Position numbers and translations under genes: made by a program. Source: Clostridia bacterium (GTDB taxonomy: Bacteria; Bacillota; Clostridia; Saccharofermentanales; Saccharofermentanaceae). Taken from it: a DNA stretch of 42,158 nt. The stretch is from NCBI GenBank assembly GCA_016281535.1, contig JAEEIT010000113.1, positions 1 to 42,158 of the forward strand, written 5' to 3'. Shown here one piece after another: positions 1 to 42,158 of the stretch (its first letter is position 1; each line of letters starts with the position of its first letter). The notes under the pieces were generated by a model. The model was given only the letters and a program-made list of their open reading frames with translations. It was not told where the DNA came from and made no database searches.

Positions 1-94
1 GGATTACTTTCGAATGCACCGCAGACGCGAAGCGGCGAGGACCAGCGACGGGGATTACTTTCGAATGCACCGCAGACGCGAAGCGGCGAGGACC
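1..94. repeat. Tandem direct repeat, two 43-bp copies with a 51-bp period
   Basis: Bases 1-43 recur exactly at 52-94, separated by 8 bp. Each copy contains the core CCGCAGACGCGAAGCGG, which can form a small hairpin around GCGAAGC. A related core (CCGCAGACGC followed by AAGG) lies on the minus strand in the hairpin at 12914-12985, and CACCGCAGGCGCGAA is found at 36773-36787. The array may extend beyond the left edge of the window. Function unknown; it lies upstream of the lipoprotein gene. Confidence 0.85.
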
Positions 95-137
95 GCTATT
101 CTTACCATTTAGTCATGCAAAGGACATATCGCTTCTC

Positions 138-143
138 TATAAT
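138..143 (+). promoter_or_regulatory. Probable -10 box of the lipoprotein gene
   Basis: A perfect TATAAT lies 28 bp before the chosen start. The hexamer 17 bp upstream (ATGCAA) is a poor -35 match, so the promoter may be weak or activated. A GAGGTGAT ribosome binding site follows at 156-163. Confidence 0.45.
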
Positions 144-170
144 ACGAGGAGAGATGAGGTGATTTGTAAA

Positions 171-842
171 ATGGCAAGAATGAAATCGTGGAAGAAACTG
201 GTGTCGTTTCTGCTTACTGTGGCGGTGATGGGGGCATGCTGCAGTTGTGCGGAGCTGATGACGGAAAAGACAGATCCGTCGAATTCTGCTGTGGCGGAAG
301 TATCCAGGACGAAGCCTGTTTCGGAAGATACGACAACCTCTGCGAAGAAGACGGAACTTTCTTCGAAGACGGAGAACCCGGAGCAGACGAAGGAGTCCGG
401 TTCGGAAGACCCGTCGGGATCTTCGGATCATGAGAATAAGTTATATGCCTATTCCGTGGAGATCACGTGGAAGGGCAGTAAAGCCAATGGTGCAGCACTG
501 ACTCCGGAGTTTGAACTTCAGAGTAACGGAAATGCGTATCAGGGAAACGTGGATATACTGGAAATGGATGCGGATGAGAAAGGCGGGAAGGTCAGCCTGG
601 GGCTTCCGAAGTGCGATGACATGACATATATCCTGTGCGTCAACAGCATCGATCTGGATACGGCCAGCACGTGCCCGTTTCAGGATGCGACAGCGAAGAT
701 CTACGATTCAGATGGGAACCTTCTCGCTTCCATCGGTATGCCGAACTGGGATTACACACGGGCAGGTACCGGCTTCTGGTACTATCGCATGTGCGCCTTC
801 TCGGAAGATGGTGTGCTTCTGATGTCGGAACTTGCCTCGTAA
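171..842 (+). CDS. Putative secreted lipoprotein of unknown function
   Basis: I do not recognise the family. The protein has about 223 residues. It starts with a basic stretch (MARMKSWKK), then a hydrophobic segment ending in MGACCSC, which fits a lipoprotein signal with a lipidated Cys. Residues of roughly 30-90 form a Ser/Thr/Glu-rich low-complexity linker, typical of a surface protein held off the membrane. The C-terminal part, about 120 residues, looks like a compact beta-rich domain with several Cys, Trp and Tyr. The ATG at 171 was chosen because GAGGTGAT ends 7 bp upstream; a GTG at 159 and an ATG at 183 are alternatives. It stands alone in front of hprK, about 100 bp apart, with no terminator obvious between them. 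Confidence 0.6.
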   Translation: MARMKSWKKLVSFLLTVAVMGACCSCAELMTEKTDPSNSAVAEVSRTKPVSEDTTTSAKKTELSSKTENPEQTKESGSEDPSGSSDHENKLYAYSVEITWKGSKANGAALTPEFELQSNGNAYQGNVDILEMDADEKGGKVSLGLPKCDDMTYILCVNSIDLDTASTCPFQDATAKIYDSDGNLLASIGMPNWDYTRAGTGFWYYRMCAFSEDGVLLMSELAS

Positions 843-943
843 GAAAGAGAAGAGGATTCTGTTTTCTACTTCCGGGAGATACAATTTTTATACTTTTTGT
901 TATAGAATAAGGTATATGCATCAAACTTCGGAAGGAGCGCGCT

Positions 944-1876
944 ATGCCGTATTCGAGTGTTTTTCTAACTGAGATCATTAAATCCTTCGAACTGGAGGAA
1001 GTATATGCGCCGTCGGATATCGAGAAAGTCCGTATCCATGTGGCGGACGTAACGCGTCCGGGACTCCAGCTGGCCGGGTATTACGACCATTTCGGTCCGG
1101 ACCGTATCCAGCTTATAGGAAACATGGAGCACGCGTTCCTCGATAAACTGACACCGGAGCAGAGAGAAGAACGTTTACAGGCGCTTTTTGAGAAGAAGAT
1201 CCCGTGCCTGATCCTGACGCGCAACCATGTGGCGCATGACGAGCTGATCCGTGTGGCGGAGAAGGCGCAGATCCCGGTACTTCGCACACACCAGGCAACC
1301 AGTGAATTCATGTCTTCGCTGGTCAAGTACTTAAATGTGGAACTGGCTCCCCGTATCTCGATGCATGGCGTTCTCGTCGAGGTGAACGGTGAAGGTATCC
1401 TGATCCTGGGTGAGAGCGGCGTCGGTAAGTCTGAGACGGCGCTCGAGATCGTTAAGCGTGGACACCGTCTGATCGCGGACGACCAGGTGGAGATCCGCCG
1501 TGTGTCGGAGACCACGCTTCTGGGCCGTGCACCGGAGGTGATCCGGCACCTGATCGAGATCCGCGGTATCGGTATTCTCGATGTTAAAGAATTGTACGGT
1601 GTTTCTTCGGTAAAACTTCAGGAGAACATCGATTTCGTTATCAATCTCGAACTGTGGGATGAGAAGAAGACTTACGACCGTCTGGGTATCACGGATGAGA
1701 CGACGGATATCCTCGGCATTAAGGTGCCCTCGATTACGATTCCGGTAGGACCGGGCCGTAACCTGGCGATCATCGTCGAGGCGGCCGCCATCAACTACCG
1801 TGTCAAGAAGATGGGTTATAACGCGGCGAAAGATCTGGTCACGAGGGTATTCCCCGGCGGGCTGAATGCGGAATAA
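944..1876 (+). CDS. hprK: HPr kinase/phosphorylase
   Basis: This bifunctional enzyme phosphorylates and dephosphorylates a serine of the phosphocarrier HPr and so sets carbon catabolite repression in Bacillota. The 310-residue length is normal. An N-terminal domain (about 1-130) precedes the kinase core. The P-loop GESGVGKSE lies at about 156-164. The family signature region around EIRGIGILDVKELYG lies at about 206-220. The C-terminal K-loop region with VPVGPGRNLA-like sequence (IPVGPGRNLA) is intact. It heads a cluster with murB 24 bp downstream, then rapZ and whiA, an arrangement common in Clostridia. The ATG at 944 is preceded by GGAAGGAG. I see no missing catalytic residue. Identification is secure from motifs and context. 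Confidence 0.95.
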   Translation: MPYSSVFLTEIIKSFELEEVYAPSDIEKVRIHVADVTRPGLQLAGYYDHFGPDRIQLIGNMEHAFLDKLTPEQREERLQALFEKKIPCLILTRNHVAHDELIRVAEKAQIPVLRTHQATSEFMSSLVKYLNVELAPRISMHGVLVEVNGEGILILGESGVGKSETALEIVKRGHRLIADDQVEIRRVSETTLLGRAPEVIRHLIEIRGIGILDVKELYGVSSVKLQENIDFVINLELWDEKKTYDRLGITDETTDILGIKVPSITIPVGPGRNLAIIVEAAAINYRVKKMGYNAAKDLVTRVFPGGLNAE

Positions 1877-1900
1877 GGAAGTCGGGAGATAAGGACGAAG

Positions 1901-2878
1901 ATGGCAGTAGACAGCAGTACGATCGAGGCATTCCGCAGGAATCTTATTGAGACGGGAAAGAAGGAGCTGGAAAGCAGGCTCCGCACAGATGAGATCATGA
2001 AGCCCCACACCTCTTTCCGTGTGGGCGGTCCCGCACAGATCTATGTAGAACCAGAAAGCGGCGAGGAGATCTGTGATCTGATCTGCGCCGCAAAAGCAGC
2101 AGGACTTCCGTTTTTTCTGATGGGTAACGGTTCCAATCTGGTGATCTCAGATGAGGGCATCGACGGACTTGTGATAAGGCTGGGTGAATCTTTCTCGGAG
2201 ATCCGGTCGGAAGAGGACCCGTCAGATCCGGAATGTGTCCGCATCACGGCGACGGCGGGAACGCTCCTGATCCGTCTTTCTTCCTTCGCTGCGAAAGCCG
2301 GCCTTACCGGACTGGAGTTCGCGTCCGGGATCCCGGGATCTCTGGGCGGTGCTGTGTTCATGAATGCCGGCGCATATGGCCACGATATGTCCGAGGTGGT
2401 CGATAAGGTGATCTCGATTTCTCCTTCCGGAGAAAGAAAAACGTGGAAAAGAGAAGAACTTCAATTCGGATACCGGAAGAGCCGTTTCATGAAAGAGGGA
2501 GGGATCGTTACGGAAGTGGAGCTTCTTCTTCGGAAAGGCGATCCGGAAGCGATTGCCTCTTCGATCCGTGAATACACAGAGAAAAGAACGAAGAGCCAGC
2601 CGCTGCAGTTCCCGAGTGCAGGGAGCATGTTCAAGCGGCCCGAGGGACACTATACAGGGGCATTGATCGAGCAGGCCGGGCTGAAAGGCTTCTCGATCGG
2701 CGGGGCACAGGTCTCGGAGAAACATGCGGGATTTGTGATCAATAAGGGGGAGGCCACGGCTTCGGATATCGATGCCCTGGTCAAACATATCCAGAAAACG
2801 ATTCAGGATCAGTTCGGGGTTTCGCTCGAACGAGAGGTCCGGTTTATCGGAAGAGGATTCGAATCGGAAACGAAGTAA
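1901..2878 (+). CDS. murB: UDP-N-acetylenolpyruvoylglucosamine reductase
   Basis: MurB is an FAD enzyme that uses NADPH to reduce UDP-GlcNAc-enolpyruvate to UDP-MurNAc in peptidoglycan synthesis in the cytoplasm. The 325-residue protein shows the expected blocks: TSFRVGGPAQIYVEP, GNGSNLVISDEGIDGLV, EFASGIPGSLGGAVFMNAG and AYG for FAD binding, and the late SAGSMFKRP block that carries the catalytic Ser, followed by LIEQAGLKG. The ATG at 1901 has GGGAGATAAGG upstream. It sits 14 bp before rapZ, as part of the hprK-murB-rapZ-whiA unit. Nothing in it looks unusual. Confidence 0.96.
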   Translation: MAVDSSTIEAFRRNLIETGKKELESRLRTDEIMKPHTSFRVGGPAQIYVEPESGEEICDLICAAKAAGLPFFLMGNGSNLVISDEGIDGLVIRLGESFSEIRSEEDPSDPECVRITATAGTLLIRLSSFAAKAGLTGLEFASGIPGSLGGAVFMNAGAYGHDMSEVVDKVISISPSGERKTWKREELQFGYRKSRFMKEGGIVTEVELLLRKGDPEAIASSIREYTEKRTKSQPLQFPSAGSMFKRPEGHYTGALIEQAGLKGFSIGGAQVSEKHAGFVINKGEATASDIDALVKHIQKTIQDQFGVSLEREVRFIGRGFESETK

Positions 2879-2892
2879 ACAGGAGGCAGGAA

Positions 2893-3795
2893 ATGGACGT
2901 AATTATTCTGACAGGCATGTCCGGAGCGGGGAAGAGCCATGCGGCACATATTCTCGAGGATCAGGGCTATTTCTGTATAGACAATCTTCCGCCGATGGTC
3001 CTGCCGGAGCTGATCCGCACCTTTCTGAAAGGTCAGGGCGGTGAAGGATTCGCAGTCAATAAACTGGCATTCGTCGTAGACATAAGGTCCAGTGATTTTC
3101 TAAAGGGATTCGGTAAAGCACTGACCGAGATCAAGAATCTCGGTTGTCCGTACCGGATCATCTTCCTCGAGGCGAATGATTCGGTTCTGGTGAGCCGATA
3201 TCGCCAGACCCGCCGGAAGCACCCGCTGTCGGCCGGATTGTCGCTGGTCGAAGCCATCGAGAAAGAGCGCACGCTGATGCGTGGTATCCGGGCCCGTGCG
3301 ACGCACGTCATCGACACGTCTTTCCTGGCACAGGGTGCACTTCGGGAAGAGCTTCTGAACATTATCGAGGTGGAAGATTCCAGCACCATGGATATCCATG
3401 TCGAGTCTTTCGGATTTAAGTACGGCATTCCGGGCGACTGCGATATCACCTGCGACGTGAGATTCCTGCCGAATCCGTTCTATGAGGCGGAACTGAAGAT
3501 GAAGAGCGGTAAGGATAAAGAGATCGTGAAATTCCTGGAGAAGTTCCCCGAGACAGAGCAGTACTACGAGAAGATGATGGATCTTCTCATCTTCTCGATC
3601 CCGTTCTATATCCGTGAGGGCAAGGCCCGACTGTCCGTGGGCGTCGGCTGCACCGGCGGCCGCCACCGCTCTGTGTATATGGCCGAGAGACTGTACGAAG
3701 GACTGAAGGAAGCAGGGTACCGCGCCTCTATCCACCATCGCGACATCGATAAGGATCCGCGGTATCTCCAGCATGACGACGAGAAGAAGTCGTAA
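2893..3795 (+). CDS. rapZ: RapZ-family nucleotide-binding protein
   Basis: RapZ (YvcJ in Bacillus) is a P-loop protein. In enterobacteria it is an adapter that passes small RNAs to RNase E and senses amino-sugar supply; in Bacillota the orthologue binds nucleotide and its target is less clear. The 300-residue protein has a Walker A motif GMSGAGKS at residues 8-15. Its conserved C-terminal domain ends with GCTGGRHRSVYMAERL. The gene begins 14 bp after murB, with an AGGAGGCAGG ribosome binding site, and ends 29 bp before whiA. In many Bacillota yvcK lies between rapZ and whiA; here it does not. Confidence 0.95.
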   Translation: MDVIILTGMSGAGKSHAAHILEDQGYFCIDNLPPMVLPELIRTFLKGQGGEGFAVNKLAFVVDIRSSDFLKGFGKALTEIKNLGCPYRIIFLEANDSVLVSRYRQTRRKHPLSAGLSLVEAIEKERTLMRGIRARATHVIDTSFLAQGALREELLNIIEVEDSSTMDIHVESFGFKYGIPGDCDITCDVRFLPNPFYEAELKMKSGKDKEIVKFLEKFPETEQYYEKMMDLLIFSIPFYIREGKARLSVGVGCTGGRHRSVYMAERLYEGLKEAGYRASIHHRDIDKDPRYLQHDDEKKS

Positions 3796-3824
3796 AGGCA
3801 CGTGCCCTGCCGAGAGAAGGATTC

Positions 3825-4721
3825 ATGAGTGAGAGCACCTATTCCCAGATGGTGAAAGAGGAGATCTGCAAGGTCACTTATAAGAGTGAAGAAGAATGGG
3901 CGGCAGAGATGGCGGCGATCGTTCTGTGTTCCGGGTATTCTCTTGACGCGGAGGGCGCACGGGTGCGTGTGCTGTGCAGCAATGAACGTGCGGCGGAACG
4001 TCTCGTCTCTGATGTAGGGAAAAGTGGGACAGGCATTCAGGCAGAGGGCCCGAATAAGGTGGGAAGAAGAGGCGGAAGCGTATTTGAAGTGCTTTTGCCG
4101 CAGGAAACGTTCCTGCCGTTCATCGATACATTTCTTCTTCCGGATGTGATCTCGGATCAGGTCTGCCCGCATGACGGAAAAAGACGGGCCATGCTGCGGG
4201 GAGCTTTCCTGGCGCGGGGATCTATGAGCGATCCGAACCGGACATACCGCATCGAGATGATATGTAAGACGGATGCATTTGTTAAGATGCTGATCCTTCT
4301 GCTTCACGCGGAGAATATCCGTCCCATGACGCGGGTGCTGGATTCGTCCTGGTCTGTATATTTCAAGAAGCATGAGGAGATCTGCGATTATCTGGTGATC
4401 CTCGGTGCGTCGCGCCTGATGATGGATCTGCAGAATATCCGTGCGCATCACGAAGTGAACCGGCTGGTCTCGCAATCGGTCAATCTCGATACCTGGACGA
4501 TGAAGCAGCAGGCCGAGGCCAGTGCCCGGCGCACGAAACAACTTGAGGAGCTGCTAGCCTCGGAGAAAGCCGCGCGCATCCCGAAGGAACTTCTGGAAGT
4601 GGCGCGGGTGCATATCGATAACCCGGGCCTGTCGCTGGCGGAGCTGGGGCAGCTGATGGATCCACCAATCAGTAAATCGGGCATGAACCACCGGCTGAGA
4701 AAACTTCTGGATTATCTATAA
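3825..4721 (+). CDS. whiA: WhiA-family DNA-binding protein
   Basis: WhiA is a LAGLIDADG-derived, helix-turn-helix protein of Gram-positive bacteria, a sporulation regulator in Streptomyces and linked to cell division and chromosome segregation in Bacillus. The 298-residue length is typical. The N-terminus (YSQMVKEEICKV) and the homing-endonuclease-like middle region around LRGAFLARGSMSDPNRTYRIE are clear. The C-terminal HTH region includes HIDNPGLSLAELGQLMDPP followed by ISKSGMNHRLRKL. The start at 3825 follows GAGAGAAGG. It is the last gene of the hprK cluster, closed by a strong terminator directly after the stop. Confidence 0.95.
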   Translation: MSESTYSQMVKEEICKVTYKSEEEWAAEMAAIVLCSGYSLDAEGARVRVLCSNERAAERLVSDVGKSGTGIQAEGPNKVGRRGGSVFEVLLPQETFLPFIDTFLLPDVISDQVCPHDGKRRAMLRGAFLARGSMSDPNRTYRIEMICKTDAFVKMLILLLHAENIRPMTRVLDSSWSVYFKKHEEICDYLVILGASRLMMDLQNIRAHHEVNRLVSQSVNLDTWTMKQQAEASARRTKQLEELLASEKAARIPKELLEVARVHIDNPGLSLAELGQLMDPPISKSGMNHRLRKLLDYL

Positions 4722-4756
4722 GGGGTGTCGCGTTACGATCAGACACCCCTCTTTTT
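4722..4756 (+). terminator. Intrinsic terminator after whiA
   Basis: The arms AGGGGTGTC and GACACCCCT form a 9-bp stem with a 12-nt loop, followed by CTTTTT. It starts at the whiA stop codon and ends the hprK-murB-rapZ-whiA transcript. Confidence 0.9.
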
Positions 4757-4763
4757 ATGCATG

Positions 4764-4786
4764 GTATTGACATATTACTCAATACC
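4764..4786. promoter_or_regulatory. Probable PadR operator 1, over the -35 box
   Basis: GGTATTG (4764-4770) and CAATACC (4780-4786) are a perfect 7-bp inverted repeat with a 9-bp centre. It covers the -35 hexamer. The centre lies 34 bp from that of the second palindrome. Autoregulation by the adjacent PadR protein is inferred. Confidence 0.7.
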
Positions 4787-4796
4787 GATCTATAAT
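4767..4796 (+). promoter_or_regulatory. SigA-type promoter of the padR operon
   Basis: TTGACA (4767-4772) and TATAAT (4791-4796) are both perfect consensus hexamers, with an 18-bp spacer. The promoter is strong unless repressed, and its core is bracketed by two palindromes of the same design (4764-4786 and 4797-4821). Confidence 0.9.
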
Positions 4797-4821
4797 CAGT
4801 ATTGTTGAATATACAATACTG
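4797..4821. promoter_or_regulatory. Probable PadR operator 2, at the transcription start
   Basis: CAGTATTG (4797-4804) and CAATACTG (4814-4821) are a perfect 8-bp inverted repeat with a 9-bp centre. The half-site GTATTG is the same as in operator 1, and the next outer base differs between the sites yet stays palindromic in both. It begins directly after TATAAT. Confidence 0.75.
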
Positions 4822-4932
4822 AACAACGAACACATCTGTCTGGTGAGTAAGGACAGAGAAAGAAAAGAAAAAGAAGAAGAAGTACTGTCCGGAAAGGATC
4901 CGGAAAATAGAAAGAAAAGGAGGAACGGGATA

Positions 4933-5250
4933 ATGAATGTTCAATTCAAAAAGGGCGTACTTGACCTTTGTGTCCTGGCGATGCTTAAAGACAATGACCG
5001 CTATGGATACGAACTGGCCAGCACCCTGTCGGAGATCATCATGATCTCGGATGGCACGGTGTATCCGCTTCTTAGAAAACTGGCCGCTGACGGTCTGGTG
5101 GCATCTTACCTTCAGGAATCGCAGAGCGGTCCGCCGAGAAAGTATTATAGTCTTACGGCGATGGGGAAGATCCGTCTTCAGGAATTACTGGATGACTGGA
5201 ATACCTTCACGGCAAGTGTAAATAAGATCGTAGGAGGGAAAAGCGCATGA
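4933..5250 (+). CDS. PadR-family transcriptional regulator
   Basis: PadR proteins are dimeric winged-helix repressors, often autoregulated and paired with membrane-protein genes. This one has 105 residues, the size of the short PadR subfamily. The sequence MNVQFKKGVLDLCVLAMLK begins the winged helix, DRYGYELASTLSEI covers the recognition region, and GTVYPLLRKL with LTAMGKIRLQEL completes the fold. The ATG at 4933 was chosen because AAGGAGG (4917-4923) lies 9 bp upstream; the open frame extends up to 4843, but that part is lysine- and glutamate-rich leader without homology. The stop overlaps the next start (ATGA), so it is translationally coupled to the HAAS protein. The two palindromes in its promoter probably are its own operators. 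Confidence 0.92.
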   Translation: MNVQFKKGVLDLCVLAMLKDNDRYGYELASTLSEIIMISDGTVYPLLRKLAADGLVASYLQESQSGPPRKYYSLTAMGKIRLQELLDDWNTFTASVNKIVGGKSA

Positions 5251-6092
5251 ATAAGAAAGAATATATCTCTGCGCTCCGCGCGCAGCTTCGCAGGCTTCCT
5301 TCCGATGACGTGGAGGAGATCGTAAAGGAGTTCGATTCGCACTTCGAGATCGGGCTTTCCGAAGGAAAGAGCGAGAGTGACATCGCGGCGAAACTGGGAT
5401 CTCCTGAGGAAGTGGCACAGATCTATCTCAGCGACACCCTTCCGGCATTTGATGTAGCTTCCGCCGGAAATGTCGGCGCAGTGCCCTTCCCGATGATTCC
5501 GGTCAAGACCGGCATGGTCATCGACCGTGGCGTGGGTCCGCAGACCGCGGCTGGATTTGCTTCGGGCGGATTCGCCAAGCCGCTGTCCAGTGAGCCGCCG
5601 AAGAATCAGTCACCGAAGGCAGAGCCGGAAGACTATAAGTTCGCACATACGGGTGCGAAAGAACATGAGGAATACGCTGATGTCGGCCGACAGGGCGGGA
5701 AGAGCTATACGCTCCCGAACTATACGAACTATCCGACACAGGATCCGAATGCAGTAAGACCACAGGACAAGGAGCATCACATCCTGTTCGCTGTTCTGTT
5801 CACGATCTTCGTATTCGTTCCGGTGTGGATCCTTGCTCTGGTCCTGCTGCTGCTCATCATCGGACTTCCCATCGGACTCGGCGTGCTGTCCGGGATCCTC
5901 TTCAGCTGGGTACCGACACTTACGGCAGCCGTGGGCGGCACAGTATGCCTGGCCATCAGCCTGGCGCTGGGCGCCATCACCGCAGCTTTCATTGCTTTCT
6001 TCGCGGTGAAGGGATTCGTACTGGGCACGATCGCATATATCCGTTTTCTTGCCAAGGATAACCGCAAGAACGTGAAAGGAGGCAACGCATGA
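5247..6092 (+). CDS. HAAS domain (DUF1700-like) membrane protein
   Basis: The N-terminal 60 residues (NKKEYISALRAQLRRLPSDD, then EEIVKEFDSHFEIGLSEGKS and KLGSPEEVAQIYL) match the HAAS/DUF1700 helical domain that accompanies PadR regulators in Bacillota. A hydrophilic, proline- and charge-rich linker covers about 65-170. Three hydrophobic segments fill the C-terminus (about 178-275). The total is 281 residues. Start and stop overlap the neighbouring genes by 4 bp (ATGA), so padR, this gene and the next form one coupled operon. The family is thought to act in envelope-stress-type membrane regulation; the exact role is unknown. Confidence 0.85.
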   Translation: MNKKEYISALRAQLRRLPSDDVEEIVKEFDSHFEIGLSEGKSESDIAAKLGSPEEVAQIYLSDTLPAFDVASAGNVGAVPFPMIPVKTGMVIDRGVGPQTAAGFASGGFAKPLSSEPPKNQSPKAEPEDYKFAHTGAKEHEEYADVGRQGGKSYTLPNYTNYPTQDPNAVRPQDKEHHILFAVLFTIFVFVPVWILALVLLLLIIGLPIGLGVLSGILFSWVPTLTAAVGGTVCLAISLALGAITAAFIAFFAVKGFVLGTIAYIRFLAKDNRKNVKGGNA

Positions 6093-6454
6093 AGAAAGGA
6101 ACAACAGTTTGTATCGTGATCATGGCGGCAACCTTCGTTCTGTCACTTTGCTTCCTGTTCATCAGTGCAGGACTCTATATCGCAAGTGGTACGAAGGAAC
6201 TGGCCGACCGTATCCGTGAGAACAGATGGGACGATATCGCCGAGAAGATCGAATTCGTCAAGGTGGATAAAGAGGATGGCGTGAAGGTCGACCTGCCGGG
6301 TGTGCACGTAATCGTGGATGACCTCGGTGTCGATGTGAACGTGATCGGGATCCATGTCGATATGAGAGATGAGGAGAAAGAAGTGGAGGGACAGGCCGAT
6401 AAGCAGGCAGAGCCCGCCACCGCTTCGGAGACGAAAGCATCAGATGCAGCGTAA
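6089..6454 (+). CDS. Small single-pass membrane protein of the padR operon
   Basis: This 121-residue protein begins with a hydrophobic segment (about 7-33) that can be an uncleaved signal anchor. A soluble part follows with valine-rich, repetitive sequence (DGVKVDLPGVHVIVDDLGVD), probably short beta strands of the type seen in DUF4097-like putative adhesin domains, but only one or two turns long. The tail is rich in Ala, Glu and Lys. The start overlaps the HAAS gene by 4 bp. I do not recognise the family. It may be a reduced partner of the HAAS protein, since PadR-HAAS-beta-helix triads are common in Bacillota. A strong terminator follows 28 bp after the stop. Confidence 0.7.
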   Translation: MKKGTTVCIVIMAATFVLSLCFLFISAGLYIASGTKELADRIRENRWDDIAEKIEFVKVDKEDGVKVDLPGVHVIVDDLGVDVNVIGIHVDMRDEEKEVEGQADKQAEPATASETKASDAA

Positions 6455-6481
6455 GCGATCCATCGTTTAGAAAAGACAACA

Positions 6482-6517
6482 GGGGGGAGCGAGGGAACAC
6501 CGGGCTCCCCCTTTTTT
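6482..6517 (+). terminator. Intrinsic terminator after the padR operon
   Basis: GGGGGAGC pairs with GCTCCCCC across a 13-nt loop and is followed by TTTTTT. It separates the padR operon from the T-box transcription unit. Confidence 0.92.
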
Positions 6518-6561
6518 ACCTGTTATAGATCTGTTACATGGGCAGGCGGGAAAGAAAAATA

Positions 6562-6590
6562 TTGACAATGACGGAAAATACTCGCATAAT
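6562..6590 (+). promoter_or_regulatory. SigA-type promoter of the T-box-paaK unit
   Basis: TTGACA (6562-6567), a 17-bp spacer and CATAAT (6585-6590) make a near-consensus promoter. Transcription should begin near 6597, just before T-box stem I. Confidence 0.85.
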
Positions 6591-6605
6591 CTGCTTATCA
6601 GAAAA

Positions 6606-6931
6606 ATGCGCTGACGGAGAAGAGTAGCGATTGGATGTCGTACAGGGCGTGTGGGCCGTTGATTGAGAGCCTGCATACGAAGAAAGATCAGACGAAGTTC
6701 ACTCCTGAGCAGATTTCCTGAACTCATGCGTTATGGAAGACCTTTAAGAAGGGCAGTAGCAATGAAAGTAGGGAAATACGGAGAGCCCACCGTTACCAGA
6801 GGGCAGAGGCTATCGGGCCTTGAAAGAGTGCGAGCGCTTCCCGAAGAAGGGGAAGACTCGAAAATGGGTGGTACCGCGAAGTAAGATATTTCGTCCCATT
6901 GCTGAAGGAAACGACGGCAATGGGATTTTTT
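6606..6931 (+). ncRNA. T-box leader, specifier UUC (tRNA-Phe)
   Basis: The invariant T-box TGGGTGGTACCGCG lies at 6865-6878 and pairs with CGTCCCA-type sequence (6892-6898) as antiterminator. The competing terminator is CCCATTGC (6895-6902) with GCAATGGG (6917-6924) followed by TTTTTT. Stem I begins with CTG..GGAG (6616-6619 arm), which pairs with CTCC (6702-6705) and a distal CAG. The loop E elements AGTA (5' side, near 6622) and GAA (6694-6696) frame the specifier loop. Reading GAA-G-TTC-A places TTC, a Phe codon, at 6698-6700. Transcription read-through into the gene should thus rise when tRNA-Phe is uncharged. The T-box call is certain; the specifier assignment is by eye. Confidence 0.93.
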
Positions 6932-6967
6932 GTTGCCGCCAACGGAGCGAAAGGCAGGTATTGGAAA

Positions 6968-8290
6968 ATGAGAAAAGAAGTGAACTCATGGATCTACGAT
7001 CCGAAGGCCGAATGTATGTCGGAGGATGAGCGCGCGAAGGTACAGAGCGAGCGATTGATCAAATGCGTGAACCGCATGTGGAACAATGTCCCGTACTATA
7101 GAAAGCGCATGGAAGAGAAGGGCGTCGAGCCGGGCGACATCAAGAGTGTTGCCGATCTTCCGAAGCTTCCATTCACGGATAAATTCGACTTCAGGGATAA
7201 CTATCCGTTCGGAACGCTGGCTGTGCCGAGACAGGAACTGGTCCGTGTACATGCTTCTTCCGGAACGACCGGTAAGATGAAGGTCGTCGGGTATACGGCG
7301 AATGACGTGAAGCTCTGGAACTCCGTTCTCTGCCGCTCGATGGCGAGATCTGGTGTGCAGAAGGGCGACCTTGTGCATATCGCGTACGGGTATGGACTCT
7401 TCACCGGTGGTCTGGGACCGCACTTCGCGTGTGCGGAACTGGGCGCGACGGCGATCCCGGTATCCGGTGGTAATACGGCAAGACAGATCACGATCCTGCG
7501 CGAGTGGAAGCCGGAAGTGCTGATGTGTACTCCGACATATGCCCTGCATATTGCGGACCAGCTGGAGCAGGCCGGCGTGGATAAGTCCGAACTGAACCTG
7601 CGCTGTGGTATTTTCGGCGCGGAGGCGTGGACACTGGAGATGCGTGACCAGATCGAGGAGAAACTGGGACTTCGTGCATTCGATATTTACGGTCTTACTG
7701 AGATCTGTGGTCCGGGTGTAGGATGCTCCTGTGATAAGTCTGATCTCATCCACATCGAGTCGGATCACTTCATCCCGGAGATCGTGGATCCGGAGACGGG
7801 CGAGGTGCTCCCGGACGGACAGCTCGGTGAACTGGTATTCTCTTCCATCTCGAAGGAAGGTGTACCGCTTCTGCGTTATAACACGCATGACCTGACGCGT
7901 CTTTACCACGGCAAGTGTGAGTGCGGACGTACCACACCGAAGATCGAGAAAGTAACCGGCCGTGCCGATGACATGATGATCATCCGTGGTGTAAACGTAT
8001 TCCCGTCCCAGATCGAAGCGGTACTTCTTGCGCACAGTGAGGTGGAACCGCATTATCTGATCTATCTCGACAGAAAGAACAATCTCGACCGCATGACCGT
8101 CAAGGTCGAGATGACACCGTCCTTCTTCTCCGACTCCATCCGTGAGATCGAGAATACGGAGAGAATGCTTGAAGGTGACATCGCTTCCATGACCGGTATC
8201 CATGCGAAGATCCAGCTGGTTGAGCCGAGGAGCCTGCCGAGGTCGGAGGGGAAGATGAAGAGGGTCATCGACGAGCGCTTCAGTAAATAA
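6968..8290 (+). CDS. paaK: Phenylacetate-CoA ligase family protein
   Basis: PaaK-type enzymes of the ANL superfamily activate phenylacetate or related aryl acids with ATP and CoA. The 440-residue length fits the family. Visible motifs are the AMP-binding loop ASSGTTGKMKVVGYT, IYGLTEICGPGVG, and the C-terminal hinge and lid around GRADDMMIIRGVNVFPSQIE. The ATG at 6968 was chosen because the protein then aligns with other PaaK N-termini (YDPKAECMSEDERAKVQSER), and because the open frame up to 6899 overlaps the T-box terminator. The ribosome binding site is weak (GGCAGG). A Phe-type T-box controls it, which suggests a role in making phenylalanine from phenylacetate rather than in degradation. 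No iorAB genes follow here. A hairpin terminator closes it. Confidence 0.9.
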   Translation: MRKEVNSWIYDPKAECMSEDERAKVQSERLIKCVNRMWNNVPYYRKRMEEKGVEPGDIKSVADLPKLPFTDKFDFRDNYPFGTLAVPRQELVRVHASSGTTGKMKVVGYTANDVKLWNSVLCRSMARSGVQKGDLVHIAYGYGLFTGGLGPHFACAELGATAIPVSGGNTARQITILREWKPEVLMCTPTYALHIADQLEQAGVDKSELNLRCGIFGAEAWTLEMRDQIEEKLGLRAFDIYGLTEICGPGVGCSCDKSDLIHIESDHFIPEIVDPETGEVLPDGQLGELVFSSISKEGVPLLRYNTHDLTRLYHGKCECGRTTPKIEKVTGRADDMMIIRGVNVFPSQIEAVLLAHSEVEPHYLIYLDRKNNLDRMTVKVEMTPSFFSDSIREIENTERMLEGDIASMTGIHAKIQLVEPRSLPRSEGKMKRVIDERFSK

Positions 8291-8302
8291 TTCTTCAATA
8301 AT

Positions 8303-8377
8303 CAGAAACAAATAAGTTCCCTGCAACTCAAACAGTTTGCTTGCGCAAAACTCGTTGCCGGGAACTTTTTGTTTCTG
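8303..8377. repeat. Hairpin repeat element, copy 1 (apex on minus strand)
   Basis: The outer arms are CAGAAACAAA (8303-8312) and TTTGTTTCTG (8368-8377), then GTTCCC/GGGAAC, then GCAAC/GTTGC. Read on the minus strand, the apex is GAG, TTTTGC, GCAA tetraloop, GCAAAC, TGTTTGA. On the plus strand the right arm ends in GGGAACTTTTTG, so it also serves as the terminator of paaK. The same apex occurs at 31337-31464 and 41873-41946 on unrelated stems. Confidence 0.85.
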
Positions 8378-8603
8378 CTTTTTTGTTGACTATTTTCTGA
8401 AGCGATCGTCTCTTTTACTTGGAGTGGCGTTGTGGAGGGGCTATTTGCAGGGGAGACTGCATTTGGAACGGGGTATTCCGGTCCGGGGGTGCTCGATTTC
8501 CAGGGAGTGAAAAGTTATAATAGTTTTTGTGTTTGGAGCGGGAGGACGGCGGAGTCTGCCGGCCTTTCGTCTGGGTGTCCTTATTGGAAAGGAGCTAGAG
8601 GGA
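8378..8603. other. Intergenic stretch with weak promoter-like boxes
   Basis: After the hairpin element, about 225 bp remain before the next gene. TTGACT at 8386-8391 has no good -10 at the right distance. TATAAT at 8516-8521 is a good -10, but the hexamer 17 bp upstream (TCGATT) is poor. An open frame from 8529 joins the zinc-ribbon gene but has no ribosome binding site. Nothing else is evident. Confidence 0.4.
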
Positions 8604-9827
8604 ATGGCAACACTATGTAGAAACTGTAATCATGCTTTAGTGTACGATCCGGCGATCCGGAAGATGCACTGCATGTATTGCGGCAGTGCTTTTGAAGCGG
8701 AAGAAGTGGAATCGGAAGCGAAGAAGTACAGAGAGAATGAGCGGGTACTTACCCGGGAGGAGGTCTTCGGCGACGAAGAAGCAGCCGAGGAGTTCCTTGA
8801 AGGGTATATGTATACCTGCAGTGAGTGCGGCGGCGAGATCGTGATCCATGGGAGTGAGACGTCTACGACGTGCATCTACTGCGGGAATCCGAACGTGGTA
8901 TTCTCCCGTCTGGTGAAGGAGAAGATGCCGGACTATATCATCCCGTTCTCGATCACGAGAGAGCAGGCACTGACGGCCGTCAACCAAGTCATCTCGAATG
9001 CGGCTTTCGCGCCGAAGGAAGTGAAGCACTTCAAGCCGGAGGATGTCCGGGGCATCTATATTCCGTACTGGATCGTGAATGCGAACCATGAGGAGACGGC
9101 GGTGGTGCAGACGACGAAGAATACCGGTGCGTATAAGTACCGTTATTTCGGAAGGACGGGGAACATGCATGTGCACGATTTCCCCATCGACGGATGCCGG
9201 ATCCTGTCGGATGACAGCAGCATCCGTCTCGAACCCTTCGATCTTTCGCAGATGAAGCCATTCGATGAGGATTATCTTCTCGGCTTCTATTCGAATTCTT
9301 CGGATATTACTTACGAGGAGCTGCAGCTGGCGACGATGAAGCGGGCGAAGGAGATCTTCGATGAGTCGATCAAGCGGGATTGTGTCGGCACATCCCCTCG
9401 TGTCGTGGCAGAGGTGCACGAGACCTCGATCCTGCGTAACTACAAATATGCCATGTTCCCGGTTTGGTTCGTGACGTATACGTGTGAGGGACAGACCAAC
9501 ACGATCCTGATCAACGGGCAGACGGGGAAAGTCGTCTGCGGCATCCCGTGGAGGAAGAAACTCTTCTGGACCGTGACGATCGTGACCGGCATACTGATAG
9601 CCATCCTGGGCATCGCGCTGATGGATGCGGTATTCGGGGCGATGGGGGCGGACGTCCGGAAAACCTCGGAGAATAATGTTACGGCCCGCCTGGTGACGAG
9701 CTTCGGCATCCTGGTTGCGACCGGAACGGGATTGACGGGCTGGCAGAGACTCAAAAAAGCATTGAAGAATCTGAAACTGACCCAGTCGGACAAGATCTTC
9801 CGATTCGTGAAGAAGAGACAGGAGTGA
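8604..9827 (+). CDS. Double zinc-ribbon membrane-anchored protein
   Basis: The protein has about 407 residues. Two CxxC...CxxC zinc ribbons are visible: CRNC with CMYC (residues 5-26) and CSEC with CIYC (about 74-95), similar to the TFIIB-type ribbons seen in many uncharacterised Bacillota proteins. A large soluble middle domain (about 110-300) contains no motif I can name. Two hydrophobic segments near the C-terminus (about 317-340 and 360-380) should anchor it in the membrane, with the ribbons in the cytoplasm. The ATG at 8604 follows AAAGGAG at a 10-bp distance; an upstream in-frame start at 8529 lacks such a site. It is coupled to the next small gene. Function unknown. Confidence 0.75.
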   Translation: MATLCRNCNHALVYDPAIRKMHCMYCGSAFEAEEVESEAKKYRENERVLTREEVFGDEEAAEEFLEGYMYTCSECGGEIVIHGSETSTTCIYCGNPNVVFSRLVKEKMPDYIIPFSITREQALTAVNQVISNAAFAPKEVKHFKPEDVRGIYIPYWIVNANHEETAVVQTTKNTGAYKYRYFGRTGNMHVHDFPIDGCRILSDDSSIRLEPFDLSQMKPFDEDYLLGFYSNSSDITYEELQLATMKRAKEIFDESIKRDCVGTSPRVVAEVHETSILRNYKYAMFPVWFVTYTCEGQTNTILINGQTGKVVCGIPWRKKLFWTVTIVTGILIAILGIALMDAVFGAMGADVRKTSENNVTARLVTSFGILVATGTGLTGWQRLKKALKNLKLTQSDKIFRFVKKRQE

Positions 9828-9832
9828 GAAAC

Positions 9833-10117
9833 ATGAATGCAGCTGTATTCTTTACTTACTTATTCGGTGTGGGCATGGGGATCGGCGTGGCCTGTATGAT
9901 CGCCGCTTCCTTTATCGAGAAGAGAAATATCTCCGGCGACAGCCATGCGGATGCGACGATGTACTGCCGCGGGATCGCGCTGACGGACCGTTCGGACAAT
10001 ATCGGCAGACTGAAATCAGATCACGAGGCCTATATCGATGCGCATACTCCGGCAAAAGCACTGTACCCGACGGCGCCGGTGGATCAGTCGCAGGTCATAC
10101 GTCCGGAGAAACTGTGA
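9833..10117 (+). CDS. Small membrane protein, function unknown
   Basis: A 94-residue protein with one N-terminal hydrophobic segment (AAVFFTYLFGVGMGIGVACM) and a hydrophilic tail that I do not recognise. The ATG at 9833 was preferred to a GTG at 9824 because CAGGAG (9819-9824), which overlaps the stop of the zinc-ribbon gene, lies 8 bp upstream. The tight coupling suggests that the two proteins work together in the membrane. No known domain is seen. Confidence 0.6.
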   Translation: MNAAVFFTYLFGVGMGIGVACMIAASFIEKRNISGDSHADATMYCRGIALTDRSDNIGRLKSDHEAYIDAHTPAKALYPTAPVDQSQVIRPEKL

Positions 10118-10163
10118 TAAATGAGAAGAGATCCTTCTGCTTTCCCGAGATCTTTCCACGATG

Positions 10164-10169
10164 TATAAT
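10164..10169 (+). promoter_or_regulatory. Probable -10 box for the macro-domain gene
   Basis: TATAAT lies 35 bp before the start. The -35 region (TTTCCC near 10141) is poor. It is followed by a good ribosome binding site, AAGGAGG, at 10187-10193. Confidence 0.45.
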
Positions 10170-10204
10170 GAAAAGGACAGACGGAGAAGGAGGGCAGCAG
10201 AGTC

Positions 10205-11350
10205 ATGCCTTTTCATATCGTTTCAGGTGACATCACGAAACTTCAGGTAGATGCGATCGTGAATGCGGCGAATTCGTCGCTTCTCGGTGGTGGCGGTGTC
10301 GATGGCGCGATCCATCGGGCGGCCGGTCCGCGCCTGCTTGAGGAATGCCGCGGCCTGCACGGATGCAGGACCGGAGAAGCGAAGGTGACCCTGGGCTATG
10401 ATCTTCCTGCGAAATATGTGATCCATACTGTCGGACCGGTCTGGCAGGGCGGCGGACACGGGGAGGAGGAGCTACTCCGCTCCGCTTATAGGAACTCACT
10501 TCTTCTGGCTCTGGAGAAACACTGCGAATCGGTGGCGTTTCCGATGATCTCCGCAGGCGTGTACGGGTATCCGAAGGAGCAGGCGCTGCAGGTAGCGGTC
10601 AGCACGATCCGTGCTTTTCTCGAAGAAAACGACATGGACGTGACGCTGGTCATCTTCGATAAGAGCAGTTTCCGTATCGACCGGGAATTGTTCTCCGATC
10701 TTTCCGGATTTGTAGATAGAATGTATGATGGCGGAAGCGGACACCCCATGGGCGGTGCGATGTACTGCGCCGGAGCGGCGCCGATGCAGGCGGAAGCGGC
10801 ACGGTCGATGCCGATGCAGGGGACATTAGAGGAAGCGAAGTCCGGAAGGATGGGGATGGCGGCAGATGTGCCGCAGGAAGCGCCGAAGAAAGAGCGCCGC
10901 GGTTTTCTGCATCGTGCGAAGAAAGAATCGGCGGCCCGCATGGCAGCCGAAATGGAGGTCTGCGAAGATAGTATCGCACCGCATGATCTGGAAGCGGAGC
11001 TCCGGAATCTGGATGAGAGCTTCTCACGGGCGCTCCTCCGTATGATCGATGTCCGTGGCATGAAGGATTCCGAGTGCTATAAGAAAGCCAATATCGACAG
11101 GAAACTGTTCTCGAAGATCCGGAGTGATGTCAATTACCGCCCGAGCAAGCAGACGGTGCTGGCGTTCGCGGTGGCGCTGGAACTGGATCTTAGTGAGACG
11201 CAGGCGTTCCTTCAGAAGGCGGGATTCGCCCTCTCGCGGTCGAGCAAGGCGGACGTGATCGTGGAATATTTCATCTCACACGGAAATTACGACATGTACA
11301 GCATCAATCAAGTGCTTTTCGCTTATGACCAGAATCTGCTGGGCGCGTAG
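10205..11350 (+). CDS. Macro-domain protein with conserved C-terminal domain
   Basis: Residues 1-165 form a macro domain, which binds or hydrolyses ADP-ribose derivatives. Key parts are [34 protein letters not shown], and the second loop [13 protein letters not shown]. The asparagines and the glycine-rich loop needed for hydrolysis are present. A Met/Ala-rich linker (about 180-235) leads to a C-terminal helical domain of about 120 residues with [20 protein letters not shown] and [20 protein letters not shown], which looks like a helix-turn-helix fold and is seen on several Clostridia proteins, including other macro proteins. The gene has AAGGAGG 11 bp before the start, and TATAAT at 10164-10169 is a likely -10 box. 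It could work in removing ADP-ribose from proteins or RNA. Confidence 0.88.
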
Positions 11351-11477
11351 GAAATTCCGCACCGGCAGGAAGCACCGGACGGGCATAGTCCGCTGGGAAG
11401 ACAACATGATACCAAGCCGTCATGCGAAGACGGCCTGAAAATAAAAAACTGAATAAGGAATTACAGGAGGAATGACC

Positions 11478-12908
11478 ATGGCAAAGACGTTAGAGGACAT
11501 CCGTAAACTGATCGAGGAGAAGAACATCCAGATGATCGACTTCAAACTCACCGATATTGACGGCAGGTGGAGACACCTGGCGATTCCGGCAGAGAGGCTT
11601 ACCGAGAGCACGATGGAGCACGGTATCGGATTTGATGGAAGTAACTACGGATATGCACCGGTCGAGAACAGTGACATGGTCTTTATCCCGGTCCTGGATT
11701 CTGCAGTGGTCGACAGCTATTGTGAGGTGCCGACGCTGTCCATGATCGGCGACGTGCGGGTCATTGCTCTTCCTGAGAATAAGCCTTTCGACCAGTATCC
11801 GAGAAATGTCGCGATCCGTGCTCTTGAGTACATGAAAGAGACCGGCGTGGCCGATAGAATGATCATCGGACCGGAATATGAGTTCTACATCTTCGACGAC
11901 GTCCGCTACACGACGAACTACTACGACATGAGCGCGAGCATCTATACCTCGCAGGCCCACTATGCTTCCGGCGATGATACGAATAACAACGGCTTCCAGG
12001 TCATGCCGGGTGCGGGCTACCATAACAGCCTGCCGACGGATATCCGTAATGACTTGAGATCGCGGATGTGCCTGGAGATGGCGGAGTGGGGCATCGGAGT
12101 CAAGTACCACCATCCGGAGGTCGGCGGTTCCGGGCAGATGGAGATCGAGGTCGAGCTGGGCGATATGCTCAAGCTGGCGGATGACACCATGTCGGCGAAG
12201 TACGTGATCAAGAACGAGGCGATGCGTGACGGCGCGACGGCGACCTTCATGCCGAAGCCTTTGGCCGAGGAGGCCGGATCCGGTATGCACGTGCATATGC
12301 TTCTGCTGAAGGACGGAAAGCCCGTCTTCTACGATGCGGAAGGGTACGCGCAGCTCAGCGAGACCGCGCATTTCTTCATGGGCGGACTTCTGAAGCACGC
12401 CAGATCTATCTGCGCGATCACGAATCCTTCGACCAATTCCTATAAGCGCCTGATCCCGGGCTACGAGGCGCCGGTCACCATCGGCTATGCCATGAGCAAC
12501 CGCTCTGCCGTGATCCGTATTCCGGCCTATGCGAAAACGCCGGAGACCAAGCGTTTCGAGCTCCGTAATCCGGATGCGACATGTAATCCGTACTACGCCT
12601 ATGCTGCGATCCTGATGGCCGGCCTCGACGGTATCAAGAACCGTATCGATCCCCACGCCAACGGCTGGGGCCCGTACGACTTTAACCTGTACACACTGTC
12701 GGACGAGGAGAAAGCGAAGCTCACGGGCCTTCCGGCTTCTCTGGATGAAGCGATCCGTGCGCTCGAAGAAGATCACGACTATCTGACCGCCGGCGGCGTC
12801 TTCCCGGAGCGCCTGCTGACGCAGCTCATCGCACGGAACAAGAAGGCGGCGTCGAAGATCAGCAAACTGCCGCATCCGATGGAGTTTGCCATGTATTTCG
12901 ATCTGTAA
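11478..12908 (+). CDS. glnA: Glutamine synthetase, type I
   Basis: The enzyme makes glutamine from glutamate, ammonia and ATP. The 476-residue protein shows the family blocks: DFKLTDIDGRWRHLAIP, the Asp-loop GIGFDGSNYGYAPVENSDM, the metal-binding EYEFYIF, HHPEVGGSGQMEIE, GSGMHVHM, and NRSAVIRIPA with RFELRNPDATCNPYYAYAA. The sequence NLYTLSDEE occupies the position of the Tyr that is adenylylated in E. coli GSI; whether it is modified here is unknown. The ATG at 11478 has AGGAGG 7 bp upstream; the ATG at 11472 is only 1 bp from it. The upstream 120 bp hold a small hairpin (11416-11434) without a T-run. It stands alone. Confidence 0.96.
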   Translation: MAKTLEDIRKLIEEKNIQMIDFKLTDIDGRWRHLAIPAERLTESTMEHGIGFDGSNYGYAPVENSDMVFIPVLDSAVVDSYCEVPTLSMIGDVRVIALPENKPFDQYPRNVAIRALEYMKETGVADRMIIGPEYEFYIFDDVRYTTNYYDMSASIYTSQAHYASGDDTNNNGFQVMPGAGYHNSLPTDIRNDLRSRMCLEMAEWGIGVKYHHPEVGGSGQMEIEVELGDMLKLADDTMSAKYVIKNEAMRDGATATFMPKPLAEEAGSGMHVHMLLLKDGKPVFYDAEGYAQLSETAHFFMGGLLKHARSICAITNPSTNSYKRLIPGYEAPVTIGYAMSNRSAVIRIPAYAKTPETKRFELRNPDATCNPYYAYAAILMAGLDGIKNRIDPHANGWGPYDFNLYTLSDEEKAKLTGLPASLDEAIRALEEDHDYLTAGGVFPERLLTQLIARNKKAASKISKLPHPMEFAMYFDL

Positions 12909-12913
12909 CCAGG

Positions 12914-12985
12914 CAGAAAAAGCGTTTCTTGCGCTGTCCTCGACGCCTTGCGTCTGCGGAGGCGTGGCGAAACGCTTTTTCTGAC
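12914..12985. repeat. Hairpin element after glnA with core related to the 1-94 repeat
   Basis: CAGAAAAAGCGTTTC (12915-12929) and GAAACGCTTTTTCTG (12970-12984) form a perfect 15-bp stem. The centre holds GACGC CTT GCGTC (a 5-bp hairpin) flanked by CCTC and GGAGG. On the minus strand the centre reads CCGCAGACGCAAGG then CGTCGAGGAC, close to the 43-bp repeat at the left end of the window. The T-rich right arm probably also terminates glnA. A partial copy of its right half lies at 13038-13066. Confidence 0.8.
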
Positions 12986-13037
12986 TGCTATACGGCATAT
13001 TCTTAGCTGATCTTAAGAAAAATGAGCCGCGGTAGAA

Positions 13038-13066
13038 GGCGCGGCGAAACGCTTTTTCTGCCTGCT
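13038..13066 (+). repeat. Partial copy of the right arm of the hairpin element
   Basis: The 29 bp at 13038-13066 match 12962-12990 at 27 positions, including GAAACGCTTTTTCTG. Its left arm is absent, so it looks like a decayed or truncated copy. Confidence 0.7.
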
Positions 13067-13081
13067 TGAGATCTGAAACTA

Positions 13082-13110
13082 GGGAGCGTTCCATAGCATG
13101 GGGCGCTCCT
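13082..13110 (+). terminator. Hairpin, terminator-like
   Basis: GGGAGCGTTCC and GGGGCGCTCC pair around a 7-nt loop, then TTGTGTTTGTTT. It may stop read-through from glnA. The following 100 bp hold TACAAT (13183-13188), a possible -10 for the GGDEF/EAL gene, without a clear -35. Confidence 0.55.
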
Positions 13111-13228
13111 TGTGTTTGTTTGCCGGCGCGGCTCCCGGCGTGCTTTTTGCAATTTGTTAATACTACCGTCACTTTTGCCCTGTACAATGGTATTTATAGT
13201 TACTATGGGAATTCGATAGGGGAAGGGT

Positions 13229-15514
13229 ATGAGATATTCGTTTGCAGGCCTCTTCATATTGATGGTGCTGGTCATCGCGGCCTGCATCAGTGTGTCCAGA
13301 CGATCCGACAGGAAGATCGGCGGTGCGGTGTCCATGCTGCTTGCCATGCTGATCCCGCCGATCATCGGAAACCTCATCATCATCCTTGCTTCGACCAAGG
13401 ACACCGCCATGATCGGCTGCTACATCTACTTCATCGGAATGGACGCCGTCATCATGGCGCTGATGCATTTCTCCTTCTGCTACTGCGTCATCACCTGGCC
13501 GAACCGGTTCCTGCAGTATTCCGTCTACGGCCTGATCACCCTTGACGTCGTGCAGCTCCTCCTGAACCCCGTCTTCGGCCATGCCTTCGACACGGAACCG
13601 ATCCTCGTGAGCGGCTTCGATTACTACCGTCTCATCCCGTACTGGGGCCAGACATTCCACCGCGTCGTGGTCTACGGCCTGTTTAGCGTGGTACTCCTGA
13701 TCTTCGTCGTGAAGATCATCCGCGCGCCCCGCGTCTACGTCGAGCGCTACTCCATCATCCTCGCCGCCATGGTGCTCACCGGGCTCTGGCAGACCTACTA
13801 CATCTTCTCCAGAACACCGGTCGACCGCTCCATGGCAGGATACGGCGTCTTCGGACTCCTGATCTTCTACTTCTCCCTGTATTACCGCCCGTTAACACTC
13901 CTGGACAGGCTCCTGGCGAACATGGCCTCCGAGATGCCGGACGCGATCTTCTTCTACGACGTATTCGGCCGCTGTATCTGGGCGAACCGGCCCGCGATCG
14001 ACCTGGTCGGCATCAAAGACGAGAAATTCGACAGCGCGTCGGAGCTTCTCACCGCCAAATTCGGGAAGGAACCGAGAATGAAAGACCCGGAGTGGACAGG
14101 AACGAAAGTCCTGGGATCCGGACAGGACGCCAGGTACTACTACCACTCGAAGAGAATGGTCACCGATGAGAAGGGGAAAGACACGGGATTCTTCCTGTCG
14201 ATCCGCGACGTCACATCTGAACAGCGCGCACTGCAGCAGGAGCGCTACAACGCGACACACGACAGTCTGACGGGGCTCTTCACCAAGGAATACCTCTACG
14301 AGAGCATCCGCAAGAAGCTGGACGCGAACCCGGACGAAGACTACCTGATCCTGTATATCGACATCGTGGACTTCAAGATCATCAACGACATATTCGGCAG
14401 CACCTTCGGAGACCGGACTCTTCGCCAGATCGCCATCATCCTTCGCCACGATCTTTCTGGAAAAGCACTGTTCGGCCGCCTTGGCGGAGATACTTTCGGC
14501 GTGCTGGTGGAGAAGAGCAGATTCGACGCCGCCAGGCTCGAGAGCCAGCTGAGCCGGTTCAGCGTGAAGGACGGAGACACAGAGCGACAGATCCTGGTGC
14601 ACCTGGGTGTCTACGAAGTGACCGAGCGGGAACTGGATGTACCATTCATGTTCGACCGCGCCCTTCTTGCGAAGATGACTATCGAAGACGAATACCAGAC
14701 GCATATCGCCTTCTACGACGAGAAGATCCGAAGCGAAGTCCTCTGGGCGCAGCACATCTCGGCCCAGCTGAATGATGCCCTGAAGAAAAGACACGTCATT
14801 CCGTACCTGCAGCCCATCGTGGACCAGGAAGGAAAGATCGTGGGCGCCGAAGCCCTGGCCCGCTGGATCCACCCGGAGGACGGGTTCCTGCCTCCATCGT
14901 CCTTCATTCCCATCTTCGAGAAGAACGGCATGATCACCGAGGTCGACCGCTACATGTGGCGCTGTGCCTGCGAGATCCTCTCCGGCTGGAAAGAGCAGGG
15001 CAGGGACCTCTTCGTATCCGTGAACATCTCCCCGAAGGATTTCTACTTCATGGACGTAGCGCAGGAACTGAAAGACCTGGTAAATGAGTATGGCGTCGAT
15101 TCCGGCAAACTCAGGATCGAGATCACGGAGACCGTCATGATGACAGACGTGGAGAAACGCATGAAGATCCTCGAGGACCTGCGTCAGGCCGGCTTCGTCG
15201 TAGAGATGGACGACTTCGGCTCCGGCTACTCCTCGCTGAACCTTCTGAAAGATATGCCGGTGGACGTCCTGAAGATCGACATGAAATTCCTGTCGAAGAC
15301 CACTGACGAGAAGAAGGCGAGAACGATCCTGCAGAACATACTGAACCTGTCGGAAGACCTGGGTATCTTCTCCCTGACCGAAGGCGTGGAGACACACACC
15401 CAGCACCGCATGCTGTCGGAGATGGGCTGCAAACTCTTCCAGGGCTTCTTCTTCGCCAAGCCTCTCCCGATCACGGAATTCGAAGATTTCTATCAGAAAA
15501 ACCGCGCCGGATAA
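13229..15514 (+). CDS. GGDEF/EAL cyclic-di-GMP protein with membrane sensor domain
   Basis: The 761-residue protein has about seven hydrophobic segments (1-225), a PAS-like region (about 228-335; AIFFYDVFGRCIWANRPAID), a GGDEF domain and an EAL domain (about 515-760). The cyclase motif is GGDTF (about residue 418), with the catalytic Glu replaced by Thr, and I see no RxxD inhibitory site, so cyclase activity is unlikely. The EAL domain keeps EALARW, NISPKDF, EITETV, DDFGSGYSSL and KIDMKF, and TEGVET, so it may be a functional c-di-GMP phosphodiesterase, with the GGDEF part as a possible GTP sensor. The ATG at 13229 follows GGGGAAGGG. Convergent with ddl, across a shared terminator. Confidence 0.92.
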   Translation: MRYSFAGLFILMVLVIAACISVSRRSDRKIGGAVSMLLAMLIPPIIGNLIIILASTKDTAMIGCYIYFIGMDAVIMALMHFSFCYCVITWPNRFLQYSVYGLITLDVVQLLLNPVFGHAFDTEPILVSGFDYYRLIPYWGQTFHRVVVYGLFSVVLLIFVVKIIRAPRVYVERYSIILAAMVLTGLWQTYYIFSRTPVDRSMAGYGVFGLLIFYFSLYYRPLTLLDRLLANMASEMPDAIFFYDVFGRCIWANRPAIDLVGIKDEKFDSASELLTAKFGKEPRMKDPEWTGTKVLGSGQDARYYYHSKRMVTDEKGKDTGFFLSIRDVTSEQRALQQERYNATHDSLTGLFTKEYLYESIRKKLDANPDEDYLILYIDIVDFKIINDIFGSTFGDRTLRQIAIILRHDLSGKALFGRLGGDTFGVLVEKSRFDAARLESQLSRFSVKDGDTERQILVHLGVYEVTERELDVPFMFDRALLAKMTIEDEYQTHIAFYDEKIRSEVLWAQHISAQLNDALKKRHVIPYLQPIVDQEGKIVGAEALARWIHPEDGFLPPSSFIPIFEKNGMITEVDRYMWRCACEILSGWKEQGRDLFVSVNISPKDFYFMDVAQELKDLVNEYGVDSGKLRIEITETVMMTDVEKRMKILEDLRQAGFVVEMDDFGSGYSSLNLLKDMPVDVLKIDMKFLSKTTDEKKARTILQNILNLSEDLGIFSLTEGVETHTQHRMLSEMGCKLFQGFFFAKPLPITEFEDFYQKNRAG

Positions 15515-15534
15515 AGATCCGCACGCAAGAAAAA

Positions 15535-15571
15535 GCCGCGCTAGGCAGAGCCTTTGCGCGGCATTTTTTTT
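15535..15571. terminator. Bidirectional terminator between the GGDEF/EAL gene and ddl
   Basis: GCCGCGC and GCGCGGC form a 7-bp stem with AGGC/GCCT inside, followed by ATTTTTTTT on the plus strand. On the minus strand the A-rich left flank gives TTTTTCTTGCG, so it can also stop ddl transcripts. Confidence 0.9.
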
Positions 15572-15622
15572 CTTATGCTGAAGCAATAATGCCCGCCCGG
15601 CAGGCGGACCGTTCTATTGCGG

Positions 15623-16669
15623 CTACGCCTTCCTGCTTGCCGAGAGGACCAGCTTCTCACACAGATCCTCGTAAGAGATGCCGATCGCGCGGGCTTCCTG
15701 CGGGATCAGGCTGTTCGGCGTCATACCCGGGAGGTTATTCGCCTCGAGGCAGTAGAACTTCCCGTCCTCATTCGAAAGGATGAAGTCCACTCTCGAATAG
15801 TTGCCGAGTCCCAGCGCGCGGTGAACGGCCACAGCCAGCGCCTGCGCCTCTTTCGTCTGCTCCGGAGAAAGTGCGGCCGGGCAGATCTCCTCGGTCGCAT
15901 TCGCCTGATACTTATTCTTATAGTCGTAGAAACCTTCCTTCGGGATGATCTCGATGATCGGCAGCGCCTGCCCGTCGAGGACACCGATCGAGAACTCACG
16001 GCCCGTGATCATCTTCTCGACCAGACAGGTCTTCTCATACTTCGTCGAATACTCGATCGCATTATCCCATTCGGACTCATCATGAACGATCGAGACACCA
16101 CAGCTGCTGCCGCACCCGATGGGCTTCACCACGCAGGGGATACCGATCTCCCGCTTGACATCCTCGAGGGTGTCCTTAGAAGGATCGAAGATGAGCCACT
16201 TGGCAGTCGGGATCGAGAACTGCAGAAGCAGTGTCTTCGTCAGGTGCTTATCCATCGCCAGCGCGCAGCCCAGATAACCGGAACCGGTATACGGCACATC
16301 GATGCAGTCCAGAACAGCCTGAAGACGGCCATTCTCACCCATACCACCGTGACAGCCGATGAAGACCGCGTCTGCCATCTTACACAGTTCCAGGACACCG
16401 CGGCCAATGAGCTCGGTCCTGCCGCCATGCGATGCGATCAGGGCAGGAAGATCCGGCTCCGTCTCCGGAATCGAGTAAGAGTAGGACTTGCCGGAATCCG
16501 GCTTCGCGAATAGCGACGCAAGATCCGCGCCCTCGGAAACACCTTCGTATACATCCACGAATGCCACCTCATGACCTTTCGAAAGAAGCGCATTCGAAAT
16601 CAGACTTGCCGAACACAGGGACACATCGCGCTCCGGGCTGATGCCGCCGGCCAGTACAACTATTTTCAT
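15623..16669 (-). CDS. ddl: D-alanine-D-alanine ligase
   Basis: This ATP-grasp enzyme joins two D-Ala for the peptidoglycan pentapeptide; alr at 27922 supplies D-Ala. The protein has 348 residues. Motifs include the start KIVVLAGGISPERDVSL, VFIGCHGGMGENGRLQAVLD, CIDVPYTGSGYLGCALAMDK, PCVVKPIGCGSSCGVSIV, EFSIGVLDG and the metal-binding EANNLPGMTPNSLIPQ. The ATG at 16669 was chosen because GGGAGG precedes it by 8 bp on the minus strand and the protein begins at the conserved beta strand; the frame stays open for 27 more codons without homology. Glycopeptide type cannot be judged. It faces the GT-C-like gene divergently across about 200 bp. Confidence 0.95.
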   Translation of the reverse strand: MKIVVLAGGISPERDVSLCSASLISNALLSKGHEVAFVDVYEGVSEGADLASLFAKPDSGKSYSYSIPETEPDLPALIASHGGRTELIGRGVLELCKMADAVFIGCHGGMGENGRLQAVLDCIDVPYTGSGYLGCALAMDKHLTKTLLLQFSIPTAKWLIFDPSKDTLEDVKREIGIPCVVKPIGCGSSCGVSIVHDESEWDNAIEYSTKYEKTCLVEKMITGREFSIGVLDGQALPIIEIIPKEGFYDYKNKYQANATEEICPAALSPEQTKEAQALAVAVHRALGLGNYSRVDFILSNEDGKFYCLEANNLPGMTPNSLIPQEARAIGISYEDLCEKLVLSASRKA

Positions 16670-16867
16670 GGAAAAACCTCCCTTAATTGACCTGTTCTTC
16701 TCCCACCCGGGTATAGAGGGCAGGAAACTTCGTACCCAATGATTATACATTATTTCCCCTTATAACAAGAGAAATCTTTCGAAATGTAACGAAGAAGTAG
16801 GATTTTTCGTGACGATAGGCCATTTGAATGATATGATAGTTGCGTATACGTATGTGGAGGTCGCAGT

Positions 16868-19159
16868 ATGCTTGCCATTTTGTATTTGCTTATTGCCGTT
16901 TTCTTCGGCACACAGCTGATCCGGTTCCTGATTCCGGACATCCGGAGACTGTATGTCGGTATCGCCGCAGATCAGAAAGTGATCGGGAAAGTGCCGACGA
17001 TGCTTTTCCTGATTCCCGCCGGAACCCTGATCGGACTTCTGGTTACGACATGGACGACCTACTTCCTGGCATACGTGATGCATCCCTTCATTCCGGCCGA
17101 CACGGCGAACCTTCTGCCGGCCAACATCGTTGGGATGTGCCTGTTCACCTATCTGGCATGCCTGTTCTGGCAGAGATGCTTCCTGAGAAACTACAGAGAC
17201 AGTAAGAACGGACTTTCAGTAAAGAAACTCCCCGGATTTAACCGCTCCGCCGGCTCCATCCTCTTCTACGTCACCTCGCTTCTTTTGATCGTATCGGCCG
17301 TGGCCTTCGTATACTTCTACACCTGCTACATGAAGGACGGCAACATCCGTCTGGGCGTCTCCATCTTCAGTGACTTCTCCCCGCATGTCGCCATCACTTC
17401 CGGCTTCGGCGTCGGATCGAATTTCCCGACCCAGTACCCGCACTTCGCAGGCGATAACATCCAGTATCACTTCATGTTCTATTTCCTCACCGGTAATCTG
17501 GAGGCGATGGGACTCCCCCTCGTATGGGCGATCAATCTCCCGTCGATCCTCTGCATGGGCAGCGCACTGACCCTTCTGGGCACACTGGCCGTACTCCTCT
17601 CGTCCAGAAGAAGCGCTTTCTTCTTCGCACCGGTACTGGTGCTCTTTAGAAGCGCATGGAACGTATTCTATCAGGCATCCGAGCTGATGAAGAAGCCGGG
17701 TGCGAACTTGGGCTCGGTCATCAAGGAGATCTCGAAACAGGCCGTGTGGTGGGAGTACACCTTCCACGACGACTGGGGACTGTGGGCCGTAAACGTATAT
17801 GCGAACCAGCGCCACCTCGCCATGGGCGTCGGACTGGTGCTGGTGTTCCTGTTCCTCTTCCTGCCGCACTTCCGGAGAATGTTCCTGCATCTGGGAAGAG
17901 AGAAGAGCGTAGGCGGGAAGGTCAAACGCTTCTTTATCTCCCGCGAAGGCTGGATCCACAGGATAGACGACCCGCTCCGTCCGTGGGGCAGCGTGATCCT
18001 CGGCTCCATCATCGCACTGGCGATGCCGTTCTTCCACGGCTCCTGCCTGATCTGCGCCCTGCTGGTACTCTTCGGCATGGCGATCTTCTCCGAGTTCCGT
18101 CTGGGCTACGCCGTCGTGGCGGCTGTATCGGTCCTCTCGGCGACACTTCAGGCCCGCTTCTTCGCAGGCGGCGCATCTAACGTCGCAAGCTTCAAGTACT
18201 ACTTCGGCTTCGTCGTTCCGGAGCTGGCCGGTAAGAGCAAGGCGAATGCCTCCCAGGTCCTTCATTCTACGTCTAAAGTCCTGTCCTATCTCTGGAAGAT
18301 GGGATTCCTGACACTTCTTCTTCCGGCGGTCCTTTTTGTAGGCCTTCTTATCTATGAACTGATCCGCAAGAAGAACCCGTACCGGCCGATCCTTCTGATC
18401 CCGTTCTCGATCCCGCTGATCTTCGCCTTCTACTGCCAGGTCTCTCTGGAAGTACTGGCGAACCACAAGTTCATCCAGGTCAGCTACATCCTCTTCGATA
18501 TCATGATCGCAGGACTCCTTGCCAATCTCCTGGCGCTCCCGATCAAGGTGGCGTCTAAAGCAGGGGGGAGAAGCCACACGGCATCTGAAGAGACCGAGGA
18601 TGGAAAAGCGAAGAAACAAAAATCCGGAACACCGTCCCTTCCGAAGAAGACCTTCATCCCGGTACAGATCGTATCGGCCATCGTGGCGGTCGCTCTTCTG
18701 TTCGGCCTGACGGCGACCGGTATCAGTGAGTGGTTCATCTACTATAACCTCAACACCTATAAGGGCGGATACATCGAGCTTCATCCCGATTCACAGATCG
18801 CCGAGTGGGTCACAAAGAATACGAACGAGGACGATATCTTCCTGACTCCGATGTGGTCCGTCAACGATTTCTTCCTGAGCGGACGCCGAGTCTACTACGG
18901 CTGGCCGTACTTCGCCTGGTCCGCCGGCCACGACACCGGCGTGCGCCAGATCAACTACCAGTGGCTCCTGACCGGTGCCAACGGCAACATCAATGAATTC
19001 CGCCGCTACTGTAATGAGATGGGTATCCGCTACGTGATTGGATCCGGCGACTACTATGGAAACGGGGAGACCCGTGACTACTACGACGAGGAATTCTTCA
19101 GCAAGAACCTGACCGAGATGGTCCGCTTCGACAACGGAACCGTCATCTATAAGATCTGA
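16868..19159 (+). CDS. Large polytopic membrane protein, GT-C-like
   Basis: The 763-residue protein has about a dozen or more hydrophobic segments and a C-terminal soluble part of about 120 residues (after 640). An early loop carries DFSPHVAITSGFGVGSNFPT and QYPHFAG. Acidic/His motifs in the first extracytoplasmic loop are typical of GT-C-fold glycosyltransferases that use lipid-linked donors. That class is my best guess, not a proven match. A lysine- and serine-rich insert (about 560-600) separates the last membrane block. The start at 16868 has TGGAGG 8 bp upstream. The next gene starts 8 bp after the stop, so both are probably cotranscribed. Its substrate is unknown. Confidence 0.6.
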   Translation: MLAILYLLIAVFFGTQLIRFLIPDIRRLYVGIAADQKVIGKVPTMLFLIPAGTLIGLLVTTWTTYFLAYVMHPFIPADTANLLPANIVGMCLFTYLACLFWQRCFLRNYRDSKNGLSVKKLPGFNRSAGSILFYVTSLLLIVSAVAFVYFYTCYMKDGNIRLGVSIFSDFSPHVAITSGFGVGSNFPTQYPHFAGDNIQYHFMFYFLTGNLEAMGLPLVWAINLPSILCMGSALTLLGTLAVLLSSRRSAFFFAPVLVLFRSAWNVFYQASELMKKPGANLGSVIKEISKQAVWWEYTFHDDWGLWAVNVYANQRHLAMGVGLVLVFLFLFLPHFRRMFLHLGREKSVGGKVKRFFISREGWIHRIDDPLRPWGSVILGSIIALAMPFFHGSCLICALLVLFGMAIFSEFRLGYAVVAAVSVLSATLQARFFAGGASNVASFKYYFGFVVPELAGKSKANASQVLHSTSKVLSYLWKMGFLTLLLPAVLFVGLLIYELIRKKNPYRPILLIPFSIPLIFAFYCQVSLEVLANHKFIQVSYILFDIMIAGLLANLLALPIKVASKAGGRSHTASEETEDGKAKKQKSGTPSLPKKTFIPVQIVSAIVAVALLFGLTATGISEWFIYYNLNTYKGGYIELHPDSQIAEWVTKNTNEDDIFLTPMWSVNDFFLSGRRVYYGWPYFAWSAGHDTGVRQINYQWLLTGANGNINEFRRYCNEMGIRYVIGSGDYYGNGETRDYYDEEFFSKNLTEMVRFDNGTVIYKI

Positions 19160-19166
19160 GGAAACC

Positions 19167-20579
19167 ATGACGCCGTCACAGGACATCTGGGATGTGGTCG
19201 TGATCGGTGGCGGTGCCGCCGGTCTCATGGCGGCCATCTCCGCCCGGGAAGAGGGCGCCCGTGTTCTTCTTCTGGAGAAGAACAGCGTCCCCGGAAAGAA
19301 ACTCCTCCTGACCGGACATGGCCGGTGTAATCTTACGAATATCCGTATTCCCGGAAACTATCTCGAAGCCTATCACGAGAACGCCCGGTTCCTCTCGAGT
19401 GCAATCCGGAAGTTCGCGCCGGAGGACGTGCGCACCTTCTTCCAGGATCTCGGCGTGAAGACCCACGAGGAAGACGACGGCAGGATCTTCCCGGACTCCG
19501 GGAAAGCAGAAACGGTCCTTCAGGCACTGCTTCAGAAATACGCCGATATGGGCGGGAAAAGAAATGACAGCCAACCGGTAGGAAATCTCTGCTACCGCGA
19601 GGAAACCGGCCTTTGGGACGTGCGCATCTTCGTGGAGGATCATGAAGAAAGGCCGATCCTTTACCATGCGCGAAGCGTCATCCTTGCCACCGGCGGGAAG
19701 AGTTATCTTCCACGCGAAGACGGAAAGAAAGCGGGCGATGCCTATCGGATCGCAGAAGAACTCGGACACAGCATCGTGCCGCTCCGGCCGGCGCTGGCGC
19801 CGATCCTTCTTTCTGCCATGTCGTCGACCCGCCACACGGAAGCCGAGGGGAGAAACGATGGGAAAACCGGCACGGAATCCACGGGGGAAGACGTCGAGCG
19901 CACGCTTGCCGGCGTGACATTACCGGATGTGGGCACGACGCTTCTTCTCGACGGGAAGAAGACCGCCTCCGCAAGAGGTGATCTGCTCTTTACCCACCAG
20001 GGCATAAGCGGTCCTGCCGCGATGCAGCTGTCGCGGTATCTTCCTCCGGAAGAAGGAAAATACGCCCCCGGACATGTTACGATCTGTATCGATCTGCTTC
20101 CGGATCAGAAGACGGAGGAGATCGGGAAAGCCCTTCTTTCCGCGATGAACAGGCGGCCGAACATGTCGATCCGGAATATCCTGTTTCACGAATTTCTCCA
20201 CCTTCAGAAGGCGGCCCTACTCGTGTGGAAGGAAAAAGATAAACCGGCAAATGCCGTTACGAAGGCCGAGCGGAATGGCATCACGGAGCGGCTGAAAGCC
20301 CTCACGCTTCAGGTGGAGAAGTGCACGCCGCTGTCTATGGCCTATGTGACCCGCGGCGGTGTAGAACTTAAGGACATCGATCCGAAGACGATGGAATCGA
20401 AGATCCGGCCGGGACTCTTCTTCGCAGGCGAGATCATGGACATAGACGGGATCTCCGGAGGATATAATCTCCAGAATGCATGGTCCACCGGCTACGTAGC
20501 CGGGAAATCTGCCGCGAAGCGGTCAGCGGGCGAAGGTGCAGAGGATGATTCCGCAGAAAATGATAAACGCGCAGAATAA
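19167..20579 (+). CDS. HI0933-family flavoprotein (NAD(P)/FAD-dependent oxidoreductase)
   Basis: The N-terminus has the dinucleotide-binding motif VVVIGGGAAGLMAA (residues 10-23), LLEKNSVPGKKLLLTGHGRC and NLTN, all characteristic of the HI0933/YhiN family. The C-terminus ends with GLFFAGEIMDIDGISGGYNL and QNAWSTGYVAG, which matches the family's FAD-binding closing motif. The 470-residue length is slightly larger than usual (about 400), because of an insert around 215-250 that is rich in Glu, Gly and Thr. The physiological substrate is not known for most members; in gut Clostridia, BaiN was proposed to act on bile acids. It starts 8 bp after the GT-C-like gene. Its 3' end overlaps the minus-strand EamA gene by 57 bp. 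Confidence 0.9.
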   Translation: MTPSQDIWDVVVIGGGAAGLMAAISAREEGARVLLLEKNSVPGKKLLLTGHGRCNLTNIRIPGNYLEAYHENARFLSSAIRKFAPEDVRTFFQDLGVKTHEEDDGRIFPDSGKAETVLQALLQKYADMGGKRNDSQPVGNLCYREETGLWDVRIFVEDHEERPILYHARSVILATGGKSYLPREDGKKAGDAYRIAEELGHSIVPLRPALAPILLSAMSSTRHTEAEGRNDGKTGTESTGEDVERTLAGVTLPDVGTTLLLDGKKTASARGDLLFTHQGISGPAAMQLSRYLPPEEGKYAPGHVTICIDLLPDQKTEEIGKALLSAMNRRPNMSIRNILFHEFLHLQKAALLVWKEKDKPANAVTKAERNGITERLKALTLQVEKCTPLSMAYVTRGGVELKDIDPKTMESKIRPGLFFAGEIMDIDGISGGYNLQNAWSTGYVAGKSAAKRSAGEGAEDDSAENDKRAE

Positions 20580-21464
20580 CCGGTATCCGATATTCTCTTC
20601 GTGAAAGACGAATTTTCCGCCGAGGATCGTGACGAAACAGGCGCTCTGCTTGACGACGGTCATAACGGTCAGAAGGCTTCCGGGATCCGCATTGGCAATA
20701 AAGAGCGACGCATCACCGATGACGAACATGATCGCCATCAGCCAGATATAGATATTTTTCCAGGCACTCTTATGGATCTTCGTATGCGTGATGACCACAT
20801 ACAGCACATAGAAAAGAAGCAGGAAAAGCATATACCAGAACTGCATCTGGGAGCTGTTGATCTTCTTCATGAGGATCTTGTCGAGAAGAGCCGAAACGGA
20901 GTTGAGCACGCAGGAACCGAAGGCCAGAAGTACGAACTTCGGCGGGATCGAAGACGGATCTGCCGTGTTTCCTTCATTGCCGGTGTCATCGGAGGTTTTC
21001 TCGGATTTTGCGGCGGGTTTTGCAGAATTGGCAGCCGCTTTCTTTCGGAAGAAATGCTTCGACGGGCGGAGCTTCAGGGCGAGAAGACCCAGTACCACCA
21101 TGCCCAGACCCAGGAACTGGTTCCACACCAGGATCTCGTGGAAGATGAACACGCCCAGGAGCGTTCCCATAAGAACACGCGAAAGGTCAAGGACACCATA
21201 AAGGCTCACCGGCAGATGTTTCAGGGCGTGGAAGCCCATCATCCAGGCGACGAAGATCGAGAAAGACTTCAGAAGGATCAGGCCGTACTGATAGGGGAGA
21301 AGCCCCATGGCATGCGGCGCCCGGGGAATCACGATCAGAAACCCGAGAAATGTATAAAGCAGGAGCACTTCCATCACGGAATTGCGGTCCATGGCTTTTT
21401 TCTTGCTGATCTCACGGCCGCCCTTAAGAAGACCGTAGACAAGTGTCAGAAGGATCCAGATCAT
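20523..21464 (-). CDS. EamA/DMT-superfamily transporter
   Basis: The 313-residue protein has ten predicted hydrophobic segments in two halves of five, split by a hydrophilic, Ala/Lys/Ser-rich loop (about 145-175). This is the design of EamA (DMT) transporters for metabolites or drugs. The second half ends with VMTVVKQSACFVTILGGKFV and FHEENIGYRLFCAFIIF, the usual EamA repeat motif. The ATG at 21464 was preferred because GGAG lies about 8 bp upstream and the protein begins directly with TM1; an ATG at 21527 is an alternative. A promoter with TTTACA and TATGAT lies at 21546-21575. Substrate unknown. Its end overlaps the 3' end of the HI0933-type gene, which is convergent. Confidence 0.8.
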   Translation of the reverse strand: MIWILLTLVYGLLKGGREISKKKAMDRNSVMEVLLLYTFLGFLIVIPRAPHAMGLLPYQYGLILLKSFSIFVAWMMGFHALKHLPVSLYGVLDLSRVLMGTLLGVFIFHEILVWNQFLGLGMVVLGLLALKLRPSKHFFRKKAAANSAKPAAKSEKTSDDTGNEGNTADPSSIPPKFVLLAFGSCVLNSVSALLDKILMKKINSSQMQFWYMLFLLLFYVLYVVITHTKIHKSAWKNIYIWLMAIMFVIGDASLFIANADPGSLLTVMTVVKQSACFVTILGGKFVFHEENIGYRLFCAFIIFCGIILCTFAR

Positions 21465-21545
21465 ATAGGAATCTCCGGTGTAAAGATAGAAAAGATCGGC
21501 GGTGGAAAGCCTTCGTATCGCGCGCATTCCGCCATCACCGATGAA

Positions 21546-21575
21546 ATCATAGTACAGAAACAGTGCTTTTGTAAA
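21546..21575 (-). promoter_or_regulatory. Probable promoter of the EamA gene
   Basis: Read on the minus strand: TTTACA (21575-21570), an 18-bp spacer, and TATGAT (21551-21546). Both are within one mismatch of consensus. Confidence 0.6.
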
Positions 21576-21671
21576 CGAGGAAAAGACCGTCAAAGTGACG
21601 AAAAAAGGACGATTCTGCGCTTCTGGGAAACAAATCAGAATAATCTTCTGAATTTCTTGATTTTTACTTCG

Positions 21672-21708
21672 AAAAAAGCACTTCCCACATGGGCTTGCGT
21701 GCTTTTTT
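21672..21708. terminator. Strong symmetric hairpin between divergent genes
   Basis: AAAAAAGCAC (21672-21681) and GTGCTTTTTT (21699-21708) form a perfect 10-bp stem, with CCCA/TGGG inside. It resembles a bidirectional intrinsic terminator. The flanking genes are divergent, so it does not sit after any visible gene. The rest of 21576-21796 holds only weak promoter-like hexamers (TAGTAT near 21746). Confidence 0.7.
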
Positions 21709-21796
21709 GTGCAGGTTATCGGTATCGGAAAGGATATCTTTGTGTTAGTATATGAAAATATGAACGTGTAGGACATCGACATGAGGCGGGACGAAA

Positions 21797-23701
21797 ATGG
21801 GCAAACCGGAAAATGTACGATATACGAATCAGTTTTACAGACCGCGCCGTGTGAATAACAACGGTCTTTACATTCTGTTTGCCGTTACTGCCGTCCTTGT
21901 GGTGACGACGATCATTCTTGCCGTCGTGACGCTTACGAAGTCGAAGAAGAAGCTGAAAGATCCTACAGAGTCCTCCGCCTCTCAAACTCAAGTCACCGAT
22001 GTGAACGGGCAGACCGTCGATCCGTCCGGCATTATCGTGATGACGCCGGAGCCGACGCCTCCGCCGTCTATCGAATCCTATCAGAACCCGATCCTGTATC
22101 CGGCGACGGCGAAGATGGATGTGCCGATCGGTACTCCGGATGATAAGTATTCTCCCTCGGGACGGGGCACGACACAGATCATATATAACGGTGCCGACAC
22201 AGTCAGTGGATACCAGCGCACGGACGAGATCCATCTGGGTGACCCGCTTTACTATCAGCAGGTCGGCGGCATCCTTACCTTCCGCGGTACGAACTTCCGT
22301 AACTGCGCTTCCTGGGGAACATTCTCCCTCGATCCTTCGAAAGAACAGCACCTCGAGCAGGTCTGGGAATATGACGATATCGGGACCTTGAAGTCTTCTT
22401 CGTGGTCCTGGAGCTGGTTCGGCACCGGATGGACCGGTCAGCCTCTGGCTGTGAAGTGGCCGTATGAGGTACAGCAGCTCATGAATATGTACCCGGATAA
22501 GAAGAGCAAACAGGGCCTTACGGAGATCATCATCGCGGCCATGGACGGATATGTGTATTTCTTCGATCTTGAGGACGGACAGAAGACGAGAGATCCGCTG
22601 AAGGTCGGCGCCACCATTAAGGGCACTCCGGCGGTGGATCCACGAGGCTACCCGCTTCTCTATGTCGGCCAGGGCGACGATAACGGGGAGAAGGGCCAGA
22701 TCGGCTTCCGTATCTTCAGCCTTCTTAATTTCGATCTTCTCCATTTCCAGAATGGTCTGGATTCCCGTGCGTACAGAAGCACCTGGGGTGCATGTGACTC
22801 TTCGCCGATCATTTGCGGCGACGCGGATACCTTGATCTACCCGAACGAGAACGGCATGATCTATACCGTGAAGCTGAACACCCAGTGGAACCCGGGTACG
22901 GGGACGATCTCCATCGATCCGCAGACCATCGCCTACAAGTACATCTTCGACGGCGTCGAGGGCAAGCAGCTCGGTATCGAGAGCTCCATGGCCATCTACG
23001 ACCACTACGGCTGGTGTACGGACAATGCCGGAAACCTGATCTGTATCGACCTCAATAACATGAGCATGATCTGGTCGAGAAGACTGGAGGATGACTCGGA
23101 CGTTACACCGGTTCTGGAAGAAGACAACGGACATCTTTACCTCTATACGGGTACCGAGGTCGACTGGCAGAGAGATGAACTGGAATACCAGGGCGCATCC
23201 TATACATATAAGTTCGATGCCATGACGGGAGACGTGGTCTGGCAGACCTCCCAGTCCTGTTACACATCGAATGGCGTGAACTCCGGTGACGACGTTAACG
23301 GAGGCATGCTGGGCACACCGGTCGTCGGTAAGGGGTCGATCTCCAATCTGGTCATCTTCTCCTACTGCATGACGAAGGGCAAGTACAGTGGAAACATGGT
23401 GGTAGCCTACGATAAGGTTACCGGAACCGAGGTCTGGAAGTACGACATGAAGATGTACTCCTGGAGTTCTCCGGTCGATATTTACGATGAGAACGGCAAT
23501 GCCTATATCCTCATCTGCGACAGTTACGGTCAGGTACACCTGGTCGATGCCGCGACGGGAAACCGTCTCTGCTACATCCGTATGACTCGTTCGGATAATC
23601 CGGACCTGCAGCATAACACAGAATCTTCACCGATCGTTGTCGATGGCATGATGGTCGTCGGCACGAGAGGTCAGTCGATCATCGGGGTGAAGATTTCATG
23701 A
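21797..23701 (+). CDS. Membrane-anchored PQQ-like beta-propeller protein
   Basis: The 634-residue protein has a short cytoplasmic N-terminus, one membrane segment (about 24-47), a Ser/Thr/Pro-rich linker (about 55-90; TPEPTPPP) and a long extracytoplasmic domain. That domain shows repeated blade motifs such as AMDGYVYFFDLEDGQ, DNAGNLICIDLNNM, YKFDAMTGDVVW, AYDKVTGTEVWKYD and DSYGQVHLVDAATGN. These are PQQ-binding-like WD-type blades, about eight in number. I see no dehydrogenase active-site pattern, so a scaffold or binding role is more likely than an enzyme. The stop overlaps the start of the next gene by 4 bp (ATGA). The ribosome binding site GAGGCGGG lies 7 bp before the ATG. Confidence 0.85.
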   Translation: MGKPENVRYTNQFYRPRRVNNNGLYILFAVTAVLVVTTIILAVVTLTKSKKKLKDPTESSASQTQVTDVNGQTVDPSGIIVMTPEPTPPPSIESYQNPILYPATAKMDVPIGTPDDKYSPSGRGTTQIIYNGADTVSGYQRTDEIHLGDPLYYQQVGGILTFRGTNFRNCASWGTFSLDPSKEQHLEQVWEYDDIGTLKSSSWSWSWFGTGWTGQPLAVKWPYEVQQLMNMYPDKKSKQGLTEIIIAAMDGYVYFFDLEDGQKTRDPLKVGATIKGTPAVDPRGYPLLYVGQGDDNGEKGQIGFRIFSLLNFDLLHFQNGLDSRAYRSTWGACDSSPIICGDADTLIYPNENGMIYTVKLNTQWNPGTGTISIDPQTIAYKYIFDGVEGKQLGIESSMAIYDHYGWCTDNAGNLICIDLNNMSMIWSRRLEDDSDVTPVLEEDNGHLYLYTGTEVDWQRDELEYQGASYTYKFDAMTGDVVWQTSQSCYTSNGVNSGDDVNGGMLGTPVVGKGSISNLVIFSYCMTKGKYSGNMVVAYDKVTGTEVWKYDMKMYSWSSPVDIYDENGNAYILICDSYGQVHLVDAATGNRLCYIRMTRSDNPDLQHNTESSPIVVDGMMVVGTRGQSIIGVKIS

Positions 23702-24165
23702 AGAATCAGACGGGACACGAAGTGATCTGGATGCACGAGGCGCTATCGATGAGTGAGAAGAAACATGATTACAAGGACATAGTCTTCATCGAGACAGAAC
23801 TCTCCGGTTATAGAAGGGGAAGTCTCCGTGCGGCCATCGACCTTCGTGCAGGACGCATCTCCTGGACGGACACGCACATGTGGAACAACGACTTCGTCCG
23901 TGCCCTTAGCCCGAAAGTACTCGAACACATCCGCAAGGATCTTCCGGAGACGGAGCTTCTTTCCTGGGCGACCGACTACGCGAAGGGCATCGGCCACCTG
24001 ATGGGATCCATGACCGCATCTTTCCCGCAGGACTGGTCTGTCGAGATCCGCTTCAGCGACGGAGAAGTCCTGAAGGCCTGCGGAGTCAGCAATTTCCCGA
24101 AGGCGTGGAGCCGTTACCGCCAGCTGATCGAAGAAGTCGCGAAGACCTCTTTCCGTCTCCGTTGA
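23698..24165 (+). CDS. Unrecognised soluble protein coupled to the propeller gene
   Basis: A 155-residue protein with no signal peptide or membrane segment. It contains patterns such as IDLRAGRISWTDTHMWNND and FSDGEVLKACGVSNFPKAW, which look like a mixed alpha/beta domain. I do not recognise the family. Start and previous stop overlap (ATGA at 23698-23701), so translation is coupled to the propeller protein. It may serve in the cytoplasm while its partner is outside. No terminator is obvious behind it. Confidence 0.7.
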   Translation: MKNQTGHEVIWMHEALSMSEKKHDYKDIVFIETELSGYRRGSLRAAIDLRAGRISWTDTHMWNNDFVRALSPKVLEHIRKDLPETELLSWATDYAKGIGHLMGSMTASFPQDWSVEIRFSDGEVLKACGVSNFPKAWSRYRQLIEEVAKTSFRLR

Positions 24166-24304
24166 TCGGATCTATTTGATCATTCCCGGAAGATTATATA
24201 GAAAAATACCAGAAACACCCGATGATCCTTCCTCTCTTAGATGACGGATCCTTTGTTTTTTGGTACAATAATGTGTACTATTGTTTTACGAAAGGACGAG
24301 CAGC

Positions 24305-24907
24305 GTGGATTACCTGGAGGGACTTTTACTGGGCCGGTTGTGGAGCGATACGGATTTCGAGAACCGTCGGCATCTGTCTTTATTCCTGCTTTACGGGATC
24401 TTCGTCGACCTTCTGGTTATCTATAACTATCTGACCGGAAGCTTTACCGGCCTGATCACAGGGAATTTCCTCGCGAAAGTCATCATCTTCGTCGTGCTGT
24501 TTTTCTTCTGCCCGGCGCTGTGCTTCTCCTATTACCGAATGCCCATTTGGGGCAAGATACCGGTTCTTCTGGCCCAGCTTCTGAAGTTCGGGGCACTAAC
24601 GTTATTGATTACGGCATGGGCCCGTCCCAAGCTGACTGTCTCCTTCGGAGACCTGAAGGATTTCTTCATTTCCTATCTGAATAAGACACTGGAGCGTTTT
24701 ACGGATAAATATGTCGATACCGCAGGCACGTTCGCCACGGTGCTCGGCGTCATCTCCGGCGGTGTATATATAGTCGTGGTCGTCGTTCTGATCCTTCTTG
24801 CCGCCGTCCTGATCCCCGGACTCGTATTCTGTGTCGCAAGATTCCTGCAGTACTGGTACGACAAGATCGTCAGCATGCTGGTACTCGCAGATTATACTGA
24901 GAAGTAA
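24305..24907 (+). CDS. Integral membrane protein of unknown function
   Basis: A 200-residue protein with about four hydrophobic segments (roughly 28-48, 60-82, 87-108, 150-185). I do not recognise the family. The GTG at 24305 was chosen because AAAGGACG ends 7 bp upstream and the downstream sequence (DYLEGLLLGRLWSD) looks natural; the frame opens with a TTG at 24281. TACAAT at 24264-24269 is a possible -10, without a good -35. The gene ends 15 bp before the uridine-kinase-like gene and may belong to its transcription unit. Confidence 0.65.
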   Translation: MDYLEGLLLGRLWSDTDFENRRHLSLFLLYGIFVDLLVIYNYLTGSFTGLITGNFLAKVIIFVVLFFFCPALCFSYYRMPIWGKIPVLLAQLLKFGALTLLITAWARPKLTVSFGDLKDFFISYLNKTLERFTDKYVDTAGTFATVLGVISGGVYIVVVVVLILLAAVLIPGLVFCVARFLQYWYDKIVSMLVLADYTEK

Positions 24908-24922
24908 TTAGGAGAATAGAAT

Positions 24923-25930
24923 ATGGCGAATTTACAAGATAAGATCCGGGTTTCGATCGATGACCTGGAAGATATGCTCGGAGTCTTCGGACTTCCGGAG
25001 TTCATCGGCAAGGCCGAGGCCCGTTTCGTAAGGCAGACAGAGGAGATCGCACAGGAGGTGTGCGAGCGCCCGAAGGTGAAGGTCGTATTTGTATCCGGCC
25101 CCACTTCCTCCGGCAAAACCACTTTTACCGACCGTCTGGTTTCCCAGCTCCAGAAGCGCGGGAAGAATGCGATCCGCTTATCCCTTGACGATTACTACAG
25201 CCTGAATGCGCTGAACTTCGATTCCGAAGGGCGCCCGGACTTCGAGAGTGTGGAGACCCTCGATATGCGTCTGGCCAGCATGGATCTGGCACGCCTCGTC
25301 AGTGGCGATGCAGTCGTTACCCCGACCTTCGATTTCAAGATCCGTCAGCGGGTCGAGTCCAATAAGCCGCCGATCTCCATCGGGAAAGACGGAGTCGTCG
25401 TCGTGGAGGGCCTGCATGGCCTCTGTGAGGAGACGACGGGAAGCTTCGATAAGGAACAGTATATGGGCATCTTCATCATGCCCTATGCATCCGTCATGCA
25501 GGACAGAAGACTCCTCGACAGCGACGATCTGCGGATGCTGCGCCGTATCGTCAGAGACGTCAGACACCGTGGTGCCCACGCCCTGACTACCATCGACTAC
25601 TGGCCGATGATCCAGAATTCGGAGCAGGACTATTACCGTGATTACCTGACACGTGCCGACTATCACGTGAATTCCTTCCTCGCCTACGAACCTCTCGTCA
25701 TCGCCGCCCTGGCGAGAAGAGATATCGAAGAGGCGCTCTCTGCCTATGACCAGGGCCTTCTGGCACCGTCGGTCTTCATGGAGAGAAGTAACATGAAGAA
25801 GGATTTCGCGAATATCGAGCAGGCGGTCGCCAAGGCCAGGATGCTCGATTCGTGGCTGTCCATGATCCCTCAGGCGAAGGAATCATTCGTACCGAAGACC
25901 TCGATCCTCAACGAATTCCTGTGTCTGTGA
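24923..25930 (+). CDS. Uridine kinase-like P-loop kinase
   Basis: The 335-residue protein has a P-loop, VSGPTSSGKTTF (about residues 53-64), followed by RLSLDDYYS and VVVVEGLHGL. This pattern belongs to the uridine kinase/phosphoribulokinase family. The N-terminal 45 residues are a short helical region. Many clostridial relatives are longer, about 550 residues, with an N-terminal threonyl-tRNA-synthetase-like part; that part is absent here. The family name of the long form is nucleoside kinase, and the true substrate is not settled. It may act in pyrimidine salvage. The GGAG upstream (24911-24914) fits the ATG at 24923. metA follows 15 bp later. Confidence 0.82.
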   Translation: MANLQDKIRVSIDDLEDMLGVFGLPEFIGKAEARFVRQTEEIAQEVCERPKVKVVFVSGPTSSGKTTFTDRLVSQLQKRGKNAIRLSLDDYYSLNALNFDSEGRPDFESVETLDMRLASMDLARLVSGDAVVTPTFDFKIRQRVESNKPPISIGKDGVVVVEGLHGLCEETTGSFDKEQYMGIFIMPYASVMQDRRLLDSDDLRMLRRIVRDVRHRGAHALTTIDYWPMIQNSEQDYYRDYLTRADYHVNSFLAYEPLVIAALARRDIEEALSAYDQGLLAPSVFMERSNMKKDFANIEQAVAKARMLDSWLSMIPQAKESFVPKTSILNEFLCL

Positions 25931-25945
25931 AAGGAGATGTGAGAT

Positions 25946-26881
25946 ATGCCGATCCGTATACCGAATAATCTCCCTGCGACAGGGATCCTTGAGAAAGAGC
26001 GCATCTTCGTCATGACGGAAGACCGCGCCTATACGCAGGACATCCGTCCTCTGCATCTTCTGATACTGAACCTTATGCCGAATAAGATCGCGACGGAGAC
26101 GCAGCTTCTGCGTGCCCTTAGTAATTCACCTCTTCAGGTCAATATCGATCTTCTTTATACGGCATCGTATCATCCGAAGCATACGGCCACAGAGCATCTC
26201 GTGAAGTTCTATGAGACCTTCGCCGATGTGAAGGACCGCTTCTACGACGGCATGATCATCACCGGCGCGCCGGTGGAGCTCATGGAGTTCGAAGAGGTGG
26301 CCTACTGGGATGAACTGTGCGAGATCATGGACTGGAGCAAGACCCACGTCTACAGCACGCTCCACATCTGCTGGGGCGCACAGGCGGGACTTTACCACCA
26401 TTACGGGATCCCGAAGTATAACCTTCCCGCGAAGGTCTTCGGCGTGTTCCCGCACAGTATGACCTACACCAAGCCGGTCAAGCTGTTCCGCGGATTCGAC
26501 GATGTCTTCTACGTGCCGCATTCCCGTCATACGGAAGTGAGAAAAGCCGATATCGAGAGACATCCGAACCTGCGTATCCTCTCTGAGTCCGAAGAGTGCG
26601 GCGTCTATGCGGTTTCCGACCTGTCCGGAAGACAGATCTTCATCACGGGACACTCCGAGTACGATGTCAATACGCTGAGGGATGAGTATTTCAGAGATCT
26701 CAATAAGGGACTTCCGATCGAGATCCCGAAGAACTATTTCCCGAACGACGATCCGTCCCAGGCTCCGCATATGAGCTGGCGCTCGAGTTCGACGCTCCTG
26801 TTTATGAACTGGCTGAATTACTACGTCTACCAGGAGACACCGTTCGACATCTCGACCATCAGTGAGGTCCCGAAGGCGTAA
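25946..26881 (+). CDS. metA: Homoserine O-acetyltransferase
   Basis: MetA activates homoserine for methionine synthesis. The 311-residue protein has the class I glutamine-amidotransferase-like fold with the catalytic Cys in HICWGAQ (Cys142). His and Glu of the triad are in [11 protein letters not shown] near residue 235. The residue that sets acyl-CoA choice is at position 111: Glu here ([12 protein letters not shown]), which in this family means acetyl-CoA; the succinyl-specific enzymes have Gly. The start at 25946 has AAAGGAGATG upstream. It lies between the kinase and the NnrD gene in a compact run of plus-strand genes. No S-box or other methionine riboswitch is seen before it. Confidence 0.93.
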
Positions 26882-26885
26882 TACC

Positions 26886-27920
26886 ATGATGCAGGCTCCT
26901 TATCTTATTACGGAAACGCTTCTTACCAGTCGTTGCCCGGTCCGCCCGGAATTCGGGCATAAGGGGACTTTCGGCAGGGTGCTTCTGTGCTGCGGCACGC
27001 CGGGTATGGGAGGAGCCGCCTGTATGGCCGCGTCTTCTGCACTCCGAAGCGGAGCCGGCCTGGTCTATGTCCTGACGGACAAGGAGATCCTGGCTCCTCT
27101 TATGACACTATGTCCGGAGGCCCTCGGCCTCGTGTTCCCCGAGACGGGAAGAGGCGCAAGTCCTTTCCTTGCTGAGAAAGCGGAAACACCAGCTCCTTCT
27201 GCATCTTCTGAAGAAGAGAGTACGGCCCGTCCGAAGGTGGGAAGAAGCGAAGGACCACTGTTCCGGAACGGCCAGCTCGTCACGGGGACAAGTGCTTTTG
27301 CCAGATGGTTCGCGGAACAGCTGACCGGGAAAGATGCCTGCCTGATCGGGCCCGGGATTCCGCCGGACTCCGAGAAACTGGGCGTCATGCTCCGTATCGC
27401 GGCGGAACATGCCCCGCATCTGGTTCTGGACGCCGGCGCCCTCACTCGCCTTTCTCACGATGTGGAGGCCATGGAGGCTGTAAGCCGTCGTGCTTCGAGA
27501 GGTCTTCAGCCGGCGGTACTGACCCCGCACATCGGCGAGTTCGGAAGACTCCTTCCCGGATACTCAAGAGACGACATGAGAAGGGCAGGAGCCTGGGCCG
27601 AAGAAAAGAAGGTCACACTCGTGCTGAAGAGTCACGAGACCAACATATTTACATCTGATGGAAAGTGGTATAGTAATGCTGTGAGCAACAGCGGCCTGGC
27701 CAAGGGCGGCTCGGGAGATGTGCTGGCAGGGCTTCTTACGGGGCTCCTGGCGCAGGGCATGACCGAGGAGGATTCTGCCGTGTGCGCGGTGGGGATCCAT
27801 AGTCTGGCCGGACGGCTCTGTGCGAAGGAACACGGGCGGCGGGCCATGCTCCCGTCGATGCTCCCGGGATATTACGATACGTGCTTCACGATGCTGAAGT
27901 GGGAAGAAGGTATGGATTAA
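26886..27920 (+). CDS. nnrD: ADP/ATP-dependent NAD(P)H-hydrate dehydratase
   Basis: NnrD repairs hydrated NADH/NADPH (NAD(P)HX). This 344-residue protein contains only the carbohydrate-kinase-like dehydratase domain; the epimerase domain NnrE, fused to it in many bacteria, is not present. Motifs include GRVLLCCGTPGMGGAA, IGPGIPPDS, LVLDAGALTRL, LTPHIGEFGRL and GLAKGGSGDVLAGLLTGL, which has the GxGD catalytic Asp. There is a low-complexity insert of about 45 residues (Ala/Ser/Glu-rich, roughly 85-130). The ATG at 26886 was chosen over a frame opening at 26862 inside metA. alr starts 1 bp after the stop, a frequent neighbour of nnr genes. A NnrE partner must be elsewhere, if it exists. Confidence 0.88.
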   Translation: MMQAPYLITETLLTSRCPVRPEFGHKGTFGRVLLCCGTPGMGGAACMAASSALRSGAGLVYVLTDKEILAPLMTLCPEALGLVFPETGRGASPFLAEKAETPAPSASSEEESTARPKVGRSEGPLFRNGQLVTGTSAFARWFAEQLTGKDACLIGPGIPPDSEKLGVMLRIAAEHAPHLVLDAGALTRLSHDVEAMEAVSRRASRGLQPAVLTPHIGEFGRLLPGYSRDDMRRAGAWAEEKKVTLVLKSHETNIFTSDGKWYSNAVSNSGLAKGGSGDVLAGLLTGLLAQGMTEEDSAVCAVGIHSLAGRLCAKEHGRRAMLPSMLPGYYDTCFTMLKWEEGMD

Positions 27921-27921
27921 G

Positions 27922-29109
27922 ATGCTGGATAAGTTTCCGAACCGCTCATGGGCGGAGATCGACCTGGATGTGGTCGCCGAGAATATGAAGGAGATCCGCC
28001 GTGTGACGAAGAGACACGCGAAGATCATGGCGGTGGTGAAGGCGGATGCCTATGGACACGGTGCCATCGAGACCGCGCGTGTGCTCCTCGATAACGGAGC
28101 GGACAAACTGGCCGTCTCGATGCTCGACGAGGCGCTGGAGCTTCGTAAGAGCGGCATTAATGTGCCGATCCTGATCCTCGGCCATACGGATCCGAGAAGG
28201 ATCTATGAACTGATCGAGAACGATATCGAGCAGGCCGTGTATTCTCTCGAGTACGCGAAGGCCATCTCGAAGAAGGCCGTCATCCTTGAGCGGACGGCGC
28301 GGATCCATATCAAGTACGATACCGGCATGAACCGTCTGGGTTTCCTTGAGGGCGAGTCCTCGGTGGAGGCGATCCTGGCGATCTCGGAGCTTCCGGGCAT
28401 CGAGATCGAGGGGATGTTCTCCCACTTCGCGATGTCGGATACCGATGACGATGAATATACGAAGAAACAGTTCGACTGCTTCATGAGAATGGTGCAAGAA
28501 CTGGAGAAGCAGGGGCTTACGATCCCGACCAAGCATATCTGTAACAGTGCCGGCATTATCCGGTTCCCGCAGATGCACATGGATATGGTGCGTGCGGGCC
28601 TGATCGTCTACGGCATGCTGCCGCAGGGCTGTCCGGAGCCATATACGGACTTCGAGGTGAAGCCGGCCATGACGTTGAAGAGTTCGGTGGTCCACGTCAA
28701 GGAGATCCCGGTCGGGGAGACCATCAGCTACGGCCGCCACTTCAAGACGGAGCGCCCGAGTACGATCGCGACCATCGCCATCGGCTACGCAGACGGATAT
28801 CTCCGCCGCCTCAGCAACCGTGCCGAAGTCCTGATCCACGGACGCCGGGCACCGGTGGTCGGTAATATCTGCATGGATATGTGTATGGTCGACGTGACGG
28901 ATTTCCCGGAGATGCCGCAGGTAGGCGACGAGGTAGTGCTTTTCGGGCGGCAGGAGTACCGTGGAAGAAGCGAAGAGATCACGGTCGAGGAGATCTCGGA
29001 TCTTCTGGATACGATCAACTACGAGGTGACCTGTCTGGTCGGAAAAAGAATCCCGCGTGTGTATACGAAGAGCGGGAAGATCGTGCAGATGCACAGCTCG
29101 ATCTGGTAA
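27922..29109 (+). CDS. alr: Alanine racemase
   Basis: A PLP enzyme that interconverts L- and D-Ala and supplies Ddl. The 395-residue protein is of family size. The PLP lysine is Lys40 in MAVVKADAYGHG. The second catalytic base lies in IGYADGYLRRLSNR, with RAPVVGNICMDMCMVDVTD downstream. The ATG at 27922 follows GAAGAAGG and is 1 bp after the nnrD stop, so translation is coupled. The end, with LVGKRIPRVYTK, matches the usual C-terminus. No anomalies are seen. Confidence 0.96.
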   Translation: MLDKFPNRSWAEIDLDVVAENMKEIRRVTKRHAKIMAVVKADAYGHGAIETARVLLDNGADKLAVSMLDEALELRKSGINVPILILGHTDPRRIYELIENDIEQAVYSLEYAKAISKKAVILERTARIHIKYDTGMNRLGFLEGESSVEAILAISELPGIEIEGMFSHFAMSDTDDDEYTKKQFDCFMRMVQELEKQGLTIPTKHICNSAGIIRFPQMHMDMVRAGLIVYGMLPQGCPEPYTDFEVKPAMTLKSSVVHVKEIPVGETISYGRHFKTERPSTIATIAIGYADGYLRRLSNRAEVLIHGRRAPVVGNICMDMCMVDVTDFPEMPQVGDEVVLFGRQEYRGRSEEITVEEISDLLDTINYEVTCLVGKRIPRVYTKSGKIVQMHSSIW

Positions 29110-29126
29110 ACTCCGAGGAAAAGAAA

Positions 29127-31016
29127 ATGAGCAGCAAGAACCGCCGGCCCATAGCCCCCTTGATGACGCGGTGCGGGTTCCCGCAGTTCCTGTTCATGCG
29201 CCTTCTGGCAGTCTATTTCCTTCTTTCTGACACCACGATCCTCTACGCAGGGCGAAAGAACATCTCCGCCCGGAAGAACTGGCAGGCCTTTATCCGGCTT
29301 TTCCCGCTTCCCGTGCTGATCCTTCTTTATATTTTTCTTCTTGCGGGAGTCACGCTTCTTTACTATGCCTGCTCGAAGAAAAGAAAGACCGCCGCAGAGG
29401 TGCTCGATCCCGCACTTCTGGTGCTATCGGTGCTTCTTTTCTCCTGCTTTCTGGTATGGCAGGGAGACGACTTCTATCTGGCCGTCCTGGTCGGGCTCTT
29501 CAGCCTGATCTTCGTGGTCTACGGCCTCTCCCGGATCCGGCCGGAGCTTCTTACGCGAAACAAGAAAGACTATACCGTGATCCTTCCTGTTGCCGTGCTC
29601 TCTGTGGCGGTGTTCTTCTTCCTCTGCGAGACATCGCTCGCGATCCATCGGACATACGGAACGACGACCTTCGACATGGGGATCTTCGGTCAGGCATTTC
29701 ACGGTCTTTCCAGGAGAGGGTACCCTCTGACGACCTGTGAAAGAGGCTACGCCCTTTCCCATTTCCGCGTGCACGCATCCTTTATCCTTTATCTTCTGAC
29801 ACCGGTCTATGCGATCTTCCCGAGTGTCGAGACCCTGATCGTATCCCAAGCGGCCCTGGTCGTATCCGGCGTGATCCCGGTCTATATGATCGCCAGAAAG
29901 AGAGGCTTCGGCGGGACGGCGCTTCTTTCCTGCTGCGTGATCTACCTGTTCTCGCTGGGGATCCTGTCGCCCTGCTATTACCATTTCCATGAAAATGCAT
30001 TTCTGCCGCCGCTTCTTATGTGGCTGTTCTACGCCGTCGAGAGCCGGAGAAATATCCTGTTCTTCGTGATGAGCGCGATGGTGTGCCTCGTGAAAGAAGA
30101 CGCGACACTGTTTGTGATCTGTATCTGCCTGTATCTGGCCTTCGAACTTAAGGGAAAAGACCGCATCCGCGTCCTGATCACAGGCGGCGCGGCAACAGTG
30201 TATTTCCTGATGATGAGCGCTTTTCTGTCAAAAGCGGGCGAGGGGAATATGATGATGTCCTCCCGGATGCACACGCTGATGACCGAAGAAAACCAGGGCA
30301 CGCTGTCGATCCTCGGAAACATCCTCACGAACCCCGGTCACGCCCTGACGGTAGCCACATCCGAACCGGAGGGCTTCCTGATCCTCCTGGAGATGCTGCT
30401 GCCGCTTCTTCTGACGCCGTTTCTCACGAAGAAGGCCCACCGTTTCTTCCTGATGGTGCCGTTCTTCATCTTCAACCTGATGTTCAGCGCCGCCTATGTC
30501 TACGCCGCCCAGATCCAGTACCAGTACGCATTCGGCACCGCCACGCTCCTTTTCTATCTGGCCCTGATCAACATCAACGATCTGGATAAAGACAAGCGCC
30601 CCGTCGTGCTTCCGGCTGTGGCCGCCATGTCCGTGATCTGCGCAGTCTGCATGCTCTCCGCGAACCTGAAAACACACGACAAATACAAGGAGAACCGCGC
30701 GAGATTTGATGCCATCGAGAACTGCCTGAAGTCGATCCCCCAGGACGCTTCCGTTACGGCCGACACCTACTATCTCCCGCACCTGACCGCAAGGGACGAG
30801 ATCTACGAACTCGGAAACGATAACTTCGTCATGTCCGGCTCCCATGTCATCGCCCTTGAGAACGTGAACGCCACGGACTACTACGTCCTGAACCTCCAGG
30901 ACCGCCGCGAAGCCGGCGCCGCAGAATATCTGAAGAGCAAAGGCTACACACAGGTTGCCGGATTCGAAGAATACATAGCCGTCTACGCACACCCCAACGA
31001 TCCCGAGACACATTAA
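29127..31016 (+). CDS. DUF2079 polytopic membrane protein
   Basis: The 629-residue protein has about 13 hydrophobic segments and a C-terminal soluble part. The motif TTFDMGIFGQAFHGLSRRG, after the first membrane block, is typical of DUF2079 proteins, which are predicted GT-C-like membrane glycosyltransferases without known substrates. A second motif follows, SHFRVHASFILYLLTPVYAI. The ATG at 29127 was chosen because CGAGGA lies 7 bp upstream; the frame continues far upstream through alr, with no start signal. The last codons (Glu-Thr-His-stop) are made by the left arm of the first palindrome of the 31007-31244 array, so the repeat forms the 3' end of this gene. Confidence 0.85.
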   Translation: MSSKNRRPIAPLMTRCGFPQFLFMRLLAVYFLLSDTTILYAGRKNISARKNWQAFIRLFPLPVLILLYIFLLAGVTLLYYACSKKRKTAAEVLDPALLVLSVLLFSCFLVWQGDDFYLAVLVGLFSLIFVVYGLSRIRPELLTRNKKDYTVILPVAVLSVAVFFFLCETSLAIHRTYGTTTFDMGIFGQAFHGLSRRGYPLTTCERGYALSHFRVHASFILYLLTPVYAIFPSVETLIVSQAALVVSGVIPVYMIARKRGFGGTALLSCCVIYLFSLGILSPCYYHFHENAFLPPLLMWLFYAVESRRNILFFVMSAMVCLVKEDATLFVICICLYLAFELKGKDRIRVLITGGAATVYFLMMSAFLSKAGEGNMMMSSRMHTLMTEENQGTLSILGNILTNPGHALTVATSEPEGFLILLEMLLPLLLTPFLTKKAHRFFLMVPFFIFNLMFSAAYVYAAQIQYQYAFGTATLLFYLALININDLDKDKRPVVLPAVAAMSVICAVCMLSANLKTHDKYKENRARFDAIENCLKSIPQDASVTADTYYLPHLTARDEIYELGNDNFVMSGSHVIALENVNATDYYVLNLQDRREAGAAEYLKSKGYTQVAGFEEYIAVYAHPNDPETH

Positions 31017-31244
31017 AATGCAATCCGGCAGAGTTTAATAGGTCGCTACGAAGCTAGTACGAGTTGTCCGACACATTAAAACCTGCTGAACCGGTCATTT
31101 AATGTGTCTTTTCCGCTCCAAAAGCACTGTGTATAGTGCTTTTGACACATTAAACGGACAAAAGTGAAAGTTTAATGGGTCGGGCACCTCCAAAGAAGAC
31201 CGATTTGACACATTAAAATGCCATTTCGAGCTATTTAATGTGTC
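31007..31244. repeat. Array of four palindromic repeats with variable centres
   Basis: Units lie at 31007-31044, 31070-31108, 31144-31181 and 31207-31244. Each has arms GACACATTAAA and TTTAATGTGTC (perfect in units 2 and 4; one mismatch in unit 3; two in unit 1) around 15-17 nt that differ in each unit. Spacers between units are 25, 35 and 25 bp. Unit starts repeat at 63, 74 and 63 bp, near 6, 7 and 6 helical turns. In the middle spacer AAAAGCACT/AGTGCTTTT (31120-31143) forms another hairpin. The first arm supplies the stop codon of the DUF2079 gene. No similar unit is visible elsewhere in the window. Confidence 0.9.
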
Positions 31245-31336
31245 AGCGATATTCAGACGACCTGAAACCGATCAGATCTCATTCGTTTCCGGGAATAAAT
31301 ATGCAGAAGTACCTTCTCACAGGACCTTTCCCCCTA
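31245..31336. other. Intergenic stretch without visible signals
   Basis: About 90 bp between the palindrome array and the hairpin element. I see no promoter, ribosome binding site or coding sequence in it. A plus-strand open frame of 66 codons crosses it from 31240 but has no ribosome binding site and is interrupted by the hairpin element, so it is not called. Confidence 0.5.
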
Positions 31337-31464
31337 AGACTCCGCGCAGGATAGAAATCAATCCGTGCGGGATATCCCGAAACGGCGAGTTTTGCGCAAG
31401 CAAACTGTCTGAGCCGGAGAGGTATATCCCGCACGAATGAACAGACATATCCTGCGCGGAGTCT
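31337..31464. repeat. Hairpin repeat element, copy 2 (apex on plus strand)
   Basis: Nested stems: AGACTCCGCGCAGGATA (31337-31353) with its exact complement at 31448-31464 (17 bp); CGTGCGGGATAT (31364-31375) with ATATCCCGCACG (31424-31435); CGGC (31383-31386) with GCCG (31413-31416). The apex is GAG, TTTTGC, GCAA tetraloop, GCAAAC, TGTCTGA. There is no T-run after the outer stem, so it is not a simple terminator. It lies between the palindrome array and the promoter of the DnaD-like gene. Confidence 0.88.
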
Positions 31465-31493
31465 GGGAGGTTCTTCTCCTAGAGAAAAGGTGC

Positions 31494-31526
31494 TATAATA
31501 TACACACTATTTTCCAGCAAGGAGGT
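31494..31526 (+). promoter_or_regulatory. -10 box and ribosome binding site of the dnaD-like gene
   Basis: TATAAT lies at 31494-31499, with a poor -35 (TTCTTC at 31471-31476, 17-bp spacer). A strong AAGGAGGT lies at 31519-31526, 4 bp before the start codon. The -10 is about 30 bp after the hairpin element. Confidence 0.6.
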
Positions 31527-31530
31527 CGCC

Positions 31531-32814
31531 ATGACAGCGGAAGAACGAGATAAGCTTTTGCTATCGGATACGCAGGTCCCGGACCTGTTCATTACCCAGT
31601 ATATGTCTTCCCTGAACGGCGCCTCGATCCAGATCTACCTGTTCATGCTCATGAACCGTTCCTACTCGAAGACCAAGATGACCGTGGATTTCCTGTCGAG
31701 GAAACTCGGGTTTTCCCAGGCGGAGGTCGAGGAACAGCTCTTCTATCTGACATCGGCCGGGCTGCTGGAGCGCGGAGAAGACGGTTCCCTGACTCTCGTG
31801 GATATTAAAGCGAGAGAGGTCGACCGGTATATCGAATCGAAGAAGAACACAGATGAGGATATGCCGCCACAGCATAGGGATGCGGCGATGCAGAGCCTTT
31901 CCAGAAGCATCAGTGACACGTTCTTCATGGGCCGCATGAGCTTCATCTGGCAGCGGTTCATCGATGTCAGCGCCAGCACCTATAAGCTGGAGCCGAACGT
32001 GATCTATGCCCTCTTCGGTGCCTTGCAGGAGCGGGGAAAACTACTGAATAAGAACACCCGTCCGGCGGAAGAACTCCGTGACGAGTGGTGCAAGCGGGGC
32101 GTGCACTCCGAGGCCGAACTGGAGAAGGTGGTCGAGGACGACCGGAAGATCAAGGAATGCATGGCCGCGATGGGAAGAAAGAAGAGAAAATCCCTCGATG
32201 GCGTGGACATCGAATATATCCAGACATGGATCCTGGTATATAAGATGGATCCGGATGTGCCGCCGTATCTTTACTCTTTCCTCAGGAAGGATAAGAACAA
32301 GGAGACCGTGACAACGAAGCAGATGGACGAGATCCTTCAGGAATGGTTCGCGCATAACATCCACGATGTGGAAGGGGCGAAAGCCTACGAGATGAAGAAG
32401 CAGAATGCAGACCGGGCAGCTGCGCTGACCGTGCTCTGCGGAGAGCTCCTGAGAAAAAGGCTGGACGGCCCGGATCTGGATATTATCGGCAGATGGGCAG
32501 AAGAAGGCTGGGAAGAGCCGATCATCCGCTATTCGTACGAGGTGCTCCACCGTTTCATGGGTACGGTAACGCTGTCGCAGGTCGATGAGAAACTGCAGGA
32601 ATGGAAGAATAACGGAGCGACGACGGTCACGAAAGCCCGTCAGTTCGAGTCCGAGCAGAAGAAAAAGAATAAGGAAGCCTACCTGGAGAGAAAGACGGCT
32701 TCCTCTTCGGGTGTGGCGGATACGACTCCGTATATGGAGAAGGAATATAATAGAGAAGACCAGGAAAAGAAAGAGAAAGATGATCTGGACGATCTTCTGA
32801 ACGGTATGGAATAA
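31531..32814 (+). CDS. dnaD: DnaD-domain replication initiation protein
   Basis: The 427-residue protein combines an N-terminal winged-helix-like part (about 1-95; TVDFLSRKLGFSQAEVEEQL) with two DnaD/DnaB2-type helical blocks (about 195-260 and 290-360; ending near WILVYKMDPDVPPYLYSFLR and IIGRWAEEGWEEPIIRYSYE). Such proteins, like DnaD and DnaB of Bacillus, help load the replicative helicase at origins and restart sites. The C-terminus is highly charged and probably disordered. The helicase loader gene starts 10 bp downstream, the normal dnaD/dnaB-dnaI pair of Bacillota. Whether it is DnaD or DnaB in function cannot be told. The start has a perfect ribosome binding site. Confidence 0.88.
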   Translation: MTAEERDKLLLSDTQVPDLFITQYMSSLNGASIQIYLFMLMNRSYSKTKMTVDFLSRKLGFSQAEVEEQLFYLTSAGLLERGEDGSLTLVDIKAREVDRYIESKKNTDEDMPPQHRDAAMQSLSRSISDTFFMGRMSFIWQRFIDVSASTYKLEPNVIYALFGALQERGKLLNKNTRPAEELRDEWCKRGVHSEAELEKVVEDDRKIKECMAAMGRKKRKSLDGVDIEYIQTWILVYKMDPDVPPYLYSFLRKDKNKETVTTKQMDEILQEWFAHNIHDVEGAKAYEMKKQNADRAAALTVLCGELLRKRLDGPDLDIIGRWAEEGWEEPIIRYSYEVLHRFMGTVTLSQVDEKLQEWKNNGATTVTKARQFESEQKKKNKEAYLERKTASSSGVADTTPYMEKEYNREDQEKKEKDDLDDLLNGME

Positions 32815-32824
32815 GGAGACACGT

Positions 32825-33778
32825 ATGGACAGTGTATATGAGGATGTCAGACACATCCTGGAAAACAGAAGGATCCGAAGCGAAATCGTGTCCCGAGAGA
32901 TGAATGACAGGCTTCGGGAAGAGCATCCATCCATCGCAGCAATCGAGGAAGAGATCGATCAACTCGAGATGGAGCGGATGCTGATGGCGATCCGGGGCGA
33001 GAGCAGCGAAGAACTTCTGAAGAATATAGAGAAGAAGAGAGAGAGCAGGAAGCAGATCCTCAGTAAATGCGGCGTGGATCTTAAGGACTTCGAGCCGAAG
33101 CCTTTCTGCCCGTTGTGCGGGGATACAGGCTACGTCACGAAGAAAGACGGAAACGGCGCCGAGACGACAACGATCTGCAGCTGTGTCCGGTCGCTTCTTG
33201 CTCCCGTGATGATCAGCCGCTCCGGCGTGGAGAAATACCCGCAGTATGCTTTTTCCAATGGCTCTACGGAGTTCTACTCTGACTCCCCGAAGCTTCAGGC
33301 GGTCTACACCCGCCTTTCCCAATACGCCGAGCAGGAGAAGATCCCGAATCTCGTTTTCTACGGCTGCCCCGGTAAGGGCAAGACATTCCTTGCGGTGGCC
33401 CTCGCGAGGAAATATGCCGAACAGGGAAGGTCTTCTCTGGTGATGCGCCTTCCGGATTTCCAGGAGATCGCGATGGAGCACAGGAAAGCCCTTCAGGCCT
33501 TCTATCTCCCGCGGGAGAAGGAGCAGGATATCGAAGAGCGGTTCGAGTATCTGAAGACGGCGGATCTTCTGGTCCTTGACGATCTGGGTGTCGAACCGAG
33601 AACCGCCAATTCCGAAGCGGATCTTCTGTCGCTTCTTGATAAGCGGCTCCTTTCCGGCAAAGTCACGATCATCACGACGAATTACGATATGGAGTCCTTA
33701 AGAGAGCGCTACGGCAGCCGCTTCTTCGACCGGATCGACCGGAGCTTCAAGCGCATCTGTTTCCGGGAGGAGAAGTGA
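32825..33778 (+). CDS. dnaI: DnaI-type helicase loader (AAA+ ATPase)
   Basis: The 317-residue protein loads the replicative helicase DnaB/DnaC onto DNA. An N-terminal helical part (1-95) interacts with helicase in the family. A zinc-binding CPLCGDTGY...CSC motif follows (about 97-125). The AAA+ core has Walker A YGCPGKGKTFLAVAL, Walker B DLLVLDDLGVE and sensor 1 TIITTNYDM. The ATG at 32825 has AAGGAG 8 bp upstream. It follows the DnaD-like gene by 10 bp, and the stop overlaps a possible GTG start of acpS, whose better start is at 33781. No defect is seen. Confidence 0.93.
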   Translation: MDSVYEDVRHILENRRIRSEIVSREMNDRLREEHPSIAAIEEEIDQLEMERMLMAIRGESSEELLKNIEKKRESRKQILSKCGVDLKDFEPKPFCPLCGDTGYVTKKDGNGAETTTICSCVRSLLAPVMISRSGVEKYPQYAFSNGSTEFYSDSPKLQAVYTRLSQYAEQEKIPNLVFYGCPGKGKTFLAVALARKYAEQGRSSLVMRLPDFQEIAMEHRKALQAFYLPREKEQDIEERFEYLKTADLLVLDDLGVEPRTANSEADLLSLLDKRLLSGKVTIITTNYDMESLRERYGSRFFDRIDRSFKRICFREEK

Positions 33779-33780
33779 GC

Positions 33781-34176
33781 ATGATCACAAATGGCGTAGA
33801 TATCATATCCATCGAGAGGATCAGCAATTCGCTGAAGCGAAGCGGAGACGCCTTCCTGAAGAGAGTGTGCACCGAGAAAGAAGCCGCGCTGATGGGTAAG
33901 GGCACAGAGATCCGAAGAGCAGAGTTTCTGGCTGGCCGTTTCGCCGCGAAAGAGGCCATTTCAAAAGCTCTGGGAACGGGCTTTGGTACGCTTGGGATCT
34001 CGCTTACGGATATGGAGATCCTCAGAAATGGAAGCGGGGCTCCTTACGTGAACCTGAACGGACAGGCACTCGCCCTCTATACCGGCAGGGGCGGGAAGAA
34101 TATAAGTATTTCCATTTCCCATGATGCCGGCGTGGCCGTGGCATTCTGCTGTATCGAGTGGGAAGACCGAGGATAA
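33781..34176 (+). CDS. acpS: Holo-[acyl-carrier-protein] synthase
   Basis: AcpS transfers the 4'-phosphopantetheine group from CoA to acyl carrier protein. The 131-residue protein has the signature GVDIISIERI near the N-terminus and the metal-binding ARFAAKEAxxKA-type motif (GRFAAKEAISKALGTG) in the middle. The C-terminus has ISISHDAGVAVAFC. The ATG at 33781 was preferred to the GTG at 33775, because GGGAGG (33765-33770) lies 10 bp before it. It sits in an operon with the two replication genes and the SH3 protein, 3 bp apart from the latter. No oddity is visible. Confidence 0.95.
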   Translation: MITNGVDIISIERISNSLKRSGDAFLKRVCTEKEAALMGKGTEIRRAEFLAGRFAAKEAISKALGTGFGTLGISLTDMEILRNGSGAPYVNLNGQALALYTGRGGKNISISISHDAGVAVAFCCIEWEDRG

Positions 34177-34179
34177 CGG

Positions 34180-35373
34180 ATGAAGAATAAACGCTGGTTA
34201 AAACAGGCGAAGCTTCGGATCACGAAAGCATTTCGAAGGAAGAAGACTGATGACGCGATCGGCGGCAAAAGTCCTTATGTCGAACCGGACGGAGAATACG
34301 GTAAGGCAGAGGACCTGGCCCATGTGTGGTCGCTGGATAAGTCCGATTCCACCGTCGCAGAAGGTACGGACAAGCGCTGGCCGAAGATGGTACTGGCCGG
34401 AGGGATCTTCCTGTTCCTCATGTTCTTCGTATTCCTGATCCTGCCGAGAGTGCTGCCGGGATTCTTCAAGAACACGGATATCGCGCTCTTTATCGAGAAG
34501 ACACCGGTCCTGATCTATGACGATACCTACCGGGTCGTCAAGGTCAGCGCCAGCAGTGTCATGCGCGAAGACGACATCAAGAGTGAGCGGATCACCCAGC
34601 TTCTCATGAACGAACCGGTGCATTTCTTAAGCGACGACTGCAGGAACGGCTATGTGCTGATCCGAACGATGGACAATATCGTCGGATACGTCAAGAGCGA
34701 CGAGCTGAGCACGGACATGTCTTCCTGCGAGCCGGAACTGCATCTGTTTAAGATCGTCATCGCCGATATTTCGAAACGAGTCATGTCCCACGCCAGTAAC
34801 GGTACCCTGATCAGTGAAGTCGCCATGAATACGGTGCTCTATGCAGATGTGAAACGTGACGGTGTATACGAGGTACAGCTGCCGAACGGGGAGAAAGGAT
34901 GGATCTCCAGTAGTGGTGTCATCGAGCTGGACGTGAAAGAAGATACCGTCGAGGTCGGCGTCCGATACTTCGTCAGCTCCGCGAGAACCATGGTGAATGC
35001 GACCTATCTGGACGGAGGTCTTACGAAGCGCGGCATCTCTATGCAGGGCCTGGCCTACGTGGCCGCAGGCGTAAACGGTATCCCGATCCCCCGCGAACTG
35101 AAGGATCAGATCCGCGTCGGAACAGAAGTGCAGCTGGAGTACAATGCCGTCACATCGGAGCTTCTGATCGACAGCATCAAGCCGGGAGATCTGGTATTCC
35201 TTTCGGATCCGTACAAGCCGGGAAGTAAGGAGCCTTATGAGCTGGCGATCTGTACGGAAACAGGAGTCCTCCTGATGCGTGCGCAGACGGGAACATCGAT
35301 CCGCCTCCGCCGGTACGACGCCGATTCAGATGTGGTGGGACGGATCATCACGGTTCGGAGACTGTTCTCGTAG
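34180..35373 (+). CDS. SH3-domain membrane protein with inactive NlpC/P60-like domain
   Basis: The 397-residue protein has a basic N-terminus, one membrane segment (about 69-89), an extracytoplasmic SH3b-type region (about 95-250; the end of the second is GEKGWISSSGVIEL) and a C-terminal domain that aligns with NlpC/P60 endopeptidases: YLDGGLTKRGISMQGLAYVA, then VNGIPIPREL, then SIKPGDLVFL and ELAICTETGV. In active enzymes the first block reads DCSGF; here Cys is replaced by Met288 and Asp by Ser. The His of HVGIY is replaced by Glu354. So it should bind peptidoglycan without cutting it. It follows acpS by 3 bp. It is convergent with the reverse transcriptase gene, with a 26-bp overlap. Confidence 0.8.
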   Translation: MKNKRWLKQAKLRITKAFRRKKTDDAIGGKSPYVEPDGEYGKAEDLAHVWSLDKSDSTVAEGTDKRWPKMVLAGGIFLFLMFFVFLILPRVLPGFFKNTDIALFIEKTPVLIYDDTYRVVKVSASSVMREDDIKSERITQLLMNEPVHFLSDDCRNGYVLIRTMDNIVGYVKSDELSTDMSSCEPELHLFKIVIADISKRVMSHASNGTLISEVAMNTVLYADVKRDGVYEVQLPNGEKGWISSSGVIELDVKEDTVEVGVRYFVSSARTMVNATYLDGGLTKRGISMQGLAYVAAGVNGIPIPRELKDQIRVGTEVQLEYNAVTSELLIDSIKPGDLVFLSDPYKPGSKEPYELAICTETGVLLMRAQTGTSIRLRRYDADSDVVGRIITVRRLFS

Positions 35374-36613
35374 TATCCGCATCCGGACGTGATTCTTCGC
35401 TTCTTTCGATTTCTCTGGAAATATAGTACTCGTGTACGAGGCTTCGGAAGCCCATGACCTTGATGCTGTCATAGCTGATACGGTAGTTCCCCTTGAAATG
35501 ACGGCCGCGGTCCAGATAACGCACATATTCCAGAAAATACGCATCCAGTTCCCGGAGGCTTTTGTCCGTCGTGATGACAGGGAAGAACCACCGGCTCCAT
35601 GTGAAAAGATCCTCATTTCTTTCGTTATAGAGCTTCTTGTTAAATGTACGGATCAGGGCGCGGGCAGCGCGCTCGAAGGATGCATCGTTCTTCGTCTTCC
35701 ATCTAAGGAGAGCTCGTGACTTCCTGCGGATCTTTCCCTTCAGTTTCTCCTTCGTCACATCGGAGATATCCACCTGCCCGTCCCGATAACAGAAACCGAG
35801 GAATTCCCACGGTTCACCGGGGCAGGAAACAGAGACCTTCTTCGGGTTGATAGAAAGTCCCTTCTCTTCCACGATACGGTAGAAATCCCCCATATATAGA
35901 TCGAGTTCTTCCCGGGAACGGGCGAAGATGAGGATGTCGTCGGAGTAGCGGAAGTACGGGATGCCGCGCTTCTCGAAGTAGCGGTCCATCGACAGAAGAT
36001 ACACATTCGCGAAGAAGGGCGAGACCGGGATACCGGCCATGGCCCCCCGCTTCTCGGGAAGGACCGTCCCGTCAGGAAGACGGCTGTGCCCATCCGAAAG
36101 GAGCTCCGACAGAAACCAAAGAAGGTCCGGGTCATCGTCGATGATCCCGGAGAGGACTTCGATCAGAGCCTCTTCCGGGATGGAGTTAAAGTAATTCGAG
36201 ATATCGGCCTTAAAGCAGAAGAGCGAATCCCGTTCTTTCTGGGACAGGATATCGTAGATCGCATCTCTTGCCGAGCGCGTCCGCCGGAAAGAATAAAGCC
36301 GTGCAGAGAGCTTGCTGTCATAGCGGTAAAGCTGGAAAGAAAGCCCCTTAAGAAACAGATTCTCATCCTCGGAGAAAGTATAGACGACGCGTTTCTTATT
36401 CGTGCCGCTCTTATTGACGGTCCTTCTTTCCGGAAAACCGAAGAAGTAGCTTCGGTGTGAAAGAGCTTCAGCAACAGGGAGATACCTCCGTTCTTCCACG
36501 AAATCGGACAGTTCCTTCTTCTCGCGTTTCGAAAGATACTGATGTGAGAACTTATAGGAGAGAAACTCTTCCCAGGTTTCATGTTGAGAAAGAAGTGTTA
36601 AGATGCCGGTCAT
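35348..36613 (-). CDS. Stand-alone reverse transcriptase
   Basis: The 421-residue protein has the palm motifs of reverse transcriptases: FKADISNYFNSI (motif A, Asp137), RGAMAGIPVSPFFANVYL (residues 189-206, motif B) and RYSDDILIF (YSDD 223-226, motif C), then LSINPKKVS and EFLGFCY. The N-terminal block (about 50-115) includes KKRVVYTFSEDEN and LYSFRR. The C-terminal 130 residues are a thumb-like region; I see no group II maturase endonuclease (HNH) domain. It resembles proteins named reverse transcriptase/maturase family in gut Firmicutes. It lacks retron signs such as VTG, and uses YSDD instead of YADD. The start has AAGGGG 14 bp upstream. The leader (36614-36819) is highly structured. No effector gene is fused to it. 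Confidence 0.9.
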   Translation of the reverse strand: MTGILTLLSQHETWEEFLSYKFSHQYLSKREKKELSDFVEERRYLPVAEALSHRSYFFGFPERRTVNKSGTNKKRVVYTFSEDENLFLKGLSFQLYRYDSKLSARLYSFRRTRSARDAIYDILSQKERDSLFCFKADISNYFNSIPEEALIEVLSGIIDDDPDLLWFLSELLSDGHSRLPDGTVLPEKRGAMAGIPVSPFFANVYLLSMDRYFEKRGIPYFRYSDDILIFARSREELDLYMGDFYRIVEEKGLSINPKKVSVSCPGEPWEFLGFCYRDGQVDISDVTKEKLKGKIRRKSRALLRWKTKNDASFERAARALIRTFNKKLYNERNEDLFTWSRWFFPVITTDKSLRELDAYFLEYVRYLDRGRHFKGNYRISYDSIKVMGFRSLVHEYYISREIERSEESRPDADTTRTVSEP

Positions 36614-36644
36614 AAGAAATAAGCGGTCCCCTTATCCTTTCGAG

Positions 36645-36813
36645 ATATATAGAAAAAAGAAGAGAAACAGCTTTGAAACAAGCATTGCTTGTGTTACCGG
36701 ACCTGTACCCGCAGAAAGCCGCCTGCAAGGCCGGTCACACCGAGGCGTGACCCGTAATGAGCGGGCTTGATCCACCGCAGGCGCGAAACCGCATTTCTCT
36801 TCTTTTTATATAT
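36645..36813 (-). ncRNA. Structured leader of the reverse transcriptase gene, candidate ncRNA
   Basis: On the plus strand, 36654-36667 (AAAAAGAAGAGAAA) pairs with TTTCTCTTCTTTTT (36794-36807), plus ATATAT at each outer end. The ~125 nt inside hold several hairpins: ACAAGC/GCTTGT (36679-36693), GCCT/AGGC (36721-36731), TCAC/GTGA (36735-36750), CCCG/CGGG (36751-36764), and GTTACCGG with CCGGTCAC (7 of 8 pairs, 36694-36738). It ends about 30 nt before the start codon. TATATA at 36808-36813 may be a weak -10 on the minus strand. The alternative is a terminator-type hairpin for the upstream gene. No transcript is proven. Confidence 0.6.
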
Positions 36814-36819
36814 CGCTCA

Positions 36820-37284
36820 TCAGAGATACTGATGCAGACGATCGATGATGTAGCTCTCCTCATTCGGGGAATTGAGGAGGAAGTTGATGACCGTGACCCC
36901 TCTGGACTCGGCGAAAGCCCGCGCGAAGCGGTACGCTCTCGAGGAGCAGGTGTTGCGGTCCGGAAGCATGATGATCAGCTTCGGCTGACCGTTCGCGGAG
37001 ATCAGGTAGGCGTAGGGAAGAAGATACGTATCCGTTGCGCCCATCGATCTCGGATCGACATTCTTCTGAACCTGATAAGCAGAAAACTGCGTCGCGAGGA
37101 TCTTGTCCAGTTTCTGGTCAACAGGGATCTCGATCGGTTCCGGCGGAACCGGTGCGGAATAGCTCTGCGGCTGAGGCGCCGGAGATGTGGGTGTGCCGGA
37201 TGCGTGATTTCCGGTCATATTGTCGATAGCATTATTAATCGCTTTTTTGGCGGCATTTCCCAACAACCTGTCAAATAGTCCCAT
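36820..37284 (-). CDS. Unrecognised protein upstream of the RT leader
   Basis: A 154-residue protein. The N-terminus (GLFDRLLGNAAKKAINNAID) can be an amphipathic helix. A Pro/Ser/Gln-rich linker follows (about 28-48). The C-terminal domain (about 50-154) is alpha/beta, with PKLIIMLPDRNTCSSRAYRF, and ends with IIDRLHQYL. I do not recognise it. It has its own promoter (37324-37352) and AAAGGAGG ribosome binding site. It lies on the same strand as the reverse transcriptase, 206 bp upstream. Whether they form one system is open. Confidence 0.75.
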   Translation of the reverse strand: MGLFDRLLGNAAKKAINNAIDNMTGNHASGTPTSPAPQPQSYSAPVPPEPIEIPVDQKLDKILATQFSAYQVQKNVDPRSMGATDTYLLPYAYLISANGQPKLIIMLPDRNTCSSRAYRFARAFAESRGVTVINFLLNSPNEESYIIDRLHQYL

Positions 37285-37323
37285 AATAGCCTCCTTTTCT
37301 ATCCCTTCAAGGGAAACAGTTCA

Positions 37324-37352
37324 TCTATAAAATGAGAATACCATAAAAACAA
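37324..37352 (-). promoter_or_regulatory. Probable promoter of the 154-residue protein gene
   Basis: Minus strand: TTGTTT (37352-37347), a 17-bp spacer and TATAGA (37329-37324). The ribosome binding site AAAGGAGG follows before the ATG at 37284. A small hairpin, TCCCTTGAAGGGA, is in the leader. Confidence 0.6.
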
Positions 37353-37381
37353 CTTGATAACTACACCTGTGATGTCGATTC

Positions 37382-38845
37382 TTATTTTCCCGCGCGGGAG
37401 AAGAGAGGTTTGGTCAGGTACAGCTTCGGGTTAAAGAGCATCAGCATCGGGAAGAGCTCGAGTCTTCCGGCGAGCATGTCGAAGATCATGACAAACTTGC
37501 TGAGTACGGAGAAACTCGCGTAGTTCTGTGTCGGACCGACGACCTCCAGTCCCGGTCCGATGTTATTAATGGTGGCTGCTACCGCGGTAAAAGAACTGAT
37601 CAGGCCTTTGTTGTCGATCGAGACGAGGAAGACGGAGACCGTGAAGATGATCATGAATGTAATGAAGAACACATTGACGGAACGGACGACTTCGTGCTCG
37701 ACGGGAGAGCCGTCCATGGAGATCTTCGAGATGGACTTCGGATGCACGTAGGACTTCAGTTCTTTCCCTATAGACTTCACAAGGATAATGAGACGGGAGA
37801 CTTTGATACCGCCGCCGGTACTTCCGGCACAGGCGCCGATAAACATCAGAAGGACCAGTACGACCTTAGAGGTCTCCGGCCACAGATCGAAGTCCGTACT
37901 GGCGAATCCGGTGGTCGTAATGATGGACGCCACCTGGAAACTGGAATGGCGGATCGCGCTGCCGATACTTTCGAACTGATGATAGATGTTGATGGTAATG
38001 ATGCCGATACTGGCGAGGATGATGGTTAGATAGGTGCGGACCTCACTCATCTTCACGGCCTTCCGCACATAGCGGTAAAGAAGGAAGAAGTAGAAGTTGA
38101 AGTTCACGCCGAACATGACCATGAAGATCGTGACGACCCACTGCAGATAGGCAGACTGGCTCGCCATACTGTCCCGGTACACACCGAAACCACCCGTACC
38201 CGCGGTGCCGAATGCGGTACAGACGCTGTCGAATACGGGCATGCGGCCGAAGACCAGGAACAGGACTTCCAGCGCGGTCAGGAAGAAATAGATGAGATAA
38301 AGAAGAGCCGCCGTCTGGCGCATCTTCGGTACGAGTTTTCCGACCGAAGGCCCCGGGCTCTCGGCACGCATCAGGTTGATGTTGGATCCGCCGCTCATGG
38401 GGATGATTGCCAGCAGGAAGACGAGAACGCCCATGCCGCCTACCCAGTGGGTGAAGCAGCGCCAGAACTGGGAAGCGTGGCACAATATCTCCACGTCGGG
38501 CATGATGCTGGCCCCGGTCGTCGTAAAGCCGGACACCGTTTCGAACAGGGCGTCGATCAGAGAGGGGATCTCACCCGTGATGTAGAAGGGAAGCGCGCCG
38601 AAGAAACTCATCAGGATCCAGGAAAGGGCGGTGATGACGCAGCCTTCCTTCAGATAGATCGTCGTGTTGGCGGGCTTTTTGATCGAGAGAAGAAGGCCCA
38701 GAATGAATAGTGCCGCACCGGTGATCAGGAAGACCAGCCCCTGGGATTCGTTATAGACCAGCCCCATCAGGGCAGGAAGACACATGAAGACGCCTTCGAT
38801 GCGGAGCACATGACCGAGGATATAGAGGATCATGAAAGAGTTCAT
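37382..38845 (-). CDS. trkH: TrkH-family potassium uptake protein
   Basis: The ion-conducting subunit of a Trk/Ktr-type potassium importer. The 487-residue protein has multiple membrane segments in four M1-P-M2 repeats. The four filter loops are visible: SGFTTTGASIM, FGTAGTGGFGV, ITTTGFASTD, and GACAGSTGGGIKV. The GxG-type Gly of each filter is present. The C-terminus (LFNPKLYLTK) is short. The gene is 17 bp downstream of trkA, the gating subunit, in the same operon. No c-di-AMP riboswitch is seen upstream of the operon. It should move K+ with H+ or Na+. Confidence 0.95.
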   Translation of the reverse strand: MNSFMILYILGHVLRIEGVFMCLPALMGLVYNESQGLVFLITGAALFILGLLLSIKKPANTTIYLKEGCVITALSWILMSFFGALPFYITGEIPSLIDALFETVSGFTTTGASIMPDVEILCHASQFWRCFTHWVGGMGVLVFLLAIIPMSGGSNINLMRAESPGPSVGKLVPKMRQTAALLYLIYFFLTALEVLFLVFGRMPVFDSVCTAFGTAGTGGFGVYRDSMASQSAYLQWVVTIFMVMFGVNFNFYFFLLYRYVRKAVKMSEVRTYLTIILASIGIITINIYHQFESIGSAIRHSSFQVASIITTTGFASTDFDLWPETSKVVLVLLMFIGACAGSTGGGIKVSRLIILVKSIGKELKSYVHPKSISKISMDGSPVEHEVVRSVNVFFITFMIIFTVSVFLVSIDNKGLISSFTAVAATINNIGPGLEVVGPTQNYASFSVLSKFVMIFDMLAGRLELFPMLMLFNPKLYLTKPLFSRAGK

Positions 38846-38862
38846 GGGATCGGCAGGGCTCC

Positions 38863-40254
38863 TTATCTCAGAATGTCACGGATCTCGTTGAGACCCGTGT
38901 GGGTGGTCACGATCATGACAGAATCGCCGATCTCGATCTTATCCGAACCGGACGGGATGATGATCTTGCCCTTCCGGTTAATGAAAGCGATGAGAAGGTC
39001 AGACTTCAGAGGCAGCTCACGGAGCTCTTTACCCACGACGGGGGACGCCTCCTTGATCCGGAACTCGATGGCTTCGGCCTTGGAATCGAAGAGATGATAC
39101 AGCGTCTCGATCTCACTGCTTCGGGACGCGCGCAGCGCACGGGCATAGGCAATGATGGTCTCTGAAGTGATGAGCTTGGGATAGATCACAGAACCTAAGT
39201 CCAGCTCGGTGATCACGTCCGAGAAATTGATACGGTTGATCTTTGTAATGACCTTCGCCTTACTTACTTTCTTGGCAAATAGCGTCAGCAGGATGTTCTC
39301 TTCATCGATGCCGGTCAGCGGCACGAAGGCTTCCATGTCCTTAAGGCCCGCCCCCATCAGTCCTTCCTGGGAAGAGGCATCGGCGTTAATGACGACGGCA
39401 TCCGGAAGAAGCGTCGTCAGCTCTTCACAGCGGGAGAGGGACGACTCCAGAATATGGACATCGATCCCCGTGTGGAGCAGTTCATTTGCCAGATAATAGG
39501 CGGAAAGACCGCCACCGACGATCATGGCATTACGGACCTGCTTGGTGAAGATGCCGATGTTCTTCAGGAACTTCCTGGCCTCCTCACGTGTAGCGGCGAA
39601 ATAGAGAGTATCCTCTGAAAGAAGAGTAAACGCACCGGACGGGATATACACCTCGCCCTTACGCTCCACACCGCAGATCAGAATGGAATTGGTGATATGA
39701 CGGCCGAGATTGGCTATGGTCATCTGGTCGAGGACATTGCCCTCGGGGATCTTAAACTTGATCATCTCGGCCTGCCCGTGTGCGAAGGTGTTGACCTGCA
39801 GGGCCGAGGGGAGATAGAGGATACGCGCCATTTCCCGTGCGGACTCCAGCTCCGGATTAATGATCATGGCCAGGCCAAGTTTATCACGCAGATAGCCGAC
39901 TTCCTGGCTGTACTCCGGCGTACGGACACGCGCGATCGCTGCGCACTTACTGAACTGCTTGGCGATCGTGCAGCACAGGAGATTCAGTTCATCGGAACCG
40001 GTCACCGCGATCAGAAGATCCGCGTCCGTGATCCCTGCTTCTTTGAGGGTGTTATAGCTGGCGCCGTTTCCCTTGATGGTAATGACGTCATACTGAGAAT
40101 CAAGGTCGGCGATCACGGCCGGGTTCTTCTCGATGACCGTGATGTTATTTCCTTCTTTGCTTAAGCGCTCGGTCAAGGTGTGACCGACTTTCCCGCAGCC
40201 GACGATGATGATCTTCAGACTCTTACTGTTGCTATGCACAAATCCCGAAAACAT
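38863..40254 (-). CDS. trkA: TrkA potassium channel gating subunit
   Basis: A cytoplasmic protein that binds NAD(H) and nucleotides and controls TrkH. The 463-residue length holds two RCK-N/RCK-C pairs. The first Rossmann motif is IIIVGCGKVGHTLTE, near residue 18; the second is MIVGGGLSAYYLANELLHTG, in the middle. The C-terminal RCK-C ends with IPSGSDKIEIGDSVMIVT. The ATG at 40254 was chosen because GGGGGT lies 7 bp upstream and a promoter at 40283-40311 matches; an upstream in-frame ATG at 40281 would start inside the -10 region. trkH follows by 17 bp. Confidence 0.94.
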   Translation of the reverse strand: MFSGFVHSNSKSLKIIIVGCGKVGHTLTERLSKEGNNITVIEKNPAVIADLDSQYDVITIKGNGASYNTLKEAGITDADLLIAVTGSDELNLLCCTIAKQFSKCAAIARVRTPEYSQEVGYLRDKLGLAMIINPELESAREMARILYLPSALQVNTFAHGQAEMIKFKIPEGNVLDQMTIANLGRHITNSILICGVERKGEVYIPSGAFTLLSEDTLYFAATREEARKFLKNIGIFTKQVRNAMIVGGGLSAYYLANELLHTGIDVHILESSLSRCEELTTLLPDAVVINADASSQEGLMGAGLKDMEAFVPLTGIDEENILLTLFAKKVSKAKVITKINRINFSDVITELDLGSVIYPKLITSETIIAYARALRASRSSEIETLYHLFDSKAEAIEFRIKEASPVVGKELRELPLKSDLLIAFINRKGKIIIPSGSDKIEIGDSVMIVTTHTGLNEIRDILR

Positions 40255-40282
40255 GGACTTACCCCCATAGAATATCAGCATT

Positions 40283-40311
40283 ACTATACTTCAAAAAGAA
40301 GCTTTTGTGAA
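40283..40311 (-). promoter_or_regulatory. Probable promoter of trkA-trkH
   Basis: Minus strand: TTCACA (40311-40306), a 17-bp spacer, and TATAGT (40288-40283), about 30 bp before the start codon. Each hexamer has one or two mismatches to consensus. The gap up to 40394 also has two hairpins (CCCGCA/TGCGGG at 40315-40344; TTTCCTG/CAGGAAA at 40359-40391), possible terminators of the upstream gene, but neither has a good T-run. Confidence 0.55.
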
Positions 40312-40394
40312 CCGCCCGCAGTGCTTTTCACATGGTATTGCGGGAACATCTTTTTGGCTTTCCTGTGCGAGAGCCGGGCCTTCGCAGGAAACGC

Positions 40395-41768
40395 TTATCC
40401 GCGGGTCGCCCAGTCCGGGAATTCCTTGGAGAAGAAAATCTGCGGAAGCACAGAGAGAAAGTGCATATCCTCCTCGTTGATGGTAAAACCGAAGATATCC
40501 ATATTCTCTTTCATACGATCCTCGTGGGTGCTCTTCGGGATGATCTGGATGCCGGACTGGTTCAGGAACCGAAGAAGCAGCTGCGATACCGGACGTCCGT
40601 ACTGTTTCGCCATCTTCTGAAGACAGGGCTCTTCCGAGAAATACATCCTTCCCAGAGGGCTCCATGCCTGCGGAAGGATCCCGTGGGCACGGCAGAAGTC
40701 CAGTGTATACTGCTGCAGATACCCGACATGCAGCTCCAACTGATCCACCATCGGGACGATCTCGCAGTCTTCGAGAATGACATTCAGATGATGCGGCTGG
40801 AAGTTACATACACCGATCGCGCGGCACTTGCCTGCCTTATAGAGTTCTTCCATCGCCCGCCAGGTGTCGCGGATCTTCTGCCGCCACTGCATATCCTGCG
40901 GATTAAGCCTCGGCCAGTGGATCAGATACAGATCGATATAGTCCGTCCGGAGCTTATTTAAGGAACGGGCGAAAGCTTCCTTCGTCTCTTCGTATCCCAT
41001 CTCCGTCGGCCACATCTTCGTAGCCAGGAAGATCTCCTCGCGGGGGATCCCGCACTCCGTAAGGGCTTCTCCGATCGCTTCTTCATTTCTATAGAACGAG
41101 GCTGTATCCAAATACCTGTACCCACAGGCAAGCGCCCGCAGGATCGGTGTCTTTCCCTCGTCCAGCGTGGACTTATAGGTGCCGAATCCGACCGGAGGGA
41201 TCTCGATCCCGTTAGAAAGAACGAAGTTCTCCGCTTTCCCCGGTGTAGACAGCCGGTACATACTGACCGTTCTCTCGGCCCCGTCTTCCAGCATATGATC
41301 GATGCAATCTCTCTCGTAAACGAAACCCAGTTTCTTCATGACATTTCCGGAAGCGGTATTCCTGATATCATGGCGTCCACGGAACTGCGTCTGGTGAAGG
41401 GTATTCCTTCCGAAGTCGAGCATCGCACGGGCGGCCTCGGTCGCCAGGCCCTTACCCCACTGGGCTTTGGCAAAGTTATATCCGATCTCGAACATGCCGT
41501 CCTCGTCGTCATAGTAGATGCCACCGGATCCGATAAGATCCCCCGTCTCCTTCAGGACGAATCCCCAGTCGTAATCCGTATCACTATTCTCATTTGCAAC
41601 AACAGACTTCAGCCACTCTCTTGTGGTGTCCACGCTCTTGTGCGCATAGTAGCGCATATATTTCGCGACTTCCGGGTCCGACGCCCAGGTATCAAAAGCG
41701 GTCTGCGCATCGTCCATCGTCAGCGGCCGCAGGATCAGTCTCTCAGTCTCAATAACGGGGTTTTTCAT
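40395..41768 (-). CDS. GNAT acetyltransferase-aldo/keto reductase fusion
   Basis: The 457-residue protein joins two enzymes. Residues 1-175 are a GNAT N-acetyltransferase of the RimJ/RimL type: ETERLILRPLTMDDAQTAFD, the acetyl-CoA loop AQWGKGLATEAARAM, and NVMKKLGFVYERDC. Residues 182-457 are an aldo/keto reductase: GIEIPPVGFGTYKS at the start, YRYLDTASFYRNEEAIGEAL, ATKMWP, and YLIHWP. All four catalytic residues are present (Asp221, Tyr226, Lys251, His284). There is no stop or frameshift between them, and the junction is short. The start at 41768 has AAGGAGATC upstream; TATAAT (minus strand, 41804-41799) is a possible -10. The joint substrate is unknown. Confidence 0.9.
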   Translation of the reverse strand: MKNPVIETERLILRPLTMDDAQTAFDTWASDPEVAKYMRYYAHKSVDTTREWLKSVVANENSDTDYDWGFVLKETGDLIGSGGIYYDDEDGMFEIGYNFAKAQWGKGLATEAARAMLDFGRNTLHQTQFRGRHDIRNTASGNVMKKLGFVYERDCIDHMLEDGAERTVSMYRLSTPGKAENFVLSNGIEIPPVGFGTYKSTLDEGKTPILRALACGYRYLDTASFYRNEEAIGEALTECGIPREEIFLATKMWPTEMGYEETKEAFARSLNKLRTDYIDLYLIHWPRLNPQDMQWRQKIRDTWRAMEELYKAGKCRAIGVCNFQPHHLNVILEDCEIVPMVDQLELHVGYLQQYTLDFCRAHGILPQAWSPLGRMYFSEEPCLQKMAKQYGRPVSQLLLRFLNQSGIQIIPKSTHEDRMKENMDIFGFTINEEDMHFLSVLPQIFFSKEFPDWATRG

Positions 41769-41872
41769 GTGTGATCTCCTTAGAATAAACTACCTTCTAT
41801 TATATACGAAGAAGATTCATGGCGAGAAGCCGGTCAGTATAAAGAGAAGAGGGGAGTTTCTTTCGGGTAAGG

Positions 41873-41946
41873 GGAGAGGATTTCTCTTTAAGACGCGAGT
41901 TTTGCGTAAGCAAACTGTCTGAGCGTCGAGAACAGAAATCCTCTCC
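41873..41946. repeat. Hairpin repeat element, copy 3 (apex on plus strand)
   Basis: GGAGAGGATTTCT (41873-41885) pairs perfectly with AGAAATCCTCTCC (41934-41946), and GACGC (41892-41896) with GCGTC (41923-41927). The apex is GAG, TTTTGC, GTAA tetraloop, GCAAAC, TGTCTGA. It lies between the rpmB terminator and the start of the GNAT-reductase gene. Confidence 0.88.
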
Positions 41947-41959
41947 CTCTCCGCAAAAG

Positions 41960-41986
41960 AAAAAACCCGCTCCTATTCGAAGCGGG
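41960..41986 (-). terminator. Intrinsic terminator of rpmB
   Basis: On the minus strand CCCGCT and AGCGGG form a stem with a 9-nt loop and are followed by TTTTTT. It lies about 38 bp after the rpmB stop. Confidence 0.92.
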
Positions 41987-42023
41987 ATCATTTCATAACC
42001 AAGATCTTGTCCGGCAGAAGAAC

Positions 42024-42158
42024 TTACGCTCTTTCTACTGCACCGGAACGAAGGCAACGCGTACAAACATGCATAGTCTTAGGGGTGCCATCAACAACGA
42101 CCTTAACGTTACGAACGTTCGGCTGCTGCTGTGTCAACGCACGACGGGAAACCTGTGA
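42024..42158 (-). CDS. rpmB: 50S ribosomal protein L28, C-terminal part
   Basis: The frame runs from the right edge to a TAA at 42026-42024 and codes for 44 residues: SQVSRRALTQQQPNVRNVKV, then VVDGTPKTMHVCTRCLRSGA and VERA. This matches the L28 C-terminus, including the CTRCLRSG motif with two Cys that may bind zinc. The N-terminal third lies outside the window. L28 is a component of the large ribosomal subunit. The gene has its own terminator. Confidence 0.92.
   Translation of the reverse strand, partial: SQVSRRALTQQQPNVRNVKVVVDGTPKTMHVCTRCLRSGAVERA

Follow-up and report, generated by a model that had tools for sequence, protein, structure and literature searches.

What does a lone, intact reverse transcriptase (RT) gene do behind a strongly folded leader in a bacterium akin to rumen Clostridia (Clostridia bacterium, Saccharofermentanaceae)? 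The gene lies on contig JAEEIT010000113.1, of which we analysed a stretch of 42,158 nt, here called the window, and a first-pass annotation had suggested that the leader might be the RNA partner of the enzyme. The enzyme itself is encoded as follows:

35348..36613, reverse strand: UG26-type reverse transcriptase, 421 aa, YSDD (PADLOC RT_UG26, Pfam RVT_1, translation)

Translation of 35348-36613 bears out the earlier description of an intact 421-residue protein, with YSDD at residues 223-226, and a Pfam scan finds RVT_1 (residues 67-274) as its sole domain and no maturase or HNH domain. The gene is under purifying selection (median dN/dS 0.11, with 16/190 pairs unsaturated). Against PADLOC RT_UG26 the protein scores 517 bits over profile positions 3-396 of 398, the runner-up model reaching 110, and UG26 is therefore its best match over its length. 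The RVT_1 domain and a fold resembling group II RTs could be taken to indicate a group II intron remnant or a retron: the structures closest to the predicted RT are group II RTs (TM 0.70-0.74), the best single match being a group II intron RT, and DRT9 comes next as the top DRT match (TM 0.64). We rejected both readings as extremely improbable, because the profile scores fall below cut-off (108.5 bits against 300 for the group II maturase model TIGR04416; 49.5 against 235 for the retron RT model NF038233) and because no group II intron or retron RNA family reaches its gathering score within the window in an Rfam scan. VTG in region Y is a retron RT motif; the translation reads VTK in its place and YSDD rather than YADD, and the retron marks are thus absent, as had been observed at the outset. 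The profile scores support a place for the RT in the UG (DRT) group, subgroup UG26, outside the retrons and the group II maturases. The better-scoring of the other UG models include UG17, Drt9 and Drt3a, with UG27 and UG4 scoring above those. Class-2 UG RTs with ncRNA templates have been reported, UG17, Drt9 and Drt3a being of this class (PMC12632851, PMC13174585), and the nearness of these profile scores suggests that UG26 would belong to class 2 as well. UG26 is not named in the available text of the class-2 papers (PMC12632851, PMC13174585, PMC12483538), and the literature searched yielded no functional study of it.

The leader belongs to a catalogued family. It matches Rfam RF03026 (RT-5 RNA) at 36786-36664 with 63.3 bits (gathering threshold 45.7), and our own whole-RNA model, R1, at 36809-36651 with 58.8 bits. 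Its 206 nt fold at -75.4 kcal/mol, which 0/200 dinucleotide shuffles equal (z -4.04). RNA family and RT family had both been catalogued earlier; RT-5 RNA was reportedly described by Weinberg in 2017, and no paper on RT-5 RNA or RF03026 was found in the literature searched. The elements of the RNA are listed here (A7 is the alignment of 37 diverse RNAs considered below):

36652..36807, reverse strand: RT-5 non-coding RNA, proposed full extent, with closing stem, five further helices, pseudoknot and U-run (RF03026, own model R1, covariation; ends predicted)
36794..36807, reverse strand: P1 closing stem, 5′ strand, 14 nt (fold; helix 1 of A7)
36654..36667, reverse strand: P1 closing stem, 3′ strand, leading into the U-run, a terminator-like 3′ end (fold; helix 1 of A7; sequence)
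36777..36782, reverse strand: pseudoknot 5′ strand, GCCUGC (A7 pair count; the window's own pairing read from sequence)
36721..36726, reverse strand: pseudoknot 3′ strand, GCAGGC, in the P3 hairpin loop (A7 pair count; the window's own pairing read from sequence)
36678..36692, reverse strand: P4 hairpin, immediately 5′ of the candidate template loop (helix 7 of A7)

The 14 bp of P1 (36807-36794 with 36667-36654), read from the sequence, enclose 126 nt, and the stem-closed leader is as first described. The RNA would measure about 155 nt in the window and about 138 nt in relatives. What comparison adds to RT-5 is a closing stem and a pseudoknot: the Rfam model, of which the window RNA is a member, has 104 positions and does not include P1 as a pair, and the pseudoknot is missing from the nested structure that cmscan prints for it.

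Covariation among orthologous leaders, which the first-pass annotation had put forward as a check, supports this structure. In a first alignment (A1, 44 RNAs) the closing stems of the two genera were out of register with each other; we therefore modelled the sister genus g271 by itself (A2, 23 RNAs) and aligned the remaining RNAs by that model. In A2, 95.0% of cells are paired and 121 cells carry double changes, against 30.8 in shuffles (0/500 as many). A7, whose 37 RNAs were picked for diversity and aligned to the model and which is hence biased towards structure, has double changes at 41/47 pairs against 28.1 in shuffles (0/500). Both sides of P1 change at 13/14 pairs in some sequence of this model-fitted alignment, with 96.0% of cells paired, and P4 shows double changes at 8/8 pairs (94.2% of cells paired). 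Since the closing stem covaries within the RNA, the earlier caveat that it might only terminate the transcript from upstream falls away. The pseudoknot is absent from the aligning model, and its count is for that reason free of the model's bias: five of its pairs, counted in A7, are paired in 99.4% of 155 cells, and double changes occur in 10 cells where shuffles give 1.8 (0/500), after exclusion of six of the 37 rows, including the misaligned row of the window, that are gapped at these columns. Two of the five measures taken on the pseudoknot by itself are not clearly above shuffles (three double-change pairs, reached by 41/500; five pair types, by 437/500).

RNA and RT also keep company across genomes. 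At the thresholds set, 73 of 115 family genomes carry both, 35 neither, six the RT only and one the RNA only. RT-5 lies upstream in 20/20 close relatives found, and a diverged RNA only was seen in five RT genomes of g268 and g270. Across the class the RT occurs in 16/341 genomes; nine of these are outside the family, and the RNA is present at eight of their nine loci and absent from one. A draw from the phylum gave RF03026 in 2/398 genomes. In the RNA-only genome, G422, the contig ends 7.2 kb past the RNA.

The arrangement differs between genera. In the window's genus the closing stem ends 32-99 nt ahead of the RT start, a spacing that would suit a leader controlling the RT gene in cis, as an attenuator or riboswitch. 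In g271, where the RT is found in 51/85 genomes and at several loci, the RNA lies within 300 nt of the RT in 23 of the 51, at 1.2-9.5 kb on the same strand in 24, and on other contigs in four; many of the separated loci have opposite-strand genes between the two. Each of the 14 detached RNAs that we inspected has a TATAAT box of its own; 13 of these have a distant RT, and the remaining one is the RNA of G422. The distant RNAs contradict a cis leader, which we rejected as highly improbable, and with their own boxes they indicate that the RNA has a gene to itself and acts in trans. Co-occurrence, maintained even kilobases apart, shows the RT-5 RNA to be the partner of the RT, as had been surmised, with binding between them predicted. 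Such distances mean that the two can work in trans, and they offer natural pairs for trans-complementation. Rfam's own model with 1.5-kb flanks recovers RT-5 at only 9/27 g271 loci, most of the others having the RNA further off. In an RT tree made by a quick method from 56 RT rows (12 g1 rows, L064, L093, L112, L113 and L153 being left aside, along with rows whose longest frame is 300 aa or less), one starred clade unites all 16 far-labelled rows with three near rows, with at least two changes; the RNA of one far-labelled row, L097, lies on a different contig. The tree is compatible with one separation and a return or with two separations of RNA and RT, and does not tell which.

Directly upstream of the RNA lies a small companion gene:

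36820..37284, reverse strand: ORF154, small companion protein, fold weakly PD-(D/E)XK-like (homologue positions, predicted fold)
37335..37343, reverse strand: extended -10-like motif TGG-TATTCT, possible promoter of ORF154-RNA-RT (read from sequence)

ORF154 is a recurrent, not universal, third part of the system. The RT is present in 40/41 genomes with ORF154, and ORF154 is absent from 39/79 RT genomes (E 1e-6); the ORF154-only genome is G451. Of 26 homologues in the loci examined, 25 sit immediately 5′ of the RT frame and share its strand, and the remaining one (L150) immediately precedes the RNA. In two loci without ORF154 (L073 and L074) the TGG-TATTCT motif directly precedes the RNA. The protein is under purifying selection (median dN/dS 0.20; 40/105 pairs unsaturated). 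Its predicted fold appears weakly nuclease-like: Foldseek gives no match at E 0.001, VRR_NUC (4qbl) is found at E 0.022 with probability 0.95, and the lowest E value, 0.018, belongs to a retroviral intasome with probability 0.25. The catalytic D...(D/E)xK of PD-(D/E)XK enzymes is not conserved in the divergent alignment A6, in which only M1, N141, Y145 and R149 are invariant.

If the RNA is copied, the likeliest template lies in the loop after P4:

36664..36680, reverse strand: candidate template UGUUUC-AAAGC-UGUUUC, a hypothetical A-B-A′ direct repeat (modest enrichment across lineages)

Here A overlaps the foot of P4, and A′ overlaps paired bases at the top of P1. Taking one hand-chosen RNA from each of 24 lineages, repeats of at least 5 nt occur in 6/24 against 2.7 expected (p 0.027, a modest signal), mean repeat length gives p 0.034 and repeats of at least 4 nt occur in 13/24 (p 0.09), the p values of these three tests being uncorrected. 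Shuffle tests that include related rows give repeats of at least 4 nt in 16/30 loops (7.1 expected), of at least 3 nt in 28 (23.1 expected) and of at least 5 nt in 11/31 (4.5 expected); because these count related rows, the 24-lineage figure is the fairer one. The repeat is 2 nt or shorter in several RNAs (L099, L092, L086, L089 and L083).

Taken together, we consider it reasonably probable that the locus is a chromosomal class-2 UG/DRT-type RT-ncRNA system of subgroup UG26, in which a trans-acting RNA templates a short cDNA with ORF154 as probable helper, and which is possibly antiviral. In this model, RT-5 RNA would be made as a separate structured RNA, its ends pairing as the closing stem that runs into the U-run and its pseudoknot linking the P3 loop to the 5′ part. 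The RT would bind it and probably copy a short stretch, most likely the loop after P4, into cDNA; the direct repeat may let the cDNA slip back for renewed extension, as in DRT10, and the product in the window would be repeats of GCTTTGAAACA. ORF154 probably assists or regulates the complex. An Rfam RNA of undescribed role is in this way tied to an RT subgroup of undescribed role, with a protein partner added.

A close parallel is DRT10 (UG17), which is also tripartite, comprising ncRNA, SLATT protein and RT (PMC12632851). In its 137-nt ncRNA four smaller stem-loops accompany a central stem, much like RT-5, and its template follows directly upon a stable stem-loop and carries an A-B-A′ repeat (PMC12632851), an arrangement for which our candidate gives a modest signal. 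There are differences. The DRT10 ncRNA lies upstream of the SLATT gene (PMC12632851), whereas ORF154 lies upstream of the RNA here; Pfam gives no SLATT match for 20 ORF154 homologues at E 0.1, which sets ORF154 apart from the DRT10 partner; and the separation of RNA and RT seen in g271 finds no mention for DRT10 in the available text of PMC12632851, while cDNA and defence are predictions in the present case. DRT9 and DRT2 are likewise UG RTs with a structured ncRNA template, as we propose for RT-5, and the DRT2 ncRNA is pseudoknotted like RT-5 (PMC12039810). However, the template is a poly-U stretch in DRT9 and a region of 120 nt in DRT2 (PMC12632851, PMC12039810), and by eye RT-5 has neither.

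It is possible to accept the partnership and still doubt the template. The RNA could serve only as scaffold, activator or primer, the RT making untemplated or protein-templated DNA and the conserved loop being no template. The weak A-B-A′ signal and the position of A′ partly within P1 would agree with this, and class-1 UG RTs do make untemplated DNA (PMC13174585). Set against it are the better-scoring UG models, which include the RNA-templated class-2 models named above, although UG27 and UG4 score higher; we judge a non-template role unlikely, and the RT-RNA system probably makes templated cDNA.

A more searching question is whether that system defends its host at all. The RT was found in 23/23 genomes examined of the window's genus, at the same position at 22/22 loci examined, and its presence in every genome is unusual for a defence gene. 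Its distances also follow those of flanking genes (RT-DnaB2 r 0.76 and RT-SH3 0.68, against 0.78 for SH3-DnaB2), and no close relative was found on plasmids, phages or viral contigs, where all matches are below 60% identity (24-31% among the matches listed). RT and RNA might therefore be core genes of the genus, and the RT domesticated for a host function such as regulation or genome maintenance rather than defence, a reading we regard as possible though doubtful. On the other side stand the weaker distance link with TrkH and TrkA (r 0.45 each), the patchy and multi-locus distribution in g271 and the sparse one across the class, and a UG26 RT listed among the RT genes of cold-seep viruses (PMC10504277). 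No defence model matches any of 13 neighbours examined in the window, which together with genus-wide presence fits a host function as well as defence. Distinctly unlikely, to our mind, is a chromosomally fixed RT-RNA-protein complex with a standing role in the host, instead of or in addition to phage defence, in which the pseudoknotted trans RNA templates short tandem-repeat DNA by slippage, in the manner of telomerase. By kinship with the DRT systems antiviral defence is the likeliest function, and a fixed host function is possible; a UG RT present genus-wide at one housekeeping locus allows the view that such RTs serve phage defence only to be put to the test.

Finally, a second direct repeat, GUAC...GUAC around P2b, was picked out by eye and dropped as a template, its middle part being paired and covarying; that this stretch is akin to a tRNA T-loop is a thought only.

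The leader directly upstream of the reverse transcriptase (RT) matches the Rfam RT-5 RNA (RF03026) at 36786-36664 with 63.3 bits (cut-off 45.7), and lies between two reading frames:

35348-36613 (-), RT, a 421-residue YSDD reverse transcriptase
~36652-36807 (-), RT-5 RNA
36820-37284 (-), ORF154, a small companion protein

The species-genome collection yielded 20 close relatives, and in all 20 RT-5 stands just before the RT. Both the RNA and the RT type had been catalogued earlier; within the literature searched, this analysis adds the RNA's closing stem and its pseudoknot, the arrangement in trans, a protein partner and the genus-wide presence. The structured nature that the first-pass annotation had ascribed to the leader is upheld by covariation, with double-change pairs exceeding shuffles in both RNA sets. 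In 23 RNAs of the sister genus g271, the structure has five more nested helices besides the closing stem, plus a pseudoknot, and 95.0% of cells are paired; pairing drops to 38-49% in slid versions of the structure. Double changes occur in 21 pairs (shuffles 11.6) and 121 cells (shuffles 30.8), values that none of 500 shuffles reached. A set of 37 diverse RNAs, drawn from the window's genus, from g271 and from other families, was aligned with the structure model; here 41 of 47 pairs carry double changes (shuffles 28.1). The pseudoknot was left out of the model used for that alignment and has 99.4% of 155 cells paired, with 10 double-change cells (shuffles 1.8; reached by 0/500), while its pairs with a double change and its pair types show no clear excess over shuffles. 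The closing stem leading into a U-run is common to the leaders of the genus and g271, and its sequence differs between them. The RNA has diverged in two other genera, g268 and g270; by eye, L078 and L079 have CCUCC with GGAGG in place of the CCUGC with GCAGG of the others. Within the P2 loop, RNAs of the window's genus contain an additional hairpin-like segment (36733-36753, reverse strand) that is missing from those of g271.

The proposal that the leader is the RNA partner of the RT is likewise borne out by comparison. Among 115 genomes of the family (RT at E 1e-40; RNA at E 1e-3 with strict filters), the RT was found in 79 and the RNA in 74; 73 have both, six the RT only, one the RNA only and 35 neither, counts which are not independent events since the genomes are related. 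For one of the six RT-only genomes, G490, the locus search did recover the RNA (57 bits), and for four others it returned weak matches (22-35 bits); it gave no RNA match in the sixth, G402. A conserved block, CTCCGGTATTGC, precedes the RT in 5/5 g268/g270 loci. Class-wide, 16 of 341 genomes carry the RT (E 1e-50), nine of them outside the family, and the RNA is present at eight of these nine loci (L111, L146-L152) and was not found at the ninth, L153. Comparative evidence of this kind establishes the RNA-RT pairing, and the RT presumably binds the RNA.

Genomic arrangement in g271, where the RT occurs in 51 of the 85 genomes, identifies the RNA as a separate gene acting in trans. RNA and RT are at most 300 nt apart in 23 of these 51; in 24 the RNA sits upstream of the RT, on its strand, at a distance of 1.2-9.5 kb, and in four it is on a different contig. 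In many loci opposite-strand genes intervene between distant RNA and RT. TATAAT occurs shortly before the closing stem in all 14 detached RNAs inspected (13 with a distant RT, plus the RNA-only genome G422), and the RNA would begin at the closing stem and end at the U-run. No TATAAT was seen between ORF154 and the RNA in seven of eight ORF154 loci inspected, the window included; a possible promoter precedes ORF154 at ~37340, and the same motif stands directly before the RNA in two loci without ORF154 (L073, L074). The contig of G422 (L154), which has no RT at threshold, stops 7.2 kb past the RNA, so the RT need not have been lost.

ORF154 itself has no Pfam match, and two of 20 homologues match the ependymin model weakly (E 0.02). 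An iterated profile over the 4014 ORFs of the fetched loci recovered 26 proteins (15 from the genus, seven from g271, four from three other families), of which 25 share the strand of the RT and precede its frame by 31-296 nt; the remaining one, in L150, immediately precedes the RNA, the RT there being at the contig end. L111 has a 223-residue protein in the corresponding position which, judging by profile comparison, is probably a remote relative (hhalign E 1.9e-6 in one comparison, probability 89.6; profile search E 0.0074). Across the 115 family genomes, ORF154 is present as one copy in 41, 40 of which have the RT, and is missing at E 1e-6 from 39 of the 79 RT genomes. It is not always adjacent: in the 24 distant-RNA genomes it lies 8-20 kb downstream on the RT's contig and the other strand in ten, on another contig in four and is wholly absent in ten. 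The predicted fold, mostly confident over residues 55-154, weakly resembles VRR_NUC and other PD-(D/E)XK proteins, none at E 0.001, and no conserved catalytic motif was found among the homologues. ORF154 probably has a role in the RT-RNA system.

Translation confirmed the lone 421-residue YSDD RT, whose sole Pfam domain is RVT_1. With PADLOC it scores 517 bits as RT_UG26, a subgroup of UG/DRT reverse transcriptases (next, generic RT 110 and UG27 98), and it falls below the cut-offs of the NCBIfam group II, Drt2, Drt3a, Drt4, Drt5 and retron models. By its profile scores, the RT is probably one of the class-2 UG enzymes. Structurally, its AlphaFold2 model (mean pLDDT 85.2) is closest to group II RTs (GsI-IIC, TM 0.70-0.74), then DRT9 (0.64) and, lower, DRT2 (0.52). 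The class-2 enzymes DRT2, DRT9, DRT10 and DRT3a copy ncRNA templates into repetitive cDNA (PMC12632851, PMC13174585). Two constraints apply in DRT10: the template directly follows a stable stem-loop, and there is a direct A-B-A' repeat (PMC12632851). RT-5 has a covarying hairpin, P4, followed by a short loop, which reads UGUUUC-AAAGC-UGUUUC in the window, CGAUUU-AA-CGAUUU in L161 and GGAUU-UAAU-GGAUU in L147. Taking one RNA per lineage, with the expectation from swapping halves between lineages, repeats of at least 5 nt occur in six of 24 lineages (2.7 expected, p 0.027); those of at least 4 nt are not significant (p 0.09). The RNA may act as a template, hypothetically through the A-B-A' loop, which the RT would copy into a predicted product of GCTTTGAAACA repeats. 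The window's genome has a second, weaker RT match (G000:C150:3403-4059, L002; 71.7 bits with the UG26 profile), and RT-5 was not found in the 3.7 kb fetched around it. Two g271 RT matches (L029, L054) contain one stop codon each (TAA, TAG), reflecting either decay or assembly error; the genomes concerned, G406 and G407, both carry the RNA.

The host genome (2.45 Mb, 201 contigs) has as close relatives metagenome-built Clostridia genomes, named mostly for ruminant gut samples. The RT is present in 23/23 genomes examined from the genus, two of the matches being partial frames (G497; contig ends), and its dN/dS is low. A convergent SH3-domain gene lies downstream in 22/22 fetched genus loci, and in most cases AcpS, DnaI and DnaB genes come after it; on the upstream side, an AKR gene is found in 20 of 22 (the other two contigs stop first) and TrkA and TrkH in 16. 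RT distances correlate with those of DnaB2 (r 0.76) and SH3 (r 0.68), SH3-DnaB2 giving r 0.78, and with those of TrkH and TrkA at r 0.45. Matches to plasmid and phage records were all below 60% identity (24-31% among the matches listed), one phage record covering 81% of the RT query at 23.5%; a scan of viral contigs found no close RT relatives, and 13 neighbours tested in the window gave no defence-model matches. The biological purpose of the RT-RNA system is a matter of inference. In the window, a single ORF (40395-41768, reverse strand) combines GNAT acetyltransferase and aldo/keto reductase domains (Pfam); relatives of it stand upstream of the RT in those 20 of 22 genus loci. The trkA-trkH pair is missing from its usual place in five genus loci (L063, L064, L066, L072, L073), with flanking order kept. 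Elsewhere in the window, a T-box leader (RF00230; 6602-6901, forward strand; 93.3 bits, barely over the cut-off of 93) directly precedes a phenylacetate-CoA-ligase-like gene at 6899-8290.
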